Positions 1 through 64,000 of a DNA stretch of 64,000 bases are shown here, in pieces. The notes beneath the pieces are model-generated. The model searched no databases. It was not told the DNA's origin and worked only from the letters and a program-made list of their open reading frames with translations. The translations under genes and the position numbers were made by a program. Location of the stretch: the NCBI RefSeq assembly GCF_003023845.1, contig NZ_PYFT01000001.1, forward strand, positions 4,650,001-4,714,000, written 5' to 3'. The stretch is from Adhaeribacter arboris. GTDB lineage: Bacteria; Bacteroidota; Bacteroidia; Cytophagales; Hymenobacteraceae. Numbering within the stretch: the stretch's first letter is position 1; each line of letters begins with the position of its first letter.

Positions 1-1
1 G

Positions 2-1729
2 ATTATACTACTGCCTTTCGGCACTATTGCCAGCCTAAGTCCCGAACAGGTAGAAGCCATTCTGGCCCACGAACTAGCGCATATTTACCGAAAAGATTAT
101 TTATTTAATATGCTGCAGGCTTTCGTAGAAATATTGTTCTTCTTTAATCCGGCTATTTGGTGGATGAGCGATTACGTACGGGTAGAACGCGAAAATTGCT
201 GCGACGATCAAGCCATTGCCGTTTGTGGTAACCCGCTTATTTACGCTCGGGCTTTGGCTAGTCTCGAAACCATTGCGGTAAAATCGCCGCGGTTAACTTT
301 AGCTTTTGCGGGTAAAGATGGGTCGTTATTGGGCCGGATAAAGCGATTAGTACAGCAGCCTAATCGGCGGCCTACTTTTTCGGAAGGATTTCTAGCGGCT
401 TGCGTACTTATTGTTGGTTTAACGCTTCTTTCGGTAAGTGCGGTTGCCGGTTTTAAGGTGGCGGTTAAAACGGTTAAAAAAACCAGCTTACCAACAGTGG
501 CAAAGATAAGTCAGCCCAAGAAAGTACTGGTTTCACCAGCCGAAGAGGTAAATAATTTAGAAGCTACTATTCTCAGCTTCGCCGATTCTGTTAGTGGTAA
601 AAAGAGCGATCTTATTATTATAAAAAATAAAAAAGGCGCTATTACCGAGCTTTACGTGGACGGCCAAAAAATACCTAAAGCCAATATTGCCGATTTCCGG
701 AAAGAAATTGATGCCGCCATGGCCGTCACTCAACAGGCGGCTCGCTTGCAACCTGCCGCTGTGCCGGAGCAATTAGCTAAAACTAAAAAAGCATTAAAAA
801 AGCTGGAATCGAACAATAACCAGTATTCCTTTTCTTACCGCGGCGATTTCGACGACTTTTCTGATGTTCCCGTTCCTCCTGTTCCCCCAGTAGAACCGGT
901 GCCGGCTGTTCCGTCTTTTGAGGCTTTCCCACCGTTTCCACCTTTTCCTTCCTTCCCAGCTAAAATGAAGAGTCCTTTGGAATATCTGCGTTCCGATGAA
1001 GTAACGGAGAAAACATTACTGGTAATTGATGGCAAAAAAACGCATAAAGCCAAAGGCCAAAATCCGTTAGCTGGTCTTTCCGATGATAATATCCGAGGTA
1101 TTAACGTACTAGAAGGAGAAAAAGCTGCCCAGAAATACGGTAAAGAAGGAAAAGATGGCGTGGTGGAAGTTTATACCGGACCGGGCAAAGGCCACTTCTT
1201 TTATTATGGTTCCGATGAGGATGACGAAACGCTCCGGCAGCACGCCGCCCATGTTAGCCGAGCCGAAGACGAAAGATTGCGGTACCAAGATCGGATGCGC
1301 GAAAATCTAAGATTCCAAAACGATAGAAACATTGCCCGCCTGAAGGAACAAGAAATACGGATGAAAGCAGAAGAAGCGCGCATGAAAGAGCACGAAGTTC
1401 GCATGAAAGCCGATGAAAAACGACGAATGAAAGAACACGAGATCAGAATGCAAGAGCACGAAGCTAGAATGAAAGAGCATGCCATACGTGCCAAAGAACA
1501 CGAAGCCCGCGCCGCCCAATTCGAAGAAATTAAAAAAGAACTGGTAAAAGATAAATTAATCGATGCGAACAGTAAAAACCTCTCGATTAATATTAACCAG
1601 GATGGCTTTACGCTGAACGGCGTAAAACAACCGGCCGCTATTTTTGAAAAGTATAAAAAACTCTTTTTCCCGGATCGGAAAGACTGGTCCGGCTCTTTTA
1701 ACCAATCCATTAATATTAACGAGGATTAA
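2..1729 (+). CDS. M56 family (BlaR1/MecR1-like) metallopeptidase, 5' partial
   Basis: The reading frame is open from base 2, so the true start lies before the window; 575 residues are visible. Near the edge is the zinc motif HELAH (bases about 71-85), then a membrane-adjacent segment and RVERENCCDDQA, typical of M56 peptidases related to BlaR1, which are integral-membrane sensors that cleave a repressor. A transmembrane segment follows (about bases 390-450). The rest is periplasm-type sequence: a proline-rich PVPPVPPVEPVP stretch, a TonB-plug-like segment (VIDGK ... INVLEG ... YGKEGKDGVVEVYT, bases about 1020-1190), then a charged coiled coil built on the heptad RMKEHEx (bases about 1340-1520). 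Bacteroidota often pair such proteins with a BlaI-type repressor; that gene would be upstream and is not visible. The family call is firm; the signal sensed is unknown. Confidence 0.9.
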   Translation: MILLPFGTIASLSPEQVEAILAHELAHIYRKDYLFNMLQAFVEILFFFNPAIWWMSDYVRVERENCCDDQAIAVCGNPLIYARALASLETIAVKSPRLTLAFAGKDGSLLGRIKRLVQQPNRRPTFSEGFLAACVLIVGLTLLSVSAVAGFKVAVKTVKKTSLPTVAKISQPKKVLVSPAEEVNNLEATILSFADSVSGKKSDLIIIKNKKGAITELYVDGQKIPKANIADFRKEIDAAMAVTQQAARLQPAAVPEQLAKTKKALKKLESNNNQYSFSYRGDFDDFSDVPVPPVPPVEPVPAVPSFEAFPPFPPFPSFPAKMKSPLEYLRSDEVTEKTLLVIDGKKTHKAKGQNPLAGLSDDNIRGINVLEGEKAAQKYGKEGKDGVVEVYTGPGKGHFFYYGSDEDDETLRQHAAHVSRAEDERLRYQDRMRENLRFQNDRNIARLKEQEIRMKAEEARMKEHEVRMKADEKRRMKEHEIRMQEHEARMKEHAIRAKEHEARAAQFEEIKKELVKDKLIDANSKNLSININQDGFTLNGVKQPAAIFEKYKKLFFPDRKDWSGSFNQSININED

Positions 1730-1756
1730 CAGTTTTAAATTAGTTAGTTTACAGGG

Positions 1757-1790
1757 AAAGAGAAGCCACTGGCTTCTCTTTTTATTTTTA
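1757..1790 (+). terminator. Rho-independent terminator after the M56 gene
   Basis: A perfect 11-bp stem (1757-1767 with 1771-1781) and a 3-base loop are followed by a T-rich run. It ends the transcript of the M56 gene, whose stop codon is at 1727-1729. Confidence 0.85.
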
Positions 1791-1864
1791 AATTCCTATC
1801 AAATACTAATTAACCAGATTTACTTTATCTTGCCCCACGCTTCCACTTGATACATTCTAGAAGC

Positions 1865-2800
1865 ATGGCAAACCGAAGAAAATTTAATACTTGCCCCAAC
1901 TGCGCCTATCAATTCCACGGAGTAGATAATTTTTGCCCTAATTGTGGCCAGGAAAATCACAACCTAAACGTTCCGTTCAAACACCTCTTCCTGGAACTGC
2001 TCGAAGGCACCCTGCACTTCGATACCAAGTTTTTTCATACTATAAAATTGTTGCTGTTGCAACCTGGCCGGTTAACCGAACGCTTCGTGCAGAATAAACG
2101 GGCGGCTTATGTACCCCCAATCCGGTTGTACGTTTTCATTTCGTTTATCTTTTTTCTGATTATAGCCACCGACGTCCTGCACGAACCAGATAAAGGAGAA
2201 AGCGGATTGAAAACTTCGGTAACTACTTCTACGGTAAAGCGGCCAGCCAATGATCCGGACCCGAATTTAGATTTATCCGACCGTTCTCAATACAGCCGCA
2301 TCGCCGCCATGGATAAAGCCCAACAACTTGATTCTGTTTTAAAAGCAAATTATTTCCCCACTAGCCCCTTTGCCCGCCGTTCCCTGTCGAAAGTCGCTAA
2401 GTTTTTATCTTATTCTAAAGAAGAGCAAACGCATAGGTTTTATAAGAATGTATCATTATTGATGTTCGTGTTTATGCCCATATTCGGGCTGATTTTAAAG
2501 TTAGCCTACTTTCGCCAGAAAAGACACTTCATTCAACATCTTATCTTTTCCATTCATTTTCATTGTTTTATATTTTTAATTTTTACCGTTGCGATCGTAC
2601 TGGATGCTTTATTTCATACAGATATTATCGAATCCATTGCTATGTTAGGAAGTATTATCTATTTATTTCTGGCGCTTTATTACTTTTACCGGCAAAGTCG
2701 CGTACGTATCCTATTTAAAGGCACAGGTATTTTAATTTTATACAGCCTGGCCTTAATAATGCTGGCTGCCACAGCCGGTATATTAAGTATTTTACTTTAA
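1865..2800 (+). CDS. DUF3667 domain-containing membrane protein
   Basis: A 311-residue protein with an N-terminal zinc-ribbon-like pair of CPNC motifs (residues about 10-13 and 25-28), then the LLEGTLHFDTKFFHTI ... LLQPG motif typical of DUF3667, a Bacteroidota membrane family of unknown function. Hydrophobic segments lie near residues 95-110 and in a C-terminal cluster of about four helices (residues about 195-310). I chose the ATG at 1865; an in-frame TTG at 1847 would add only six residues. The next gene starts 18 bases downstream and may be co-transcribed. Two CxxC pairs suggest metal binding, but no reaction can be assigned. Confidence 0.8.
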   Translation: MANRRKFNTCPNCAYQFHGVDNFCPNCGQENHNLNVPFKHLFLELLEGTLHFDTKFFHTIKLLLLQPGRLTERFVQNKRAAYVPPIRLYVFISFIFFLIIATDVLHEPDKGESGLKTSVTTSTVKRPANDPDPNLDLSDRSQYSRIAAMDKAQQLDSVLKANYFPTSPFARRSLSKVAKFLSYSKEEQTHRFYKNVSLLMFVFMPIFGLILKLAYFRQKRHFIQHLIFSIHFHCFIFLIFTVAIVLDALFHTDIIESIAMLGSIIYLFLALYYFYRQSRVRILFKGTGILILYSLALIMLAATAGILSILL

Positions 2801-2818
2801 TTAAACTGCTTTTTGCTC

Positions 2819-4957
2819 ATGCCGGTCTCTCGTTCCGAAAAAATAAAACGCTCTGTCTATTTCCGTTTGCAACTATATTTCTGGCTTTTCCTAGGAGGAA
2901 TACTTCCATTAACCAGCTTTGGGCAGGAAACCTGTGTCCTAACCCCCATAAATCTGGAAGAACGTGCCCGCGAAGCCAACCTGATAGTAGAAGCCGAAGT
3001 GCTGAATCAGCAAGCGTACTGGGATGCGGCGCACCGGAACATCTACACCCGTCATACTTTACAACTTTACAAAATAATAAAAGGTACTGCCCCCGAAACC
3101 CTAGTTGTTGTTACCGAAGGGGGCCAGGTGGGCGGTTCTTATCACGTGTTTTCCGGCACCTTGCAGCTAAAAATTGGCGAGCAGGGCATTTTTTTCTTGA
3201 ACCCGGCGCCAGCTAAAATGTTGTCGGCCAATCAAAACGAAGCTTTATTTACGGTTTACAGCAGTTCACAGGGTTTTATCTGGTACAATGTACTTACCCA
3301 GCAAGCCCTGGAGCCTTTTAAAACTTATTCTACTATTAGTAAAGAATTATACCCGGCTCTCCGGAAAGTAACGCAACCCAATTTTAAAAATATTCGTCCG
3401 AACCCAGCGGTAAAAACGCCAACCCCAAGTTCCGGCAAGCCGCAGGCGCCCGCTGGCGCTTGGCGTACCCATGCGGCTCCGGCTATCAGCGGTTTTGCAC
3501 CGGATACCATTACGGCTGGAACGGGTAGTTTGCTTACGATTCGGGGCTCAAATTTCGGCAGTATCCGCGGAACAGGTTCGGTGCAGTTCCGGAATGCCGA
3601 CAATGGCGGCAGCAGCTTCATTGATATTCTGGCAGCCGATTATATTTTCTGGACCGATACGGAGATTCAGGTACGCGTACCGGGCAAGAACGGCACCAAC
3701 AATACACCCGGCAGCGGCGATATTCAGATTACCAATAATGACGGATTGACTGTTAATAGCACCCAACGCCTGGTAATTGAATATTCTATATCGCAGGTAG
3801 TGCACGAGGAAAGGCTATTTTCGCCTCGCTTGGTAAATAGCAATGGGCTGGGCGGTTATACTTTCCAGTTTGCGCCTGATTTTTCTCAGAATGAACCCGC
3901 TAAAATCGCTTTTACCCGGGCGCTAAATACCTGGTCGTGCCACACGGGTATTAACTGGAACACCGGGGCAACTGCTACTCAAACCATTGCCGCGGACGAT
4001 GAGGTGAATTTAGTTTGTTTCGACGATGGCGACGAGTTGCCCCGGGGAGTACTGGCCCGTTGCATTAGCCGGTATTCGGGTTGCGGGGATGATACCGCCG
4101 ACCAGTGGCGGGTTGCCGAAATGGATGTCGTCTTTAATCAATCTACCCGCTGGAATTACAGTATTGCTTCGCCGCAATCTTTGCAAGTAGATTTTGAAAC
4201 GGTTACCCTCCACGAAATGGGTCATGGCCACCAGTTAAATCACGTAATAAAACCTGGCACAGTCATGCATTACGCCGTAAACCGGGGCCAGGAAACCCGT
4301 ATTCTGGATGCCCGTACCGATATTGCCGGTGGCCAGTTTACGATGGCCCAAAATGTCATCTCTAACCAGTGTGGTCCGGGCCGCATGATTCCGCAGCCGG
4401 TTACTACCTGTTCGCCTTCGCCGGAGTCGCTTACCTTTACCGCCGAGGTTGTTTCTGAAACAGAGGTACGTGCCAACTGGACTTTAAATACTACTTTCCC
4501 GGCCACTTCTTTTATTCTGGAACGCAGCAAAGATGCCGCTACCTGGAGTACTCTAAGCACAGTTCCCGTTTCGGGCTCTTCCGCGCCTTACACGTTCTCC
4601 GATCTTAAACCTTTATCCGGCGTGAGCTATTACCGGTTAAAAATTGTTACGGCTGACCAAACATTTACTTATTCGCCCATTGAGCGAATTACCCGCGAGG
4701 TTCCGGTCAGTCTTGCTATTGCTCCCAACCCGGTAGAGGGAAATACTTTATGGCTCCAATACGTAACCCAAGAAAGCGGACAATTACAAATTCACGTGTA
4801 CGATGTGGTAGGCCGGTTACATCGGATTTATAACCGGACTTATCAGGCAAACAGCGATTTAATTGATTTGGACGTTTCAGGCTTAGACCCCGGACTTTAC
4901 GTACTGGTTTACGCCGATGGACGGCAAACCCACCAGGAAAAGTTTATAAAGTTGTGA
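2819..4957 (+). CDS. Secreted metzincin-type (matrixin-like) protease with IPT/TIG domain and T9SS C-terminal sorting domain
   Basis: 712 residues. A hydrophobic signal peptide (LYFWLFLGGILPLTSFG) is followed by a beta-rich N-terminal region, an IPT/TIG immunoglobulin-like domain (residues about 215-320) and a protease domain. That domain contains HEMGHGHQLNH, the HExxHxxGxxH-type zinc site of metzincins with Gly replaced, followed by a Met-turn-like VMHYAV. After it come a fibronectin-III-like domain (about 530-620) and a C-terminal domain beginning IAPNPVEGN and ending KFIKL, the type A sorting signal for the type IX secretion system. The product is therefore predicted to be exported and either released or anchored at the cell surface. 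The ATG at 2819 is preferred over an in-frame TTG at 2813. Its stop lies only 15 bases from the stop of the convergent GH97 gene. Confidence 0.82.
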   Translation: MPVSRSEKIKRSVYFRLQLYFWLFLGGILPLTSFGQETCVLTPINLEERAREANLIVEAEVLNQQAYWDAAHRNIYTRHTLQLYKIIKGTAPETLVVVTEGGQVGGSYHVFSGTLQLKIGEQGIFFLNPAPAKMLSANQNEALFTVYSSSQGFIWYNVLTQQALEPFKTYSTISKELYPALRKVTQPNFKNIRPNPAVKTPTPSSGKPQAPAGAWRTHAAPAISGFAPDTITAGTGSLLTIRGSNFGSIRGTGSVQFRNADNGGSSFIDILAADYIFWTDTEIQVRVPGKNGTNNTPGSGDIQITNNDGLTVNSTQRLVIEYSISQVVHEERLFSPRLVNSNGLGGYTFQFAPDFSQNEPAKIAFTRALNTWSCHTGINWNTGATATQTIAADDEVNLVCFDDGDELPRGVLARCISRYSGCGDDTADQWRVAEMDVVFNQSTRWNYSIASPQSLQVDFETVTLHEMGHGHQLNHVIKPGTVMHYAVNRGQETRILDARTDIAGGQFTMAQNVISNQCGPGRMIPQPVTTCSPSPESLTFTAEVVSETEVRANWTLNTTFPATSFILERSKDAATWSTLSTVPVSGSSAPYTFSDLKPLSGVSYYRLKIVTADQTFTYSPIERITREVPVSLAIAPNPVEGNTLWLQYVTQESGQLQIHVYDVVGRLHRIYNRTYQANSDLIDLDVSGLDPGLYVLVYADGRQTHQEKFIKL

Positions 4958-4972
4958 TTTAATTAAAGGATT

Positions 4973-6958
4973 TTACTTTTTCCGTAAACGTACCAGAAAG
5001 CCCCCGCCGGGGGCCATCGTAATGGGAACAAAGTCATTGCGCGAAATGGTTTGAGTGCGCAAAATATAGTCGGAAGCGTAACGGTCGGCGTTTATTCCAT
5101 CTTCGCAAATACTGGCTTCGTAGGTGCCGGCAGGTAAAAAATTTAGTTTTACATTAAATTGCCGTTTATTCCAATCGGTCATGCCGCCAATGTACCAGTC
5201 TTGGCCTTTTTTACGGGCCGTAATAATATAATCGCCCACTTTGCCTTCCAGTACGGTAGTAGTATCCCAAGTAGTAGGAATACTACCCAGCAGCTCCATA
5301 AAAGCGGGTTCCAGTAATCCCTGCGAAGGATTACCCGAGAAAAATTGCATGGGGCTGTCGTATACCACAAACATAGCCAACTGGTGACAGCGCGTACCCT
5401 GCGACATTACTTTTTCGCTAATCGGCCGGAAAGTCTTAGCGGTAGCGTTATCCAGCAAACCAGGTTCATAATCCATCGGTCCGGCCGTCATCCGGATAAA
5501 AGGTAGTTGTACATTATGTTCCGGAGTGGGTTTGTAGCTCCACGCATTGTATTCCGAACCTAATACGCCTTCGCGGGTAAGAGCGTGGGGCCAGGTGCGG
5601 GTAAAACCGGCCGGTTTAAAAGCTCCGTGAAACATGAGCATAATTTTATGATTGGCACAGGCAGCCGCCACTTTATGGTAAAAATCAACCGCTTTTTGGT
5701 CGTCGCGGTCAATAAAATCAGTCATAATAAAATCTACTCCCCATTTGTTAAATTGGTTTAAAGCCGGTTCCAACTGTTTTTCCAAAGTTAAAGCCAGGGT
5801 CCACATGCAAATTTTTATGTTTTTAGCCCGGGCATAAGCCGTTAGCTCGTTCATATCCAGGTTAGGATTAATCTTGAACAAGTCCTGGTTATCGCTCCAA
5901 CCCGCATCCATCATAATCCTGTCAAAACCGAAGCGTTTCGCAAAATCAAGGTAGTATTTGTAAGTAGCCGTATTAATTCCGGCTTTAAAAGGTATGTTAA
6001 ACAAATTAATGCCGATAATCCATTCGTCGGTGCCTTTGCCGGGATGAATCCAGGAAACATCCTTTACCCGGGAAGGGGAAGCCAGCCGGTACACCAAATC
6101 ATTAACCGGCAAATCTTTATCTTCCGGGGCAATGAGTAACACGCGCCAGGGAAAAAAGCGGTTGCCCACCGTACGGGCAATATAGTTGCTGCGCTGCGTA
6201 ACAATGGCCTGTGGGAATTCGCCGGAAGTAATTTTTTCTGCTGCCGGATAAGGAGCAAAATCGGCCACTAATTGATTATGGCTGGTTCCTCGCAAAAACA
6301 TACCGGGGTACGCTTCTAAATCCGACTCGGTAATGCTGATTTTCGGGCCTTGCTCCGGAGCGATTAAAGTAGGCGTAAAAATCAAGTGCTCGGTAGTAAT
6401 GCTATCCAGCGGTTTTATCTGGTAAGGTTCTTCAAAGCTGGTATGGTAAATATCGGCATCGTCTCTTTTTTTAACCGGCGGAAAATATACCCGCTCCGGG
6501 GCCGGAAAGTTAAATTCAACCATTTCGTTCTGTACCCGAATAGATTTCTTGAAATGCGTTTGCCAGCGCCAAGCTACTCCGTCGTTATACACCCGCACTA
6601 CCAGGCTAAACGGTTGCTTAAATTTCACCGTGAGTTCGCGGTAAACATCTGGAATCAATTTTCTTTTTTCCGGTATTGGCGCTACGATGGTGGTTTGCTG
6701 CAGGTGCACCGAAGTTTTTTTAATGATCAATTTATTTGCTTTGGCCGAGTAGTTAGCTACATTCAATTGAATGGCGGAAGGCAATAGCAATACTTTTTCT
6801 TTATAATAAACCGCGTAATGCAACTGGTCTTTGTTCTGAACAACTACCCTGATGGCTCCATCCGGTGAAACAACACTCACAGAATCTGCTGCCCAAAGGT
6901 GAACCGGCAACCACAATAATAAAAGACTGAGCATTAATTTCATGTAGCAGGGTTTCAT
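4973..6958 (-). CDS. Glycoside hydrolase family 97 (SusB-like alpha-glycosidase)
   Basis: 661 residues, the usual GH97 length. A signal peptide (LMLSLLLLWLPVHLWA) is followed by the N-terminal beta-sandwich (SPDGAIRVVV; about 25-280), the TIM barrel (about 290-560; GINTATYKYYLDFAKRFGFD, MMDAGWSD, GVDFIMTDFIDRDDQ, HGAFKPAG, TREGVLGSEY) and a C-terminal beta domain. GH97 enzymes hydrolyse alpha-glucosides by inversion or alpha-galactosides by retention. The acidic residues in TDFIDRDDQ and TREGVLGSEY are the relevant candidates, but I cannot settle the mechanism or substrate by eye. The ATG at 6958 is used; a second in-frame ATG 15 bases later is equally plausible. The gene stands alone and is likely periplasmic or outer-membrane associated. 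Confidence 0.93.
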   Translation of the reverse strand: MKPCYMKLMLSLLLLWLPVHLWAADSVSVVSPDGAIRVVVQNKDQLHYAVYYKEKVLLLPSAIQLNVANYSAKANKLIIKKTSVHLQQTTIVAPIPEKRKLIPDVYRELTVKFKQPFSLVVRVYNDGVAWRWQTHFKKSIRVQNEMVEFNFPAPERVYFPPVKKRDDADIYHTSFEEPYQIKPLDSITTEHLIFTPTLIAPEQGPKISITESDLEAYPGMFLRGTSHNQLVADFAPYPAAEKITSGEFPQAIVTQRSNYIARTVGNRFFPWRVLLIAPEDKDLPVNDLVYRLASPSRVKDVSWIHPGKGTDEWIIGINLFNIPFKAGINTATYKYYLDFAKRFGFDRIMMDAGWSDNQDLFKINPNLDMNELTAYARAKNIKICMWTLALTLEKQLEPALNQFNKWGVDFIMTDFIDRDDQKAVDFYHKVAAACANHKIMLMFHGAFKPAGFTRTWPHALTREGVLGSEYNAWSYKPTPEHNVQLPFIRMTAGPMDYEPGLLDNATAKTFRPISEKVMSQGTRCHQLAMFVVYDSPMQFFSGNPSQGLLEPAFMELLGSIPTTWDTTTVLEGKVGDYIITARKKGQDWYIGGMTDWNKRQFNVKLNFLPAGTYEASICEDGINADRYASDYILRTQTISRNDFVPITMAPGGGFLVRLRKK

Positions 6959-7338
6959 AGTTCTATCTTTTAAAGTAGTAAGATAATTTTAAACCGGAAA
7001 TTCTCCGAGCAAAAACTCCTAATGGAATTACTCTCATCCCTCTAAGATAAAATACTATTTTTCATTTTGAGAAGATAAAATAAGAACTTACCTGGTTTTT
7101 GATATAATTCATTCGTCGGGTAGTTAGTATGATTCGGCGTGTTAAGTAATGAATTAAGCTAAATTACTTCTATTAAATATAAAATAAATTGAATATAGTT
7201 TGCCTAAGTAGAATTTATTCATCTACTTTGTGCTATATTTATTATTAACAATATTATATAATAACTGATTTATAATAACTATTTATATAGTAGGTATAAT
7301 TTAACCGATAAAACCAAATATTTAAAACTTATTCTACC
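6959..7338. other. AT-rich intergenic region, nothing recognisable
   Basis: This is the first part of the 524-base gap between the GH97 gene (minus) and the small secreted protein gene at 7483 (plus), so promoters for both should lie in this gap. It is very AT-rich. I found no exact TAnnTTTG element on either strand, no long hairpin and no tRNA. Confidence 0.6.
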
Positions 7339-7410
7339 ATGACCAGAACAATTACTCTCACCAAAAAACAATACCTCCTATACTTGCTTTGGTCCTTTAT
7401 TTCTCAATAA
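7339..7410 (+). CDS. Possible 23-residue small ORF upstream of a secreted protein gene
   Basis: An ATG at 7339 opens a 23-codon frame (MTRTITLTKKQY ... SFISQ) with a basic N-terminus and a hydrophobic middle (YLLYLLWSFI), ending in TAA at 7408-7410. It lies 72 bases before the gene at 7483. It could be a leader peptide or a small membrane peptide. Short chance ORFs are common in AT-rich DNA, so this is only a candidate. Confidence 0.2.
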   Translation: MTRTITLTKKQYLLYLLWSFISQ

Positions 7411-7482
7411 GGTATTAACTCATTATTCTATTATAAGCTATTATAAGATTTTCCAGCCACCAACCAGCTAACCAACATTAAA

Positions 7483-7842
7483 ATGAAGAAGTTTTTTACT
7501 ACTACCTTATTGATTTTGTCTTTTGTTATTGCTCAAGCAACATCCCTCGTTATTATTAAAAAAGATAGAGGCAATGATGAACGCTTGAAAATGCAGGCAA
7601 TTGAGCAAACGCGCCAATTAGCCGTTAAAATTGGGTTAAATGAAGCGGATTATATTCGGGTTAAAAATATTACTTACCAGAAACTAGTAGCTACCCAGGA
7701 AGCAGAAGAAATGTACGCGAATAATCCTGAAATAAAAGCTAAAAAATTATTAGCCATTGAAACCCAATTTAACGAACAATTAGCCGGCGCCATTTCGGCT
7801 AGACAACACAAAATGTACTTGTCCCTGGCTTCGATTAAGTAA
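7483..7842 (+). CDS. Small secreted helical protein (Spy/CpxP-like pattern), unknown function
   Basis: 119 residues. A classical signal peptide (MKKFFTTTLLILSFVIAQA) is followed by a wholly helical mature part. The pattern (IGLNEADYIRVKNITYQKL ... IETQFNEQLAGAISARQHKMYLSL) recalls the repeated LxLxxxQ arrangement of periplasmic Spy/CpxP-like and related small Bacteroidota proteins, but I do not recognise a named family. It stands alone, with long non-coding gaps on both sides and no terminator that I could identify. It is probably periplasmic, and a stress-induced role would be a guess. Confidence 0.6.
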   Translation: MKKFFTTTLLILSFVIAQATSLVIIKKDRGNDERLKMQAIEQTRQLAVKIGLNEADYIRVKNITYQKLVATQEAEEMYANNPEIKAKKLLAIETQFNEQLAGAISARQHKMYLSLASIK

Positions 7843-7927
7843 TACTAAATGGTATTAAGGAAGTGGGGTCACACATTAGATTACCTCTATTTGCTTTCAT
7901 CTAAGTAGCCAAAAATTAGTAATACTG

Positions 7928-8100
7928 GTTTGACTGTGGAGAACTTTTCAAGGCTCCGGTGTGCAACAGCTACATTCTGCAGCGGAGCGCGGAAAGGAAG
8001 GTTATACTATTCCGGAATAGCCCACCGAATCGGCTAGGCAAATCCGGACTATTCTACCGTATTAGCATCGCCAAATAAAGACCTGAAATAACTCCAAAGC
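7928..8100 (+). repeat. Diverged intergenic repeat, copy A
   Basis: This stretch aligns by eye with 26481-26644 in the same orientation. Shared blocks include GTTTGxCxGTGGAG, AAGGxTCxGGT, TTCTGC, GGAAAGGAAGxTTA, CCGGAAxAGCC, TAGCA and a tail ending ACTCCAAAG / GCTCCAAAG. The copies differ by many substitutions and small indels, so this is an old element. No frame is open across it. The rest of the 7843-8228 gap holds only the terminator listed next. Confidence 0.5.
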
Positions 8101-8167
8101 CAAACTTTCACTAGTAACTCTTCTATAAATCCAGCTACATCAGGCACAATTAGCTATAACAAAATCA

Positions 8168-8216
8168 AATAATACGCGAAGAAGCCATAGAGAGAATGCC
8201 TTCTCCGCGTATTATT
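8168..8216 (-). terminator. Terminator of the sulfite dehydrogenase operon
   Basis: A 17-bp stem with one mismatch (8168-8184 with 8200-8216) lies 12 bases past the stop of the cytochrome gene. Read on the minus strand it is followed by a T-rich stretch. Confidence 0.7.
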
Positions 8217-8228
8217 AAATATTTACCT

Positions 8229-8678
8229 TTATTGCCGATTCGTCAGTTTATACCATTCCGGCGTTTTAAGCAGTGGCCGGCGACCTTCGTTTTTGGGAGC
8301 GTAATTCTTGGCTAAATAGTCTAATATAACCGATTCATCCTTACCTAAATCCCATAAACCCTGGGTTTGCTGCATCCAGCGGATGGTCGCTAGCCAGCCT
8401 TCGCGGGTAGCTCGTTTTTCGGTAATTAGTTTCGGAGAATGGCAACGTACACAAGTTGTACTTACTACCGCAAAACCAGGGGCTATGATTAATCCGGTTT
8501 TAGTATCCAAACTATCCTTCAACGTTTCCCGTCGACTTAAATCTTTGCGAACCAAAGATGGCTGGGGCTGTCTGGAATGACTGGTAGTAATATTCAATAA
8601 GATTAAAAATAACGCCGCTAAACCAAATACAACAGGTTTTATTTTATGCCAATTCCTCTGGCGAATCTTCTCTTTCAT
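8229..8678 (-). CDS. Small c-type cytochrome subunit of sulfite dehydrogenase
   Basis: 149 residues with an N-terminal membrane or signal segment (VVFGLAALFLILLNI, residues 17-31) and one heme-c site CVRCH (residues 76-80). WLATIRWMQQTQGLW downstream supplies a likely axial methionine. It follows the molybdopterin subunit gene by 46 bases in the same direction. Sulfite:cytochrome c oxidoreductases (SorAB type) pair a molybdopterin subunit with such a small cytochrome that carries electrons to the respiratory chain; the role here rests on that pairing. It is probably tethered to the periplasmic face of the inner membrane by its uncleaved N-terminus. Confidence 0.8.
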   Translation of the reverse strand: MKEKIRQRNWHKIKPVVFGLAALFLILLNITTSHSRQPQPSLVRKDLSRRETLKDSLDTKTGLIIAPGFAVVSTTCVRCHSPKLITEKRATREGWLATIRWMQQTQGLWDLGKDESVILDYLAKNYAPKNEGRRPLLKTPEWYKLTNRQ

Positions 8679-8724
8679 TCTCTCTGTCTTTTGGGCCTGA
8701 TAAACTCTCCGTATTGTTAAAATT

Positions 8725-10008
8725 TTAAATTATTTCTACGGCAATACGATGGCAGGCATTATTCAGGTAGCCTCCCGGGTTCCAGGCGGGTACTAACATG
8801 GGTTGCATTTTGTTGTTACTGTCCGTAGCGCGGGCCCAAACTTCGTAGTATCCTTTATCCGGGAAATTAATTTGGGTAGTCCAATGCTGCCAGCAGTTAC
8901 GGTTACGCGGTTCTTTTAAAGTGCATTTTTGCCAGGTAGCTCCAAAATCAATAGAAGTATGCATTTCTTTCACCTGTAAATCGCCCACCCAGGCGTGGCC
9001 CCGTACTTCCAAGGGTTTACCGGTTGCTACCTGGGCACCTGTTTTGGGGTAAGTAATTAATGATTTTACCGGCATGGCCTCAATAATCCGGAAGTGCTCG
9101 TTATCTTCCGGAATTCTAGCGCCCGGCGCAATGGGGTGAATGGGTAAGCGATAATCATGGCCGTTCATTTTAGCTCCGTCGTGTACCTTATTGCGGATAG
9201 AAATCCGGGTTAACCATTTGCCACTGGTAGAAGCCGGCCACCCCCCAAATAATACCCGCAACGGATAACCATGCACTAATGGAATATCTTTGCCGTTCAT
9301 AGCCCAGGCAATTAAAGCTTCGTCTTCGAGGGCCTTGCGCATGGGTACGCCCCGCGAAATAGGCACTTCACCGGGCTTGCCGCTCAAGTGGGTATCTTTC
9401 CCGTAATAACCAATATAAACGGCATCGTCTTTTATGCCGGCCGCTTCGAGTACATCGCGCAAACGCACCCCCGTCCACTCACAGCAACCTACACCGCCGG
9501 TGGTCCATTGATTACCGCGGCCTGCCGGGCTGAATTCCGAACGGCCGTTACCCGCGCATTCGTGCACCAGTTGGTAGGTATAATGTTTAAATTTCTTTTT
9601 TAAATCTTCCAGCGTAAATACTGTGTTCTTTTTAACGGATTCGCCATCAATGGTTAGGGTCCAGGTTTTTACATCAATAGTAGTTGGTTCCAAGCCGTTG
9701 TTACGAATAAATAATTTATCGGCGGGAGTAACCGCATCGTCGAGCAGGTGCGGCGGGGTTTCGGCATTTAAAGGTTTATCGCTTAATAAAATTAAGTCCG
9801 GATGCTTACCAGCCGGGAGCGGTGATTTATCCGGTAAAGTTGCCGGGGAAGCAAGCTTTTGCGCCGCCCGAACGGTACGATTCGCGAACAATCCCCAACC
9901 CCAAGTGAAAGCAGCCATTCGCGCCGATTTAAAGATAAACTTCCGGCGATTAAGTCCGGTAGTATGATTCAAACTTTTTGCACCGGTTTTATTTTCTTCA
10001 CTTTTCAT
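8725..10008 (-). CDS. Molybdopterin-dependent sulfite dehydrogenase (SorA/SoxC-like), Tat-exported
   Basis: 427 residues. The N-terminus carries a twin-arginine motif (NRRKFIFK, residues 20-27) and a hydrophobic stretch, so it should be exported folded with its cofactor through Tat. The sulfite-oxidase-type Moco domain contains HECAGNGR with the molybdenum-ligand cysteine (Cys151), the conserved GGVGCCEWTGVRLRDVLEAAG segment, and HGYPLRVLFGGWPASTSGKWL. The C-terminal dimerisation domain (PKTGAQV ... VKEMHTSIDFGATW) is complete. The family oxidises sulfite to sulfate and passes electrons to cytochrome c, which fits the cytochrome gene directly downstream. A related oxidoreductase with another substrate cannot be excluded. 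Confidence 0.9.
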   Translation of the reverse strand: MKSEENKTGAKSLNHTTGLNRRKFIFKSARMAAFTWGWGLFANRTVRAAQKLASPATLPDKSPLPAGKHPDLILLSDKPLNAETPPHLLDDAVTPADKLFIRNNGLEPTTIDVKTWTLTIDGESVKKNTVFTLEDLKKKFKHYTYQLVHECAGNGRSEFSPAGRGNQWTTGGVGCCEWTGVRLRDVLEAAGIKDDAVYIGYYGKDTHLSGKPGEVPISRGVPMRKALEDEALIAWAMNGKDIPLVHGYPLRVLFGGWPASTSGKWLTRISIRNKVHDGAKMNGHDYRLPIHPIAPGARIPEDNEHFRIIEAMPVKSLITYPKTGAQVATGKPLEVRGHAWVGDLQVKEMHTSIDFGATWQKCTLKEPRNRNCWQHWTTQINFPDKGYYEVWARATDSNNKMQPMLVPAWNPGGYLNNACHRIAVEII

Positions 10009-10280
10009 ATTCAGAGTAAAATATATTCTTGCCTAGAACAAGGAAAATTAAGTAGTACCGTTTAGTAAACGAAATTAGCTTGCTATTAGGTAGTAAAACA
10101 GCAATTTAATGGATCTACCCCAAATTTTTTAAACCTATTTCTAATTTTAAAGCTGTTAATCCGGGTAAATTGCTTTTAAAACGGATGTATAAAGACTTAA
10201 AACTTTGAAATTATACCTTTTAACACCTATTTTTAAATTTTACTTGCCTTATTAGGCGCGTAAATAAATACAATCTTGCG

Positions 10281-10288
10281 TATATTTG
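10281..10288 (+). promoter_or_regulatory. Promoter -7 element (TATATTTG) for the M16 peptidase pair
   Basis: An exact match to the Bacteroidota -7 box TAnnTTTG lies 92 bases before the ATG at 10381. I found no good TTTG partner at the usual distance. The remainder of the 10009-10380 gap shows nothing recognisable. Confidence 0.5.
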
Positions 10289-10380
10289 TTTCCCATCCAA
10301 ATCCGGAAAACTACCAGCTACATTAGTATTTTATTTATCTTCAGCCCACATTTATATTATTGTTTATTTCCATCCATTTT

Positions 10381-11700
10381 ATGAAAAACAAATTATTTAC
10401 CTGTCTGTTGCTCGGCGCATCTTTTTTGGCGCAAGCGCAAAGCAATAAGATTGATTTTACCGAATATACCCTGGACAATGGCCTGCACGTGATTTTGCAA
10501 CCCGATAAATCTACGCCCATTGTGGCCGTATCGGTTATGTACCACGTTGGCTCGAAAAACGAACAATCGAACCGCACCGGTTTTGCCCACTTTTTTGAGC
10601 ACCTGATGTTTGAAGGCTCGGATAACATAAAACGCGGCGAATATGTTAATTTAGTCCAAACGGCGGGCGGTACTTTAAACGCGAACACCACTCAAGACCG
10701 TACCTATTACTACGAAGTATTGCCCTCCAACCAATTAGCCTTAGGTTTATGGCTGGAGTCGGAGCGGATGCGCAGCGCCAAAATTGACGAGGCCGGCGTG
10801 GAAACCCAACGGAATGTAATTAAAGAAGAAAAGAAAGAGCGCATTGATAACCAACCGTACGGTACCATCCAGGAGAAAACTTTTGCCAATGCTTTTTCGG
10901 AACACCCTTACCGTTGGGTTCCCATCGGGTCCGCTCAATACATTGATCAGGCCTCGTTGAGTGAGTTCGTTGATTTTTATAAAACTTTTTACGTGCCCAA
11001 CAATGCTACCCTGAGTATTGCCGGCGATATTGATATTACTCAGGCAAAAGAACTGATTCAGAAATATTTTGCGGTTATCCCGAAAGGCACGAAAGAAATT
11101 CCGCGGCCAACCGTAAAAGAACAACCTAAAACCCAGGAAGTACGGGAAATTGTATTTGATAATGTTCAGTTACCAGCCGTGGTACAGGCTTACCACATTC
11201 CGGAGCAAACTAACCCCGATTATTACGCTATTACCATGCTTACCAACCTGCTGACCGGTGGCGAAAGCGCCCGCCTGAATAAGGCTTTGATTGATCAGCA
11301 GCAAAAAGCAGTTTACGTGGGCTCGTTTCCAATGCAGCTCGAAGATCCGGGTTTGTTTTTAGCTTTTGCAGTAGCCAATGCCGGCGTAAACATTGATGAG
11401 GTGGAAAGAAGCATGGACGCGGAAATAGACCGGGTAAAAAAAGAACAAATCAGCGAAGTGGAGTTTCAGAAGTTGCGCAATCAAATAGAAAACACTTTTG
11501 TGCAAAATAATTTTACCGTTGCCGGGCGGGCGGAGCAATTAGCTACTTACCACTTGTTTTATAATAACACGAACTTGATTAATACCGAACTGCAAAACTT
11601 TTTAAAAGTAACCAAAGGCGATCTGGCCCGGGTGGCAAACCAATATTTCACCCGCGAAAACCGGGTCGTGCTGCACTATATACCTAAAGTAAATAATTAA
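10381..11700 (+). CDS. M16 family zinc metallopeptidase (catalytic subunit)
   Basis: 439 residues with a signal peptide (KLFTCLLLGASFLAQAQ). The inverted zinc motif HFFEH (HxxEH, residues 70-74) sits in the expected N-terminal M16 domain, with the downstream glutamate region VIKEEKKER. Length and two-domain layout fit a bacterial M16B peptidase, which degrades short peptides in the periplasm as a heterodimer or homodimer. I chose the ATG at 10381 because it starts the signal peptide; an in-frame TTG at 10360 would add seven residues. The partner-like gene lacking the zinc motif starts 83 bases downstream and is probably co-transcribed. Confidence 0.93.
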   Translation: MKNKLFTCLLLGASFLAQAQSNKIDFTEYTLDNGLHVILQPDKSTPIVAVSVMYHVGSKNEQSNRTGFAHFFEHLMFEGSDNIKRGEYVNLVQTAGGTLNANTTQDRTYYYEVLPSNQLALGLWLESERMRSAKIDEAGVETQRNVIKEEKKERIDNQPYGTIQEKTFANAFSEHPYRWVPIGSAQYIDQASLSEFVDFYKTFYVPNNATLSIAGDIDITQAKELIQKYFAVIPKGTKEIPRPTVKEQPKTQEVREIVFDNVQLPAVVQAYHIPEQTNPDYYAITMLTNLLTGGESARLNKALIDQQQKAVYVGSFPMQLEDPGLFLAFAVANAGVNIDEVERSMDAEIDRVKKEQISEVEFQKLRNQIENTFVQNNFTVAGRAEQLATYHLFYNNTNLINTELQNFLKVTKGDLARVANQYFTRENRVVLHYIPKVNN

Positions 11701-11783
11701 TTTTAAGAAAATAATATCTGGCTAACTCTAGCCTGCTGGTTCTTCTATCAGCAAGAGCATTCTCCTTAATTAATCAAATTAAA

Positions 11784-13850
11784 ATGAAGCGCATATTTTT
11801 TAGTTTACTTCTTTCCTTACTTTATTCCATTGCATTACGGGCGCAAACCCAAACGCCGCCGCCACCCGGTCCGGCTCCCAGCATCCAAATAGGACAAGCC
11901 CAATCGTTCCAGCTTAAAAATGGCTTAAAAGTATTTGTGGTGGAGAACCATAAATTACCGGTGGTTTCCATGTCGTTGGTACTGGATAACGATCCTATTG
12001 TGCAAGGCAACAAAAACGGCTACGTAGATATAGCGGGCACCATGATGCGCACCGGCACCAAAACCCGCAGCAAAGAAAAGCTCGACGAAGAAATTGATTA
12101 CATTGGGGCTAGTTTAGTGCCTTCGGCTAGCGGTTTAACAGCTTCGTCCTTAAAAAAGCACCTGAACAAATTAATGGAATTAGCCTCCGATGTGGCGCTC
12201 AACCCTAACTTTAAACAAGAAGAACTGGATAAAATTAAAAAACAAACTTTATCCGGATTAGCATCTTCTAAAGATAACCCCAACGTTATTCAAGGCATAG
12301 TGCGTAGTTCTTTGCTTTACGGCAAAGATCATCCGTTCGGGGAAGTTCCTTCCGAGCAATCTATCAATAACGTTACTTTAGCGGATATTCAGGGCTATTA
12401 CGATACCTTCTACAAACCCAATGTAGGTTACTTAGCTATTGTGGGTGACATCTCGGGGAAAGAAGCAAAATCGTTGGCGAAAAAGTACTTTGGCGCTTGG
12501 AAAAAAGGCGCTATTAATCGCAGTACTTTACCTACTCCCGCTCCAACTTCGGGCACCCGGGTAGCCATTGTGGACCGGCCGGCTGCCGTGCAAAGCGTTA
12601 TTTCGGTAGCCAATGTAGCGGATTTAAAACCAGGTTCGGAAGATGCTATTACCGGCCGGGTTTTAAATACTCTTTTGGGCGGTAGCTTCTCGCGCCTTAC
12701 GCAAAACCTGCGCGAAAAACACGGGTACACCTACGGCGCTTATTCGGATTTATCGGCGAGTAGATACATCGGCGAATTTTCGGCGAGTACCAACGTGCGT
12801 AATGCCGTAACGGATAGCGCCATAAACGAAATCTTGTTCGAGCTTAATCGCCTTCGGACCGAAAAAGCCACGGCGGATGAAGTACAAAAAATTAAAAATA
12901 TTGTAACCGGCGAATTTGCCCGCTCCCTGGAAGACCCGAATACCGTTGCTTTATTTGCGATTAATACGGCCCGCTACAACTTACCGAAAGATTATTACCG
13001 CGATTATCTTAAGAAAGTAGCCGCCGTAACGCCCGAGGCCATTCAGCAGGTAGCCCAGAAATACATTACGCCCGATAAAGCCGTTATTTTGGTAGTCGGT
13101 AACGCTGATCAGATGGAAGACCGGGTGAAGCGTTTTGATAAAGATGGCACCCTGGAGTATTTTACTCCTTTGGGAGAAAAAGCCGAGCGCACTACCTTAG
13201 CCTTGCCCGCCGGAGCCACCGCCGATAAAGTGCTGGATGCTTACGTGCAAGCCTTAGGCGGCCGCGCCTCGCTGGACAAAGTAAAAGATATGATTATTAA
13301 AAGCACCATTACTTCTACGGGAGCGAACTTAACCTATACGCAGTACTTTAAAGGACCAGACAAAATGGTACAATCCATAAAGGTAGGCGACGTGGAAATT
13401 CAAAAAACGATTATTAACGGCAACAAAGGCAAAGTTATCAGCCAGAACGGAACGAAAACAATGAGCCCGGAAGAAGTACAGGAACAAAAAATACAATACG
13501 GCCTGAACAGCTTCTTGCGGTATAATGCCTTAGGCGTAAAGAAAAACTTATCTACCTTGGAGCGAATCAACGGTCGTCGGGCTTACCGGTTGGAGTTATC
13601 ATTGCCCAGTGGTCAGCAACTGCTTCAGTACTATGATTTGGAAACCGGTTTAAAAATACGGGAAATAGTAGTTACCGCTACCGAACTCGGTAACGCCACC
13701 CAAGTAACCGAGGTAACGGATTACCGCGACGTAAGTGGCGTGAAATTTCCCTATTTAACTCAATTGCACGCGGGTAATCAACTTATCAGCACTACGGTGC
13801 AAAGCGTAGAGGTAAATAAAAACCTGAAAGACGATTTATTTAAATTATAA
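11784..13850 (+). CDS. M16-like peptidase subunit lacking the zinc motif, fused to a C-terminal lipoprotein-sorting-like domain
   Basis: 688 residues. After a signal peptide and a proline-rich linker (TPPPPGPAPS) come two M16 domains (about 35-260 and 265-475). Where the catalytic subunit has HxxEH this protein has IAGTMMRTGTKT, so it cannot bind zinc there. It keeps the LREKHGYTYG segment, whose Arg and Tyr are the residues the non-catalytic half normally supplies to the active site. The C-terminal 200 residues (VLDAYVQALGGRASLDKVKDM ... YYDLETGLKIREIV) look like the LolA/LolB-type outer-membrane lipoprotein-sorting fold often seen in Bacteroidota. The gene therefore fits the partner of the upstream active M16 subunit with an added lipid- or lipoprotein-binding module. 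Confidence 0.87.
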   Translation: MKRIFFSLLLSLLYSIALRAQTQTPPPPGPAPSIQIGQAQSFQLKNGLKVFVVENHKLPVVSMSLVLDNDPIVQGNKNGYVDIAGTMMRTGTKTRSKEKLDEEIDYIGASLVPSASGLTASSLKKHLNKLMELASDVALNPNFKQEELDKIKKQTLSGLASSKDNPNVIQGIVRSSLLYGKDHPFGEVPSEQSINNVTLADIQGYYDTFYKPNVGYLAIVGDISGKEAKSLAKKYFGAWKKGAINRSTLPTPAPTSGTRVAIVDRPAAVQSVISVANVADLKPGSEDAITGRVLNTLLGGSFSRLTQNLREKHGYTYGAYSDLSASRYIGEFSASTNVRNAVTDSAINEILFELNRLRTEKATADEVQKIKNIVTGEFARSLEDPNTVALFAINTARYNLPKDYYRDYLKKVAAVTPEAIQQVAQKYITPDKAVILVVGNADQMEDRVKRFDKDGTLEYFTPLGEKAERTTLALPAGATADKVLDAYVQALGGRASLDKVKDMIIKSTITSTGANLTYTQYFKGPDKMVQSIKVGDVEIQKTIINGNKGKVISQNGTKTMSPEEVQEQKIQYGLNSFLRYNALGVKKNLSTLERINGRRAYRLELSLPSGQQLLQYYDLETGLKIREIVVTATELGNATQVTEVTDYRDVSGVKFPYLTQLHAGNQLISTTVQSVEVNKNLKDDLFKL

Positions 13851-13865
13851 CTGAAGGTAAATTCT

Positions 13866-13910
13866 AAAACAAAAAAGGAGTCGATAAGTAATCGACTCCT
13901 TTTTTGTTTT
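13866..13910. terminator. Bidirectional terminator between convergent genes
   Basis: A perfect 20-bp inverted repeat (13866-13885 with 13891-13910) with a 5-base loop has A-rich and T-rich ends, so it can terminate both the M16 operon (plus) and the DUF72 gene (minus). Confidence 0.9.
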
Positions 13911-13983
13911 ATTAAGGTTGCAGATTCAGTAAGGTTACTGGGTAATACAATTACTTACATTAAACCATTCTACTTTTTCTTAT

Positions 13984-14901
13984 TCAATCAAAAAGAGAGC
14001 CTTGCACGGGTTGCGGAATGGGCATAGCTCCCTCTGGTGGTAAGCCACTTACAGTTGCCAGTTTCTCCAGCATATACCGGATTAATTTAGGTGAGTGAAT
14101 AATTTCTTCGTAGTGCACAAAAAAGTACAACGTTTGTAAGCCTTGCTCCATCCAGGTGGTTAGCTGTTCCAGCCAAGCGTCGGCGCGGGCATAATCGGTA
14201 GTATTGTGTAAATACCCATTAAAACGGATAAAAGCGGTGGCCGTGGTAAGGCGTTGGTGCAATACATTCCGGCGACCGGCTACATCGGTAATAACGGTAC
14301 TTACTTCGCAGGCTTCCAATACCGCACTTAACTCCTCAAATGCAATCGGATCTGAAAACCAGTCCGGATGCCGTAACTCTATCGCTAAAGGTATGGCACG
14401 CGGCAAGTCGGTTAAGAATTTTTCTAAAATATTTAATTGATTCGGCCCAAAACCAGGAGGTAGCTGTAAAAAGGATACTCCCAAATTTTCTTTAAAATGA
14501 AGTAAAGCCGTGCAAAAGGCGTCAGTGGCACTTTCTACATGCAGCAATTCCTGCTCGTGGCTAATTTGTTTCGGCCATTTAGGACAAAATTTAAACTCAG
14601 GGGTTACGGCGCCGCACCACTTAGCTACGGTAGTTTGGTCAGGAATGCGGTAATGCGTGGTATTTAACTCAATGGTATTAAACTGCTGGCTGTAATAATG
14701 CAGAAAATCTTTGGCCGGTAACCCAGCAGGGTAGTACGTTCCTAACCAATCTTTGTTCGCCCAGGTAGGGCAGCCCAAATAGATTTTCGGTTTCAGGTAA
14801 GTTGCAGAAGTTAAGCGCGTTAATACTAATTGAGTAGCGGGAGAAGCGGGAGGTAATTCAAAATTTATTTCCTCCGGGTGCCTTACTTTACCAAAATCCA
14901 T
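13984..14901 (-). CDS. DUF72 (YecE-like) family protein
   Basis: 305 residues, cytoplasmic. It has the DUF72 TIM-barrel signature: YLGCPTWANKDWLGTYYP near residue 40, FNTIELNTTHYRIP, FKFCPKWPKQISHE, GVSFLQLPPGF and FIRFNGYLH. The function of this widespread family is not established. A roughly 30-residue extension precedes the barrel. It is convergent with the M16 operon, and no promoter box is obvious upstream. Confidence 0.88.
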   Translation of the reverse strand: MDFGKVRHPEEINFELPPASPATQLVLTRLTSATYLKPKIYLGCPTWANKDWLGTYYPAGLPAKDFLHYYSQQFNTIELNTTHYRIPDQTTVAKWCGAVTPEFKFCPKWPKQISHEQELLHVESATDAFCTALLHFKENLGVSFLQLPPGFGPNQLNILEKFLTDLPRAIPLAIELRHPDWFSDPIAFEELSAVLEACEVSTVITDVAGRRNVLHQRLTTATAFIRFNGYLHNTTDYARADAWLEQLTTWMEQGLQTLYFFVHYEEIIHSPKLIRYMLEKLATVSGLPPEGAMPIPQPVQGSLFD

Positions 14902-15183
14902 GGGTTTTTAACTTAAAAGTAAGCGATACATTCTAGTATTTTTACCAGATAAGTACTTCATTTTTAAAGTTACTCAAATTTTTTAATGAATTTTAAGTAA
15001 CGCGTTTAAAGCTATTTCTAGGGCCACAATAAAGCTAAAAAGGCCTTCCATTTGCTCTTATCCAATAAAAGGATTGCATTATAACCCTTACAACGCGTAA
15101 TTTTTAAAATGCCGTATGTACCACAGCTATAGGCATAAAGTAGCGCTAAAGGGCTATAATGTAGTTTTTATAAATTTTTATTA

Positions 15184-15191
15184 TATCTTTG
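15184..15191 (+). promoter_or_regulatory. Promoter -7 element (TATCTTTG) for the RlpA-like gene
   Basis: An exact TAnnTTTG box lies 24 bases before the ATG at 15215. Transcription would begin about 15 bases before that ATG, which argues for this start rather than the in-frame codon at 15116. The rest of the 14902-15214 gap shows nothing else. Confidence 0.65.
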
Positions 15192-15214
15192 TTTTTCCAC
15201 CAATTAATGAAGAC

Positions 15215-15922
15215 ATGATGTTACACAAACTACCTTATGTATTCAGCCTTTTTACCATCGTTTTTTGCAGCCTGACAAGCGATGGATTTGCTCAAAAAAA
15301 TGGCTCCTCCGTTACCGGCTCTGCCACCTGGTACGGCTCTCAACATCAAGGCAGAAAAACCAGCAGCGGTGAAATATTCAACAAAAATCAGATGACCGCA
15401 GCTCATAAAACGCTTCCCTTCGGCACCAAAGTAAAAGTTACCAACATAGCCACCGATGAAAGCGTGGTAGTCCGTATAAACGACCGGGGTGGTTTTTGGC
15501 GAAAAGGACATATCATTGATCTATCAGAAGCCGCCGCTCGCCGGATTAATGTAGACGGTTCAGCTAAAGTAAGGGTAGAGATATTAAATCATGATACTGC
15601 CAGCGATTTACTGTCTCTGGAAGATACCGAAAGCCAAAAGTTACTTACCCCCATTACCAGTCCCCTGCTCACCAATTATTACTTTGTTATTCAAACCGGT
15701 TCTTTTGCCGATCCCGATAAGGCGAAGGTACAATCCGACAAAATAAAAGCCTTTAATCAACAGTTACCTACTATAACCAACGAAGATACCATAAACGGTA
15801 AAAAAGTGCACCGGGTAGTAACCGGTAGATTTACGGATCGTACGGAGGCGGAAGAAATTAAAGCCCAACTGGAAAAGAATGGTATCTCGGGTATGGTTAA
15901 ACAAATAAGTCCCGGCTCCTGA
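15215..15922 (+). CDS. RlpA-family septal ring lytic transglycosylase with SPOR domain
   Basis: 235 residues from the ATG at 15215. A signal peptide (LPYVFSLFTIVFCSLTSDGFA) is followed by the double-psi beta-barrel of RlpA (about 28-115: GSATWYGSQHQGRKTSSGE, MTAAHKTLPFGTKVKV, VRINDRGGF, IDLSEAAARRI), then a C-terminal SPOR domain (about 155-232: YYFVIQTGSFADPDKAK ... VVTGRFTDRTEAEEIKAQL). SPOR domains bind denuded septal peptidoglycan, and RlpA proteins cleave naked glycan strands, so this should act in the periplasm at division sites. No lipobox is visible, so it is probably soluble. Confidence 0.92.
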   Translation: MMLHKLPYVFSLFTIVFCSLTSDGFAQKNGSSVTGSATWYGSQHQGRKTSSGEIFNKNQMTAAHKTLPFGTKVKVTNIATDESVVVRINDRGGFWRKGHIIDLSEAAARRINVDGSAKVRVEILNHDTASDLLSLEDTESQKLLTPITSPLLTNYYFVIQTGSFADPDKAKVQSDKIKAFNQQLPTITNEDTINGKKVHRVVTGRFTDRTEAEEIKAQLEKNGISGMVKQISPGS

Positions 15923-16080
15923 TTTACCATTACATCATAAGGCTTTTTGGGGTTAAATACTGCCTGAAATTACCTTGCCGGGATTTTCTAATATTTGTGT
16001 TTCCGCTATATTGCCCAACTAAAAAACCTTATTTCTTATTTCCTTTTTGGCTGATCAGATAGTTTTTGAAGATAGCATTG

Positions 16081-16233
16081 CTATCTATCCTTCTGGCTTT
16101 CTCTGTTTGGGGTAGGGGAGGAGGTATTATCATTACTTCCTAACGTAATTTTAGCTTTTCCCAAATTAAATTCTTTATTCCGGTAAGTGACCACCAATTT
16201 ATTTTCGGGTAGAATACCTTTTCTATAGAGGCT
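16081..16233 (-). pseudogene. Possible decayed gene remnant (minus strand)
   Basis: In the 578-base gap 15923-16500, the minus strand from 16233 to 16081 is open for 50 codons and reads like real protein (KGILPENKLVVTYRNKEFN, then LGKAKITLG). The same frame upstream to about 16320 (KLPEARQTKFSNSLTG) is broken by two stops. No start codon fits and I do not recognise the family. It may be the 3' end of a gene lost by mutation. The rest of the gap shows only the promoter listed next and a small GATAGC/GCTATC hairpin near 16070-16085. Confidence 0.3.
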
Positions 16234-16439
16234 TTAAAAAGTATTTTTTGCACGCACTAACCCTAATTTTTATTTTCCGGTTAAGCTATTACTGAATTTC
16301 GTCTGCCTTGCTTCCGGTAGTTTTATAAAAGGCTGGTCTGCGACTTCTTTTCTTAAGCAAGGTTTAGTTAATTTTTATTTTGGGATCAGGAATATAAAAG
16401 GATTACTTTTTCATCTTATCAAATACCCAATCTTCCTGT

Positions 16440-16467
16440 TTGAGTAAAAATAAATAGATTACCTTTG
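16440..16467 (+). promoter_or_regulatory. Promoter (TTG-N17-TACCTTTG) for the CDF transporter
   Basis: An exact -7 box TACCTTTG at 16460-16467 has a TTG -33 partner at 16440-16442, giving a leader of about 28 bases before the ATG at 16501. Confidence 0.65.
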
Positions 16468-16500
16468 TGCCCCCATTAGCTTTACTCAGAAATTAACACC

Positions 16501-17397
16501 ATGATCCAACCGCGTACTTCTTCTGCTCATCCTGCCGAAAAAGGTTTACGATCTACCTTGCTGGGCATTGTAGCGAACATGGGTATGGTAGTCATAAAAG
16601 CGCTGGCCGGTTATTTTGGTAATTCGTACGCCCTGATTGCCGATGCTATTGAGTCGGCCTCGGATGTATTTACTTCTTTTATTGTTTGGATTGGTTTGCA
16701 AGCGGCTTCAAAAGAACCAGATTCGAACCATCCGTACGGGCACGGTAAGGCGGAACCTTTAGCGGCTATTGTAGTTGCCTTATCTTTAATTGCGGCGGCC
16801 ATTTTTATTGCCATCCAAAGCGTGGAACATATTATTACGCCACACGTAACGCCGGCGCCGTTTACCCTGCTGGTTTTAATTATTATCGTGCTGGTAAAAG
16901 AAGGCATGTACCGCTATACCAACCGGGTAGGTTCCGAAATAGAAAGTGCGGCCGTTAAAGCCGATGCCTGGCACCACCGCTCGGATGCTATTACTTCTTT
17001 AACCGCGGCTGTTGGCATTGCCATTGCCTTAATTGGCGGCCCCGGCTACGAAACAGCCGATGACTGGGCCGCCCTGATTGCCGCCGCTATTATCGTTATA
17101 AATGCCTGTCGGATTTTTATGCCTGCTTTTACCGAGGTTATGGATGCGGCGCCTCCTTCCGAGTTTGCCAACGAAGTGCGGCTTATTGCGGCTAATGTGC
17201 CTCAGGTGCAAGGCTTAGATAAATGCTTAGTCCGCAAAATGGGCTTCGAGTATTTCGTGGATTTACACATTATTGTCGACGGTAATTTATCGGTACGCGA
17301 GGGCCATGCCATCGCGCACGCGGTAAAAGACGAGGTAATGCGCCAAAAACCTTCCGTATACGATGTACTTATTCACGTAGAACCTACCCGGGCGTAA
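16501..17397 (+). CDS. Cation diffusion facilitator (CDF) family metal efflux transporter
   Basis: 298 residues with six predicted membrane helices. The second helix carries the ADAIESASDVFTS metal site and the fifth the KADAWHHRSDAITS site, the two conserved metal-binding positions of the CDF family. The C-terminal cytoplasmic domain (VPQVQGLDKCLVRKMGFEYFVDLHIIVDGNLSVREGHAIAHAVKDEV) has the usual ferredoxin-like fold pattern. CDF proteins export Zn(II), Fe(II), Co(II) or Mn(II) by proton antiport; the metal cannot be named here. It is a single-gene unit with its own promoter. Confidence 0.93.
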   Translation: MIQPRTSSAHPAEKGLRSTLLGIVANMGMVVIKALAGYFGNSYALIADAIESASDVFTSFIVWIGLQAASKEPDSNHPYGHGKAEPLAAIVVALSLIAAAIFIAIQSVEHIITPHVTPAPFTLLVLIIIVLVKEGMYRYTNRVGSEIESAAVKADAWHHRSDAITSLTAAVGIAIALIGGPGYETADDWAALIAAAIIVINACRIFMPAFTEVMDAAPPSEFANEVRLIAANVPQVQGLDKCLVRKMGFEYFVDLHIIVDGNLSVREGHAIAHAVKDEVMRQKPSVYDVLIHVEPTRA

Positions 17398-17893
17398 ATA
17401 TTTCTGAAAAGCGTAGCATAATACTATAATTTTATCCGTTAGCTATTTAATAGCATGGGCTTCCTTATTTCTCCCCTATCTATCCAGGCAAAGTTTAGTA
17501 GCAATAGAATTTTTAAATAAACCAGCAGGAGTTTGTTCACGGTTCTGCCTTCAACCTAAAAGCAGAATGAATGAATAGAATCTTCGCTGAATAATAGATG
17601 AAATTAAGGTTTATTTTTAGCTTAAAAGTTGGTTATACAAGCTCTAACAAAGCAGAAAGTAACTCAAGAATAAAGCGGAAGGCTGTATAAGCTTCTTTGC
17701 TGAAATGGTAAGCGATAGATTTTGCTTTATTGCTAACCATTTTTTGCCCTTAATTTTTTATAATTTAATAATTACCCTACTTATTTAAACTCTTTCTGTA
17801 ACTCTGGCTCTTGTGTCTGGCGTGGAAAAGAGCAGTTTAACTTTATTTAAAATCTATAAAAAAGGCATCCGTATCTCTAAACTCTACTAAATT
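17398..17893. other. Intergenic region, nothing recognisable
   Basis: 496 AT-rich bases between two plus-strand genes. I saw no ORF with protein character, no exact promoter box, no strong hairpin and no RNA gene. Confidence 0.6.
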
Positions 17894-19321
17894 ATGGCTA
17901 TGGCTCTTCGTAAACTATTCGGTTGTTTACTGTTGCTTTTTGTTTTCATTCAATCTGCTAATGCCACGCATATATTGAGCGGCGAAATAATTTATCAGGC
18001 TGATACAACGGATACTGCCAATCCGCTGCACTATTTTTATAAACTAATTATTTATCAAGATGGAAATTCCGTAGCGGATATGCCTTTCTCTACTTTATAC
18101 TTTGGCGATGGAACATTCGCAACTTCTGCCCGGACGAGTAAAGTTTTAGTTAATAATTCCTGCGATTTAGTTTTTCGTAGCACCTACTATTTTGAAAATA
18201 CTTTTACTGGTCCTGGCTCATTTACGACTATTTACCGGGAAGTAAATCGCTACTATAATCAAAATATGGATAATTCGATTGATCAGGCTTATGTTATTAC
18301 TGCTCAAATCAACATTGATTTATTTGACGAAATTAATAGATCGCCACGTTTTATTCTACCTATTATGCCGTGCGCAATACAGCATCAACCTTACCATCAT
18401 AGTCTGGCCACCACTGACCCGGATCATGATAGTTTAGTGTACGAGTTAATTACTCCTTTAACCAGTACCAACTCTAATGAAAACTTTTCTGTAAAAAATG
18501 TAACTGGTTACACTTTGCCGCAGCAGGTAAGCCTTAATGCCGGAAACGGCGAATTTATCTGGGATAAACCTACTCTGCTAGGCAGGTACAGCTTTGCCGT
18601 GCGGGTAAACGAATATCGTAATAAATACCTGGTAGGCACCGTTATGCGCGATTTTGTGATTAATGTAGTTCCAGGCCCAGATAATTTTACCCATTCCTTC
18701 ACCGTTGAAAACCGTTCTGAATTATCGATTACCGACGAAAATCAAATATTCCTGACTGCTGGTCAACCCATTAAAATAAAAGTAAAATACCATACAACTG
18801 GCCAGTCAAAACAATTGTTTATTTTCTCTGAGTTGTTCTTTGGTTCCGAAACTATTCCTTTTGATACTATTGCCACAGAAGACGGTATTTTGGCTGAAAT
18901 AACCTTAAACCCTGAGGAATCGTGGCGGCGCAGCCAACCTTATATTTTGGTTTTACGGGGTATTTCTGAAGTAAATGGCACCTTAGTGCAGCAAGATTTT
19001 ACTCTTACCCTGTTGGCGAAACCTGAATTGGTAAGTGGCGGTATTGGGGAAGGTCCCGGCGAAGCAGACCCTGGTAAAGAAGGAGGATTTGTCGTCTATC
19101 CTAACCCAGCCCAGGAATTTGTTTGGGTGAAAAGTAAACGCGAGTTACCGCGGCTACATTACCGATTGTATAATGCCTTGCAACAAGTTATCCTCCAGAC
19201 TAAGTTAAATTTAGGAACCACTCGCATTCCATTACCGCCGGTAGCTACCGGAATTTATTTTTACCAGATTTCCGCGGAAAATGGGAAAGTATTGCAAAGC
19301 GGTAAATTATACGTGAGATAA
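17894..19321 (+). CDS. Secreted surface protein with T9SS type A sorting domain
   Basis: 475 residues. A signal peptide (LFGCLLLLFVFIQSANA) is followed by THILSGEIIY, a start typical of large Bacteroidota secreted proteins. The body consists of beta-sandwich or Ig-like units (ATTDPDHDSLVYELITPL, GRYSFAVRVNEY). A glycine-rich linker (GGIGEGPGEADPGKEGG) leads to the C-terminal domain VVYPNPAQEFVWV ... GIYFYQISAENGKV ... GKLYVR, a type A signal for the type IX secretion system. It is predicted to be exported across the outer membrane. No enzyme domain is visible, so it is probably adhesive or structural. The ATG at 17894 or the in-frame ATG at 17900 could be the start. Confidence 0.8.
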   Translation: MAMALRKLFGCLLLLFVFIQSANATHILSGEIIYQADTTDTANPLHYFYKLIIYQDGNSVADMPFSTLYFGDGTFATSARTSKVLVNNSCDLVFRSTYYFENTFTGPGSFTTIYREVNRYYNQNMDNSIDQAYVITAQINIDLFDEINRSPRFILPIMPCAIQHQPYHHSLATTDPDHDSLVYELITPLTSTNSNENFSVKNVTGYTLPQQVSLNAGNGEFIWDKPTLLGRYSFAVRVNEYRNKYLVGTVMRDFVINVVPGPDNFTHSFTVENRSELSITDENQIFLTAGQPIKIKVKYHTTGQSKQLFIFSELFFGSETIPFDTIATEDGILAEITLNPEESWRRSQPYILVLRGISEVNGTLVQQDFTLTLLAKPELVSGGIGEGPGEADPGKEGGFVVYPNPAQEFVWVKSKRELPRLHYRLYNALQQVILQTKLNLGTTRIPLPPVATGIYFYQISAENGKVLQSGKLYVR

Positions 19322-19489
19322 ATTCTTCTGCCTTTTTTATAAAGGAGCTACCTTAATTTAATACTAATGCTTTTGGTAAAGTTGTATTCGGTAGTGCGAG
19401 AGGATTGGCAAATTTATAATTACAACCAAAATTTTAAATTTTTTACAAAAAACGCGACGAAACTATTATAATTATAAATACATCTGGTA

Positions 19490-19521
19490 TTTGCACAATA
19501 AAAACCCGCGTATTATCTTTG
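19490..19521 (+). promoter_or_regulatory. Promoter (TTTG-N20-TATCTTTG) of metH
   Basis: A textbook Bacteroidota promoter: TTTG at 19490-19493, 20 bases, then TATCTTTG at 19514-19521. Transcription would begin about 19526-19528, just where the riboswitch begins. Confidence 0.85.
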
Positions 19522-19526
19522 CACTA

Positions 19527-19632
19527 CTTATCAAGAAAGACGGAGGGACTTGGCCCGTTGATGTCTTAGCAACCCTGGCTGGCAGGGTGCTACTTCCAGC
19601 CCCAAACAGTGCACACTGTGGGGGAAGATGAG
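19527..19632 (+). promoter_or_regulatory. SAM-I (S-box) riboswitch upstream of metH
   Basis: The conserved S-box core is present in order: GGAGGGAC, TGGCCC, TGA, GCAACC, GGTGCTA and TTCC, with a P4-like hairpin around GTGCACAC. The closing P1 helix pairs CTTATC (19527-19532) with GATGAG (19627-19632). SAM-I riboswitches bind S-adenosylmethionine and lower expression of methionine biosynthesis genes, which fits its place 102 bases before metH. It replaces any protein reading of this stretch. Confidence 0.92.
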
Positions 19633-19677
19633 GGTAGAAAAGGCGTTTCGCCTGAAAAACTCAGCTCAAAACTCTTG

Positions 19678-19726
19678 ATAAGCAAAAAATCACACCCTCC
19701 AGAAGGGTTATACTTTTTTTGCTTAT
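19678..19726 (+). promoter_or_regulatory. Expression-platform hairpin of the metH riboswitch
   Basis: A perfect 12-bp outer stem (19678-19689 with 19715-19726) encloses an inner ACCCT/AGGGT stem (19694-19698 with 19704-19708) followed by a run of seven Ts. The inner 5' arm ACCCTC (19694-19699) is also complementary to GAGGGT (19630-19635), which includes the 3' strand of P1. So ligand-bound and free RNA can form alternative structures. The hairpin ends seven bases before the ATG at 19734, so it could act on termination, on ribosome access, or both. Confidence 0.65.
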
Positions 19727-19733
19727 AACACGA

Positions 19734-22700
19734 ATGACACGCATAGAAGAAGAAGTAAAAAAACGCATCCTGGTGCTGGATGGCGCTATGGGTACGCAAA
19801 TCCAAAGCTATAAGCTGACTGAGGCCGATTACCGCGGCGAGCGATTCCGGGATTTTCCGCACGATTTAAAAGGCAATAACGACTTATTATCCATTACCCG
19901 GCCCGATATTATCCGGGAAATCCACTGGAAATACTTTGAAGCCGGCGCGGACATTGCTGAAACGAATACTTTCAGTTCTACTACCGTGGGTATGGCCGAT
20001 TACCACATGGAAGATTTGGTGTACGAACTCAATTACGAGTCGGCCCGGATTGCCCGCGAGGTAGCCGATGAATTTACGGCTGCCAATCCGGATAAACCGC
20101 GCTTTGTGGCTGGTTCCATTGGTCCTACCAACCGCACCGCTTCCATGTCGCCGGATGTGAATAACCCGGCCTTCCGAGCGATAACTTTCGATGAATTAGT
20201 AGAAGCCTATACCGGCCAGATAGAAGGTTTAGTAGATGGGGGCGTGGATGCCTTACTAGTAGAAACAATTTTTGATACGCTCAACGCAAAAGCCGCGCTG
20301 TTTGCCATCGACCAATATTCACAGCGTACGGGCAAACGAATTCCGATCATGGTATCCGGTACTATTACCGATGCCAGCGGCCGAACCTTATCCGGGCAAA
20401 CCGTGGAAGCATTTTTATTTTCGATTTCGCATTTACCTTTATTAAGCGTAGGATTGAATTGTGCCTTAGGCGCTAAACAATTGCGGCCGCACTTGCAAAC
20501 CCTGGCTAAAGAAGCTAAATTTTACGTAAGTGCGCACCCCAATGCGGGTTTACCTAATGCTTTTGGCGAATACGACGAAACGCCGGAGCAAATGGCTGCG
20601 CATATCCACGATTTTCTGGAAAATAACTTTGTGAATATTATTGGTGGTTGTTGTGGCACTTCACCGGAACACATAAAAGCCATTGCCCAGGAAGCCGCTA
20701 AATTCCCGCCCCGGGAAATTCCTCCATTACCCTCTTTACCCAAATTAAGTGGTTTAGAGCCCCTTACTATTTTTGAAGGTTCTACTTTTGTGAACATTGG
20801 GGAACGTACCAACGTAACCGGCTCCAAGAAATTTGCCCGCCTTATTTTAAACGAGCAGTACGAAGAAGCTCTAAGCATTGCCCGCGAACAAGTTGAAAAC
20901 GGAGCTCAGATAATTGACGTGAACATGGACGAAGGCATGCTCGATTCCGAGAAAGCTATGGTTCATTTTTTGAATTTAATTGCCTCCGAACCGGATATTT
21001 CCCGGGTACCCATCATGATTGACTCTTCTAAATGGAGCGTGATTGAAGCTGGTTTAAAATGCGTGCAAGGAAAAAGCATTGTTAACTCCATTAGCTTAAA
21101 AGAAGGCGAAGAAAAATTTAAAGAAGTTGCCCGCAAAGTATTAAGCTACGGTGCGGCAGTAGTAGTAATGGCTTTCGACGAAGAAGGTCAGGCCGATTCT
21201 TACGAACGTCGCATTCAAATCTGTCAACGGGCATATAATATCCTTACCAAAGAAGTAGGATTTCCCGCCGAAGACATCATCTTCGACCCCAATATACTCA
21301 CCGTGGCTACGGGTATGGAGGAGCATAACAATTATGCTATCGACTTTATCAATGCCACTCGCTGGATTAAAGAAAACTTACCGGGCGTAAGGGTAAGCGG
21401 TGGGGTAAGTAACGTATCCTTCTCTTTCCGGGGGAATGATTTGGTGCGCGAAGCCATTCACACGGTATTTTTATACCACGCCATTAAAGCTGGTCTGGAT
21501 ATGGGAATTGTAAATGCTGGCCAGATTGAGGTGTATGAAGAGATTCCGAAAGACCTGCTCCAGTTAGTAGAAGATGTATTGTTTAATCGCCGGCCCGATG
21601 CTACCGAGCGCCTGATTGAACACGCCGAGAAAATAAAGAATAAAGGCAAAGAAATAGTAAAAGACGAAATCTGGCGCAATGCACCCGTGCAGGAACGCCT
21701 GACACACTCGCTGGTAAAAGGCATAACCGATTACATTGATATTGATATTGAAGAAGCACGTCAGCAGTACGAACGACCACTGGAAGTGATTGAAGGCCCT
21801 TTAATGACCGGAATGAACGTAGTGGGTGATTTATTCGGGGCTGGTAAAATGTTTCTGCCGCAAGTAGTAAAAAGCGCTCGGGTAATGAAAAAAGCCGTGG
21901 CCTATTTGTTGCCATTTATCGAAGCCGCCAAACAACCCGGTGACGAAAGTAAGAATGCGGGTAAGGTTCTGCTAGCCACGGTAAAAGGGGACGTGCACGA
22001 TATTGGTAAAAACATTGTGGGGGTAGTACTGGCCTGCAATAATTACGAGATTGTGGATTTAGGCGTAATGGTGCCTTCTGATAAGATTTTACAAACGGCT
22101 CAGGAAATAAACGCGGATATTATTGGTTTAAGCGGTTTGATTACTCCTTCGTTGGACGAAATGGTGCATGTAGCGAAAGAAATGGAGCGGCTACAATTTA
22201 AAATTCCTTTGTTGATTGGGGGAGCTACTACCTCACGGGCACATACCGCCGTAAAAATTGCCCAAAATTATAGTGGGCCAGTGGTACACGTATTAGATGC
22301 GTCGCGTTCTGTACCCGTAGTGGGTAGTTTGCTGCAGCCGGAACAAAAAGAAACCTACGCTAAAAACATTAAAGCCGAGTACGAAGTGCTCCGCGACAGC
22401 TACCTGAACCGTAAGCAAGACCGTCAGTTTATTTCCTTAGCCGAAGCCCGCGCAAATAAATTCCCGATTGAGTGGCGCGCCGAAGAGGTTTATACGCCCA
22501 AAGTATTGGGAACTCAGGTCTATAAAAATTACCCGCTCAGCGAAATCGTAAATTACATCGACTGGACACCGTTCTTTCAGGCTTGGGAACTGCACGGAAA
22601 ATACCCTAAAATTCTCAGCGACGAAGTAGTAGGTACTGAAGCCGTCCGTTTGTTCGAAGATGCCCAAGTTTTACTCAAAAAAGTAGTGAAAGAAAAATTG

Positions 22701-23411
22701 CTGCAAGCCAATGCGGTAGTGGGAATCTACCCGGCTAACACCATCAACGACGACGATATTGAAGTATATACCGACGAAAGCCGGGAACTAAGCCAGGTAA
22801 CGTTCCGCACGTTGCGGCAGCAAAGTAAGAAGGGACCAGGTGTAGCCAATTTAGCCCTTGCCGATTTTGTGGCTCCGCAAGAAAGTGGCCTGAATGATTA
22901 TATTGGGGGATTTGCCGTAACCGCTGGCATTGGCATTGAAAAATTAATTCAGCAATACGAAGCCGACCACGACGATTATAACAGCATCATGATTAAAGCC
23001 TTGGCCGACCGATTGGCCGAAGCCTTTGCCGAATTGATGCACGAAAAGGTACGGAAGGAATTATGGGGTTACGCCCCCCACGAGCAACTCACCAACGACG
23101 AGTTAATTGCTGAAGCCTACCAAGGCATTCGGCCAGCGCCCGGTTACCCGGCTTGTCCCGAACATACCGAAAAGCTCACTTTATTTGAATTATTGCAAGC
23201 CGAAAAACACACGGGCATTACTTTAACCGAAAGTATGGCCATGTACCCCACGGCAGCAGTATCCGGAATGTATTTTTCGCACCCCAAATCCCGTTATTTT
23301 GGCTTAGGCAAAATTGATAAAGACCAGGCCGAAGATTACGCCCGTCGCAAAAACATGACCTTATCTGAAGTGGAACGCTGGCTCTCACCTAACTTAGGTT
23401 ATAATGCTTGA
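19734..23411 (+). CDS. metH: Cobalamin-dependent methionine synthase, full length
   Basis: 1225 residues with all four modules. The homocysteine domain is about 5-325, with zinc-ligand cysteines in GLNCALG and [10 protein letters not shown]. The methyltetrahydrofolate-binding domain is about 345-610 ([41 protein letters not shown]). The cap and cobalamin domain is about 640-870, with [13 protein letters not shown] (DxHxxG). The reactivation domain is about 905-1220, with [12 protein letters not shown]. It transfers the methyl group of 5-methyl-THF to homocysteine via cobalamin. The ATG at 19734 is used; an upstream in-frame TTG at 19719 lies inside the riboswitch hairpin and is unlikely. metF follows 157 bases downstream. 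Confidence 0.98.
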
Positions 23412-23563
23412 ATAAATGAGTGAATGAGTGCGTATGTGAATGAGTGAATGAAGAATAATCTAATGAAGAAATCAATTCATCTAAGTTTAAGCTTTTAAAT
23501 TCTATCATTCAATTTACTAGTCCACCCATTCACTTATTCTCACATTTACTCATTCACTTATTG
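23410..23563. repeat. Inverted low-complexity tracts (GAATGAGTGAATGAG words) between metH and metF
   Basis: Iterated words such as AATGAGTGAATGAG at about 23410-23453 are mirrored by CATTCACTTATTCTCAC and ACTCATTCACTTATT at about 23527-23563, so the two flanks form an imperfect long inverted repeat. It fills nearly the whole 157-base gap and could fold into a stem in the metH-metF transcript. Confidence 0.6.
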
Positions 23564-23568
23564 TCATA

Positions 23569-24522
23569 ATGAAAGTAACCGAACATATAGCAAACGCGAA
23601 GAAGACGCTTTTTTCTTTTGAAATATTGCCGCCGGTAAAAGGCACTAGTATTCAATCCATTTATAACGGCATTGACCCGTTAATGGAATTTAATCCGCCG
23701 TTTATCAATGTTACCTACCACCGCGAAGAATACGTTTTTAAAGAACGGGGTAATGGTTTGCTCGAAAAAATCAGTATTCGGAAGCGGCCCGGTACGGTAG
23801 GAATTTGCTCGGCTATTATGCACAAGTACGAGGTAGATGCCGTGCCGCATATTATCTGCGGCGGTTTCAGCAAAGAAGAAACTGAAAATGCCTTAATGGA
23901 CCTTAACTTTCTGGGCATCGATAATGTGCTGGTGCTACGGGGTGATTCCATTAAAACCGAAACCCAGTTCCGGCCGCACCCCGATGGTCACGCTTATGCG
24001 TCGGATTTACTAAAACAAATTTGCGATCTGAATAACGGCAACTATCTGGACGAAGACATTGCCAATCCGGTACCCACCAATTTTTGCGCGGGTGTAGCCG
24101 GTTACCCCGAAAAACACAGCGAAGCTCCTAACCTGGAAACGGACCTGAAATATTTAAAAATGAAAGTAGATATGGGGGCTCAATACATTATTACTCAAAT
24201 GTTTTTTGATAACAAGAAGTATTTCGATTTTGTGAAAGCCTGCCGCGAGTACGGTATTAATGTTCCTATTATTCCGGGTATTAAGCCCCTGACAGCCAAG
24301 AACCAACTGCGCATGCTGCCTAATTTGTTTCACATAGATATACCTAACGACTTAGTACAAGCCATTGATAGTGCCCAAACACCACAAGCCGTGCGGCAGG
24401 CGGGTATCGAGTGGGCTATTCAGCAATGTAAAGAGCTAGTTGAGTTTGGCGTACCGTGTCTGCACTTCTATACCATGAGTAAGTCAGAAGCAACAGCTGC
24501 TATTGCCAAAGAAATTTTTTAA
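23569..24522 (+). CDS. metF: 5,10-methylenetetrahydrofolate reductase
   Basis: 317 residues, close to the family's usual size. Motifs include FSFEILPPVKGTSIQ at the N-terminus, PPFINVTYH, GFSKEETENALMDLNFLGIDNVLVLRGD (FAD site region), FCAGVAGYPEKHSEAP, MGAQYIITQMFFDN and IPGIKPLT. The enzyme reduces methylene-THF to methyl-THF, the methyl donor of MetH, so the two genes supply consecutive steps. It may share the riboswitch-controlled transcript of metH, though the repeat-filled gap could reduce read-through. A strong terminator follows at once. Confidence 0.97.
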   Translation: MKVTEHIANAKKTLFSFEILPPVKGTSIQSIYNGIDPLMEFNPPFINVTYHREEYVFKERGNGLLEKISIRKRPGTVGICSAIMHKYEVDAVPHIICGGFSKEETENALMDLNFLGIDNVLVLRGDSIKTETQFRPHPDGHAYASDLLKQICDLNNGNYLDEDIANPVPTNFCAGVAGYPEKHSEAPNLETDLKYLKMKVDMGAQYIITQMFFDNKKYFDFVKACREYGINVPIIPGIKPLTAKNQLRMLPNLFHIDIPNDLVQAIDSAQTPQAVRQAGIEWAIQQCKELVEFGVPCLHFYTMSKSEATAAIAKEIF

Positions 24523-24525
24523 AAT

Positions 24526-24599
24526 TTAATTCTACAAAATACCGAAAAAGGCAGGTGTCCGCTGGAACATCTGCCTTTTTCGGTATTTTGTAGAATTAA
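24526..24599. terminator. Very long perfect hairpin terminator after metF
   Basis: A perfect 29-bp stem (24526-24554 with 24571-24599) has a partly self-complementary 16-base centre (GTCC ... GGAAC). T-rich 3' arms on both strands make it a plausible bidirectional terminator. It begins four bases after the metF stop codon. Confidence 0.8.
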
Positions 24600-24654
24600 T
24601 GGGCAGCGCGAGCACAGTTGAATAAGCCTGACAACTGTGCTCGCGCTGCCCATT
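24598..24654. repeat. GC-rich 23-bp perfect palindrome (REP-like element)
   Basis: A perfect 23-bp stem (24598-24620 with 24632-24654) with an 11-base loop directly abuts, and shares three bases with, the preceding hairpin. It is far richer in GC than the surrounding DNA and lacks a T tract, so it is not a normal terminator. It resembles a REP-type palindromic unit. Confidence 0.6.
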
Positions 24655-24730
24655 GATTTCAGGACGATACATTTATTTAACCATTAATTTTCAATGTCTG
24701 GTGTCTAACATCCAGTGTCTAGAATCTAAA

Positions 24731-25180
24731 TTAATATTTTTGAATAAGATAAATGCCCAGCAACAACAAGGTTACTCCTAAAACCCGCAAAGGGCTAACC
24801 GGGTGCACCTGAAAACCCAACCAACCGAAATGGTCAAACAAAACGGCGAATAATAACTGCCCCGCCATAACAAAGCCTAAGGTATTAGCCGCTCCAATCT
24901 TTGGCGCCGTAATAACTACCGACACAATATAAAAAGCCCCCATGAGCCCACCTAACCATTTCCACCACGTAATATGCGCCAGTACCTGTCCGGAAGGGAG
25001 CTCTTTGGAAGCAGTAGCCATTACTAAAATAATTAAGGTAACTGTGCCTACTAAAAAAGATAGTAGAGCGGTAATAAGAGGATTATTCACCAGCAGCCGT
25101 AGTTGGGCGTTGGCACCCGACTGCACCGCTATTCCTGAACCGGCAATAAAAGCAATGACGTAGTAAATTTCTTTCGGCAT
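24731..25180 (-). CDS. YdcZ/DUF606-type small DMT-superfamily membrane protein
   Basis: 149 residues and five hydrophobic helices. SGIAVQSGANAQLRLLVNNPL near the start, LGGLMGAFYIVSVV in the middle and GWLGFQVHPVSPLRVLGVTLLLLGIYLI at the end are typical of the DUF606 half-size transporters of the drug/metabolite superfamily. Such proteins often pair, but no second copy is adjacent. A -7-like box (TAGTTTTG on the minus strand, 25204-25211) sits 24 bases upstream of the start. The substrate is unknown. Confidence 0.85.
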   Translation of the reverse strand: MPKEIYYVIAFIAGSGIAVQSGANAQLRLLVNNPLITALLSFLVGTVTLIILVMATASKELPSGQVLAHITWWKWLGGLMGAFYIVSVVITAPKIGAANTLGFVMAGQLLFAVLFDHFGWLGFQVHPVSPLRVLGVTLLLLGIYLIQKY

Positions 25181-25253
25181 GTTTTGAGCTAAAGTAAGAG
25201 CAGCAAAACTACTAGCTTTTTGTAAGCTAAGCGGCTAAATTACAGGTATAAAT

Positions 25254-25595
25254 TTATTCTGTTTCAAAGCGGTCACCGCGACTGGTGGGCTGCGATGTAA
25301 CTGTAAAAAGTAAATCGGTATGGGTGCGGTTTAAAATTTGGTGGTGCTGACCTGGCAAAATGTGCAGGCCGTTTTGCTCCGGCACGATATACGTTTCACC
25401 ATTTACGATAAAAGTTGCTGTGCCCGAGATAATGTAAAAAAATTGTTGCGCCACCCGGTGAAAATGCAACTTCTCCGCGGTACCGGCCGGCATCCGTTCC
25501 TGAATAATACTTAGTTCCGTAGTTTTTACCAAGTGCCAGCCTTCGCAGTTATCGCCCCAGATATAATGCTCGGCGTTTGCCAGATTTTTAATCAT
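25254..25595 (-). CDS. Cupin domain protein
   Basis: 113 residues from the ATG at 25595, which overlaps the stop of the upstream gene as ATGA (25592-25595), a sign of translational coupling. The cupin motifs are clear: EKLHFHRVAQQFFYIISG supplies the metal-binding His residues and the Glu is replaced by Gln, while LHILPGQHHQILN is motif 2. Small single-domain cupins bind a metal and catalyse or sense small molecules; the substrate is not evident. The frame stays open upstream to 25667, but that extension would overlap the neighbour by about 75 bases and lacks homologous character. Confidence 0.85.
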   Translation of the reverse strand: MIKNLANAEHYIWGDNCEGWHLVKTTELSIIQERMPAGTAEKLHFHRVAQQFFYIISGTATFIVNGETYIVPEQNGLHILPGQHHQILNRTHTDLLFTVTSQPTSRGDRFETE

Positions 25596-25888
25596 GCTAC
25601 ATTTACTTTTTGAAAATGTTCTACCGTTGGGAAGGGGTCGTAAAAAGGATGCAGTAATTTTTTCCACTCCTGGTATTCCTCAGACTGCCGAAAGCCAACG
25701 GTGTGATCTTCCAGGGTTTGCCATTGCACGAGTAAAACGTAACGGTTTTCTTTTTCCAGGCAACGTTGCAATTCGTGAGAAATATATCCGGCCATTTGGC
25801 TAATTATTTTTTGAGCTTGCATAAAAGCTTTTTCAAATGCGACGGTTTGGTTTGGTATAATATCCAGTAAGGCAACTTCCAGAATCAT
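25592..25888 (-). CDS. Antibiotic biosynthesis monooxygenase (ABM) domain protein
   Basis: 98 residues of a single ferredoxin-like ABM domain: ILEVALLDIIPNQTVAFEKAF, AGYISHELQRCLEKENRYVLLVQWQTLEDHTVGFRQSEEYQEWKKLL. Members act as small oxygenases, heme-degrading enzymes or detoxifying proteins, and many are uncharacterised. It is coupled to the downstream cupin gene through a 4-base overlap, suggesting a joint function. A 7-bp inverted repeat (GCATAAA/TTTATGC, 25908-25927) lies just upstream, between this gene and the divergent gene at 25987. Confidence 0.87.
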   Translation of the reverse strand: MILEVALLDIIPNQTVAFEKAFMQAQKIISQMAGYISHELQRCLEKENRYVLLVQWQTLEDHTVGFRQSEEYQEWKKLLHPFYDPFPTVEHFQKVNVA

Positions 25889-25986
25889 AAAATCAGATTT
25901 TAATGCGGCATAAATATACTTTTATGCGGGGCTTCCGTATATCCATATTCCAAATAATTACTCAGATTAAAAACAAGGAGGATAGC

Positions 25987-26265
25987 ATGAAAGGTAAACA
26001 GAAATTAACGAATATACCAGATAACGTTTTTGACGATCCTAATAAGCAAATACTGAATAAGAGCGGCGAAATCATTGATGATAACGAAGATATGACCAAG
26101 AAGAGCGCTCTATCTAATGGCGATACTCAAGTTATGAACGCTGATCGGAACCAAGTTTCGCGGGAAGGAAACAAAAATCGGGATCACGTGCAGGGCGATA
26201 ACGACGACCATCATAATCGGTTAAACCGCCCCCGCAGCAACCCAAGCGACAACCAAGGCAGATAA
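25987..26265 (+). CDS. Small hydrophilic, probably disordered protein, unknown
   Basis: 92 residues rich in Asn, Asp, Lys and Arg with almost no hydrophobic core (for example NGDTQVMNADRNQVSREGN and GDNDDHHNRLNRPRSN). I do not recognise a family. It resembles the stress- or desiccation-related small disordered proteins of soil Bacteroidota, but that is a guess. The ATG at 25987 is preceded by AAGGAGGATAGC, an unusually good Shine-Dalgarno sequence for this phylum, so I prefer it over an upstream frame beginning at 25903. A terminator follows. Confidence 0.55.
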   Translation: MKGKQKLTNIPDNVFDDPNKQILNKSGEIIDDNEDMTKKSALSNGDTQVMNADRNQVSREGNKNRDHVQGDNDDHHNRLNRPRSNPSDNQGR

Positions 26266-26312
26266 CTGGTTGTTAGACGCTAGACACTAGATTTTAGATA
26301 CTTACATCACAA

Positions 26313-26350
26313 ATTAAAAACGGAGCTGGTAAACTGGCTCCGTTTTTAAT
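26313..26350 (+). terminator. Rho-independent terminator
   Basis: A perfect 14-bp stem (26313-26326 with 26337-26350) ends in a T-rich arm. It lies 47 bases after the stop of the small hydrophilic protein gene. Confidence 0.8.
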
Positions 26351-26480
26351 TTTATGATCAGTCATTCAGATGACTACTATCTAATACCAAAATAAGTAAA
26401 AAGTGTTTTCTAGTTCTTCGTATTTCCCGGATCTAATTCCGCCACATGGTAGAACCACTACCTACTAGCAACTGATACCC

Positions 26481-26644
26481 GTTTGGCGGTGGAGGGCCTG
26501 CTAAGGTTCTGGTTCTGCGCAGCAGAATTCCAACGAAAGGAGGAAAGGAAGCTTACATCAGCCCGGAAGAGCCAAACGAGGTCAGCAGGTTACTCTTCAA
26601 ACTAGATAGCACCAATGCCTGGAGACTTGAAAAGGCTCCAAAGA
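26481..26644 (+). repeat. Diverged intergenic repeat, copy B
   Basis: Second copy of the element seen at 7928-8100, same orientation, with the same order of conserved blocks. It contains a perfect small hairpin TTCTGC-GCA-GCAGAA (26513-26527). No ORF crosses it. The rest of the 26351-26726 gap holds TTAGA/TCTAA-rich words, including the 16-bp palindrome TAAAATCTAGATTTTA at 26694-26709, and nothing else recognisable. Confidence 0.5.
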
Positions 26645-26726
26645 CAACAGTTAATTCTATCTTAAACTACAAATTAATATATCTCATTCAGTCTAAAATC
26701 TAGATTTTAATACCTAGCATCGAAAA

Positions 26727-28445
26727 TTAAAACTCTTGTTTCAACCATAATTTAAAATTTTGTTGCTGCTCTGACGTAGCATTCGGTAGTTTCTGAATAC
26801 TGTATTTAGCTAAATGCTGTTCGTCATCGGCGGTAAGCGTAACAGTACGTAAAAATTTATTTCGGAAAAGGGTTACTTCGTAAGTAGGTTCATTCTGCAG
26901 CAGCACAGCTAGATTACCTTCTATCCGGCGGCCGTTTACCGCAACCAACTCATCATCCGTAGAAAGAACCTGTGCGGCTGGGCTATTTGGCTCAATGTAA
27001 CCTACCAGTAAACTGGTGTTGTTTAAAGTAGTTTTAAAGCCAAAGCGACTTTCAGAAACGCCAACATTGGGTTCTTTTAGCAAAAAGCAACCTATGTAAT
27101 TTAATGCTTCATTTAAAGGCTCGTGTACGGGTACGGTGCTGTAAATAATCTGATCAAAATAACTTTGAAGCGATTGCCCAGCCACTTCTTCGGTCAGGCG
27201 TTGGTAGTCTTGCTCGGTATAACCTATTTTAGGTTTGCCAAACTCTTGCCACAAACGCCGCATCACGTCATCCAGGGATTTTTGATTGTTGGTTAATTGC
27301 CGGATTTCTAAATCCAGAATAAGAGCAGCAATACAACCTTTATGGTAAATAGATACTTTCCGGTCGGGGATGCCGGGTTTGTATCCGTCCAGCCACAGTT
27401 CAAACGATGAATCGGCCACTGATAAGTGGTATTGCCCAAAATCATCGAAATGCTTGCGCAGTACTTCGTTTAGTTCGGCAAAATATTGCTCCGCCGAGAA
27501 AATACCGCAACGAGCCAGTAAATAATCGCCGTAATAAGTTGTTACTCCTTCGGCTATGTAACCCGTCCGGAAATAATTTTCGCGGGTATAATCGTAAGGC
27601 AGCATTTCGGCCGGCCGGATTTGTTTAATGTTCCAGGTATGAAACAACTCGTGGCAACTGACGCCCAATAGTTCTTTGTACAATTCCTGGCTCATCAGCA
27701 GCTCGCCAGGCCCTAAAGCAATGGTAGTAGAATTGCTGTGCTCTACGCCGTGGTAAAATCGATAAGGTAAAATCTCATATAAAAAATGGTATTCCTTTAC
27801 CGGAAATTCGCTAAATATATTTAGTTGTTCTTCCGTAAACCGCTGAAAATCGAGAAGTATTCGGTTCCAATCCGGCTGGCATTCGCCCTGAAACCAAACA
27901 TGGAACGGGATGTTTTGAGCCGTATATACCTGGTGCTGTAGATTAGCGCTGGCAATTAAGGGGCAATCTACAAGCTCGTCGTAAGTGATAGCTTCTAAAG
28001 TAGTTTTATTTATTTGTTTTAGGCCGCAGGCTACTTGCCAGTTTTCGGGTATCTCTATATGTAGCTGGCACGGTTCTGCCTCCTGGCCTATTACGCTCAT
28101 TAAACAATTTATTGGGTTTACGTAAAGCTGGGTTTCGTCGAGCCAGGAACCGCCCGCGTCGAGTTGGTGCGCGTAAAAATTATACTGTACTACAATTTCA
28201 GATGCATTAACCAGCTGAAGGCGCCAGCGATCTTTGGTGATTTTGCTGTATTTTACCGGTTGCTGCTGCGTATCGGTTACTCTGAATTGCTGAATTTTCT
28301 GGGCAAAATTTTGCAGTTCGTAACGGCCCGGGCGCCAGGCGGGCAATTGCAAATCTATTTCGGCAGCATCCTGAACCGGAATGACCATCCGGATTTGCAG
28401 GAAAAAAGTAAGCGGATTAGAAAAAGAAATATAGTAGTGAATCAT
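26727..28445 (-). CDS. M61 family (glycyl aminopeptidase-like) metallopeptidase with PDZ domain
   Basis: 572 residues. The N-terminal beta domain (IDLQLPAWRPGRYELQNFA) is typical of M61. The catalytic domain has the zinc motif HELFH in GVSCHELFHTWNIKQIRP (residues about 265-282) and the downstream glutamate in YIAEGVTTYYGDYLLAR. A C-terminal PDZ-like domain follows (about 460-550: VGYIEPNSPAAQVLSTDDELVAVNGRRIEG). No signal peptide is visible, so it is probably cytoplasmic. The family removes N-terminal glycine or alanine residues from peptides. No strong terminator is seen downstream. Confidence 0.92.
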   Translation of the reverse strand: MIHYYISFSNPLTFFLQIRMVIPVQDAAEIDLQLPAWRPGRYELQNFAQKIQQFRVTDTQQQPVKYSKITKDRWRLQLVNASEIVVQYNFYAHQLDAGGSWLDETQLYVNPINCLMSVIGQEAEPCQLHIEIPENWQVACGLKQINKTTLEAITYDELVDCPLIASANLQHQVYTAQNIPFHVWFQGECQPDWNRILLDFQRFTEEQLNIFSEFPVKEYHFLYEILPYRFYHGVEHSNSTTIALGPGELLMSQELYKELLGVSCHELFHTWNIKQIRPAEMLPYDYTRENYFRTGYIAEGVTTYYGDYLLARCGIFSAEQYFAELNEVLRKHFDDFGQYHLSVADSSFELWLDGYKPGIPDRKVSIYHKGCIAALILDLEIRQLTNNQKSLDDVMRRLWQEFGKPKIGYTEQDYQRLTEEVAGQSLQSYFDQIIYSTVPVHEPLNEALNYIGCFLLKEPNVGVSESRFGFKTTLNNTSLLVGYIEPNSPAAQVLSTDDELVAVNGRRIEGNLAVLLQNEPTYEVTLFRNKFLRTVTLTADDEQHLAKYSIQKLPNATSEQQQNFKLWLKQEF

Positions 28446-28536
28446 AGGAAAGCTATTGACAGCATTCGAAATACGGAAATTCTAAATAAAAAACTAAATA
28501 ACTAGATTATCCAGAAGCAGTTGATAACAGCTTCAC

Positions 28537-28604
28537 CCTTCTAACCTTTCACCTGTAACTTTTCAGCCTATAACCTGCAACGTATAACTTCTAACCTGTA
28601 AACC
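28537..28604. repeat. Iterated low-complexity words (TAACCTGTAAC type)
   Basis: Variants of CTAACCTTTCACCTGTAAC, CTATAACCTGCAAC and CTAACCTGTAAAC recur in about 70 bases upstream of the rpmH promoter. It is one of several such intergenic word clusters in the window. Confidence 0.5.
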
Positions 28605-28625
28605 AGTAAATAAATAGCTGCTTTG

Positions 28626-28656
28626 TTTGATATTTAAAAAAAGCTTCCTAATTTTG
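28626..28656 (+). promoter_or_regulatory. Promoter (TTTG-N19-TAATTTTG) of rpmH
   Basis: TTTG at 28626-28629 and TAATTTTG at 28649-28656 match both boxes of the Bacteroidota housekeeping promoter. They lie about 28 bases before the rpmH start. Confidence 0.85.
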
Positions 28657-28684
28657 CAGCCCATATAATAAGCTTTGGTTTAAG

Positions 28685-28843
28685 ATGAAAAGAACATTCC
28701 AACCTTCTCAAAGAAAAAGAAGAAACAAGCATGGTTTCCGCTCCAGAATGGAAACGGCAAACGGTAGAAGAGTGCTTGCTAGCAGAAGAGCAAAAGGTCG
28801 TAAAAAACTGACTGTTTCAGACGAAAGAAGACACAAAGCTTAA
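28685..28843 (+). CDS. rpmH: Ribosomal protein L34
   Basis: A 52-residue basic protein beginning [18 protein letters not shown] and ending DERRHKA, the canonical L34 sequence with a short Bacteroidota C-terminal tail. It is a structural protein of the large ribosomal subunit. As in most bacteria it lies directly before rnpA, here with a 39-base gap, and it has its own strong promoter. Confidence 0.97.
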
Positions 28844-28882
28844 TTTTAGCGCACCGCTATTGGCTTGGGAGGGTATACGCGC

Positions 28883-29287
28883 ATGAATGCAGCGTCTGAA
28901 AATCCCGCTGAAAATAAGAACATCCATAATTTTACGAAAGAAGAACGCTTACGTAGTACAAAGCTGATCGAGCAGCTTTTTCGGGAGGGTTCTTCTTTTA
29001 ATTTATACCCTTTGCGGTTTGTTTATCTGAAGCCAACTTCGCCAATGGCTACTACTCCGCAGGTACTTATCTCTGTTTCTAAAAGAAACTTTAAGAAAGC
29101 GGTGGATCGAAACCGGCTTAAGCGGCAAATCCGGGAAGCGTATCGCCTGCACAAAGGTATTTTACTATCCACTGGTTCCAGTCCCCTTCAATTGCTTGGC
29201 ATCCTGTATATTGCCAAAGAAAAAAAGCCTTTTAAAGTTATCCAAAAAAAACTAATTTCAGGTTTGGAACGTTTCTTAAACGAATAG
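28883..29287 (+). CDS. rnpA: Ribonuclease P protein component
   Basis: 134 residues from the ATG at 28883; an in-frame TTG at 28865 is less likely. The RnpA signature SVSKRNFKKAVDRNRLKRQIREAYR is present, together with the N-terminal FTKEERLRSTKLIEQLFREG. The protein binds the RNase P RNA and helps it remove 5' leaders from pre-tRNAs. Its place right after rpmH confirms the call. The S41 protease gene starts 28 bases downstream and is likely in the same transcript. Confidence 0.96.
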   Translation: MNAASENPAENKNIHNFTKEERLRSTKLIEQLFREGSSFNLYPLRFVYLKPTSPMATTPQVLISVSKRNFKKAVDRNRLKRQIREAYRLHKGILLSTGSSPLQLLGILYIAKEKKPFKVIQKKLISGLERFLNE

Positions 29288-29315
29288 GCGCATCCGTTTA
29301 CAAATCTGGAAAGTT

Positions 29316-31004
29316 ATGGTTAAAAAAATTACCGCCGGCCTGCTGGTATGTGCAGCAGTTGGTTTCCTGGCTTCTTTTAAATCTAATGATGATAATGGGC
29401 GATACTTCGAAATCGCCAAAAACTTAGATATTTTTGCTACTCTCTTTAAAGAGGTAAATACGTATTACGTAGACGAGGTAACGCCGACCAAAATGGTTAA
29501 GACGGGCATCGACGCCATGCTAAAATCGCTGGACCCTTATACGAATTACATTCCCGAAGATGACATTGAAGATTTTCGCACCATGACTACGGGCCAGTAC
29601 GGTGGTATTGGCGCGAACGTAGGCAAACGCGATGGTAAAACAATTGTGCAACTGCCGTACGAAGGATATCCGGCTCAAAAAGCTGGTTTATTAGCGGGCG
29701 ACGAGATTATAAAAATAGACGGCGTTAATATTGAAAAGAAAAACTCCTCGGACGTCAACAAGCTTTTAAAAGGGCAGGCTAATTCGGTAGTAGAACTGGA
29801 AGTAAAGCGTTTCGGAAGCGATAAACCTCTTACCCTAAAAATTACCCGCGCTAAAATCCAGATTGATAACGTGCCTTACTTTGGGATGGTAAGTAACGAT
29901 ATTGGTTATTTACAGTTATCGGGATTTACTATGGAGGCCAGCCGCGAAGTGCGGAATGCGGTAGTTAAATTAAAAGAACAAGGAGCGAAAAAACTTATTA
30001 TCGACTTGCGCGATAATCCGGGGGGTTTATTAAACGAGGCGATTAATATTTCTAACTTATTTGTCGAACGTGGCCGCGATATTGTAAGTACCAAGGGCAA
30101 AGTAGTAGAATTTAACAAAATGTATAAGGCTTTAGATGAGCCTTTAGATACCCAAATTCCATTAGCGGTTATAACTAATTCGCGGAGCGCTTCGGCTTCG
30201 GAAATTGTTTCCGGCGTTTTGCAAGATTACGATCGGGCGGTATTGGTAGGAGAGCGTACCTTCGGCAAAGGCTTGGTTCAATCTACCCGGCCGTTAACGT
30301 ACAATTCGCAGTTAAAAGTAACTACCGCCAAGTATTACATCCCGAGTGGCCGTTGCATTCAGGCCATTGATTATTCGCACCGCAATGACGATGGTAGTTT
30401 AGGAAAAATTCCGGATTCGTTGCGCGTGGCTTTTAAAACTACCAGTGGCCGGGTAGTATACGATGGGGGAGGTGTAAGCCCCGACGTTGAAGTAACCGAA
30501 AAAGAATATTCTCAGATTGCTAAAACTTTGGCAAACAAAGGTTACTTTTTCGATTTTGCTACTAAATACCGGGTGGAACATCCCACCCTGGCGAACGCAA
30601 AAGATTTTCATTTGACCGATGCTGATTATCAAAAATTCGTTTCTTTCCTGGGTAATAAAGATATTTCGTATTCTACTAGTGTGGAGAGAGCCATGGAGGA
30701 CTTGATAAAGAAATCAAAAGACGATAAACATTTCGACGATATTAAAGCGGAAATTGAGGTAATTAAAAAGAAGATTTCCACGAACAAAGCCAATGACCTA
30801 ACCCGTTTTAAACCGGAAATTAGTGAATTGCTGGAGCAGGAAATTGCTTCGCGGTATTATTTTCAGAGAGGTATGATTGAATCAACCTTCGATGATGATC
30901 AGGATATTATAGCCGCTATTAACTTGTTGAGCGATACACCCAAATACAACGCTTATTTGCGTCCTTCAGCCGGTAGCAATACCACTGTCCGGAAAGGTAA
31001 GTAA
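29316..31004 (+). CDS. S41 family C-terminal processing protease (CtpA-like)
   Basis: 562 residues with an N-terminal signal or anchor segment (ITAGLLVCAAVGFLASF). The PDZ domain (about 75-165: VQLPYEGYPAQKAGLLAGDEIIKIDG) is followed by the S41 domain, with DLRDNPGGLLNEA, the catalytic serine in SRSASASEIVSG and the lysine in RTFGKGLVQS (Ser/Lys dyad). The C-terminal 150 residues are helical. The family cleaves C-termini of periplasmic proteins or hydrolases of cell-wall turnover. It lies 28 bases behind rnpA, an arrangement that suggests co-transcription with rpmH-rnpA, and a terminator follows. Confidence 0.94.
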   Translation: MVKKITAGLLVCAAVGFLASFKSNDDNGRYFEIAKNLDIFATLFKEVNTYYVDEVTPTKMVKTGIDAMLKSLDPYTNYIPEDDIEDFRTMTTGQYGGIGANVGKRDGKTIVQLPYEGYPAQKAGLLAGDEIIKIDGVNIEKKNSSDVNKLLKGQANSVVELEVKRFGSDKPLTLKITRAKIQIDNVPYFGMVSNDIGYLQLSGFTMEASREVRNAVVKLKEQGAKKLIIDLRDNPGGLLNEAINISNLFVERGRDIVSTKGKVVEFNKMYKALDEPLDTQIPLAVITNSRSASASEIVSGVLQDYDRAVLVGERTFGKGLVQSTRPLTYNSQLKVTTAKYYIPSGRCIQAIDYSHRNDDGSLGKIPDSLRVAFKTTSGRVVYDGGGVSPDVEVTEKEYSQIAKTLANKGYFFDFATKYRVEHPTLANAKDFHLTDADYQKFVSFLGNKDISYSTSVERAMEDLIKKSKDDKHFDDIKAEIEVIKKKISTNKANDLTRFKPEISELLEQEIASRYYFQRGMIESTFDDDQDIIAAINLLSDTPKYNAYLRPSAGSNTTVRKGK

Positions 31005-31030
31005 GAGGCTTAGTGTAATAGCAGTAGTTT

Positions 31031-31078
31031 TAAAAAAGAAAAGCAGGTTATTTGTAAATAGCCTGCTTTTCTTTTTTA
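31031..31078. terminator. Terminator of the rpmH-rnpA-S41 transcript
   Basis: A 23-bp stem with one G-T pair (31031-31053 with 31056-31078) has A-rich and T-rich ends, so it could also serve the convergent gene at 31198-32397. Confidence 0.85.
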
Positions 31079-31197
31079 CTATAATTCTGATAATGTAAAT
31101 AGAAAGGTAAATTGAAAGAAAACAGTGGCAGTAAAACCAAAGCATAATCTTTCAACAACGTTTCTATTCAATCTTTACAACTAAGCCATTCGTAAAT

Positions 31198-32397
31198 TTA
31201 AAATTTAGACTGCCTTATTAATTGATAAAACTGCTGCGCTGCATCAGGTAATTGCTCCCGACGAGATTTTAGATTTTGCCTTATTTCTGCCCCGCTTATT
31301 TTTTGTACGCTTAGAGGAAGTTGCCGCACCGATTGATCGATTACCGTATCGGTTAAGGTTTGTTTTAATTCGGTAGCCGTTTGAATAAATTTTTCGGCGG
31401 GCATACTGGCTAATATCAGGGTATCTAAGTGGGCGGAGTTTATGGTTAAACGGGAAACATCGTCCAGTTTTGCCGTGAATTGTCCGAACTTAGGTAAGGC
31501 CCATTTACGGGTAGCTAACCAAGGTAATAATCCGTCGCGGTAATTACAGAAAGCCTGATCGCGATCTTTCGGAATGGGTACGTACCAGGTTTCTGGTCCC
31601 CGCGGGTAAGCGGCCCACATCCACTGCCCCGTATGCCGGTCCCAATCGCCGATTAAAAAATCGAATAAGCGGCATTTTAAATACATTTCTGCATCGATCT
31701 GTAAAGTTTTTTTGTCTAACTTTTGTAACAAAATAGGCGTGGGAAGGATAGCCGTAGCATTTTTTAATTCGGGGTATAGCTCGGGATTATTTTGATACTT
31801 TTCCTCCAGCAAAAATAATTTGCCGCCTGCCCGGGTAGCAGATTGGCCAAATAAAGGATCCTTCGGACGAACGTAACGCAATTGCGGATGGGCGTGCAAG
31901 ATACCGGCCGCCTGCGCCAATACCGGCACTACTAAGGCTCCGTACGGGTTTGCCCCCGAAATTTGGTCGCGCACAAAATGGCCGGCACTGGTTTTTCGCC
32001 AGAACGGGGACAGAATCGATATGGGATCTTTATCTACGGATCGCAAGGCGTAAGTACGGCCAATGGAGTCGCGGAGGGTAAAACTTAAAGTTTGCATGCC
32101 GCCGCCAACTTCTACTATTTTTAAGCCGCCGAACGTTCTGTTTAAATACAAAACTTTTGCTTTAACGGGTACTGCCCAGATGGTCCGGTTGTGCTGGCCC
32201 AAGAAAAAAGTGCCGAATGCCGAGCGGGCGTAATGCGGGCCGGCACTTACTACTACACTATCGGGCAAACCATCGGGGTTGCGGTTCACTATTACCGCCC
32301 GCGGCCGGGTAGGTGGGGAATATTGCCGGAAAAAAAGCCAGTAACATACCAAGCCTAATGTCAGTACTATACAAACTAACCGTATCTGCTTAATCAT
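31198..32397 (-). CDS. Membrane-anchored protein with a predicted kinase-like domain, paralogue of the middle of the 33299-36895 protein
   Basis: 399 residues with an N-terminal anchor (RLVCIVLTLGLVCYWLFF) that places the rest in the periplasm. The body shares an ordered set of motifs with residues about 400-700 of the large fusion nearby: GGLKIVEVGGGMQT, ALRSVDK, VRDQISGANPYGALVVPVLAQAAG, RLFDFLIGDWDRHTGQW and VPIPKDRDQAF. I read these as a glycine-rich loop, an ATP-binding-type lysine, a DxDRHxxQ catalytic loop and a metal-binding Asp, the layout of HipA/FAM20/CotH-type protein kinase-like folds. This is inference; no named family comes to mind. The gene is convergent with the S41 transcript. 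Confidence 0.6.
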   Translation of the reverse strand: MIKQIRLVCIVLTLGLVCYWLFFRQYSPPTRPRAVIVNRNPDGLPDSVVVSAGPHYARSAFGTFFLGQHNRTIWAVPVKAKVLYLNRTFGGLKIVEVGGGMQTLSFTLRDSIGRTYALRSVDKDPISILSPFWRKTSAGHFVRDQISGANPYGALVVPVLAQAAGILHAHPQLRYVRPKDPLFGQSATRAGGKLFLLEEKYQNNPELYPELKNATAILPTPILLQKLDKKTLQIDAEMYLKCRLFDFLIGDWDRHTGQWMWAAYPRGPETWYVPIPKDRDQAFCNYRDGLLPWLATRKWALPKFGQFTAKLDDVSRLTINSAHLDTLILASMPAEKFIQTATELKQTLTDTVIDQSVRQLPLSVQKISGAEIRQNLKSRREQLPDAAQQFYQLIRQSKF

Positions 32398-32509
32398 GCT
32401 TTCTGGTTACCGGACGATTTTTTAACGAAAACAACGGAAAAGTTCTTTATTAAAGTAGAAATCACAAACAGGTATAAAATATCCGGAAGTTAATGGGTAT
32501 GAAAATAAC

Positions 32510-32541
32510 TTTGTTAGGAAAATAAAGGTGGCATATCTTCG
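32510..32541 (+). promoter_or_regulatory. Promoter (TTTG-N20-TATCTTCG) of the 91-residue protein gene
   Basis: TTTG at 32510-32513 and TATCTTCG at 32534-32541 match the Bacteroidota promoter in seven of eight -7 positions with ideal spacing. The leader would be about 60 bases. Confidence 0.55.
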
Positions 32542-32608
32542 GACGAAGTAAAATTAAAAAGTATAAATACTTACTATTATATCGTAAAACTTTAAAATTT
32601 AAATAACT

Positions 32609-32884
32609 ATGGCCAATAGCGCGCAATACACCGGTATCGACGAATCGGTTTACAGCAATTTAAAACAAAAATTATCTGGTTTTGGCATCGACCTGGAAGG
32701 TAATTCCGGTAAAGTTTCGAAACAAGGAGTTTCTGCGCAGTATGCCTTTGATCCGGCTACGCAAACCTTAAATATTAATAACGTAAATGTGAGTTTTCCG
32801 GCTAGCATGATGTTCAGTCCGGATAAAATTATTGGAATGATATCGGAAGCGGTACAAGGCGCCGGTGGTTCCAAGGTAGCTTAA
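32609..32884 (+). CDS. Small conserved-type hypothetical protein
   Basis: 91 residues, no signal peptide and no membrane segment. It reads as a compact alpha-beta domain (YTGIDESVYSNLKQKLSGFGI, then VSAQYAFDPATQTLNINNVNVSF) and ends in a glycine-rich tail. It has its own promoter and terminator, so it is a real monocistronic gene. I do not recognise a family. It lies between the two genes that share the kinase-like domain, but on its own transcript, so a link is not shown. Confidence 0.7.
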   Translation: MANSAQYTGIDESVYSNLKQKLSGFGIDLEGNSGKVSKQGVSAQYAFDPATQTLNINNVNVSFPASMMFSPDKIIGMISEAVQGAGGSKVA

Positions 32885-32889
32885 TTAGG

Positions 32890-32918
32890 AAAAGCGCGGT
32901 ACTTGTACGGCGCTTTTT
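32890..32918 (+). terminator. Rho-independent terminator
   Basis: A 13-bp stem with one G-G mismatch (32890-32902 with 32905-32917) is followed by Ts. It sits five bases after the stop of the 91-residue protein gene. Confidence 0.7.
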
Positions 32919-33115
32919 GCTTTTAGAGTATTTTATTTAAATTTAAGTAACGGGATAAAATTAATTAGACCTGCCTTAGGTCGAGATTGTTGTAGTAAGG
33001 ATTTAGGAATTAATTTAGTAGTTCCTAAAAAGCCTAGTATCTTATATCTTGATACCTGTGTCTCTTTACTTATTGGTAAAAATAGATTTGCATATAGTAG
33101 TATGAACCTACTAAT

Positions 33116-33171
33116 TATGCTGGATGAATAATCTTTTTAACAGTTTCTAAAATGATATTCCATCCAGCATA
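33116..33171. repeat. 11-bp perfect inverted repeat in an intergenic gap
   Basis: TATGCTGGATG (33116-33126) and CATCCAGCATA (33161-33171) pair perfectly, with AATA/TATT extending the stem after a one-base bulge and an AT-rich loop. It lies about 130 bases before the large fusion gene. The rest of the 32919-33298 gap shows no promoter box or ORF. Confidence 0.5.
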
Positions 33172-33298
33172 GCCAACCCAAATAAAATATTTTCAGGCGT
33201 ATCTCCTCGGAATGTTTCTTATAAAATTCAGGATCATTTTAGTTTATTTCGCTTACGCAACTGAATAAATTAAAATCTATGCGGAAATTAGCGGCGCT

Positions 33299-36200
33299 AT
33301 GATCTCCATTGTTTCTAAGTTGTATTTAGTAATACTTACCACTTGTCTGGTTTTTTTGCTGTCATTAACCGGGTTCGCCCAAAGTCCGGGAACTGTGAGC
33401 GGCAAAGAGCAAGATAACCCGAAGGTGGTGCATACTATTTTTTTGGTAGGGAATACAGGTGCTCCGGCAGATACGGGTGCGGGACCTAAACTCCGTTTGC
33501 TTAAAACCCAGCTGCAAACGGCGGGTAAAGCCAGTAACCTGGTATTTATCGGGAATACCTTTTATCCCCGGCTTTTACCACTAAGTAATGATCCGCAACG
33601 GGCTTCAGTGGAGCAAGCTTTAAAAGCGCAGCTTAACATTTTAAAAGGATATACCGGCCAGGTTCATATCGTTCCCGGCGATCACGAATTAAAAAAGGAT
33701 AAAAATAATGCGAACCGGCACGCCCGTAGTCAGGAACAATTTATTCGGGAGTACCTGCAGAATGAAGATATTTTTATGCCGGCAAGCGGATGTCCCGGAC
33801 CAGAATCAATTGAAATTAACGACAATATCTTACTGGTTTTGTTGGATACCAAGTGGTTTTTGCCCCGTAGTCCTAAAATTGACGAAGATTTAGGTTGTTC
33901 GGTAAACAGCCCGGCGGCGGCCTTGGCCGAAGTAGATGATATTCTAAAAAGTAATCCGCAAAAACAGGTAGTGATAGCGGCCCATATTGCCCAAGACATT
34001 AAGCCTTTTATCTATCGAAGCTTTCAGAAAGGTTACGCCGAAATTTTCCGGCAGCACGCTGGTTTAATTTACACCGAAGATAGCAGCCCTGCCTTAGAGT
34101 ATTCCTGGCAAGATAGCATTAATTACATCCGGACGGGACGTGGTTCGCTTACCCGGAAAATAAAGCAAAAAGTACCGCCGATATTTACCCAGCCGGGACA
34201 TGGTTTTGCCAAAATTCTCTTCTACGAAAATGGAGAGGCTTGGCTTGAGTTCTGGACTGTTAATTCTGCTACTAATGTGACCGGAAAAATGGCGTACCGG
34301 CGCTTACTCATGAAAAAAGCTACTCTGGCCCAGTTAAACGCCCATATTAAACCTGTTCCGGCGCATAATTATAAAGATAGTGTGGTAACCACTAATGCCA
34401 GTAACTTATACCAGGTTGGCAAATTTAAAAGATGGCTGCTCGGTGAGAATTACCGACCCGAATGGGCAACTCCCGTAACGCTCCCGGTTTTTGACGTAAG
34501 CAAAGAAAAAGGTGGTTTAAAAGTAGTACAACGCGGCGGCGGTTTCCAAACCCGTTCGCTGCGGCTGGTAGATGCCAAAGGTAAAGAATACGTAGTACGC
34601 TCCGTCGAAAAATACCCCATCGAAGCTATCCCACGCGCCTTGCGGCGAACTATGGCGGCGGATATTGTAAAAGACCAGATTTCGGCCTCGCACCCCTACG
34701 CACCTTTGGTAGTTCCTACCTTGGCTCAGGTAGCTGGTGTTTACCACACTAATCCTAGCTATGTATTTATTCCGGATGATCCGCGATTGGGTAATTTTCG
34801 CACGGGCTTAGCCAATACCATTGCTTTGTTTGAAGAACGCCCGGACGATGACGAATCTGAGTCACCGCAATTTGGCCGCTCCAAAAAAGTGTACAGCACC
34901 GAAAAAGTGCTCGAAAAAATCCAGGAAGACAACGACGACCAGGTAGATCAGAAAGCCGTTTTACGGGCCCGTTTATTCGATTTTTTTATTGGCGACTGGG
35001 ACCGGCACGAAGATCAGTGGCGCTGGGCCAGTTTTGAAAACGAAAACGGGAAAGGAAAGTATTACCAACCCATTCCCCGCGATCGCGACATGACCTTTTT
35101 CGTGAACCAAGGGATTATTCCGAAGATCGCCAGTCGCAAGTGGATTTTACCTAAAATTCAAGGTTTCGACGAAGCTATTCGTGATATAACTACCTTTAAT
35201 TTTAACGCCCGTTATTTCGATCGTACTTTTTTAACTGCCCTTTCGCTGGGAGAATGGCAAACCGTAGCGGCCGATTTACAGCAGCGCCTCACCGACCAAA
35301 CAATTACCGCCGCGCTTAAGCAATTACCCGCTCCTATTTATAACATCCGGGGGGAAACAGCCATAAATATCCTGAAAGCCCGGCGGGCGAGATTGGTGAA
35401 AGATGCCACGGATTATTATAAATTTTTAGCCCGGACGGTAGACGTAGTTGGGTCAGATAAAGCCGAACTTTTTGAAGTTACCCGCCAGGACGATGAACAT
35501 ACTTTGGTAAAAGTATTTAAAGTAAGCAAGAGCCGGCAAAAAGAGCAGGTAATTTACGAACGAATTTTTAAAACCTCGGAAACGCGCGAATTACGTTTGT
35601 ACGGGCTCGGTGATAACGACCAGTTTATTTTAACGGGTTTGGTAAAAAGAGGAATTCTGGTGCGGATAATTGGTGGTGAAGGTGATGACAGCCTAACCGA
35701 CAGTTCCCGCGTAAAAAGAGGGCCGAGAAAAACTATTATTTATGATACTGCCACCGGCAACCATTTGCCAATAGCCGCCGAAACTAAAAACGAAACTTCT
35801 GACCGCGACGAAGAAATCAATGCGTACGACCGCAAATCTTTTAAATATAATTACCTCGGCCCGCTAGCTTCTATTGAATATAATAAAGATGATGGTTTTT
35901 ACCTGGGCGGCGGTTTTTCAGCCATGCAGCAAGGTTTTAGAAAAGAGCCCTTTGCCGCTTCGCACCGTTTTGTGGCAAACTACGCTTTGGCTACCCATTC
36001 GTTCTTGTTTAATTATGCCGGTTATTTTACCAAAGCTTTAGGCGTTTTTGATGTAGCATTAAACCTGGATGTGAAAACCCGGAACTTTAGCGATAACTTC
36101 TTCGGATTGTCGAACGAATCCATTTACAACCGGGAATTTGATATTGATTATTACCGTTACCGGTCGGAGCGTTACCATTTCAATGTTTTATTAGGTCGCC

Positions 36201-36895
36201 GATGGGGCAAATACCAGCAATTTTTATTTGGACCAGCTTACGAGTTTGTGCAAGTACAACATAAGACCGGCCGCCGACTGGAAGAATTTGATCCCAATAT
36301 TTTAAGTCCCAATGATCCGTTTGCGAGCAAAAGTTACGCGGGTGTGTTGCTTTCGTACGTGTTGGATAGCCGTGATAATAAAACTTTGCCTAACCGGGGA
36401 GCTTATTTGCAGACGGATATGGTAAATTATTTAGGCACGAATAGCACTTCGGTTAATTATTCGCGTATTAATGCTCAAGCTGCTTTTTTTCAGGCGGTTT
36501 ATTTACCGTTTAAAGTTATTCTGGCGGGTCGCGTGGGGGGTGGCACTACGCTCGGCGATTTTGAATTCTTTCAGGCCAATACCTTAGATGGATTGTACAA
36601 TGTGCGGGGCTTCCGGCGGTCGCGTTATTCCGGCCGTACTAGTTTTTACAATAACCTGGAAGCTCGTATCCGGTTGTTTAGCTTTCAGACCTACTTATTC
36701 CCGGGCGAGGCAGGCATGATGGCTTTCCACGATAGCGGCCGGGTTTGGAACAGTCACGAAAAATCAAATAAATGGCACCGGGGTTACGGCGGTGGCTTTT
36801 GGTTTGCCCCGGTAAACTTAATTGTCATTACGGCGGGGTACATGATTTCGGACGAAAATCGACTTCCTTTAATCGGTGCCGGATTTTTATTTTAG
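33299..36895 (+). CDS. Fusion of degenerate metallophosphatase, predicted kinase-like domain and outer-membrane beta-barrel
   Basis: 1198 residues. Signal peptide: 1-28. Residues about 44-340 follow the calcineurin-like metallophosphatase layout (IFLVGNTG, VFIGNTFYPR, IVPGDHEL, LLDTKWFLPRS, VVIAAHIAQD), but the usual metal ligands are altered: GD to GN twice, GNH to GDH, and the GHxH region to TEDSS. It is probably a pseudo-phosphatase. Residues about 400-700 match the 31198-32397 protein (VVQRGGGFQT, VVRSVEK, FFIGDWDRHEDQW near 566, PIPRDRDMTF near 591) and look kinase-like. Residues about 840-1198 form a BamA/Omp85-type surface-antigen barrel (YVLDSRDNKTLPNRGAYLQT, GLYNVRGFRRSRY) ending in Phe. 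The soluble domains would sit in the periplasm, tethered to the outer membrane. Confidence 0.75.
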   Translation: MISIVSKLYLVILTTCLVFLLSLTGFAQSPGTVSGKEQDNPKVVHTIFLVGNTGAPADTGAGPKLRLLKTQLQTAGKASNLVFIGNTFYPRLLPLSNDPQRASVEQALKAQLNILKGYTGQVHIVPGDHELKKDKNNANRHARSQEQFIREYLQNEDIFMPASGCPGPESIEINDNILLVLLDTKWFLPRSPKIDEDLGCSVNSPAAALAEVDDILKSNPQKQVVIAAHIAQDIKPFIYRSFQKGYAEIFRQHAGLIYTEDSSPALEYSWQDSINYIRTGRGSLTRKIKQKVPPIFTQPGHGFAKILFYENGEAWLEFWTVNSATNVTGKMAYRRLLMKKATLAQLNAHIKPVPAHNYKDSVVTTNASNLYQVGKFKRWLLGENYRPEWATPVTLPVFDVSKEKGGLKVVQRGGGFQTRSLRLVDAKGKEYVVRSVEKYPIEAIPRALRRTMAADIVKDQISASHPYAPLVVPTLAQVAGVYHTNPSYVFIPDDPRLGNFRTGLANTIALFEERPDDDESESPQFGRSKKVYSTEKVLEKIQEDNDDQVDQKAVLRARLFDFFIGDWDRHEDQWRWASFENENGKGKYYQPIPRDRDMTFFVNQGIIPKIASRKWILPKIQGFDEAIRDITTFNFNARYFDRTFLTALSLGEWQTVAADLQQRLTDQTITAALKQLPAPIYNIRGETAINILKARRARLVKDATDYYKFLARTVDVVGSDKAELFEVTRQDDEHTLVKVFKVSKSRQKEQVIYERIFKTSETRELRLYGLGDNDQFILTGLVKRGILVRIIGGEGDDSLTDSSRVKRGPRKTIIYDTATGNHLPIAAETKNETSDRDEEINAYDRKSFKYNYLGPLASIEYNKDDGFYLGGGFSAMQQGFRKEPFAASHRFVANYALATHSFLFNYAGYFTKALGVFDVALNLDVKTRNFSDNFFGLSNESIYNREFDIDYYRYRSERYHFNVLLGRRWGKYQQFLFGPAYEFVQVQHKTGRRLEEFDPNILSPNDPFASKSYAGVLLSYVLDSRDNKTLPNRGAYLQTDMVNYLGTNSTSVNYSRINAQAAFFQAVYLPFKVILAGRVGGGTTLGDFEFFQANTLDGLYNVRGFRRSRYSGRTSFYNNLEARIRLFSFQTYLFPGEAGMMAFHDSGRVWNSHEKSNKWHRGYGGGFWFAPVNLIVITAGYMISDENRLPLIGAGFLF

Positions 36896-37018
36896 AAAGT
36901 AGTGCCCGAATGGACACCAATTAAAGAGGTTTGCGTATAAAGTTTGCTAATGGCCGACCGGCCGAAGTAAAAAATTAAAAACAATAATAAAAATTACAAA
37001 CATTAACGCATAAAACTC

Positions 37019-37273
37019 ATGAAAGACCAACAATTAGAGCACTTGAAAATACAGCCGGAAGACTTATCAAAAACTTTTGAAAATGTAATGCACGTTTTTC
37101 AGCAAGGTAACCACGAGCGTTTACCCGATTTACTGCAGGATGCCGGTAATTTGTTAATGAAAGCAAGTCGGAAGTTAAGCACTACCCAGCTAGTTTTAGC
37201 GGTAGCCGCTCTGGCCGTGGGGGTTATTTTCGTAGCCAAACGCGTTGAAGCAGAACTCGAAGAAAACGACTAA
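37019..37273 (+). CDS. Small single-pass membrane protein, unknown
   Basis: 84 residues: a helical, acidic N-terminal half (QPEDLSKTFENVMHVFQQGN) and one transmembrane helix near the C-terminus (LVLAVAALAVGVIFVAK) followed by a charged tail. The topology suggests a cytoplasmic helical domain on a membrane anchor, similar in size to YqjD/ElaB-like ribosome or membrane tethers, but I do not claim that family. It is 123 bases downstream of the large fusion gene and has its own terminator. Confidence 0.7.
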   Translation: MKDQQLEHLKIQPEDLSKTFENVMHVFQQGNHERLPDLLQDAGNLLMKASRKLSTTQLVLAVAALAVGVIFVAKRVEAELEEND

Positions 37274-37305
37274 TAAAAAATTAGTAAGCGGATTAAAGCA
37301 AATTT

Positions 37306-37350
37306 TATAAACGAAAAAGGCTGCCTTTAGGGTAGCCTTTTTCGTTTATA
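37306..37350. terminator. Bidirectional terminator
   Basis: A perfect 17-bp stem (37306-37322 with 37334-37350) with an 11-base loop lies between convergent genes. Confidence 0.88.
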
Positions 37351-37445
37351 ATAGCAAGTGTTTCGTTGACTGTGAAATGATAAGTTGTTTACCTTTAAAC
37401 AAACTGCCCTGCAATATGGTATTACTCTGGACTATCGACTAATTA

Positions 37446-37706
37446 CTAGTTCAGATAAATAGAAAATAATTCAAACCGGTTTGAGGCAAAGCTCCAGTGT
37501 GAAGAAGAAGGATGAATTTCCTGACCATCGCGGTTTAAGATAGTAACCGCTACTCCTTCGCTTACATTCAAAGGTTCGGTAAAACATTTAACCGCATAAA
37601 TCCGGCCCGCCTCAATCCACTCATCCGGCTCGAAGCTAGGTAAGGAATCATCGATGCAGTGGGCATACAAAGCCACGTATTTGGGAGGAATGTTTAAATT
37701 TACCAT
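37446..37706 (-). CDS. Conserved-type hypothetical protein
   Basis: 86 residues, cytoplasmic, no membrane segment. The pattern ALYAHCIDDSLPSFEPDEWIEAGRIYAVKCF ... VAVTILNRDGQEIHPSSSHWSFASNRFELFSIYLN, with a small beta-rich fold ending in an RFE motif, recalls short uncharacterised Bacteroidota proteins, but I cannot name the family. It ends close to the terminator at 37306-37350 and stands alone. Confidence 0.65.
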   Translation of the reverse strand: MVNLNIPPKYVALYAHCIDDSLPSFEPDEWIEAGRIYAVKCFTEPLNVSEGVAVTILNRDGQEIHPSSSHWSFASNRFELFSIYLN

Positions 37707-37876
37707 AAAGCTAAAACTATTAAAAATGCCTAAATGTTCCGTTGCAATTGGGCCATTAAAGTATACCTTTAGCGACGGTGCTTACATTGTAAGTTAACAA
37801 AAGATAAAAACAAATTTTTAGAATCAAAAATTTTCCCCCTATTTTTTTAAAAAAAATCTTGTTAATCTTTGTAGAC

Positions 37877-37905
37877 TTTGCAAAATATAGAACAAATTAG
37901 CTTTG
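37877..37905 (+). promoter_or_regulatory. Promoter-like element (TTTG-N17-TAGCTTTG) without an obvious gene
   Basis: An exact -7 box TAGCTTTG (37898-37905) with a TTTG partner (37877-37880) faces plus-strand DNA in the 336-base gap 37707-38042. No plus-strand gene follows before the end of the minus-strand gene at 38043. It could drive a small RNA or antisense transcript, or be chance. I see no other feature in the gap. Confidence 0.35.
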
Positions 37906-38042
37906 CAATTAAAAATTGTCATAGCAAAGATTATTACTCTTTAAATAGAAAGAATTAAGTTCTAGTACCGGTTTTATACTTCTATGTTCAAATTCCGGTT
38001 GTTTATACGAGAAACGCGGAGGGATGTATCAACGGAGATGCG

Positions 38043-39029
38043 TTATTTTACCTCTAACTGGAAATTGCCGGCTTCATCGAAGAGAAAACTAAGTGGCTGA
38101 GGGGGATTACGCAAAATTTCGGCGGAAGTAATACCCCAGCGCTTCAGCATTTCTTCGAACATGTGCGCGTAAGCCGTACTTGACCAAGGATTAAACACCG
38201 AGGCGGTAATATCGTCGATTAAAGTATCTAGTACCAAGGCCGAATCGCCGGGTTTTACCGTCCGGACAAAATACTCCGGAATCACATTTAACAAATATGC
38301 CGCGTAATATACCTGCGCCGAAAACTCTGCTGCCTGCTTGGCGGATAAGGCGTGTCCTTCTAACCGCTGCCATAATTGTCCGAGGGCTGCTTTAATAATG
38401 CCATTATCCAGTAAGCAGCAAATTAATAAGGTATCGCCCAGTTTTAAACTAATAACCATGCTGTGCAAATCGTCGCGAAATTCAAAAGGTAAATCGCCGG
38501 GCGCATCTGGTTGAAGCGGTACTCTAAAAATAGAACAGGGCATAAAGTCGGAGAACACCATGGGCACCCGGATAGATTGCAGCACCTTAAAAAACGATTG
38601 TACCTTGTCGAGCATGTACACATCTTCGGTAAGCAGGTACTGTGGCGTCATAAGCGGATTTTGCTCGGCTATGAGCTCGCGAACCAACAAGCCGTAAAAA
38701 ATTTTGCCTAACCATTTAAATAATACCTGATCGTTCAGTTGCTGCCATCCGTTTAATCCTTGAGTAGCTGCAGCTTTTACTTGTTCCTCTAAAGGCGCCA
38801 GATATTGTTGGTGGCAAGTAGAGCAGCCGGGCAAGGTTAAATCAGCGTAGGTAATAATTTTTTTATCTAGTAGCAGAAGTTCCTGATGCGCAAAGTTATA
38901 TTGGGCCATTAACCACTCCGGGAAAACCAGAATAGTATCCGTTGGAGTAACGGGTTGGCCGCATAAAAAACAATTATTTCCGGTAAAAGCCAGTTTAACG
39001 AAGGGGTTGTAAAGAGTTAGATTGGTCAT
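38043..39029 (-). CDS. Uncharacterised protein with an N-terminal four-cysteine zinc-binding motif
   Basis: 328 residues, cytoplasmic. Near the N-terminus CFLCGQPV and CSTCHQQY are separated by about 45 residues, the spacing of HNH-like or treble-clef zinc knuckles, but the His/Asn catalytic residues of HNH nucleases are not evident. The rest is helical with a beta segment (FRDDLHSMVISLKLGDTLLICCLLDNG). I do not recognise the family. A -7 box (TATCTTTG on the minus strand, 39051-39058) lies 22 bases upstream of the ATG, supporting the start. Confidence 0.75.
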   Translation of the reverse strand: MTNLTLYNPFVKLAFTGNNCFLCGQPVTPTDTILVFPEWLMAQYNFAHQELLLLDKKIITYADLTLPGCSTCHQQYLAPLEEQVKAAATQGLNGWQQLNDQVLFKWLGKIFYGLLVRELIAEQNPLMTPQYLLTEDVYMLDKVQSFFKVLQSIRVPMVFSDFMPCSIFRVPLQPDAPGDLPFEFRDDLHSMVISLKLGDTLLICCLLDNGIIKAALGQLWQRLEGHALSAKQAAEFSAQVYYAAYLLNVIPEYFVRTVKPGDSALVLDTLIDDITASVFNPWSSTAYAHMFEEMLKRWGITSAEILRNPPQPLSFLFDEAGNFQLEVK

Positions 39030-39283
39030 TATTCAACTAAAATGTGGCGGCAAAGATACAAAATACCTGTTTGCCGAGAGGATCTTTGTTAATGGGTTTG
39101 TTCTAGAGAAGAAGAACCGTATTTTAACAAGTAATAAAAGCTTAACAATTTATTATTTTTCCACCTGCAACTATTTTGGGTTAATCGGAATCTATACTCT
39201 ATTGCCAACTTGTAAATTCAGGCGCAGGCACGGTACTTGTAATTGTACATTTATATAATTTTTCAACCCACATTATAAAACTC

Positions 39284-40021
39284 ATGAAATCTTCTCTTTT
39301 GAAACCTTCTCTTTTTTCGCTTTTTATTTTATTTTTTTTGTGCCAGGTAAGTTTTGGACAGGCGCTGCCTACCACGCCGGCATTGCCTCCTTTGGTAAAC
39401 GTATCGGGCTACGCCGAAGTAAAAGTGCAGCCCAACGAAATTTACTTGCAAGTTGCCGTAGAAACCCGGGATAAGTCGTTAGATGAAGCTAAAAGACAAA
39501 ACGATAAAAACGTAGCTTCTATTTTGGCGTACCTTAAAAAAAGCGGCGTAGATTCTAAAAACGTTCAAACTACCTACATGAGCGTGCAACCCATTTATTC
39601 GGGAAATTTCGGTCAGGCTACGCCGGATGTGTATACTGCCAATAAAACCATTAATGTGCTGGTAAAAAAGATTGATTCCTTTGATGAATTGCTATCCGGC
39701 GTTTATAAGGCGGGAGCTAATCGCGTAGATGGTATTGATTTCCGGACATCGGAGCTGCCAAAATACCGCGAACAAGCCCGCAAATTAGCCGTACAAGCTG
39801 CCCGCCAGAAAGCTAATGCCTTAACCGCCGAACTGGGAGCGAAAGTTGGCCGGGTGTACGCCATAAATGAAGGAGGAGGTAATTATCCGGGGCCTGTTGC
39901 TTACGGCCGGGCCGCCAATAAAATGATGGAAGCGGCCGCTTACGATGCCGGAGGGCCTACTATATCAGTAGGACAGATTCTGGTTACGGCCACCGTTGAT
40001 GTGAGTTTTTTAATAGAGTAG
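39284..40021 (+). CDS. SIMPL (DUF541) domain periplasmic protein
   Basis: 245 residues with a signal peptide (FSLFILFFLCQVSFGQA). The mature part has the SIMPL pattern: VSGYAEVKVQPNEIYLQVAVETRDKSLDEAKRQND near the start, VQTTYMSVQPIYS, YTANKTINVLVKKIDSFDELL, YREQARKLAVQAARQKANALTAELGAKVGRVYAINE, and a final SVGQILVTATVDVSFLIE. Members include BP26/OMP28 and YggE, linked to oxidative stress and channel-like assemblies, but their reaction is unknown. It is a single gene with its own terminator. Confidence 0.92.
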   Translation: MKSSLLKPSLFSLFILFFLCQVSFGQALPTTPALPPLVNVSGYAEVKVQPNEIYLQVAVETRDKSLDEAKRQNDKNVASILAYLKKSGVDSKNVQTTYMSVQPIYSGNFGQATPDVYTANKTINVLVKKIDSFDELLSGVYKAGANRVDGIDFRTSELPKYREQARKLAVQAARQKANALTAELGAKVGRVYAINEGGGNYPGPVAYGRAANKMMEAAAYDAGGPTISVGQILVTATVDVSFLIE

Positions 40022-40034
40022 TTAGAAGCCTTTT

Positions 40035-40084
40035 TAAATAAAAACGCCCGGTTCAGTTGCTACTGACCGGGCGTTTTTATTTAA
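40035..40084 (+). terminator. Rho-independent terminator after the SIMPL gene
   Basis: A stem of about 22 bp with a one-base bulge (40035-40057 with 40062-40083) has a GC-rich centre (CGCCCGG) and a T-rich 3' arm. Confidence 0.88.
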
Positions 40085-40275
40085 AATTTGCTTAAAGTTA
40101 ATTATCTATAAATCAACGGCTTTATGAAAACATTTTTTTTTAATCTTAGTTAATTTAAGTAACAAAAGCTACCCGGTAGAGCAGTGGAGAAAACTAATAA
40201 GAACTAGCGGAATAAAATGTTTAAGAAGAATTAAAATGAAAGAAAATATAAATAAAAGGTAGTATTCAATCGAAT

Positions 40276-40698
40276 ATGCGGTGTTTGTCAGAAAGCTTTT
40301 TACTTATCGATTGGGACGAGGAGTACGATATTATTTACCTGGAATGGCATTATTATCCGGGCAGTGAAAAGTACCGCGAAAGCTTGGAATTAGCTATAAA
40401 TCTGGCTCGCCAGAAAAACATAAAATACGGTATTGCCAATGTGCAACAAATAACCAAGATCCAGCCGGATGACCTTTCCTGGCTAATTGATGCCTGGATT
40501 CCGGGATTACTGGCCTTACCTATAAAAAAAGTAGCCGTGATTTTACCCCCCGAAGATTTCGAAGAATTAGTTGCTGTTTACTTAAACAGGTTAAATATTT
40601 CTGTTTTGCCTTTTGAAGTTGAGTTTTTTGATCAGACCTACCAAGCCTACAATTGGGTAAAAAACGGCTTATACCCCGGTCCGAGTTTACACGCGTAA
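40276..40698 (+). CDS. STAS/SpoIIAA-like small protein
   Basis: 140 residues without a signal peptide. The alternating beta-alpha pattern (DIIYLEWHYYPGSEKYRESLELAINLARQKNIKYGIANVQQI, LPIKKVAVILPPEDFEELV, VEFFDQTYQAYNWVKNG) fits the SpoIIAA/STAS-like proteins that are abundant in Cytophagales. Their ligands and partners are generally unknown. The family call is by overall pattern only. It ends 309 bases before the SDR gene. Confidence 0.55.
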   Translation: MRCLSESFLLIDWDEEYDIIYLEWHYYPGSEKYRESLELAINLARQKNIKYGIANVQQITKIQPDDLSWLIDAWIPGLLALPIKKVAVILPPEDFEELVAVYLNRLNISVLPFEVEFFDQTYQAYNWVKNGLYPGPSLHA

Positions 40699-40865
40699 AT
40701 TAATTTCTATTCTAAACCCTTGTGCTTAAAGATTAAATTGGGTAGTGGTTCTTATAATTTAAACATCCGGATAGATTCTTTAATTGTTTTTGCCAATCTT
40801 TTACGTTTATACATTTTATTTTTAATCTCTTCTTTACTGTCCACGAAGGTAACTGATAACGTTTG

Positions 40866-40879
40866 CGGTAACGTTACCG
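40866..40879. promoter_or_regulatory. Palindromic operator CGGTAACGTTACCG upstream of the SDR gene
   Basis: A perfect 14-bp palindrome with the central AACGTT found in LacI-family operators. It lies 129 bases before the SDR start, in the 40699-41007 gap. Near copies occur upstream of kdgK (41930) and susC (45604). Confidence 0.6.
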
Positions 40880-40956
40880 TGGTTCCGGTGTTTATATTCT
40901 TTCTGCCGGGCGGTACATTTATCTGAACCAGAAAGCTTTGGAAGGGCAAATTAATT

Positions 40957-40986
40957 TTTGGTATTAAGCAAAAATCCACATCTTTG
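40957..40986 (+). promoter_or_regulatory. Promoter (TTTG-N18-CATCTTTG) of the SDR gene
   Basis: TTTG at 40957-40960 and CATCTTTG at 40979-40986 (one mismatch to TAnnTTTG) give a leader of about 15 bases before the ATG at 41008. Confidence 0.55.
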
Positions 40987-41007
40987 GCAGCTTAACAGCA
41001 ATTTAGC

Positions 41008-41769
41008 ATGACACCATCTCCCTTTGATTTATCGGGTAAACTGGCTTTGATAACCGGCGGCGGTACGGGTTTAGGTTTAGGAATTGCCGAAGCCTTTATA
41101 CAGGCCGGCGCCAAAGTAGTAATTACCGGCCGGCGCCAGGAAGTTTTACAAAATGCCTGTCAGCAATTAGGCCCCATGGCCAGTTGCCAGGTGAGCGATG
41201 TGGCAGATACGGCTACTATTCCGGATTTGGTGCAAACTGTTCAACAGCAATCCGGACCCATTGCTATCTTGGTAAATAATGCGGGCATCAATCTAAAAAA
41301 ACATACCCTGGAAGTAACGGATGCCGAGTTTCAGGCAATTATTCAAACTAATTTGGTAGGTTTATTTGCCTTAACCCGCGAGGTAGCCAAAGGCATGGTA
41401 GAACGGCGAACCGGTTCTATTATTATGATTACTTCTATGGCGGCTATGTACGGTTTGCCTTTGGTAAGTGCTTACTCGGCTTCTAAGTCGGCGGTGCTGG
41501 GTATGACCCGGGTGCTCGCCAGCGACCTATCGCCGCATGGAGTCCGGGTAAACGCTATTGCGCCCGGTTTTATTCAATCGCCCATGCTTTTAAAAGCTCT
41601 GGAAACCGACCCGGAGCGGAAACAGAAAGTAATGGGGCGTACCCCGCTGGGCGGCTTTGGACAACCCTCCGACATTGGTAACGCGGCCGTATACCTGGCT
41701 TCAGAAGCTGCCCGATTTATAACGGGCATTAATTTGCCCGTGGATGGCGGTAATTCCATTGGATTTTAG
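41008..41769 (+). CDS. Short-chain dehydrogenase/reductase, probably acting on a keto-deoxy sugar acid
   Basis: 253 residues, a classical SDR: cofactor motif TGGGTGLG near residue 14, NNAG at about 90, catalytic Ser in MITSMAAM, then YSASK, and the C-terminal ASEAARFITGINLPVDGG. The closest functional classes by length and motif are gluconate 5-dehydrogenase and KduD-type 2-keto-3-deoxygluconate 5-dehydrogenase. The neighbours kdgK, eda and a hexuronate-type transporter favour a step leading to 2-keto-3-deoxygluconate, but the substrate is inferred from context only. A palindromic operator lies upstream. Confidence 0.88.
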   Translation: MTPSPFDLSGKLALITGGGTGLGLGIAEAFIQAGAKVVITGRRQEVLQNACQQLGPMASCQVSDVADTATIPDLVQTVQQQSGPIAILVNNAGINLKKHTLEVTDAEFQAIIQTNLVGLFALTREVAKGMVERRTGSIIMITSMAAMYGLPLVSAYSASKSAVLGMTRVLASDLSPHGVRVNAIAPGFIQSPMLLKALETDPERKQKVMGRTPLGGFGQPSDIGNAAVYLASEAARFITGINLPVDGGNSIGF

Positions 41770-41929
41770 GTAATAATTTACCATTTACCATTGGAATTAT
41801 GGAGCAAATGGGAATGATTTAAAAGGCAATTTTATGGTTTACCTTATAATATCTATCTAGATAAAGTAATCTGTGTAATCCTATTAATCTCCGCAAATCT
41901 GCGTTTCAGAAAACAATTGACACCGTTGC

Positions 41930-41943
41930 CGGTAAGGTTACCG
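41930..41943. promoter_or_regulatory. Near-palindromic operator CGGTAAGGTTACCG upstream of kdgK
   Basis: Differs by one base from the palindrome at 40866-40879. It lies 81 bases before the kdgK start, within a 254-base gap that otherwise holds low-complexity AATCTG/TACCATT words. Confidence 0.6.
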
Positions 41944-42023
41944 CAAAAAATATTTTTAATATAGCATTAAAGCTGTTGTTTTTACTTTAAATTTCCGGGT
42001 AAAATATCTTAAAAACTAACCTA

Positions 42024-43034
42024 GTGCAACACGTAGTTACTTTTGGTGAAATTATGATGCGGCTTTCCACGCCGGGTTTTGCTCGTTTTTCGCAGGCAAC
42101 AAATTTAAATATTACCTATGGCGGCGGCGAAGCCAACGTAGCTATTTCGCTGGCTTGCTTCAATATACCTACCGCTCACGTAACCCGCTTTCCGGCTAAC
42201 GATTTAGGCCAAGCCGCTACGGCGCTGTTACGGCAACACCAGGTAGTTACCGATCACATTATTTACGGCGGTGATCGCTTAGGATTGTATTTTCTGGAAA
42301 CAGGCGCCGTAGCCCGGGCCAGTAAAGTAGTGTACGACCGCGCCAGCTCCGCTTTTGCGCAGTTAGAGCCCGGAATGCTTAACTGGGAAGAAATCCTGAA
42401 AAATGCCCGTTGGTTTCACTGGACGGGTATTACGCCTGCTATTTCGGCCGGAGCGGCCCAGAGTTGTTTGGAAGCAGTTCGGGTTGCGAATAGACTAAGA
42501 ATTACGGTTTCAGCAGATATTAATTACCGCAAAAACTTATGGCAATACGGCAAAAAAGCCCACGAAGTAATGCCCGAGCTGGTAGCTGGCTGCGATATAA
42601 TTGTTTCGAGCATTGGCGATGCCTCAGATATTCTGCAAATAAAACCTTTAAAAGAAGAAACGGAGCCATTTGTTTCGGTTTGCCGGCAAATACTGCGGCA
42701 ATACCCACGCATCAAAAAAATTGTAAACACCAAACGGGGTTCCGTAAATGCCTCCCACAATACCTTGTCCGGAATGATGTGGAACGGCCAGGAATTGCTG
42801 CATACTCCTACGCACGATATGACGCACATTGTGGACCGGATTGGTGGCGGCGATGCGTTTATGGCTGGTTTAATTTATGGCTTACTTACTTACCAGGATG
42901 ATCAGCAGGCCTTAGATTTCGCGGTGGCAGCTTCGGCTTTAAAACATACCATTGAAGGCGATGCCAACCTGGTAACCGTAGCCGAAGTAGAGCCCGTTAT
43001 GCGCGGCGACAGTTCCGGGCGTTTGAAAAGATAG
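42024..43034 (+). CDS. kdgK: 2-keto-3-deoxygluconate kinase (PfkB family)
   Basis: 336 residues from a GTG start at 42024. PfkB/ribokinase motifs are clear: TFGEIMMRLSTPGFARF with the following YGGGEANVAISLA, and the ATP-site motif DRIGGGDAFMAGLIYG with the catalytic Asp. The overall pattern, with SADINYRKNLW in the middle, matches KdgK, which phosphorylates 2-keto-3-deoxygluconate to KDPG. The KDPG aldolase gene follows 214 bases downstream, so consecutive steps are encoded together. A LacI-type operator precedes it. Confidence 0.93.
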   Translation: MQHVVTFGEIMMRLSTPGFARFSQATNLNITYGGGEANVAISLACFNIPTAHVTRFPANDLGQAATALLRQHQVVTDHIIYGGDRLGLYFLETGAVARASKVVYDRASSAFAQLEPGMLNWEEILKNARWFHWTGITPAISAGAAQSCLEAVRVANRLRITVSADINYRKNLWQYGKKAHEVMPELVAGCDIIVSSIGDASDILQIKPLKEETEPFVSVCRQILRQYPRIKKIVNTKRGSVNASHNTLSGMMWNGQELLHTPTHDMTHIVDRIGGGDAFMAGLIYGLLTYQDDQQALDFAVAASALKHTIEGDANLVTVAEVEPVMRGDSSGRLKR

Positions 43035-43035
43035 A

Positions 43036-43245
43036 TTTTAGTTGCTAGTTGTTGGTTGTTAGTTATTGGTACAAAGTCAAATTAGATAGATTTAAGTAAA
43101 AGTTTAATAACTGAAAAGAAGATCAAGGTCCAGGCATTTAATTTTTACTTTCACTACTATTTCAAATTAAACCATCAATAACTTTCTCTTGTGGTTTTGT
43201 AAACCACCTACTAACAACCAGCAACCAACAACGAATAACTAAAAT
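43036..43245. repeat. Inverted low-complexity tracts (TTGTTGGTTG words) between kdgK and eda
   Basis: ATTTTAGTTGCTAGTTGTTGG starting near 43035 is mirrored by the tract ending ACTAAAAT at 43245 (CAACCAACAACGAATAACT). The two flanks can pair over about 30 bases with a few mismatches and fill the ends of the 214-base gap. It has the same design as the metH-metF gap. Confidence 0.6.
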
Positions 43246-43248
43246 AGC

Positions 43249-43917
43249 ATGGCTCGTTTCACCCGTATACAGACTTACCTTAAAATGTCAGAAACCGGCT
43301 TGGTGCCGGTATTTTACCATCCTGATTTAGAAGTGTGCCAGCAAGTAGTAGCCGCCTCTTACCGCGCCGGGATCCGCGTGTTTGAATTCACCAACCGTGG
43401 TGATTTTGCGCACGAAATTTTTGGCGCACTTACCAAATACACCGCCGAACATTGCCCCGAAATGATAATGGGAGCCGGTACCATTTTCGATGCGGGTACC
43501 GCGGCTTTGTATATGCAGTTGGGCGCTAATTTTATTGTTTCGCCGGTTTTAAAAAGCGATGTAGCTATTGCCTGCAACCGCCGGAAAGTGGGTTGGATTC
43601 CGGGTTGTGCCACCATGAACGAAATTTCGCTGGCCGAAGAACTGGGCGCGGAAGTGGTAAAAGTTTTCCCGGGGGATGTAGTAGGCCCGGCTTTTGTAAA
43701 AAGTTTGCTGGCTCCTATGCCCTGGTCAACCATAATGGTGACGGGCGGGGTGAAGCCCGAAGCGGAAAGCTTGAAATCCTGGTTCCAGGCCGGAGTAACC
43801 TGCGTAGGAATTGGCGGGCAACTTATTTCCCCGCAAGCCTTACAAAACCAGGATTTTGCCGCCATTGAAAGTAAGATTAAAAAAGCCTTGGATTTGGTGC
43901 AGCAAGTAAAAGGCTAA
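43249..43917 (+). CDS. eda: KDPG/KHG aldolase
   Basis: 222 residues. The class I aldolase pattern is complete: GLVPVFYHPDLEVCQQVV, the Glu in GIRVFEFTNRGD, MGAGTIFDAGTAALYMQLGANFIVSP followed by VLKSDV carrying the Schiff-base lysine, then PGCATMNEISLAEELGAEVVKVFPGD. It splits 2-keto-3-deoxy-6-phosphogluconate into pyruvate and glyceraldehyde 3-phosphate. It lies between kdgK and the transporter gene (36 bases apart), completing the Entner-Doudoroff-type branch for hexuronates. Confidence 0.95.
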   Translation: MARFTRIQTYLKMSETGLVPVFYHPDLEVCQQVVAASYRAGIRVFEFTNRGDFAHEIFGALTKYTAEHCPEMIMGAGTIFDAGTAALYMQLGANFIVSPVLKSDVAIACNRRKVGWIPGCATMNEISLAEELGAEVVKVFPGDVVGPAFVKSLLAPMPWSTIMVTGGVKPEAESLKSWFQAGVTCVGIGGQLISPQALQNQDFAAIESKIKKALDLVQQVKG

Positions 43918-43953
43918 AAGAATACCTTATAAGCGTTTCTTACCCGTTAGCCT

Positions 43954-45270
43954 ATGCAAACCGTAACTAAACCTGTTATTATCGGGGTTGGCAAATACCG
44001 CTGGACCATTTGTTCGCTCGTTTTTTTTGCTACCACTATTAATTACCTGGACCGGGCGGTTATTAGTTTGCTTAAGTCTAATCTAGAAGCGGAATTCAGG
44101 TGGACGGAAACCGATTACTCGAACATTGTCATTGCCTTTCAGTTGTCGTATGCGCTGGGTATGATTGGCGTAGGGCGGTTGATAGACAAACTAGGTACTA
44201 AATTAGGGTATGCGCTTTCCATTACTTTGTGGAGTGTGGCGGCAATCGGGCATGCGCTGGTAAAAAGTACGTTTGGTTTTGTCATTGCCCGTTCGGCTTT
44301 AGGTATTACGGAAGCGGGTAATTTTCCGGCAGCTATAAAAACGGTGGCCGAATGGTTTCCTAAAAGAGAGCGGGCCCTGGCAACGGGTATTTTTAATTCG
44401 GGAACCAATGTGGGAGCTATTATTGCCCCTTTAACCGTGCCTTTTATCGCGGTGCAGTGGGGTTGGCAGTGGGCATTTATCCTTACCGGTTTGATTGGAT
44501 TTGTTTGGTTGATACTATGGTTTGTTATCTACGAAGTGCCCGCCAAGCACGCCAAGCTCTCTAAAACAGAGTTTGATTTTATTCACAGCGATATCGACAC
44601 AGCCATTGATACGGAAAACGCTGGGAAGTCTGCTTCTTGGATAAGTTTATTAGGTTTCCGGCAAACGTGGGCATTTGCTTTAGGCAAGTTTTTAACGGAT
44701 CCGGTTTGGTGGTTTTATTTATTCTGGTTACCTGCTTTTTTAAAGGCGGAATATGGGGTAGAAGGTACGGCCATGGCTCTGCCGGTTGCTTTGGTTTATA
44801 CCTTATCTACTTTTGGCAGTATAGGCGGTGGTTGGTTGCCTTTAAAGTTCATTAAAAATGGGATGCCGGTATTTAAAGCACGCAAAACCTCTATGCTAAT
44901 TTATGCTTTTTGTGCCCTTCCGGTGTTGTTTTCGCAATATCTAGGTACTTTTAACATGTGGCTAGCCGTGTTTATTATTGGTTTTGCCGCTTCGGCGCAC
45001 CAGGCCTGGAGTGCGAATATCTTTACCACCGTTTCCGATATGTTTCCCAAAAAAGCTATTGGCTCTATCACCGGTATTGGCGGCATGTTCGGGGGCTTGG
45101 GCGGTATGTTAATTGCTAAATTAGCCGGACTTTTATTTGACCATTACAAAGCATTGGGTACTATTGAAATCGGGTATTACATTATGTTTTTTATCTGCGG
45201 TAGCGCTTACCTGCTGGCCTGGGGGATAATGCACGTATTAGCGCCCAAAATGAAACAAGTAGTTTTATAA
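43954..45270 (+). CDS. MFS transporter, anion:cation symporter/hexuronate (ExuT-like) type
   Basis: 438 residues with twelve predicted helices. YRWTICSLVFFATTINYLDRAVISLL at the first helix, with the NYLDR motif, is typical of the ACS/hexuronate family, as are GRLIDKLGTKLGYAL, ITEAGNFPAAIKTVAEWFPKRERALATGIFNSGTN and WSANIFTTVSDMFPKKAIGSITGIGGMFGG. It should import a hexuronate or related sugar acid across the inner membrane by proton symport. Operon position with kdgK and eda supports this. The exact substrate (galacturonate, glucuronate or KDG) cannot be read from sequence. Confidence 0.9.
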   Translation: MQTVTKPVIIGVGKYRWTICSLVFFATTINYLDRAVISLLKSNLEAEFRWTETDYSNIVIAFQLSYALGMIGVGRLIDKLGTKLGYALSITLWSVAAIGHALVKSTFGFVIARSALGITEAGNFPAAIKTVAEWFPKRERALATGIFNSGTNVGAIIAPLTVPFIAVQWGWQWAFILTGLIGFVWLILWFVIYEVPAKHAKLSKTEFDFIHSDIDTAIDTENAGKSASWISLLGFRQTWAFALGKFLTDPVWWFYLFWLPAFLKAEYGVEGTAMALPVALVYTLSTFGSIGGGWLPLKFIKNGMPVFKARKTSMLIYAFCALPVLFSQYLGTFNMWLAVFIIGFAASAHQAWSANIFTTVSDMFPKKAIGSITGIGGMFGGLGGMLIAKLAGLLFDHYKALGTIEIGYYIMFFICGSAYLLAWGIMHVLAPKMKQVVL

Positions 45271-45484
45271 GTTTTCTCTGTAACCTTGCTCTAAGTATTC
45301 ACCGAATAAGGGGGGGCTGGGGTACAACACTTTTGGTCAGCTTGAATGTTTTGCCTACCTGTTAAGGTAAAATTAGGTTGTTACCAAGTCTATTTCCGTG
45401 AAAAGTTAATAGAATCGCTTCTAGCTGGTTCATGAAAAAATCTGTCATTAAAAATAATACTTACTTTTTCTTAAAGATTTGTAC

Positions 45485-45516
45485 TTGTTCCTGTATTTGT
45501 AACGGTTGTAGCTTTG
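45485..45516 (+). promoter_or_regulatory. Promoter-like element (TTG-N21-TAGCTTTG) upstream of susC
   Basis: TTG at 45485-45487 and an exact TAGCTTTG at 45509-45516 lie 331 bases before the SusC gene, implying a long leader. A weaker TATATTTA at 45799-45806 is an alternative -7 box. The rest of the 45271-45846 gap is AT-rich with no ORF. Confidence 0.45.
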
Positions 45517-45603
45517 TTAATCGGTATTAAACATGTAAAAAGTACAATAACGAGAGCTATAAGTCTAGTATTTATTTATCAAAACCTAATGCTTATTTAA
45601 CAG

Positions 45604-45617
45604 TGATAACGTTCCCG
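45604..45617. promoter_or_regulatory. Operator-like site TGATAACGTTCCCG upstream of susC
   Basis: Matches 11 of 14 positions of the palindrome at 40866-40879, including the central TAACGTT. It lies about 90 bases downstream of the better promoter-like element, a position suited to repression. Confidence 0.4.
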
Positions 45618-45846
45618 AAAATTAGTTAGCAGGAACTATTTAGCAGTGTTAGTAAAAATATTGAAAAATAGACTGTAAAAAATAAAATCTAAATCCATTT
45701 TTAATGAAATATTTTTAAGTAATCAATAATATTAATTAAATTTTAATATTTTATTTAAAAAATGAAGAAATGCGCTAACATCTACAATACAATCCTTGTA
45801 TATTTATAAATAAGTTGTTCTTCTTAACAAAAACAAACATGAGTCT

Positions 45847-48800
45847 ATGAAAAACGTTACCCACCGTTGGCAACGGAACAGTTGCTTACTTTTATTATTA
45901 GCCGCACTAAGTAGTCCGGGTTACGCTAGCCCACTTTTAAAACCAACCCGTTTTTATGTTTCACCCATTGACTGGCAAATAACGGGCAAAGTTACAGATG
46001 CTACGGGCGGACCGGTACCAGGCGCTACGGTAGTGTTAAAAGGCTCGGCTTCGGTGGGTACTACCACGGGAGCCGACGGAAGCTTTAACTTATCCGTTCC
46101 CGAGCAAGCCGGGACTTTAGTGGTTTCTTTTATTGGCTACACTACCCAGGAAAAAGCTTTTACCGGACCGGGAGCAATCAATATTACTATTTCGGAAGAT
46201 ACGAAAGCTTTGGAAGAAGTAGTAGTTGTGGGTTACGGGGTGCAGAAGAAAGCCGACGTAACCGGAGCTACGGCCACCGTTAATGCCAAAGATTTAAACG
46301 CCGGCGTAATCAACAACCCTCTCCAGTCGGTGCAAGGAAAAGTAGCGGGTTTAAATATTGTAGCCGGTGGTGGCGACCCTACCAGCAACCGGCCGGCTAT
46401 TCGTTTACGGGGTACTTCTTCTTTGAGCGCGAACAGCGAACCTTTAATTGTGATTGATGGGGTGGCCGGCGCCGATTTAAACTCCGTGGCCCCCGAAGAC
46501 ATTGAAGCAGTGGACGTATTAAAAGATGCTTCGGCGGCGGCTATTTACGGTTCCCGGGCGGCAAACGGCGTTATTCAGATTACCACGAAACGCGGAAAAG
46601 CCGGTAAAACCACCGTAGAGGTAAATAGTTACGTAGGCATGGAGCAAGTATCGAATATGCTGGACTTTCTCAAACCTAATCAGTATGTGGATAAATTACG
46701 TGAGCTTAATTTAGATGTGGCCGCTAACGATTATGGCGGTCGTACCGATTGGTTCGACGAAATTACCCGTACTGCGATTAGTCATAACCAAAGTTTAGCC
46801 GTTTCCGGCGGTTCCGAGAAATTTACTTACCGTGGTTCGGTAGTATATCTAAATCAACCCGGTATTGCCTTAAATTCCGGCTTTGATCGTTTAAATTCCC
46901 GCCTGAACTTAACCCAAAAGGCCCTCGATGATAAATTAGAAATTCAGCTATTATTATCGCAGCAAAGAAGTAAGAAAAATTACGTGGATTATTTCTCGTA
47001 TCTGTTGGCGGGCCGCATTAATCCAACCATTCCGGTTTATAACGATAACGGTACGTACATGCAGCCCGGCGCCGAAGGATACGATTTGTTTAATGGCAAA
47101 CGGATTCCCGGTGGTTTTGAAATTGAAAACCCGGTTGCCCGGATGCAGCAGCGCACCAACGAATCAAACGAAAAACAAACCCTGGCTAATTTAAAAGTTT
47201 TCTTAACGCCGGTAGAAGGTTTGCGTTTGGGAGTGAATACTTCTATAAATAATTTTAATACCAGCTATAGCTTCTTCCGGCCTAGCACTTGGCGGGGTAG
47301 TGGCAACAATTTAGCTTTTGGTAGCCGTTCGCAACGGGAAGTACTCGACCGCTTAACCGAGCTTACTGCTAATTATAGCCGTACCACTGGCCGGCATAAC
47401 TACAGTGCTTTAGTAGGATATACTTACCAAAAATTAAGCAACGAAGGTTTTGGCGCAGAAAACAGCAGTTTCCCCGATATCTTTAATTCAAACAACTTAG
47501 AAGCCGGTAATCCGGGGTCAGATGGTTCTACTAACCGCGTAGTAAGATCCTATAAATCAGAAGCCATTCTGATTGGTTTCATTGGCCGTTTAACTTATTC
47601 TTATAACGATAAGTATCTGTTTACCGGTAACATTCGCCGGGATGGTTCTTCCCGTTTTGGTCAGAATAACCGTTGGGGTTGGTTCCCGGCATTCTCCGTG
47701 GGCTGGCGCTTAAAACAAGAGAACTTTATGCAAGGAGTTGGTTTTCTGGATGATTTAAAATTACGCTTTGGCTACGGTGTTACCGGTAACCAAGAAGGTA
47801 TTTACGATTACGGTTCGCAGTTACTGTTTGGTCCATCCAGTACCTATTTTACCAACGGTGGCTTCCAAACGGCTTATCAGTATAGCCAAAATGCTAACCC
47901 GGATTTAAAGTGGGAAACTTCGGCCATGACCAATTTCGGGTTAGACTTTGCCCTCTTAAATAACCGCCTGACTGGTTCGATAGAAGTTTACAATAAAGAC
48001 ACTCGGGATCTATTGTTTGATTATCCTATTGCTATTGGTACCCGCTACGGTAGCGAGCAACTTACCGCGGTAACCGGCAGCCTGTTGGCTAACGTGGGGG
48101 AGATTAATAATAAAGGGATAGAATTAGCTTTAGATTATGTAGCCATTGATAACGGTGATTTCAAGTGGCGCACCAACGTGAACCTGGCACATAATAAAAA
48201 TAAGATTGTTTCTTTAAGTTCGGGTATCTTCCAATACAATGCCGCTAGTCCCAGAACGTACGGTACTTTTGGTAGTGGACAGGGAGGTATTGCCCAGCCA
48301 GTAGTATTGCAGGAAGGGCGTCCTGTTGGCCAGTTTTACGGTCCGGTTTTCCAAGGTTTTACCCAAAACAGCGATGGTTCTTTCTCCTATAAATTCCAGG
48401 ATATTGATGGTGATGGAGCCGTGGATCCCTTCGGTAAAGACCGGACGTATTTAGGCGATGCCAACCCGGATGTAGTATTTGCCTGGGGGAATACGTTTAC
48501 CTATAAGAATTTTGATTTAAGCTTCTTATTACGTGGGGCCGTTGGCCACCAAATTGTAAATGGTCCTTATATTTACTCCGCTAACCCTAACCGCTTTCCC
48601 GGTAATAACGTTATTTCCGATGCCTTTTCTACGGGTATTCCGGCCGGTTTGTCGCCTGCTTTTTCCAGTCTGTGGGTAGAAGACGGGGATTTCGTGCGCT
48701 TGGATAACTTCCGTTTCTCTTACCGTTTGCCTAACTTCTGGAAGTATTTAACCAATGCCTCGGTATTCGTGGCGGGTAATAATACCTTCGTTATTACCAA

Positions 48801-48993
48801 ATACCGCGGTATTGATCCGGAACCAAGATTAGGCGCTTCGCGGGATGTGTACGGGGGCTTAAATACTAACGTGGGAGGTACTACTATATCGGCAGCAGAC
48901 GCCAATGCTTTGAATCTTTCTCCGGGTATTGAACCCGTTACCTATTATCCAAAAACCCGTTCTTTCTCTATGGGCGTATCATTAACTTTTTAA
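45847..48993 (+). CDS. SusC/RagA family TonB-dependent outer-membrane transporter
   Basis: 1048 residues. A signal peptide (NSCLLLLLAALSSPGYA) is followed by a carboxypeptidase-regulatory-like domain (about 45-125: ITGKVTDATGGPVPGATVVLKG), a TonB box region (EEVVVVGYGVQKKADVTGA), the plug (LIVIDGVAG ... IEAVDVLKDASAAAIYGSRAANGVIQITTKRG) and a 22-strand-type barrel ending SFSMGVSLTF. SusC proteins import oligosaccharides or other large nutrients with energy from TonB. The SusD partner follows 64 bases downstream. A three-codon ATG-AGT-CTA-TGA frame overlaps the start. Confidence 0.97.
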   Translation: MKNVTHRWQRNSCLLLLLAALSSPGYASPLLKPTRFYVSPIDWQITGKVTDATGGPVPGATVVLKGSASVGTTTGADGSFNLSVPEQAGTLVVSFIGYTTQEKAFTGPGAINITISEDTKALEEVVVVGYGVQKKADVTGATATVNAKDLNAGVINNPLQSVQGKVAGLNIVAGGGDPTSNRPAIRLRGTSSLSANSEPLIVIDGVAGADLNSVAPEDIEAVDVLKDASAAAIYGSRAANGVIQITTKRGKAGKTTVEVNSYVGMEQVSNMLDFLKPNQYVDKLRELNLDVAANDYGGRTDWFDEITRTAISHNQSLAVSGGSEKFTYRGSVVYLNQPGIALNSGFDRLNSRLNLTQKALDDKLEIQLLLSQQRSKKNYVDYFSYLLAGRINPTIPVYNDNGTYMQPGAEGYDLFNGKRIPGGFEIENPVARMQQRTNESNEKQTLANLKVFLTPVEGLRLGVNTSINNFNTSYSFFRPSTWRGSGNNLAFGSRSQREVLDRLTELTANYSRTTGRHNYSALVGYTYQKLSNEGFGAENSSFPDIFNSNNLEAGNPGSDGSTNRVVRSYKSEAILIGFIGRLTYSYNDKYLFTGNIRRDGSSRFGQNNRWGWFPAFSVGWRLKQENFMQGVGFLDDLKLRFGYGVTGNQEGIYDYGSQLLFGPSSTYFTNGGFQTAYQYSQNANPDLKWETSAMTNFGLDFALLNNRLTGSIEVYNKDTRDLLFDYPIAIGTRYGSEQLTAVTGSLLANVGEINNKGIELALDYVAIDNGDFKWRTNVNLAHNKNKIVSLSSGIFQYNAASPRTYGTFGSGQGGIAQPVVLQEGRPVGQFYGPVFQGFTQNSDGSFSYKFQDIDGDGAVDPFGKDRTYLGDANPDVVFAWGNTFTYKNFDLSFLLRGAVGHQIVNGPYIYSANPNRFPGNNVISDAFSTGIPAGLSPAFSSLWVEDGDFVRLDNFRFSYRLPNFWKYLTNASVFVAGNNTFVITKYRGIDPEPRLGASRDVYGGLNTNVGGTTISAADANALNLSPGIEPVTYYPKTRSFSMGVSLTF

Positions 48994-49057
48994 AAATGAT
49001 GCTACCCATTTATTTACCTTTTACACTTTCTAATAAGTGCTTTAATTTAAATATAAC

Positions 49058-50593
49058 ATGAAAATACATCCTTATAAAAAAATTATAGCTGCTGCCTCCC
49101 TTACTTCTTTGCTTTTGGGAGCGCCGGCCTGTACCGATTTAGATACGGAAATTTTTGACCGGGCCGATGCAAGCGAGTTTCCTACTAACGTAAATGAGCT
49201 GCGATCCGTTATTGGAGCTACCTACGCGGAGTTGCGCGGTTTTTACGACCCGGTAAGTGTTTTAAACGAAGCTACTTCCGACGAAATGGTGGTACCTACC
49301 CGCGGACCGGACTGGTACGATAATGCTTCGTGGCAGCAAATGGCCAAACACGAATGGACTCCGGTATCGCCGGGTCAGATAAATGGCTCCTGGGAATGGG
49401 CTTACCGCGTAATTGCCAAATCGAACATTAACCTGGTAGCCTTAAATACTACCGAGTTGGTGATACCAGAAGCCGATAAAGCAGTACTTACTGCCGAATT
49501 AAGAGTAGCTCGGGCTTATGCTTATTTCTGGCTAATGGACATGTTTGGCAACGTGCCTATTATTACCGAAGATACCCCGCCGGGTAACCCAAGTGCCAAT
49601 ACCCGGGTGGAGGTATTTAATTATGTAGAAAAAGAGTTAAAAGAAGCCTTGCCTAGCTTGGCCGAAGGGAAAAGCGCTAACCTCTACGGACGATTTACCA
49701 AAGGTGCCGCTAATTCCTTGCTAGCTAAAGTATATCTGAACGCTGAAGTGTACACCGGTACTCCGCGGTGGCAAGATGCCTTAGCGGCTACCGATGCTGT
49801 AATTAGTTCCTCGGCGGGTTATGCCTTGAACCCGGATTTCTTATCCAACTTTGCCGTTAATAATGCCGCTAACCCGGCTACGTACAACGAGAATATCTTT
49901 ACCATTCCGTACGATAAAATTCTGGCAACTGGTATGAACTGGCAAATGCGCACGCTGCACTACGCGCAGGGAGGTGTTTATGGTACCAATGGTAACCCCT
50001 GGAATGGTTTTGCTACCCGCGCCGAATTCTATAATACCTTCTCGGATAATGACCAGCGGAAAGGGATTTGGTTAGTAGGACCGCAAAAAGATAATACCGG
50101 CAATGTAATCCGGTTTACCGATGCAGTAGATAACGTGAGCAAAGAATTAGTATTTACGCCTACAATTTCTTCGCTCGAGAAAGCTTTTGGTAACGAAGGC
50201 GTTCGTAACGTAAAGTACGAAGTGCAGAAAAATAATACCCGTAACGACCAGGACAACGACTTTGTAGTCTTCCGGTATGCCGATGTGCTTTTAATGAAAG
50301 CCGAAGCCTTAATTCGGTTAGGCCGTAGCGCCGATGCGGTAGAATTCGTAAATCAAGTGCGCCGCCGGGCGGGTATCGCCGATTTAAGTGCCGTTACTTT
50401 AGATGAACTTTTAGCTGAGCGTGGCCGTGAATTGACTTGGGAAGGCTGGAGAAGAAACGATTTAATTCGTTTTGGCAAATGGGAAAGTGCCTGGCAGTTT
50501 AAATCAAACAGCGACGTTAATAAAAGATTATTCCCCATTCCATCACAACAGCTTTCCAGTAACCCGAACTTAAAACAAAACCCAGGTTACTAA
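49058..50593 (+). CDS. SusD/RagB family nutrient-binding outer-membrane lipoprotein
   Basis: 511 residues with a lipoprotein signal (SLLLGAPAC, lipobox ending at Cys). The mature protein has the TPR-rich SusD fold: INLVALNTTELVIPEADKA, ELRVARAYAYFWLMDMFGNVPIITE, and the C-terminal motif FRYADVLLMKAEALIRLG ... RRRAGIADL ... ERGRELTWEGWRRNDLIRFG. SusD forms a lid over SusC and captures the substrate at the cell surface. The ligand is unknown, but the hexuronate module upstream suggests a uronate-containing glycan. Confidence 0.97.
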   Translation: MKIHPYKKIIAAASLTSLLLGAPACTDLDTEIFDRADASEFPTNVNELRSVIGATYAELRGFYDPVSVLNEATSDEMVVPTRGPDWYDNASWQQMAKHEWTPVSPGQINGSWEWAYRVIAKSNINLVALNTTELVIPEADKAVLTAELRVARAYAYFWLMDMFGNVPIITEDTPPGNPSANTRVEVFNYVEKELKEALPSLAEGKSANLYGRFTKGAANSLLAKVYLNAEVYTGTPRWQDALAATDAVISSSAGYALNPDFLSNFAVNNAANPATYNENIFTIPYDKILATGMNWQMRTLHYAQGGVYGTNGNPWNGFATRAEFYNTFSDNDQRKGIWLVGPQKDNTGNVIRFTDAVDNVSKELVFTPTISSLEKAFGNEGVRNVKYEVQKNNTRNDQDNDFVVFRYADVLLMKAEALIRLGRSADAVEFVNQVRRRAGIADLSAVTLDELLAERGRELTWEGWRRNDLIRFGKWESAWQFKSNSDVNKRLFPIPSQQLSSNPNLKQNPGY

Positions 50594-50632
50594 TAAGTAA
50601 GCTTATTCGGGCACTAGTAAATACTAACCAAC

Positions 50633-50664
50633 AAAAAAGCAAGTTGCTACAACTTGCTTTTTTT
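50633..50664 (+). terminator. Rho-independent terminator after susD
   Basis: A perfect 14-bp stem (50633-50646 with 50650-50663) with a 3-base loop ends in a T run. It separates the SusCD transcript from the CRTAC1-type genes, although partial read-through is possible. Confidence 0.85.
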
Positions 50665-50707
50665 ATTATATTAGAGAAGCTGTTAAAGCGCTTTTTGTAG
50701 TTTACCG

Positions 50708-53700
50708 ATGATATCTAAATTAATCCGCGCCTTAACGGCCGTTATTATTTGTTGCACCTGTTTTGCCTGCCAGAAAAAAGCGCCTATTGCAGATACTTTA
50801 TTTGAAGAATTACCCGCTACTTATACTAATATTACTTTTGTTAACAAAGTAGAGGTAACCCCCGAGATGAACATTTTTAGTTACCGCAACTTCTACAACG
50901 GGGGTGGGGTAGCCATTGGCGATGTAAACAACGATAATCTGCCGGATATTTACTTTTCGGCCAATACCGCTAAAAACCAGCTCTATCTAAATAAAGGTAA
51001 TCTGCAATTCCAGGATATTACCACCCAGGCGGGAGTGGCTAGTAAACAGGCCTGGAGTACCGGCGTAACCATGGCCGACGTAAACGGGGATAACTTACTG
51101 GATATTTACGTGTGCAACGCCGGCGATGTAACCGGTGATAATCGTAAAAACGAGCTGTTTATCAATAACGGTAATAACGCCCAAGGCATTCCTGTTTTCA
51201 CGGAAAAAGCGGCCGAATACGGCTTAGATGATGAAGGATATTCGACGCACGCGGCTTTCTTCGATTACGACCGCGACGGCGACCTGGACGTTTACCTGCT
51301 AAATAACAGTTCGTACCCGGTAAGTCGCCTAGGATTTAATAATATTCGCAATCAACGGGATAAACTGGGGGGCCAGAAATTATTCCGGAACGATAATCAG
51401 AAATTTATTGATGTTAGCGAAACCGCCGGTATTTACGGCAGTTTAATTGGCTTTGGCTTAGGCATTACCATTGGCGATGTAAATAACGATAATTGGCTGG
51501 ATATTTTTATTTCCAACGACTTCTACGAGCGCGATTACCTGTACCTCAATAACCAGAACGGTACTTTTACCGAAGCTTCTAAAAACTGGATGCGGCACGA
51601 AAGTTTATCTTCCATGGGAGCGGACATTGCCGACATCAACAACGATGGTTATCTGGATATTTTTGTAACGGATATGCTGCCGGGCAACGATACGCGGCTA
51701 AAAAGAACTTCCCAGTTTGAGAGCTACGATTTAGAGCAACTAAAACTTTCCCGCGATTTTCATTACCAGTACATGCAAAACATGCTGCACCTGAACAACG
51801 GCAATCATTCGTTTAGCGAAGTAGCCCGGTTAGCCGGCGTACAAGCCACCGACTGGAGTTGGGGCGCTTTGCTCTTTGATATGGATAACGACGGTTTGAA
51901 AGATATTTTTGTAGCCAACGGTATTTACAATGATTTAACTGATCAGGATTTTGTTAATTTTTTAGGCAACGAAGAAACCATGCGCCGGGCAATAGAAGGC
52001 GGCGGCTATAATTACAACCAAGAACTGATCGCCAAAATGACTTCTACGCCTATTTCGAACTATGCTTTTCAGAATACCGGTAACCTGCAATTTGTAAATA
52101 AAGCGGAAAGTTGGGGTTTAGGCAAACCTAACTTTTCGAATGGAGCCGCTTACGGCGACCTAGATAACGACGGCGATTTAGATTTAGTAGTAAATAATGA
52201 AAATACCCCCGTTTCGGTTTATAAAAATAAAGCTTCGGAAAAACTCAAAAATAATTTCTTGCGGGTAAAACTGCAAGGCACCGCCAAAAACCGGGCTGGC
52301 ATTGGCACTAAAGTGTACGTGCATCAACCCAACCGAACTTTATACCTGCAGCAAATGCCTAACCGGGGGTTTGAATCATCCGTGGATTTAACTTTGGTTT
52401 TTGGTTTAGGGAAAGAAGCCCGCATTGATTCGGTAAGTGTTGTTTGGCCCGATGATAAAATGCAGGTAGTAAAACCAGTAAAAGTTAATCAGCAGTTAGT
52501 TTTAAATTACCAGAACGCAAGCAAAACGTTTAAACCAGAAAAAGTTAAAAATAACGGCCCATTTTACGATGCTACCCAACAAGTAAAGTTAAATTATATT
52601 CACCGCGAAAGTAACTTCGTGGATTATAACCGCGATGGCCTTCTAAAGCAAATGCTTTCTACCCAAGGTCCCGCTTTAGCCACCGGCGATGTGAACGGCG
52701 ATAGCCGGGAAGATGTCTACGTGGGAGGGGCGGCGGGTAACCCTAAAAAGCTTTTTCTACAGCAAGCCAATGGTACCTTTGCGGAAACAACCTCAAAAAT
52801 GTTCCAGGATGGCCTTGGATCGGAAGACGTAGATGCCGTATTTTTTGATGCCGATAAAGACCAGGATTTAGATTTGTACGTGGTTACCGGTAGCAACGAA
52901 TTTCTGCCAAATGCCCCGGAACTGCTGGACCGCTTTTACTTAAACGACGGTAAAGGAAATTTCACCCGCGATAACCGTTTGCCGAACCTGGCCGAGAATG
53001 GTTCCTGCGTGGCCGCCGCCGATTTCGACCAAGATGGCGACGTGGATCTGTTTATTGGCAGCCGCATGGTATCCGGTAGTTATGGCTACGACCCACCCAG
53101 TTACTTGTACATCAACGATGGCACGGGTAATTTTAAAAATTACACCAAGCGTTATTTGCCCAAAAATGAGTTAGGCATGATCACCGATGCCGTTTGGGCC
53201 GATATAAACCAGGATAATTTTCCAGAATTAATTATAGTAGGCGATTGGATGCCGGTAATGGTATTTAAAAATAACCAAGGCCGTCAACTTGTGAGCAGCG
53301 CTCCAGCCGGTATCCCTAACTCGGCTGGCTGGTGGAATACGATAAAACCCGCTGACGTGGACGGAGATGGTGATCTAGATTTTATTTTAGGTAATTTAGG
53401 TAAAAACACGCGTATTGTAGCGAGTACGCAGCAGCCCGCTGAGTTATATACCGCTGATTTTGACGGCAACGGTACCGTAGAACAAATTATCTCCTGTTAT
53501 ACCGAAGATGGTAAAGCTTATCCGATGGTGCTAAAGCAAGATTTGCAGAAACAGGTACCCAGCATTAAGAAAAAATTTGTCAAATATACTGATTACGCCG
53601 GTAAACAAATTCAGGATATTTTTCCGGCGGAAGTTTTAAAAACGGCTGTTATAAAAAAAGTAAGCAATCCCAATACATCGCTTCTGATAAATCAGAGTAA

Positions 53701-54040
53701 TTTTACATTTGCTTTGCAAGCCTTGCCGCTCGAAGCACAGTTTTCGCCGGTATTTGGCATTAATACTTTGGATTATAATCAGGATGGCCAACTGGATATT
53801 TTATTAACCGGTAATTTCTTTGATGTATTGCCGGAAATTGGACGTTACGATGCCAATTATGGCTTACTTTTGCGGGGGATGGGCAAAGGTAAGTTTACCG
53901 CTGTTACATCTCAGGAATCAGGCCTGCAAGTACAGGGGCAGGTGCGCAAAACCCAGCAAATTATTGGTTCTGCTAACCAGCCGCTACTTATTTTAGCTAA
54001 AAACAATGACACTTTACAAGTTCTCCGTTATAAAAAATAA
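50708..54040 (+). CDS. CRTAC1-type VCBS/FG-GAP repeat lipoprotein with ASPIC/UnbV domain
   Basis: 1110 residues. A lipoprotein signal (VIICCTCFAC) is followed by many FG-GAP/VCBS repeats with calcium-loop motifs (GDVNNDNLPDIYF, ADVNGDNLLDIYV, FDYDRDGDLDVYLL, GDLDNDGDLDLVV). The ASPIC/UnbV domain lies at about 510-600 (FLRVKLQGTAKNRAGIGTKVYV ... VFGLGKEARIDSVSVVWPD). A second propeller-like set follows (FDADKDQDLDLYVV, ADINQDNFPELIIVGDWMPV). Such proteins are often encoded beside SusCD pairs and are probably outer-membrane-anchored propellers, but the ligand or reaction is unknown. Its last 35 bases overlap the next gene. Confidence 0.93.
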   Translation: MISKLIRALTAVIICCTCFACQKKAPIADTLFEELPATYTNITFVNKVEVTPEMNIFSYRNFYNGGGVAIGDVNNDNLPDIYFSANTAKNQLYLNKGNLQFQDITTQAGVASKQAWSTGVTMADVNGDNLLDIYVCNAGDVTGDNRKNELFINNGNNAQGIPVFTEKAAEYGLDDEGYSTHAAFFDYDRDGDLDVYLLNNSSYPVSRLGFNNIRNQRDKLGGQKLFRNDNQKFIDVSETAGIYGSLIGFGLGITIGDVNNDNWLDIFISNDFYERDYLYLNNQNGTFTEASKNWMRHESLSSMGADIADINNDGYLDIFVTDMLPGNDTRLKRTSQFESYDLEQLKLSRDFHYQYMQNMLHLNNGNHSFSEVARLAGVQATDWSWGALLFDMDNDGLKDIFVANGIYNDLTDQDFVNFLGNEETMRRAIEGGGYNYNQELIAKMTSTPISNYAFQNTGNLQFVNKAESWGLGKPNFSNGAAYGDLDNDGDLDLVVNNENTPVSVYKNKASEKLKNNFLRVKLQGTAKNRAGIGTKVYVHQPNRTLYLQQMPNRGFESSVDLTLVFGLGKEARIDSVSVVWPDDKMQVVKPVKVNQQLVLNYQNASKTFKPEKVKNNGPFYDATQQVKLNYIHRESNFVDYNRDGLLKQMLSTQGPALATGDVNGDSREDVYVGGAAGNPKKLFLQQANGTFAETTSKMFQDGLGSEDVDAVFFDADKDQDLDLYVVTGSNEFLPNAPELLDRFYLNDGKGNFTRDNRLPNLAENGSCVAAADFDQDGDVDLFIGSRMVSGSYGYDPPSYLYINDGTGNFKNYTKRYLPKNELGMITDAVWADINQDNFPELIIVGDWMPVMVFKNNQGRQLVSSAPAGIPNSAGWWNTIKPADVDGDGDLDFILGNLGKNTRIVASTQQPAELYTADFDGNGTVEQIISCYTEDGKAYPMVLKQDLQKQVPSIKKKFVKYTDYAGKQIQDIFPAEVLKTAVIKKVSNPNTSLLINQSNFTFALQALPLEAQFSPVFGINTLDYNQDGQLDILLTGNFFDVLPEIGRYDANYGLLLRGMGKGKFTAVTSQESGLQVQGQVRKTQQIIGSANQPLLILAKNNDTLQVLRYKK

Positions 54041-57000
54041 ACTATTCTTAAAAGTTAGTCCGTTCTTCTTGCTTTTGGCGCTGGCGGCCGCCTGCACCGG
54101 TAAAAAGCCGACTACGGTTGTTCAGAATCCGCTTTTTGAGTTAGTAGATACTACTAAAACCAACATTACCTTCGCGAATAAGCTGCAGGATACCAAAGAT
54201 TTTAATATTTTAAGTTACCTGTATTACTATAATGGCGCCGGCGTGGCCGCCGGCGATGTAAACCAGGATGGCTTAACCGATTTATTTTTTGTCTCGAATC
54301 AGGGTAAAAACAAGCTCTACTTAAATAAAGGTAATTTTAAATTTCAGGATATTTCGGAAGCAGCGGGCATAGAGGGCTTTGCCGATTGGAAAACCGGGGT
54401 AACGATGGCCGATGTAAACGGGGATGGTTTATTGGATATTTACGTGTGCGCCGTCGGTAATTACAAAGGCTTGGAAGGTGCCAACGAATTGTACATCAAT
54501 CATGGGGTTGGCTCCGATGGTCAGGTAAGTTTTACCGAAAAAGCGGCTGATTATGGGTTAGATTTTTCGGGTTTTGCTACCCAGGCGGCTTTCTTTGATT
54601 ACGACCGAGACGGCGACCTGGATGTATATTTATTGAACCACGCGGTGCATACCGCCCGCAGCTATGACCGGGTGACCGCCCGCAATTTGCGTGATAATGA
54701 AGCCGGCGATTATTTTTTCGAAAATCAATTAATTACCAAAAACGGCTCGGCGCCGAAAAACACTCCGGTAAAATTTAAAAATGTGAGTCAGGAAGCCGGC
54801 ATTTACGGGGCCGCTATGGGCTACGGTTTAGGCATAGCCGTAGCCGATTTTAATAATGATGGTTGGGACGATATTTACGTTTCGAACGATTTTCACGAAG
54901 ACGATTATTATTACTTGAACAACGGCAATGGCACCTTTACCGAAAGCGTGAAAGGCCATTTTCGCCATTTAAGCCGTTTTTCCATGGGCAGCGATGCCGC
55001 CGACATGAATAACGATGGCTATCCGGATTTAATGACGCTGGACATGTACCCGGAAGACGAAAAAATTGAAAAAGAATCGATGGGTGAAGACCCCATGGAT
55101 ATTTACTTGTACAAATTGCAGTTCGGTTACTTTAATCAATACAGCCGCAATTGTTTGCAACTGAATTTAGGTGGCCAAAAGTTTTCGGATATTGGTTTAA
55201 TGGCCGGGGTAGCCGCCACCGACTGGAGCTGGAGTACCTTACTGGCCGACTACGACAATGATGGCCGCAAAGATATTTTCATTACCAACGGCATCGTGCG
55301 CCGGCCAAATAATCTGGATTATATAAAATTTGCTTCGGCCGATTCGATGCAGTACTCTGCCAATATCTCGGAGACTTTAGACCAAAAAGCGATTAGTATG
55401 ATGCCGGAGGGCAAGGTGCATAATTACATGTACCGGGGTACGAGCCGTTTGCGCTTTCAAGATGAGTCTACTAACTGGGGGTTTGCCGAACCAAATATCT
55501 CCAATGGCGCCGCTTACGCCGATTTAGATAACGACGGCGATTTGGATTTAATTACTAACAATATCAATGCTGCTGCGGGCATCTACCAAAATCAAAGTAA
55601 TAAATTAATCAAGCACCATTATCTAAAGGTGAAGCTACAAGGGGAGAAGCTGAATACCTATGGACTCGGGGCAAAGGTGTTTGTAAAACAGGCCGGTCAA
55701 CTGCAATTTCAGCAACTCATGCCCACCCGCGGTTTCTTATCAGCCGTAGAGCCAATTTTAAATTTTGGCTTAGGCAAAGCTACGCAGGCCGATACGTTAC
55801 TAGTTATTTGGCCCAACCAGAAAGTACAGGTAAAAACCAATATCGCAGCTAATAGCACGGTAATATTAAAACAAGCCGATGCCCAGGAAGAGGCGAAGAC
55901 GTATTATGCCCAATTATTTCCAAAAGAGCAGCCTCTATTCGAAGAAATTACTAAAACCACCGGCATAGATTTCAAGCACCAGGAAAATAATTACCTCGAT
56001 TTTTACCGCGAAAGTTTAATGCCGTTTCAGGTTTCTACCGAAGGTCCGAAACTGGCCTTAGGTGATGTTAACAACGATGGGTTAGATGATTTTTACGTGG
56101 GTGGCGCCAAATGGCAAGCCGGCAAATTATTCGTGCAGCAGAAAAACGGGAAATTCTCTCCAACGAACCAGGCACTTTTCCAGGCCGATTCTACTTACGA
56201 AGATGTGGATGCCGCCTTGTTTGATGCCGATAAAGACGGGGATTTAGATTTATACGTGGTAAGCGGCGGCAACGAGTTTTACGGCAAAATGCCCGAACAA
56301 TTCGACCGTCTGTACCTGAACGATGGCCAGGGGACCTTTACCAAAAGCACCAACCTGCCGCCCATGTACGATAATAAAAGCTGCGTTAAAGTAGCGGATT
56401 ATGACAAAGATGGCGATTTAGACCTTTTTGTTGGTGGCCACGTTTTAGGATATCAGTACGGTAACTCGCCGCGTTCTTATTTGCTCATTAACAACGGGCA
56501 AGGAAAATACAGTGACCAAACCGCGCAACTAGCCCCAACCCTCCGGCAAGCGGGAATGGTGACCGATGCTTCCTGGGCCGACTACGACCAAGACGGGGAC
56601 TTAGATTTAATGGTAGTAGGTGATTGGATGCCCATCCGGATTTTCGAAAATCAAAAAAATAAGTTAGTAGAAACTACCCAGCCAAATGGTTTAGCTTCTT
56701 CGGCGGGCTTATGGCAAACCATTCAGGCTGCGGATTTTGATAATGACGGTGACTTGGATTTTGTGGTAGGTAATCTGGGAACTAACACCAAGTTCCGGAA
56801 ACGGCCAGATACCAAACTGCGGCTGTACGTGAAAGATATCGATGGCAACCAAACCCTCGACCATATTTTAGCTTATAGTCTCGGCGATAAATGGTACCCG
56901 GTAGCCACCAAAGATGAGCTAGGCAAACAGATGCCGCTCATCAATAAAAAGTTTACCAATTACAAAGAATTTCCGGGCAAAACCATCGAAGAAATCTTCG

Positions 57001-57446
57001 ACAAAGACGAGTTAAAAGAGGCTAAAATGCTGGAAGTAAATTGCTTCGAATCAATTTATTTAGAAAATAACGGTAAAAAGCAATTCAAGCTGCGGCCTTT
57101 GCCTATGGAGGCGCAGGTTTCTAAAATTTTTACTTTTTATCCCACCGATGTTAATCAGGATGGGAATTTAGATATTTTGCTGGGTGGTAATTTTTACGGC
57201 GTGAGCATGTACCAAGGTCGCTACGATGCCAGTTACGGGTTATTACTGCAAGGCAATGGTAGGGGAGGCTTCCAATCAGTGCTGCCAACCTCCAGTGGCT
57301 TTTTACTTGAAGGCGAAATCCGGGACATTAAACCGGTAAAAACCGTTGCTGGTCTGATTTACCTGGTTGCCCGTAATAATGCGCCTTTACAGGTATTTCG
57401 GCCGAAGAAGCAGGGTGCTTCGGCTACCGCTTTCGTTACTAAATAA
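54006..57446 (+). CDS. CRTAC1-type VCBS/FG-GAP repeat lipoprotein, paralogue of the preceding gene
   Basis: 1146 residues. The ATG at 54006 lies inside the preceding gene (35-base overlap, different frame); it is the only good start because the lipoprotein signal (FFLLLALAAAC) begins 20 residues later. The organisation repeats that of its neighbour: FG-GAP repeats (GDVNQDGLTDLFFV, FDYDRDGDLDVYLLN), ASPIC/UnbV at about 530-620 (LKVKLQGEKLNTYGLGAKVFV), then a second repeat set (FDADKDGDLDLYVVSGGNEF, MVVGDWMPIRIFEN). The two arose by duplication and are probably translated together as a two-component surface complex. Confidence 0.93.
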   Translation: MTLYKFSVIKNKLFLKVSPFFLLLALAAACTGKKPTTVVQNPLFELVDTTKTNITFANKLQDTKDFNILSYLYYYNGAGVAAGDVNQDGLTDLFFVSNQGKNKLYLNKGNFKFQDISEAAGIEGFADWKTGVTMADVNGDGLLDIYVCAVGNYKGLEGANELYINHGVGSDGQVSFTEKAADYGLDFSGFATQAAFFDYDRDGDLDVYLLNHAVHTARSYDRVTARNLRDNEAGDYFFENQLITKNGSAPKNTPVKFKNVSQEAGIYGAAMGYGLGIAVADFNNDGWDDIYVSNDFHEDDYYYLNNGNGTFTESVKGHFRHLSRFSMGSDAADMNNDGYPDLMTLDMYPEDEKIEKESMGEDPMDIYLYKLQFGYFNQYSRNCLQLNLGGQKFSDIGLMAGVAATDWSWSTLLADYDNDGRKDIFITNGIVRRPNNLDYIKFASADSMQYSANISETLDQKAISMMPEGKVHNYMYRGTSRLRFQDESTNWGFAEPNISNGAAYADLDNDGDLDLITNNINAAAGIYQNQSNKLIKHHYLKVKLQGEKLNTYGLGAKVFVKQAGQLQFQQLMPTRGFLSAVEPILNFGLGKATQADTLLVIWPNQKVQVKTNIAANSTVILKQADAQEEAKTYYAQLFPKEQPLFEEITKTTGIDFKHQENNYLDFYRESLMPFQVSTEGPKLALGDVNNDGLDDFYVGGAKWQAGKLFVQQKNGKFSPTNQALFQADSTYEDVDAALFDADKDGDLDLYVVSGGNEFYGKMPEQFDRLYLNDGQGTFTKSTNLPPMYDNKSCVKVADYDKDGDLDLFVGGHVLGYQYGNSPRSYLLINNGQGKYSDQTAQLAPTLRQAGMVTDASWADYDQDGDLDLMVVGDWMPIRIFENQKNKLVETTQPNGLASSAGLWQTIQAADFDNDGDLDFVVGNLGTNTKFRKRPDTKLRLYVKDIDGNQTLDHILAYSLGDKWYPVATKDELGKQMPLINKKFTNYKEFPGKTIEEIFDKDELKEAKMLEVNCFESIYLENNGKKQFKLRPLPMEAQVSKIFTFYPTDVNQDGNLDILLGGNFYGVSMYQGRYDASYGLLLQGNGRGGFQSVLPTSSGFLLEGEIRDIKPVKTVAGLIYLVARNNAPLQVFRPKKQGASATAFVTK

Positions 57447-57716
57447 ATGTGTGTTTTAGGTTATAAATGTTTCATTTGTAATAAGTTAATTATCAGTGTT
57501 CGAATTTATTATTGATTTAGAAAATTATAAGCATATAAACCTGAAATGGCACGGATCAGAAACGAGGGTTGTTCTTTGAAAGAAAGAGGAGCAAGTCGGT
57601 ATCTATTTCAGCAGCTTTAGGCTTTACTTTTTAATTGTTATCTTTATAAGTACAATAGACCGATGATGTTGATTTGGTTTGTTAGATAATTACTCGTGAA
57701 ATACGTTGCTTTCTAT

Positions 57717-59078
57717 ATGAAGTGTAAATTTACTTCTCTCCTCATTGCTGTTCTCTTGCTAATAGAGGTGAGTTGTCAGAATAAAAAGGCAGATGAGACT
57801 ACTCTGGCCAATCCGGATGTGATGCATACTTCCGTTCGGAAATTAACTGATGTAATGGTGCACGATATTTTCTCGCCACCGGTTGCCAGTCGCGTATACG
57901 CTTACGCCAATATTGCAGCCTACGAAGCTTTAGTGCCGGGTTACCCACAGTATCAAACTTTAACGGGACAACTAACCGGTTTAAAAGAATTGCCCAAACC
58001 TACCGCGGGGCAAGAATATTGCTATCCGTTGGCAAGTTTACGGGCGTTTTTAACCGTAGGCCGTACGCTTACTTTTTCCGGTGATATGGTAGATGAGTTT
58101 GAACCCCAGGTTTACCAGAAGTACAAAGAAGCTGGCTTAGACGAAGAAGTATATAACCGCTCCATGGCTTACGGCGAGGCCGTTGGTAAAAAAATACTGG
58201 AGTGGGCCAACCAAGATGGTTACCGCGAAACCCGCGGCCGTCGTTACACGGTAGTAATGGCACCCGGAAAATGGCAACCTACACCACCGGCTTACATGGA
58301 TGCCGTGGAACCGTATTGGTTTAAAATCCGACCTTTTGCCTTAGATTCGTGCAGCCAGTTTAAGCCCGCTGTGCCCAGCAAGTTTGACATAAGTAAGAGT
58401 AGCGATTTTTATAAAGAAGTGCTGCAGGTATACGAAACCGGTAAATCTCTTACAACGGAGCAAAAAGCTATCGCCTCTTTCTGGGATTGTAACCCCTTTG
58501 TCATGCATAATACCGGGCACGTGATGTACGCTACCAAAAAAATAAGTCCGGGAGGGCATTGGATAAATATTGCGGCCGTAGCCTCTAAAAAAGCCAAAGC
58601 CGATTTCATGAAAACGGTAGAAACCTACGCCTTAGTTTCTATTGCTTTAGCCGATGGCTTTATTTCTTGTTGGGATGAAAAATACCGCAGTGCCCGCATC
58701 CGGCCCGAAACCGTAATTAATACTTACATGGATAAAGACTGGGTACCTTTGCTGCAAACGCCCCCTTTTCCGGAGTATCCGAGTGGTCATAGTGTTATTT
58801 CTAACGCGGCGGCGGTTACGCTTACTTCTTTGTACGGCGAAAACTTTGCTTATACTGATTCTACTGAAGTAGTATTTGGCTTATCGCCCCGCAAATTTAG
58901 CTCCTTTAATCAGGCCGCCGAAGAAGCGGCTATAAGTCGCTTGTACGGCGGCATACATTACCTGCCGGCTATTACCAACGGACAAACAGAAGGTCGTTTG
59001 GTAGGAGAGTTTGTATTAGGCAAAATAAAAACCCGAAAAGCAGGTAACAAAGCGAAGCAAATGGCTAAAGCAGAATAG
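57717..59078 (+). CDS. Vanadium-dependent haloperoxidase/PAP2-type lipoprotein
   Basis: 453 residues from the ATG at 57717, which gives a clean lipoprotein signal (LLIAVLLLIEVSC); an in-frame GTG at 57696 would add seven residues. The vanadate/phosphate site is complete: KYRSARIRP, then YPSGHS, then SRLYGGIHY with the final Arg and His six residues apart, as in vanadium haloperoxidases and related acid phosphatases. Whether it binds vanadate or acts as a phosphatase cannot be decided. It follows the CRTAC1 pair in the same direction after a 270-base gap that shows no clear terminator or promoter. Confidence 0.9.
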   Translation: MKCKFTSLLIAVLLLIEVSCQNKKADETTLANPDVMHTSVRKLTDVMVHDIFSPPVASRVYAYANIAAYEALVPGYPQYQTLTGQLTGLKELPKPTAGQEYCYPLASLRAFLTVGRTLTFSGDMVDEFEPQVYQKYKEAGLDEEVYNRSMAYGEAVGKKILEWANQDGYRETRGRRYTVVMAPGKWQPTPPAYMDAVEPYWFKIRPFALDSCSQFKPAVPSKFDISKSSDFYKEVLQVYETGKSLTTEQKAIASFWDCNPFVMHNTGHVMYATKKISPGGHWINIAAVASKKAKADFMKTVETYALVSIALADGFISCWDEKYRSARIRPETVINTYMDKDWVPLLQTPPFPEYPSGHSVISNAAAVTLTSLYGENFAYTDSTEVVFGLSPRKFSSFNQAAEEAAISRLYGGIHYLPAITNGQTEGRLVGEFVLGKIKTRKAGNKAKQMAKAE

Positions 59079-59319
59079 CATAAGCATTATAATTTAAACT
59101 TTCAGACGGGCAGAGTACGCGTTAAGGGAAAAATCTGGTTTCTAATCCAAAACAATTCTGAATTGTACGGGCGTCAATTCAACTACAATTCCTAGAAGCT
59201 AGCCATACAAATTTTCGAATTATTCAATAGGTAAGAAATAAATACTTCTTTGTGTTTCTTTTTACCGGCTACTTGCTAGTTTTACGGGTTAATTACGAAA
59301 TCCTTAACTACCTTTAAAT

Positions 59320-59718
59320 ATGAATAAAGTAATCCGCGCCAGTTTGGCTCTTATAGCGTTTAGTACGCTGTTCTTCGTTTCCGCAGCGCTCATTGCTAAA
59401 AAAGAGCAGGTGCGCCACGTGGTAATTTTTAAGTTTAAACCCACTGCAACCCCGGAACAAATTGCCCAGGTAACGCAAGAACTCGGAGCTTTAAAAAGTA
59501 AAATACCGGGTATTGTAGCTTTTGAACACGGGATTAATGATAGTCCGGAAAAGAAAAACCTGGGTTTTACGCACGTTTATCTACTCACGTTTGAAAATGC
59601 CGCTGCTCGCGATACGTATTTACCGCATCCGGAACATAAAAAGTTTGGCCAGTTGCTCGGGAAGTTGGGAATTATGGAAGACGTGTTTGTGGTAGATTAT
59701 GCCCCAGAAGCTAAATAG
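59320..59718 (+). CDS. Dabb (stress-responsive A/B barrel) domain protein, exported
   Basis: 132 residues. An N-terminal hydrophobic signal (ASLALIAFSTLFFVSAAL) precedes a Dabb domain: RHVVIFKFKPTATPEQIAQVTQELGALKSKIPGI, FEHGINDS, GFTHVYLLTFENAAARDTYLPHPEHKKF. Dabb domains form small dimeric ferredoxin-like barrels; some are enzymes or stress proteins, most are unassigned. The hydrophobic segment suggests periplasmic location. The terminator after it is shared with the convergent gene. Confidence 0.9.
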   Translation: MNKVIRASLALIAFSTLFFVSAALIAKKEQVRHVVIFKFKPTATPEQIAQVTQELGALKSKIPGIVAFEHGINDSPEKKNLGFTHVYLLTFENAAARDTYLPHPEHKKFGQLLGKLGIMEDVFVVDYAPEAK

Positions 59719-59740
59719 AATTTAAAGTTATAATTATTTA

Positions 59741-59780
59741 AAAAAAGAGCCTGCCTACGTAAATAGGCAGGCTCTTTTTA
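59741..59780. terminator. Bidirectional terminator between convergent genes
   Basis: A perfect 16-bp stem (59742-59757 with 59764-59779) with A-rich and T-rich ends lies between the Dabb gene (plus) and the VCBS-repeat gene (minus), abutting the stop of the latter. Confidence 0.88.
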
Positions 59781-61031
59781 TTACTTCCGTTCTTGTTTAA
59801 AAACAAAAACGCCTTTTTTATTAGCAACAATTATGTCTGTTAGTTTATCCTGAGTTATATCCTGGGTTACTACGTGTACCCCTACTCCGGAACTGTCATC
59901 TATCAAATGAGGAATCCAGGTCGGGTTTTTCCCCGGCTTTAGTTCAAACCAATAAAGTACAGGCGGCTCATACTCTCCAGGGTCCTTACCCATGTGCGCA
60001 AAATAGCGTTTGCCGGTTACCAGATCAGGGTACCCATCGGAGTTGATATCGGTAAAAGATAAACCGTGGGTTTGGGTAAATTTGTCGGAGATTAGGTGGG
60101 TGTTCCATTGCGGAGCGCCTTGTTCGTTGCGTACTTGCTCGTGCCACCAAATACCTAAAGCATGCGCCGAAGCAGAAACTACATCCTGGTCGCCGTCTTT
60201 ATCAAAATCATAAGCATACATCTGGGAACAAGCGTCGCCTAAATTGGCCAAGTGGAAGGTCCAATCGGGTTGCAGCGGATTGGCGGGGGCCTCCCACCAA
60301 CCTTCTTTTATCAGCACATCCGGACGGCCATCCTGGTTCATATCACCCAATCCTAAACCGTGGGAGAAGGGCTCCGAGCCAGGACTTTTTTCTTTACTAA
60401 TAGCTGTTTGCTGCCAGGTAACATTTGCCGCAGAAACCGGAGGTTTAAACCAGGTCATCTGCCCGGTAGCGGAATTACCGCCTAATAAATCTAATTTACC
60501 ATCGCCATCTACGTCAAAAAATCCAGCCGATTCGTTCCCTACCGTAGCATGAATCGTATGGGCCGTCCAATGTCCGGCTTTTTGTTTTGGGTTTTCGAAC
60601 CAAACGGCCTCTTTGCCCGGGAAACCAATACGCACAAAATCCAGCCAGCCATCCAGGTTTACATCCATCGTTTGGCTCACAAAAGCATTGCTGTACCCTT
60701 TGTCGTAAAAGAATTTTTCGGGTTGCGTTATTTCGTGTTTTTGCCATTTAGGAGCTTCAAACCAGTAGGCGCCCGCTAAAACATCTACTTTCCCGTCTTT
60801 GTTTACATCGCCCACTGCCACTCCTTCAGCAATAAACTCCTCTGTAAGTACTTGTTTGGTGAAAGATATAGCACCAGTTTTTTTAGTTTTATTGGCTTTT
60901 TGAGCAAGTAAATTTACCGGTAAGAGCCAGCCAACCGTTAAAATCAGTAAACCAAGCCTATACATACTTAAGTTTGAGAAGAATGATTTTCTTAAAATCT
61001 GATTTAAGGTACTTGCCAAGGGATGTTTCAT
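59781..61031 (-). CDS. VCBS/FG-GAP repeat secreted protein
   Basis: 416 residues from 61031; an in-frame ATG at 60965 would place the signal peptide (LGLLILTVGWLLPVNLLA) at the very N-terminus and is an equally good start. The mature protein is a single propeller of VCBS-type repeats with calcium-loop motifs (GDVNKDGKVDVLAGAYWF, MDVNLDGWLDFV, FDVDGDGKLDLLGG, GDMNQDGRPDVLIKEGWW, YDFDKDGDQDVVSASAHALGIWWHE). It is 11 bases behind the heme-binding dehydrogenase-like gene, so the two form an operon and may act on the same substrate. Confidence 0.9.
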   Translation of the reverse strand: MKHPLASTLNQILRKSFFSNLSMYRLGLLILTVGWLLPVNLLAQKANKTKKTGAISFTKQVLTEEFIAEGVAVGDVNKDGKVDVLAGAYWFEAPKWQKHEITQPEKFFYDKGYSNAFVSQTMDVNLDGWLDFVRIGFPGKEAVWFENPKQKAGHWTAHTIHATVGNESAGFFDVDGDGKLDLLGGNSATGQMTWFKPPVSAANVTWQQTAISKEKSPGSEPFSHGLGLGDMNQDGRPDVLIKEGWWEAPANPLQPDWTFHLANLGDACSQMYAYDFDKDGDQDVVSASAHALGIWWHEQVRNEQGAPQWNTHLISDKFTQTHGLSFTDINSDGYPDLVTGKRYFAHMGKDPGEYEPPVLYWFELKPGKNPTWIPHLIDDSSGVGVHVVTQDITQDKLTDIIVANKKGVFVFKQERK

Positions 61032-61042
61032 AAAGCATAAGG

Positions 61043-64000
61043 CTATTTTTTGTTATTTAACAAATATACCAGCAGCGCATCAAATTCTTCTTTGGGGATG
61101 GTGCTGTTAAAATGGTCGGGCATAAGGGTATAGGGCGAAGCTGTTTTTTCCTGAATGTCTTGCTGCGCAATAGTAAATTCTTGCCCGCTCCGGTCGGCTA
61201 ATACCAGTAATTGCCCTTCGTCGCGCCGGTAAAGTCCCGATACGGTTTTCCCATTTTTTAAAGTAATAGTATACGTCCGGAAAGCTTCGGAAATATTCCG
61301 GTTCGGGTCTAATATTTTTGTGGCTAATGCTTCTTTTCCCCAATTACCTACCCCATCAAGCTGCGGACCAATTAAGCCGCCTTTCTTATCAATCTGGTGG
61401 CACATACTGCAATTTTTGGTAAAGACCGCATTTCCCATCGATACCGTTTTTCCTTTTGAACTAAAGGTGGCTAATCTTTCCTGAATTAGCTTTTGCCGCT
61501 CTTCGCTTACCGGTAAAATGCCGGCCGTCAGTTCTTCGTAATCCTGATGTTGTTTAGGTTCTATATTTGCCAGCAAAGCTTCTTCTACCGTTCGGGCTTT
61601 CAGCAAACGTGCCGGAGCGTAGCCCTGCCGGATTAATTTTATGAGTTGCGATTTTCCTGCCTTATCTTTAACTAAAAGGGAAGCAATAGTTTCCTGCACT
61701 TCGTACGGGGCGCCCCGCAAGCCTTCGCCCAACAAGGCTCTTACCGGAGGTAAAGCGGATTGCCCCAAAGCCTGGGCGAATTTTTGCCGCATACCCATTG
61801 ATTCTTCGCCGCTGGTGAGCACTTTAAAAATACTAGGGGCGTTTTGGGCAGGTGCCAAATTTATTAATGCTCCGGCGGCAACTCCCCGGGTTTCTTCGTC
61901 CGCAGTTCGTAAAGCTACTATATTTTTAAGATAAGGCTCCAAAGAAGATACTTTATACTTACCCGCTATATCGGCGGCATACAGTTGCTGCGCTTGCACC
62001 TGCTTATTCCAAGTTGTAGGGGCGTTTTGAAGAATAGTAGTAGCAAGTTTTATATTCCATTCCTGGTACAAAGTATTCTCTTGCGCGCCACGTTGCTCTA
62101 TTCCAGAATTTAATGCTTTGGCTAGCTGGTACTGCTGTTCCAGGTTGTGGGGGTTTTTACTCTGCAAAAAACGAACTACCTGATTTAACTCGGCATCCGG
62201 AATATTACGGGCAATGGATTGGGTGTAAATAAGCTGACGCTCGGGCGTTGGTGCGTGCGTTTGAAAATACTGAAAAAGAAACTGTCCGGCAGCTGCTGAA
62301 TGAACATCCGCGGTTACCATCGCTAAAATGTCGGCTTCTTTTTCATTCCATTTTTCGGTGGCTACCCGTTGCATAATGTCTGTTTGCGCCAGGTGATTTT
62401 TAAGGCTCATTAATACCGTGTACCGCAAATGGGTATCATAATCGGGAATAGCCTGCACCAACGTTATGAGCCTCCGGTAACTTTGCGGACTCGGATGCCG
62501 GCTCAGCAGTTCGGCTGCCGCCCGTTGCACGTGCGGATTTGAATTAACCAGACTCTTTAAGGCAATAGTTCGTTGTTCTTCAGATAGGGTTTTAAAATTA
62601 GCCAGTACTTTTAAGGCATGCACCTGCACCCGCGCATCTTTATGGTTAATAGCATCAAATAATGCTTTATCGGGCAGCGCATGTAACCGGTATAAAGCCC
62701 ATATAGCCTGAATAAGCTGTTCGGGGCTAGTTCTTTTCCTACGAACCACTTTCTTTAAAGCAGGAAGAGCTTTAACACCATAACGGTCCACCAATTCATC
62801 GGTAGCGCGCATGCGGGTAGCCAGCACATTGTGATTAAGGGCAGCCACTAATTTAGATAAACTTACTTTAGACCAATCTATTACCGGATTTTCTTTATTG
62901 CCCTTGTAGGTAATCTTCCAGATGCGGCCGCTAACCCGGTCCCGGCCCGGATGATTAATAGGTACTTCGTAGTGACCAATTATCCGGTTATAAAAATCGG
63001 CAATGTACAAGGCCCCATCCGGACCTACTTTTAAATCTACCGGCCGGAACCAAGGGTCCCGGCTCACCAAAAAATCTTCTTTGCGGGTAGCTTTAGGGGT
63101 AGAACCATGAAAGGTCATTACATTCCGGCTAATACGGCACGTTACCACATCGCCGGAGTAAAAGCTATTCCGGTATTCTTCCGGAAACTGGGTATCGGTA
63201 TAATAAACCAAGCCGGCTAAAGCAGTAGAATTTAAGTCATAATCCATCATAGTAGGAGCAAAGCCCATGCTTCGTTCTTTCTTTCCCCACTGGGTATAGT
63301 CACCGCCCCAGATTAATTGGTAAATAGGCAGCGTATGGCAATCGGCGGAATACTGGTAGCCCATTTCGTCGTAAGCCGAGCCGAAAGGATTGATGCGACC
63401 ATCAGTAGTTTTCTCAACGCGGCGGCCGTCCGGCGTAAACCGGAACGTATTGCCCGAAAACATAGTAATAGAGTCCTGGTCTTTACCGGCAATTTTAGAA
63501 GTATTCGCGTACCCGTGCGAGGCGTGTATCCAGCCATCAAATCCCCGGATTAAATTATTTACCATGCCGTGCGTATCCTTGTGCCCGAATTTGCCCAATA
63601 ATACTTCGCGTTTATCGGCCTTATCATCACCATCTGAATCAATAAAATGGTAAACGTTAGGAATGCTGTACGCAATTGCCCCGCCTTTTACCGGCATAAT
63701 ACCAATCGGAATATTTAAATCATTCGCGAATTCAATTATTTTATCGGCCCGGCCATCGTGGTTGGTATCTTCCAGAATGCTAATCCGGTCTTTCCCTTGG
63801 CCGGGGCCAGCCGCTACCGGGTATTCCGAAGATTGCGTTACCCACAACCGGCCTTTTTCATCGAAAGCCATGTTAATGGGTTTGGTTATATCCGGCTCCG
63901 AAGCAAAGAGGGTAGCTTCAAATCCCGGGGGCAATACAAAACTTAAACGTTCTTCGGCGGGAGTTTTAAAAGCTGTAGTGCGCACATGTTCCGCGTAAAT
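61043..64000 (-). CDS. PVC-type heme-binding dehydrogenase-like protein (beta-propeller, HEAT repeats, cytochrome c), 5' partial
   Basis: The frame is open to the window edge (985 residues visible); a GTG at 63985 is in frame but the text upstream (YAEH) also reads as protein, so the start is outside. Domains: an NHL/sorbosone-dehydrogenase-like propeller (first 370 residues; LPPGFEATLFASEPDITKPINMAFDEKGRLWVT, GDTYQ-type repeats), a HEAT-repeat region (about 400-800; LKKVVRRKRTSPEQLIQAIWALYRL, AAAELLSRHPS), then a C-terminal cytochrome c domain with CSMCH and LMPDHF supplying the axial methionine. This architecture (PVC-type heme-binding proteins) is common in Planctomycetes and Bacteroidota and is presumed to oxidise sugars at the cell surface; the substrate is unknown. 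Confidence 0.93.
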   Translation of the reverse strand: MYAEHVRTTAFKTPAEERLSFVLPPGFEATLFASEPDITKPINMAFDEKGRLWVTQSSEYPVAAGPGQGKDRISILEDTNHDGRADKIIEFANDLNIPIGIMPVKGGAIAYSIPNVYHFIDSDGDDKADKREVLLGKFGHKDTHGMVNNLIRGFDGWIHASHGYANTSKIAGKDQDSITMFSGNTFRFTPDGRRVEKTTDGRINPFGSAYDEMGYQYSADCHTLPIYQLIWGGDYTQWGKKERSMGFAPTMMDYDLNSTALAGLVYYTDTQFPEEYRNSFYSGDVVTCRISRNVMTFHGSTPKATRKEDFLVSRDPWFRPVDLKVGPDGALYIADFYNRIIGHYEVPINHPGRDRVSGRIWKITYKGNKENPVIDWSKVSLSKLVAALNHNVLATRMRATDELVDRYGVKALPALKKVVRRKRTSPEQLIQAIWALYRLHALPDKALFDAINHKDARVQVHALKVLANFKTLSEEQRTIALKSLVNSNPHVQRAAAELLSRHPSPQSYRRLITLVQAIPDYDTHLRYTVLMSLKNHLAQTDIMQRVATEKWNEKEADILAMVTADVHSAAAGQFLFQYFQTHAPTPERQLIYTQSIARNIPDAELNQVVRFLQSKNPHNLEQQYQLAKALNSGIEQRGAQENTLYQEWNIKLATTILQNAPTTWNKQVQAQQLYAADIAGKYKVSSLEPYLKNIVALRTADEETRGVAAGALINLAPAQNAPSIFKVLTSGEESMGMRQKFAQALGQSALPPVRALLGEGLRGAPYEVQETIASLLVKDKAGKSQLIKLIRQGYAPARLLKARTVEEALLANIEPKQHQDYEELTAGILPVSEERQKLIQERLATFSSKGKTVSMGNAVFTKNCSMCHQIDKKGGLIGPQLDGVGNWGKEALATKILDPNRNISEAFRTYTITLKNGKTVSGLYRRDEGQLLVLADRSGQEFTIAQQDIQEKTASPYTLMPDHFNSTIPKEEFDALLVYLLNNKK

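Follow-up and report, generated by a model that had tools for sequence, protein, structure and literature searches.

An Omp85-anchored protein with a kinase-like fold and a decayed phosphatase domain in Adhaeribacter arboris

The fusion gene and its immediate surroundings

We analyzed a window of 64,000 nucleotides from the genome of Adhaeribacter arboris (contig NZ_PYFT01000001.1, positions 4,650,001 to 4,714,000); all coordinates below are positions within it. An ORF at 33299..36895 (+ strand) encodes a protein of 1198 amino acids that consists of a signal peptide, a decayed phosphatase domain, a kinase fold, a beta-rich region and an Omp85-type barrel. The reading frame is the one proposed in an earlier note on this DNA, and all of the motifs named there (GGG, RSVEK, GDWDRHEDQW at residues 565–574, and PIPRDRD) are present. 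The signal peptide region (33299..33382, + strand) has a helix at residues 3–24 in the structural model, and by eye cleavage is predicted near residue 28.

A divergent gene at 31198..32397 (- strand) encodes a standalone kinase-fold protein of 399 amino acids with a hydrophobic N-terminus, in which the catalytic-type residues are kept. Of three Rufibacter loci, two likewise have a standalone counterpart next to the fusion. Between the standalone gene and the fusion is an ORF of 91 amino acids (32609..32884, + strand), which has similarly placed homologues at two Rufibacter loci. Scans for promoters and terminators gave counts near chance (9 against 14.8 expected and 13 against 9.7, respectively) and play no part in what follows.

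The phosphatase-like domain

Residues 43–339 (33425..34315, + strand) form a domain resembling purple acid phosphatases, whose ligands are arranged in five motifs. Judging from sequence similarity, the phosphatase of this family belongs with the purple acid (TRAP) phosphatases: a standalone paralogue (L006) matches the TRAP structure 1ute around GHDHNLQY (E-value 0.0011), and intact family members keep the eight ligand-type residues. In contrast, the window copy is a membrane-tethered fusion in which three of the eight remain. The ligand columns read DDYNHHHH in intact relatives and NNYDHHSP in the window copy, the last of them aligning poorly because of a deletion there. The window protein has GN at residues 51–52 and 85–86, where intact relatives have GD at both sites; GDHE replaces GNHD, AHIA replaces [AG]HHP, and the GH[DE]H region is deleted or replaced. 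The alignment to intact relatives thus confirms the ligand replacements from which a decayed phosphatase had been proposed. An intact paralogue in the same genome retains all eight ligands, a standard by which the window copy does not count as intact. A Pfam scan found no PF00149 match in the window protein; among seven relatives the match is above the cut-off in L002, L006 and L043, below it in L003 and L096, and absent in L055 and L078.

The kinase-fold domain

The middle domain (residues 355–712; 34361..35434, + strand) was modelled with AlphaFold2 at a pLDDT of 90.3 and a pTM of 0.90. All 14 Foldseek matches in the PDB with E-values of 0.001 or lower are kinase folds (two CotH, five PI4KII-alpha, six CtkA and one HipT). 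The best is CotH (5jd9, E-value 1.4e-5), ranks 3–14 are PI4KII-alpha, CtkA and HipT, and a Golgi casein kinase appears at rank 34 with a probability of 0.95. The 14 superpositions are loose, with query TM-scores of 0.35–0.45 and rmsd values of 7.6–11.5 Å. The model has the two-lobe kinase fold that had been suggested for residues 400–700, with a predicted topology that we read from the matches and from the order of strands and helices.

Sequence searches were uninformative. We found no useful match for the middle domain in Pfam, with 15 family members scanned, or in NCBIfam, searched with the whole window protein. A phmmer search with the whole protein returned one match at chance level, and a PDB profile search with the middle domain returned chance-level matches only (E-values 0.41 and 1.1). 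The CotH (PF08757), HipA (PF07804) and Fam20C (PF06702) profiles match neither the window protein nor the scanned members. A search for Fam20C matched none of 149 genomes, but carries little weight as its control also matched nowhere. Profile-profile alignment of the middle domain with hhalign gave probabilities of 0.51% for CotH (14 sequences) and 0.18% for HipA (20 sequences), and for this reason we do not claim kinship to any particular kinase family. The CotH spore-coat kinases, although the best structural match, differ from the fusion in lacking a Pfam or profile-profile link to it and in their location in the cell; they have a similar Asp-x-Asp-x-x-Phe pattern. The matches to PI4KII-alpha, CtkA, HipT/HipA and Fam20 lie at about 10–14% identity with no HipA profile signal, and we know of none of these kinases in an outer membrane.

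Alignment of homologues defines three conserved regions: a glycine-rich loop leading to RSVEK (residues 413–438, with GGG at 413–415, R434 and K438; 34535..34612, + strand), the catalytic-loop-like motif GDWDRHEDQWR (565–575; 34991..35023, + strand), and PIPRDRD with candidate metal-binding aspartates (591–597; 35069..35089, + strand). Catalytic-type residues (the lysine, the glutamate, DxDRHxxQ and DRD) are retained in 125–129 of 129 homologous domains, these being the 131 kinase matches less two that cover too little of the profile. The individual counts are 126 for R434, 127 for K438, 128 for E512, 128 for D566, 126 for D568, 129 for R569, 125 for H570, 127 for Q573, 126 for D595 and 127 for D597. 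The acidic residues of DWDRH and DRD are conserved (126–128 of 129); with the kinase-like fold, this means that neither of the two outcomes that the earlier note named as refuting its reading came about. The loop that it had compared with DRHxxN of known kinases is present, but its last residue is glutamine (DRHxxQ) here and in 127 of the 129 domains. Kinase residues are lost in three distant members without the phosphatase (L195, L197 and L198).

Instead of transferring phosphate, the kinase fold could be a conserved module that binds a phosphorylated ligand such as a lipid, lipopolysaccharide or nucleotide, making the protein an outer-membrane sensor or scaffold. The substitution of glutamine for the expected asparagine would fit this, as would the general expectation that the periplasm holds no ATP and the precedent of the adjoining phosphatase domain, which can lose its ligands and yet stay constrained. 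However, conservation of the putative metal-binding residues D566, D568, D595 and D597 goes beyond what binding alone would need, and we regard a binding role as a real but rather doubtful possibility.

The barrel and its orientation

The C-terminal domain (residues 852–1198; 35852..36892, + strand) matches the Pfam Omp85 family with 51 bits against a cut-off of 24. The model shows 16 long strands and its best PDB matches are barrels of the BamA/TamA type, in line with the barrel originally proposed. The beta-rich stretch that joins the kinase fold to the barrel (residues 713–845; 35435..35833, + strand) is modelled as strands to residue 815 and one short helix at 838–841. There is no Pfam match to POTRA in the window protein and no POTRA-like unit in the model, where residues 713–815 are strands only. 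Omp85 proteins without an N-terminal extension are described in PMC4104836.

A precedent for an enzyme domain placed N-terminal to an Omp85 barrel is PlpD, which combines a patatin domain with POTRA (PMC11116518), whereas the fusion carries a pair of phosphate-handling domains and its model shows no POTRA. An older view, that the PlpD barrel exports the N-terminal domain to the cell surface, would if extended to the fusion give its domains access to external nucleotides. According to the same source, however, the N-terminal domain of PlpD resides exclusively in the periplasm, and we consider surface export of the fusion very unlikely. By analogy with PlpD, the N-terminal domains of the fusion probably face the periplasm.

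The earlier note had considered the combination not described. However, a fusion of PF00149 with an Omp85 barrel had been catalogued by Heinz and Lithgow in 2014 as the 'Metallo' subfamily, with the domain termed a metalloprotease and the subfamily conserved at the genus level only (PMC4104836). Our relative L043 has the same pair of domains, both above their cut-offs; the window copy differs in having no PF00149 match. The word 'kinase' does not appear in the main text of that paper, and we found no report in the open-access literature that this family contains a kinase fold. A paper on the outer membrane of Riemerella deals with a different protein; the metallophosphoesterase of a study cited there may be a member.

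Family distribution and phosphatase decay

The family is widespread in Bacteroidota and little studied, and the window gene is one paralogue of it. Among the matches listed, 70 of 198 sampled genomes have one covering the kinase domain and 81 have a match to some part of the query; the matches reach down to E-values of about 4e-14, a limit below which other genomes could still have weaker kinase matches, and the counts ignore relatedness among genomes. A scan of viral contigs matched 17 stretches, none of them a relative.

The phosphatase is intact in 59 and decayed in 25 of the 84 tree members scored, the window copy included, so decay is not the usual state of the family. A degenerate copy was not scored, nor were the two ORFs that are truncated (L082 and the first ORF of L109), and the tree omits three near-duplicates and a fragment (L046, L051, L081 and the first ORF of L094). 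Some members scored as phosphatase-less sit at contig ends (L083 and L092). The phosphatase state changes eight times on the tree, at least five of which are forced by supported (starred) branches; the tree was built quickly and has long branches, and such counts do not separate gain from loss. We infer that the changes were losses. The kinase residues are kept in 25 of 26 decayed members (the 25 of the tree and L157), the exception being L157. Two decayed pairs have a finite dS for both domains; their dN/dS values are 0.19 and 0.16 in the phosphatase and 0.05 and 0.08 in the kinase domain, from which the decayed phosphatase appears to be under weaker but still purifying selection.

The window copy might instead be a decaying paralogue without a role, given that its phosphatase ligands are gone and that a further copy in this genome is broken into two reading frames and has lost kinase residues (L003 and L005; L157). 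Against this, the clade of six members to which it belongs (the window copy, two from Adhaeribacter and three from Rufibacter; support 100) retains full-length frames and the kinase residues, and the kinase dN/dS in a Rufibacter pair is about 0.05. Simple decay thus seems highly improbable.

We also considered a downstream histidine phosphatase as a replacement for the decayed domain. Such a gene lies near 10 of 25 decayed members (window not counted) and none of 59 intact ones (Fisher p 1.2e-6), an association that amounts to about two origins and has a median p of 1 in a test of independent pairs; it was rejected and is kept as a lead only. The Adhaeribacter histidine phosphatases have no signal peptide by eye, and the homologue in the genome of the window is about 150 kb from the window gene.

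Association with PycTM genes

The co-occurrence and genomic linkage of this family with PycTM genes is new. In our sample 48 genomes encode the full fusion, and every one of them has a strong PycTM match (E-value of 1e-27 or lower, a threshold of our choosing), mostly HD-PycTM. Counting the matches listed, it occurs in 60 of 70 genomes with any kinase-domain gene versus 3 of 123 without one, and any PycTM match in 62 of 70 versus 13 of 123, with five of the 198 genomes, whose matches fall below the limit of about 4e-14, left out as unscorable; 60 of the 63 sampled genomes with strong PycTM have a kinase-domain gene. From the 48 we selected 26 genomes, roughly one for each genus; in 20 of these a PycTM gene and the fusion are no more than 5 kb apart, where 0.12 would be expected. 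Among decayed members just 12 of 25 have HD-PycTM near, and among phosphatase-less ones 4 of 33. PycTM is a Pycsar defence effector (PMC11224242), and its PF18967 domain is also borne by the usual neighbor of the fusion family. Here, PycTM mostly forms a fusion with an HD domain and is linked to a gene for an outer-membrane protein, a setting in which a role in defence is conceivable.

Genes for polyphosphate kinase (PPK1) and with cyclase profiles are near 14 (10 of 33 plus 4 of 26, several from the same genera) and 16, respectively, of the 59 intact members. At one locus (L173) HD-PycTM, PPK1, a propeller gene, the fusion and a gene of 784 amino acids are consecutive on one strand. The polyphosphate kinase genes and this locus would suit a kinase fold that catalyzes another transfer, nucleotidyl or from a lipid or polyphosphate donor, with no ATP-dependent phosphorylation; however, PPK1 is absent near most members, and this seems to us quite unlikely. 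In the genome of the window, the intact paralogue has the sole PycTM gene at a distance of about 1.5 kb and, on its other side, a gene for polyphosphate kinase at about 4 kb. No HD-PycTM, PPK1 or cyclase gene was found in the 23–48 kb part of the window around the window copy, and the evidence for a module thus belongs to the family rather than to the window gene.

Proposed role

The protein is likely a candidate phosphotransferase that faces the periplasm and is held under the outer membrane. In its standard form it would be a secreted protein anchored by the 16-strand barrel with two phosphate-handling domains in the periplasm. A protein, lipid or lipopolysaccharide of the envelope would be phosphorylated by the kinase fold and dephosphorylated by the phosphatase, in a module with an inner-membrane HD-PycTM protein that some genomes would extend by polyphosphate kinase and a cyclase. 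As the periplasm should hold no ATP, the donor may be another compound, polyphosphate being one candidate. In the window copy the phosphatase may have turned into a pseudo-enzyme that serves as a scaffold, and the kinase fold would be the conserved working part, beside the standalone membrane-anchored kinase-fold gene. We give this reading, a two-domain protein within an HD-PycTM module of which the window copy retains a working kinase fold, about an even chance. A dead phosphatase and an active kinase facing the periplasm had been suggested before; the decay, the fold and the barrel hold, while activity and orientation are putative.

A more extended scheme, which we consider unlikely, is a trans-envelope module for phosphate signalling or envelope modification in Bacteroidota. 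There, an Omp85 protein of the outer membrane with an active transferase and an opposing acid phosphatase, both in the periplasm, would use a non-ATP donor, possibly polyphosphate, and be coupled to HD-PycTM and cyclic-nucleotide synthesis; the window copy would be a one-way version with the transferase half only.

If a kinase-type enzyme is indeed tethered to the outer membrane, it raises the question of which phosphate donor it uses and which envelope molecule it modifies. The tie to PycTM gives the fusion family and PycTM each a partner to study.

Architecture and fold of the fusion protein

The ORF at 33299-36895 (+) encodes a 1198-residue protein in which Pfam identifies an Omp85 barrel (51 bits, cut-off 24), a weak and overlapping ShlB match, and no other domain. 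NCBIfam returned Omp85 below threshold and one chance match. The full-length AlphaFold2 model (52 aligned sequences; pLDDT 85.4, pTM 0.82) consists of an N-terminal helix (residues 3-24), an alpha/beta phosphatase-like part (approximately 43-339), a middle domain (355-712), then a beta-rich stretch (713-845) and finally a barrel (852-1198) with 16 long strands, counted by eye. The barrel's structural matches in Foldseek are BamA and TamA (best E 4.2e-11), and no POTRA-like unit was seen ahead of it in the model.

A model of residues 355-721 (74 aligned sequences; pLDDT 90.3, pTM 0.90) has 14 Foldseek matches in the PDB at E<=0.001. All are kinase folds: six to Helicobacter CtkA, five to PI4KII-alpha, two to CotH kinase (best 1.4e-5) and one to HipT. 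The kinase-like middle domain proposed from sequence in an earlier note is thus borne out by the predicted structure. Golgi casein kinase ranks 34th (probability 0.95). The superpositions are loose, with query TM of 0.35-0.45 and rmsd of 7.6-11.5 A. Sequence methods were silent: Pfam scans of 15 members gave four chance-level families, each in a single member, a PDB profile search gave two chance-level matches (E 0.41 and 1.1), and hhalign gave a probability of 0.18% to HipA. CotH, described in a review as an atypical kinase divergent from the typical fold (PMC12189002), provides the best PDB match but reaches only 0.51% in hhalign. Given the structural matches and the silence of the sequence methods, the middle domain is, as modeled, a kinase fold that is assignable to no named kinase family.

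Conservation was counted over 129 homologous kinase domains, after two of 131 matches were dropped as too short. R569 is invariant, and R434 (126), K438 (127), E512 (128), D566 (128), D568 (126), H570 (125), Q573 (127), D595 (126) and D597 (127) are kept in nearly every domain. D105 (domain numbering), initially of interest, is variable (91/129). The catalytic-type loop of the family is DxDRHxxQ, retaining the DRH of the DRHxxN loop that the earlier note cites for HipA/FAM20/CotH-like kinases, with glutamine in place of the asparagine. Departures from this pattern come from three distant members that lack the phosphatase (L195, L197, L198), a truncated ORF (L094) and L157, a degenerate copy encoded elsewhere in the window's genome, plus isolated changes, for example in L184.

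Decay of the phosphatase domain

Intact relatives carry the ligand motifs GD, GDNxY, GNHD, [AG]HHP and GH[DE]H. A standalone 399-aa phosphatase paralogue in the same genome matches the tartrate-resistant (purple) acid phosphatase 1ute (E 0.0011, around GHDHNLQY), and three of seven relatives scanned pass the PF00149 cut-off. Ligand scores of 91 sequences are near-bimodal, either 8/8 (7 in one member) or at most 5. The window copy keeps three of eight, in agreement with the ligand loss first read from its sequence.

The tree, built from 125 kinase domains, places the window copy in a clade of six decayed members (the window, two Adhaeribacter and three Rufibacter; support 100). With two truncated ORFs and L157 excluded, the 25 decayed (including the window) and 59 intact members imply eight state changes, at least five on supported branches, which we infer to be losses. 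The kinase residues are kept in all 25 decayed members, but not in L157, the 26th. The phosphatase is absent from 33 more members, of which a few lie at the ends of contigs.

Phosphatase/kinase dN is 0.15/0.04, 0.26/0.15, 0.46/0.18, 0.55/0.25, 0.15/0.11 and 0.22/0.09 in six decayed pairs, and 0.01/0.02, 0.10/0.09, 0.06/0.06 and 0.16/0.11 in four intact pairs. Two of the decayed pairs have a finite dS for both domains, and their dN/dS is approximately 0.19 and 0.16 in the phosphatase and 0.05 and 0.08 in the kinase, rough values as dS is saturated in many pairs. These values suggest that constraint on the decayed domain is relaxed but not lost, as would fit a scaffold.

A histidine phosphatase gene lies directly downstream of 10 of 25 decayed fusions (L038, L039, L078, L079, L085, L089, L091, L101, L104, L107; the window is not counted) versus 0 of 59 intact fusions, with about two origins only.

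Fusion copies and neighbors in the A. arboris genome

The 7.25 Mb genome, whose closest named relatives are Adhaeribacter, encodes the window fusion, an intact paralogue (1282 aa) and a split degenerate copy (812 + 386 aa), in addition to one standalone kinase-fold protein and one standalone phosphatase. The degenerate copy (L157, 7443-11170) has the kinase loop GDWGRQPDNW. At locus L006 (1375-3476) the standalone phosphatase gene, intact and of the purple acid type, lies beside a convergent DAGK/YegS-type lipid kinase gene.

The standalone kinase-fold gene (window 31198-32397, -; 399 aa, hydrophobic N-terminus) keeps the catalytic-type residues and is divergent from the fusion. The same pair occurs at two of three Rufibacter loci and is absent from L038, the Adhaeribacter locus whose flank is long enough. 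A 91-aa ORF (32609-32884, +) has similarly positioned homologues at two Rufibacter loci (L040, L041). Pfam scans of ten other window neighbors identified eight ordinary proteins (MTHFR, RNase P protein, M61 and S41 peptidases, SIMPL, SDR, PfkB and aldolase) and gave no match for two.

Association with PycTM genes

Among 80 loci from named genomes, an HD + PycTM cluster (two members Pfam-checked) lies near the fusion at 41 and an SdiA-regulated/NHL-type propeller cluster at 25. A class III cyclase cluster, into which short unrelated ORFs (a response regulator, for example) were also drawn, is found near it at 23. Neighbors were also counted by phosphatase state, using our own profile labels with duplicates removed. 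HD-PycTM is near 26/33 intact, 11/22 decayed and 0/20 phosphatase-less members in the named-genome set, and 20/26, 1/3 and 4/13 in the phylum sample, where the A. arboris copies are counted. Near intact members of the two sets, respectively, are PPK1 (10/33 and 4/26; Pfam-confirmed in three members) and a cyclase (9/33 and 7/26), the latter seven coming from one group of genomes with a 650-657-aa protein assigned by the cyclase profile. This protein is directly downstream of the fusion (L163, L164, L165, L167, L169, L172, L174), and PycTM is a separate short ORF in this group. A protein of approximately 784 aa is near many fusions (7/33 and 13/26 intact members; for example L057 7920-10241 and L173 12262-14655); two members scanned had no Pfam or NCBIfam match.

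Of 26 genomes examined, 20 have a PF18967 PycTM gene no more than 5 kb from the fusion (0.12 expected by chance), and 23 have one no more than 10 kb away (0.20 expected). In 198 evenly drawn Bacteroidota genomes, five excluded as unscorable, PycTM at E<=1e-27 is present in 48/48 full-fusion genomes, 60/70 with any kinase-domain gene and 3/123 without; any PycTM match is found in 62/70 and 13/123 of the latter two groups, all counts ignoring relatedness. The HD + PycTM genes (L156 4608-5816 (-) and homologues) are a frequent neighbor and phyletic companion of the fusion, an association that may indicate that PycTM has a role in Bacteroidota beyond phage defence. The intact paralogue has the only PycTM gene of A. 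arboris approximately 1.5 kb to one side and PPK1 approximately 4 kb to the other; both are missing around the window copy in the part of the window examined.

Possible function and relation to known systems

Computation establishes the architecture, fold, conservation, phosphatase-state changes and linkage, and a mechanism can be proposed from these. By analogy with PlpD, whose N-terminal domain is located in the periplasm (PMC11116518) and is a precedent for a periplasmic domain held by a barrel, the barrel would keep the N-terminal domains in the periplasm. The kinase fold would move phosphate onto an envelope substrate and the phosphatase would act in opposition; in the window copy the transfer half alone would remain. 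The phosphate donor is the weak point, since the periplasm is not expected to contain ATP. For polyphosphate as donor, the only pointer is the PPK1 neighborhood of a minority of members. The main alternative to phosphate transfer is that the kinase fold binds a ligand without catalysis.

The earlier note took the combination for a possible sensor or modifying machine not yet described. However, an Omp85 'Metallo' subfamily, defined by PF00149, is already catalogued and is described as a metalloprotease (Heinz and Lithgow 2014, PMC4104836); the word 'kinase' is absent from the main text of that paper. Searches of open-access literature turned up no account of the family's kinase fold or its PycTM tie, although papers elsewhere or under other terms are possible. 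The central domain and genomic partner of this known fusion are therefore, as far as could be found, newly recognized.
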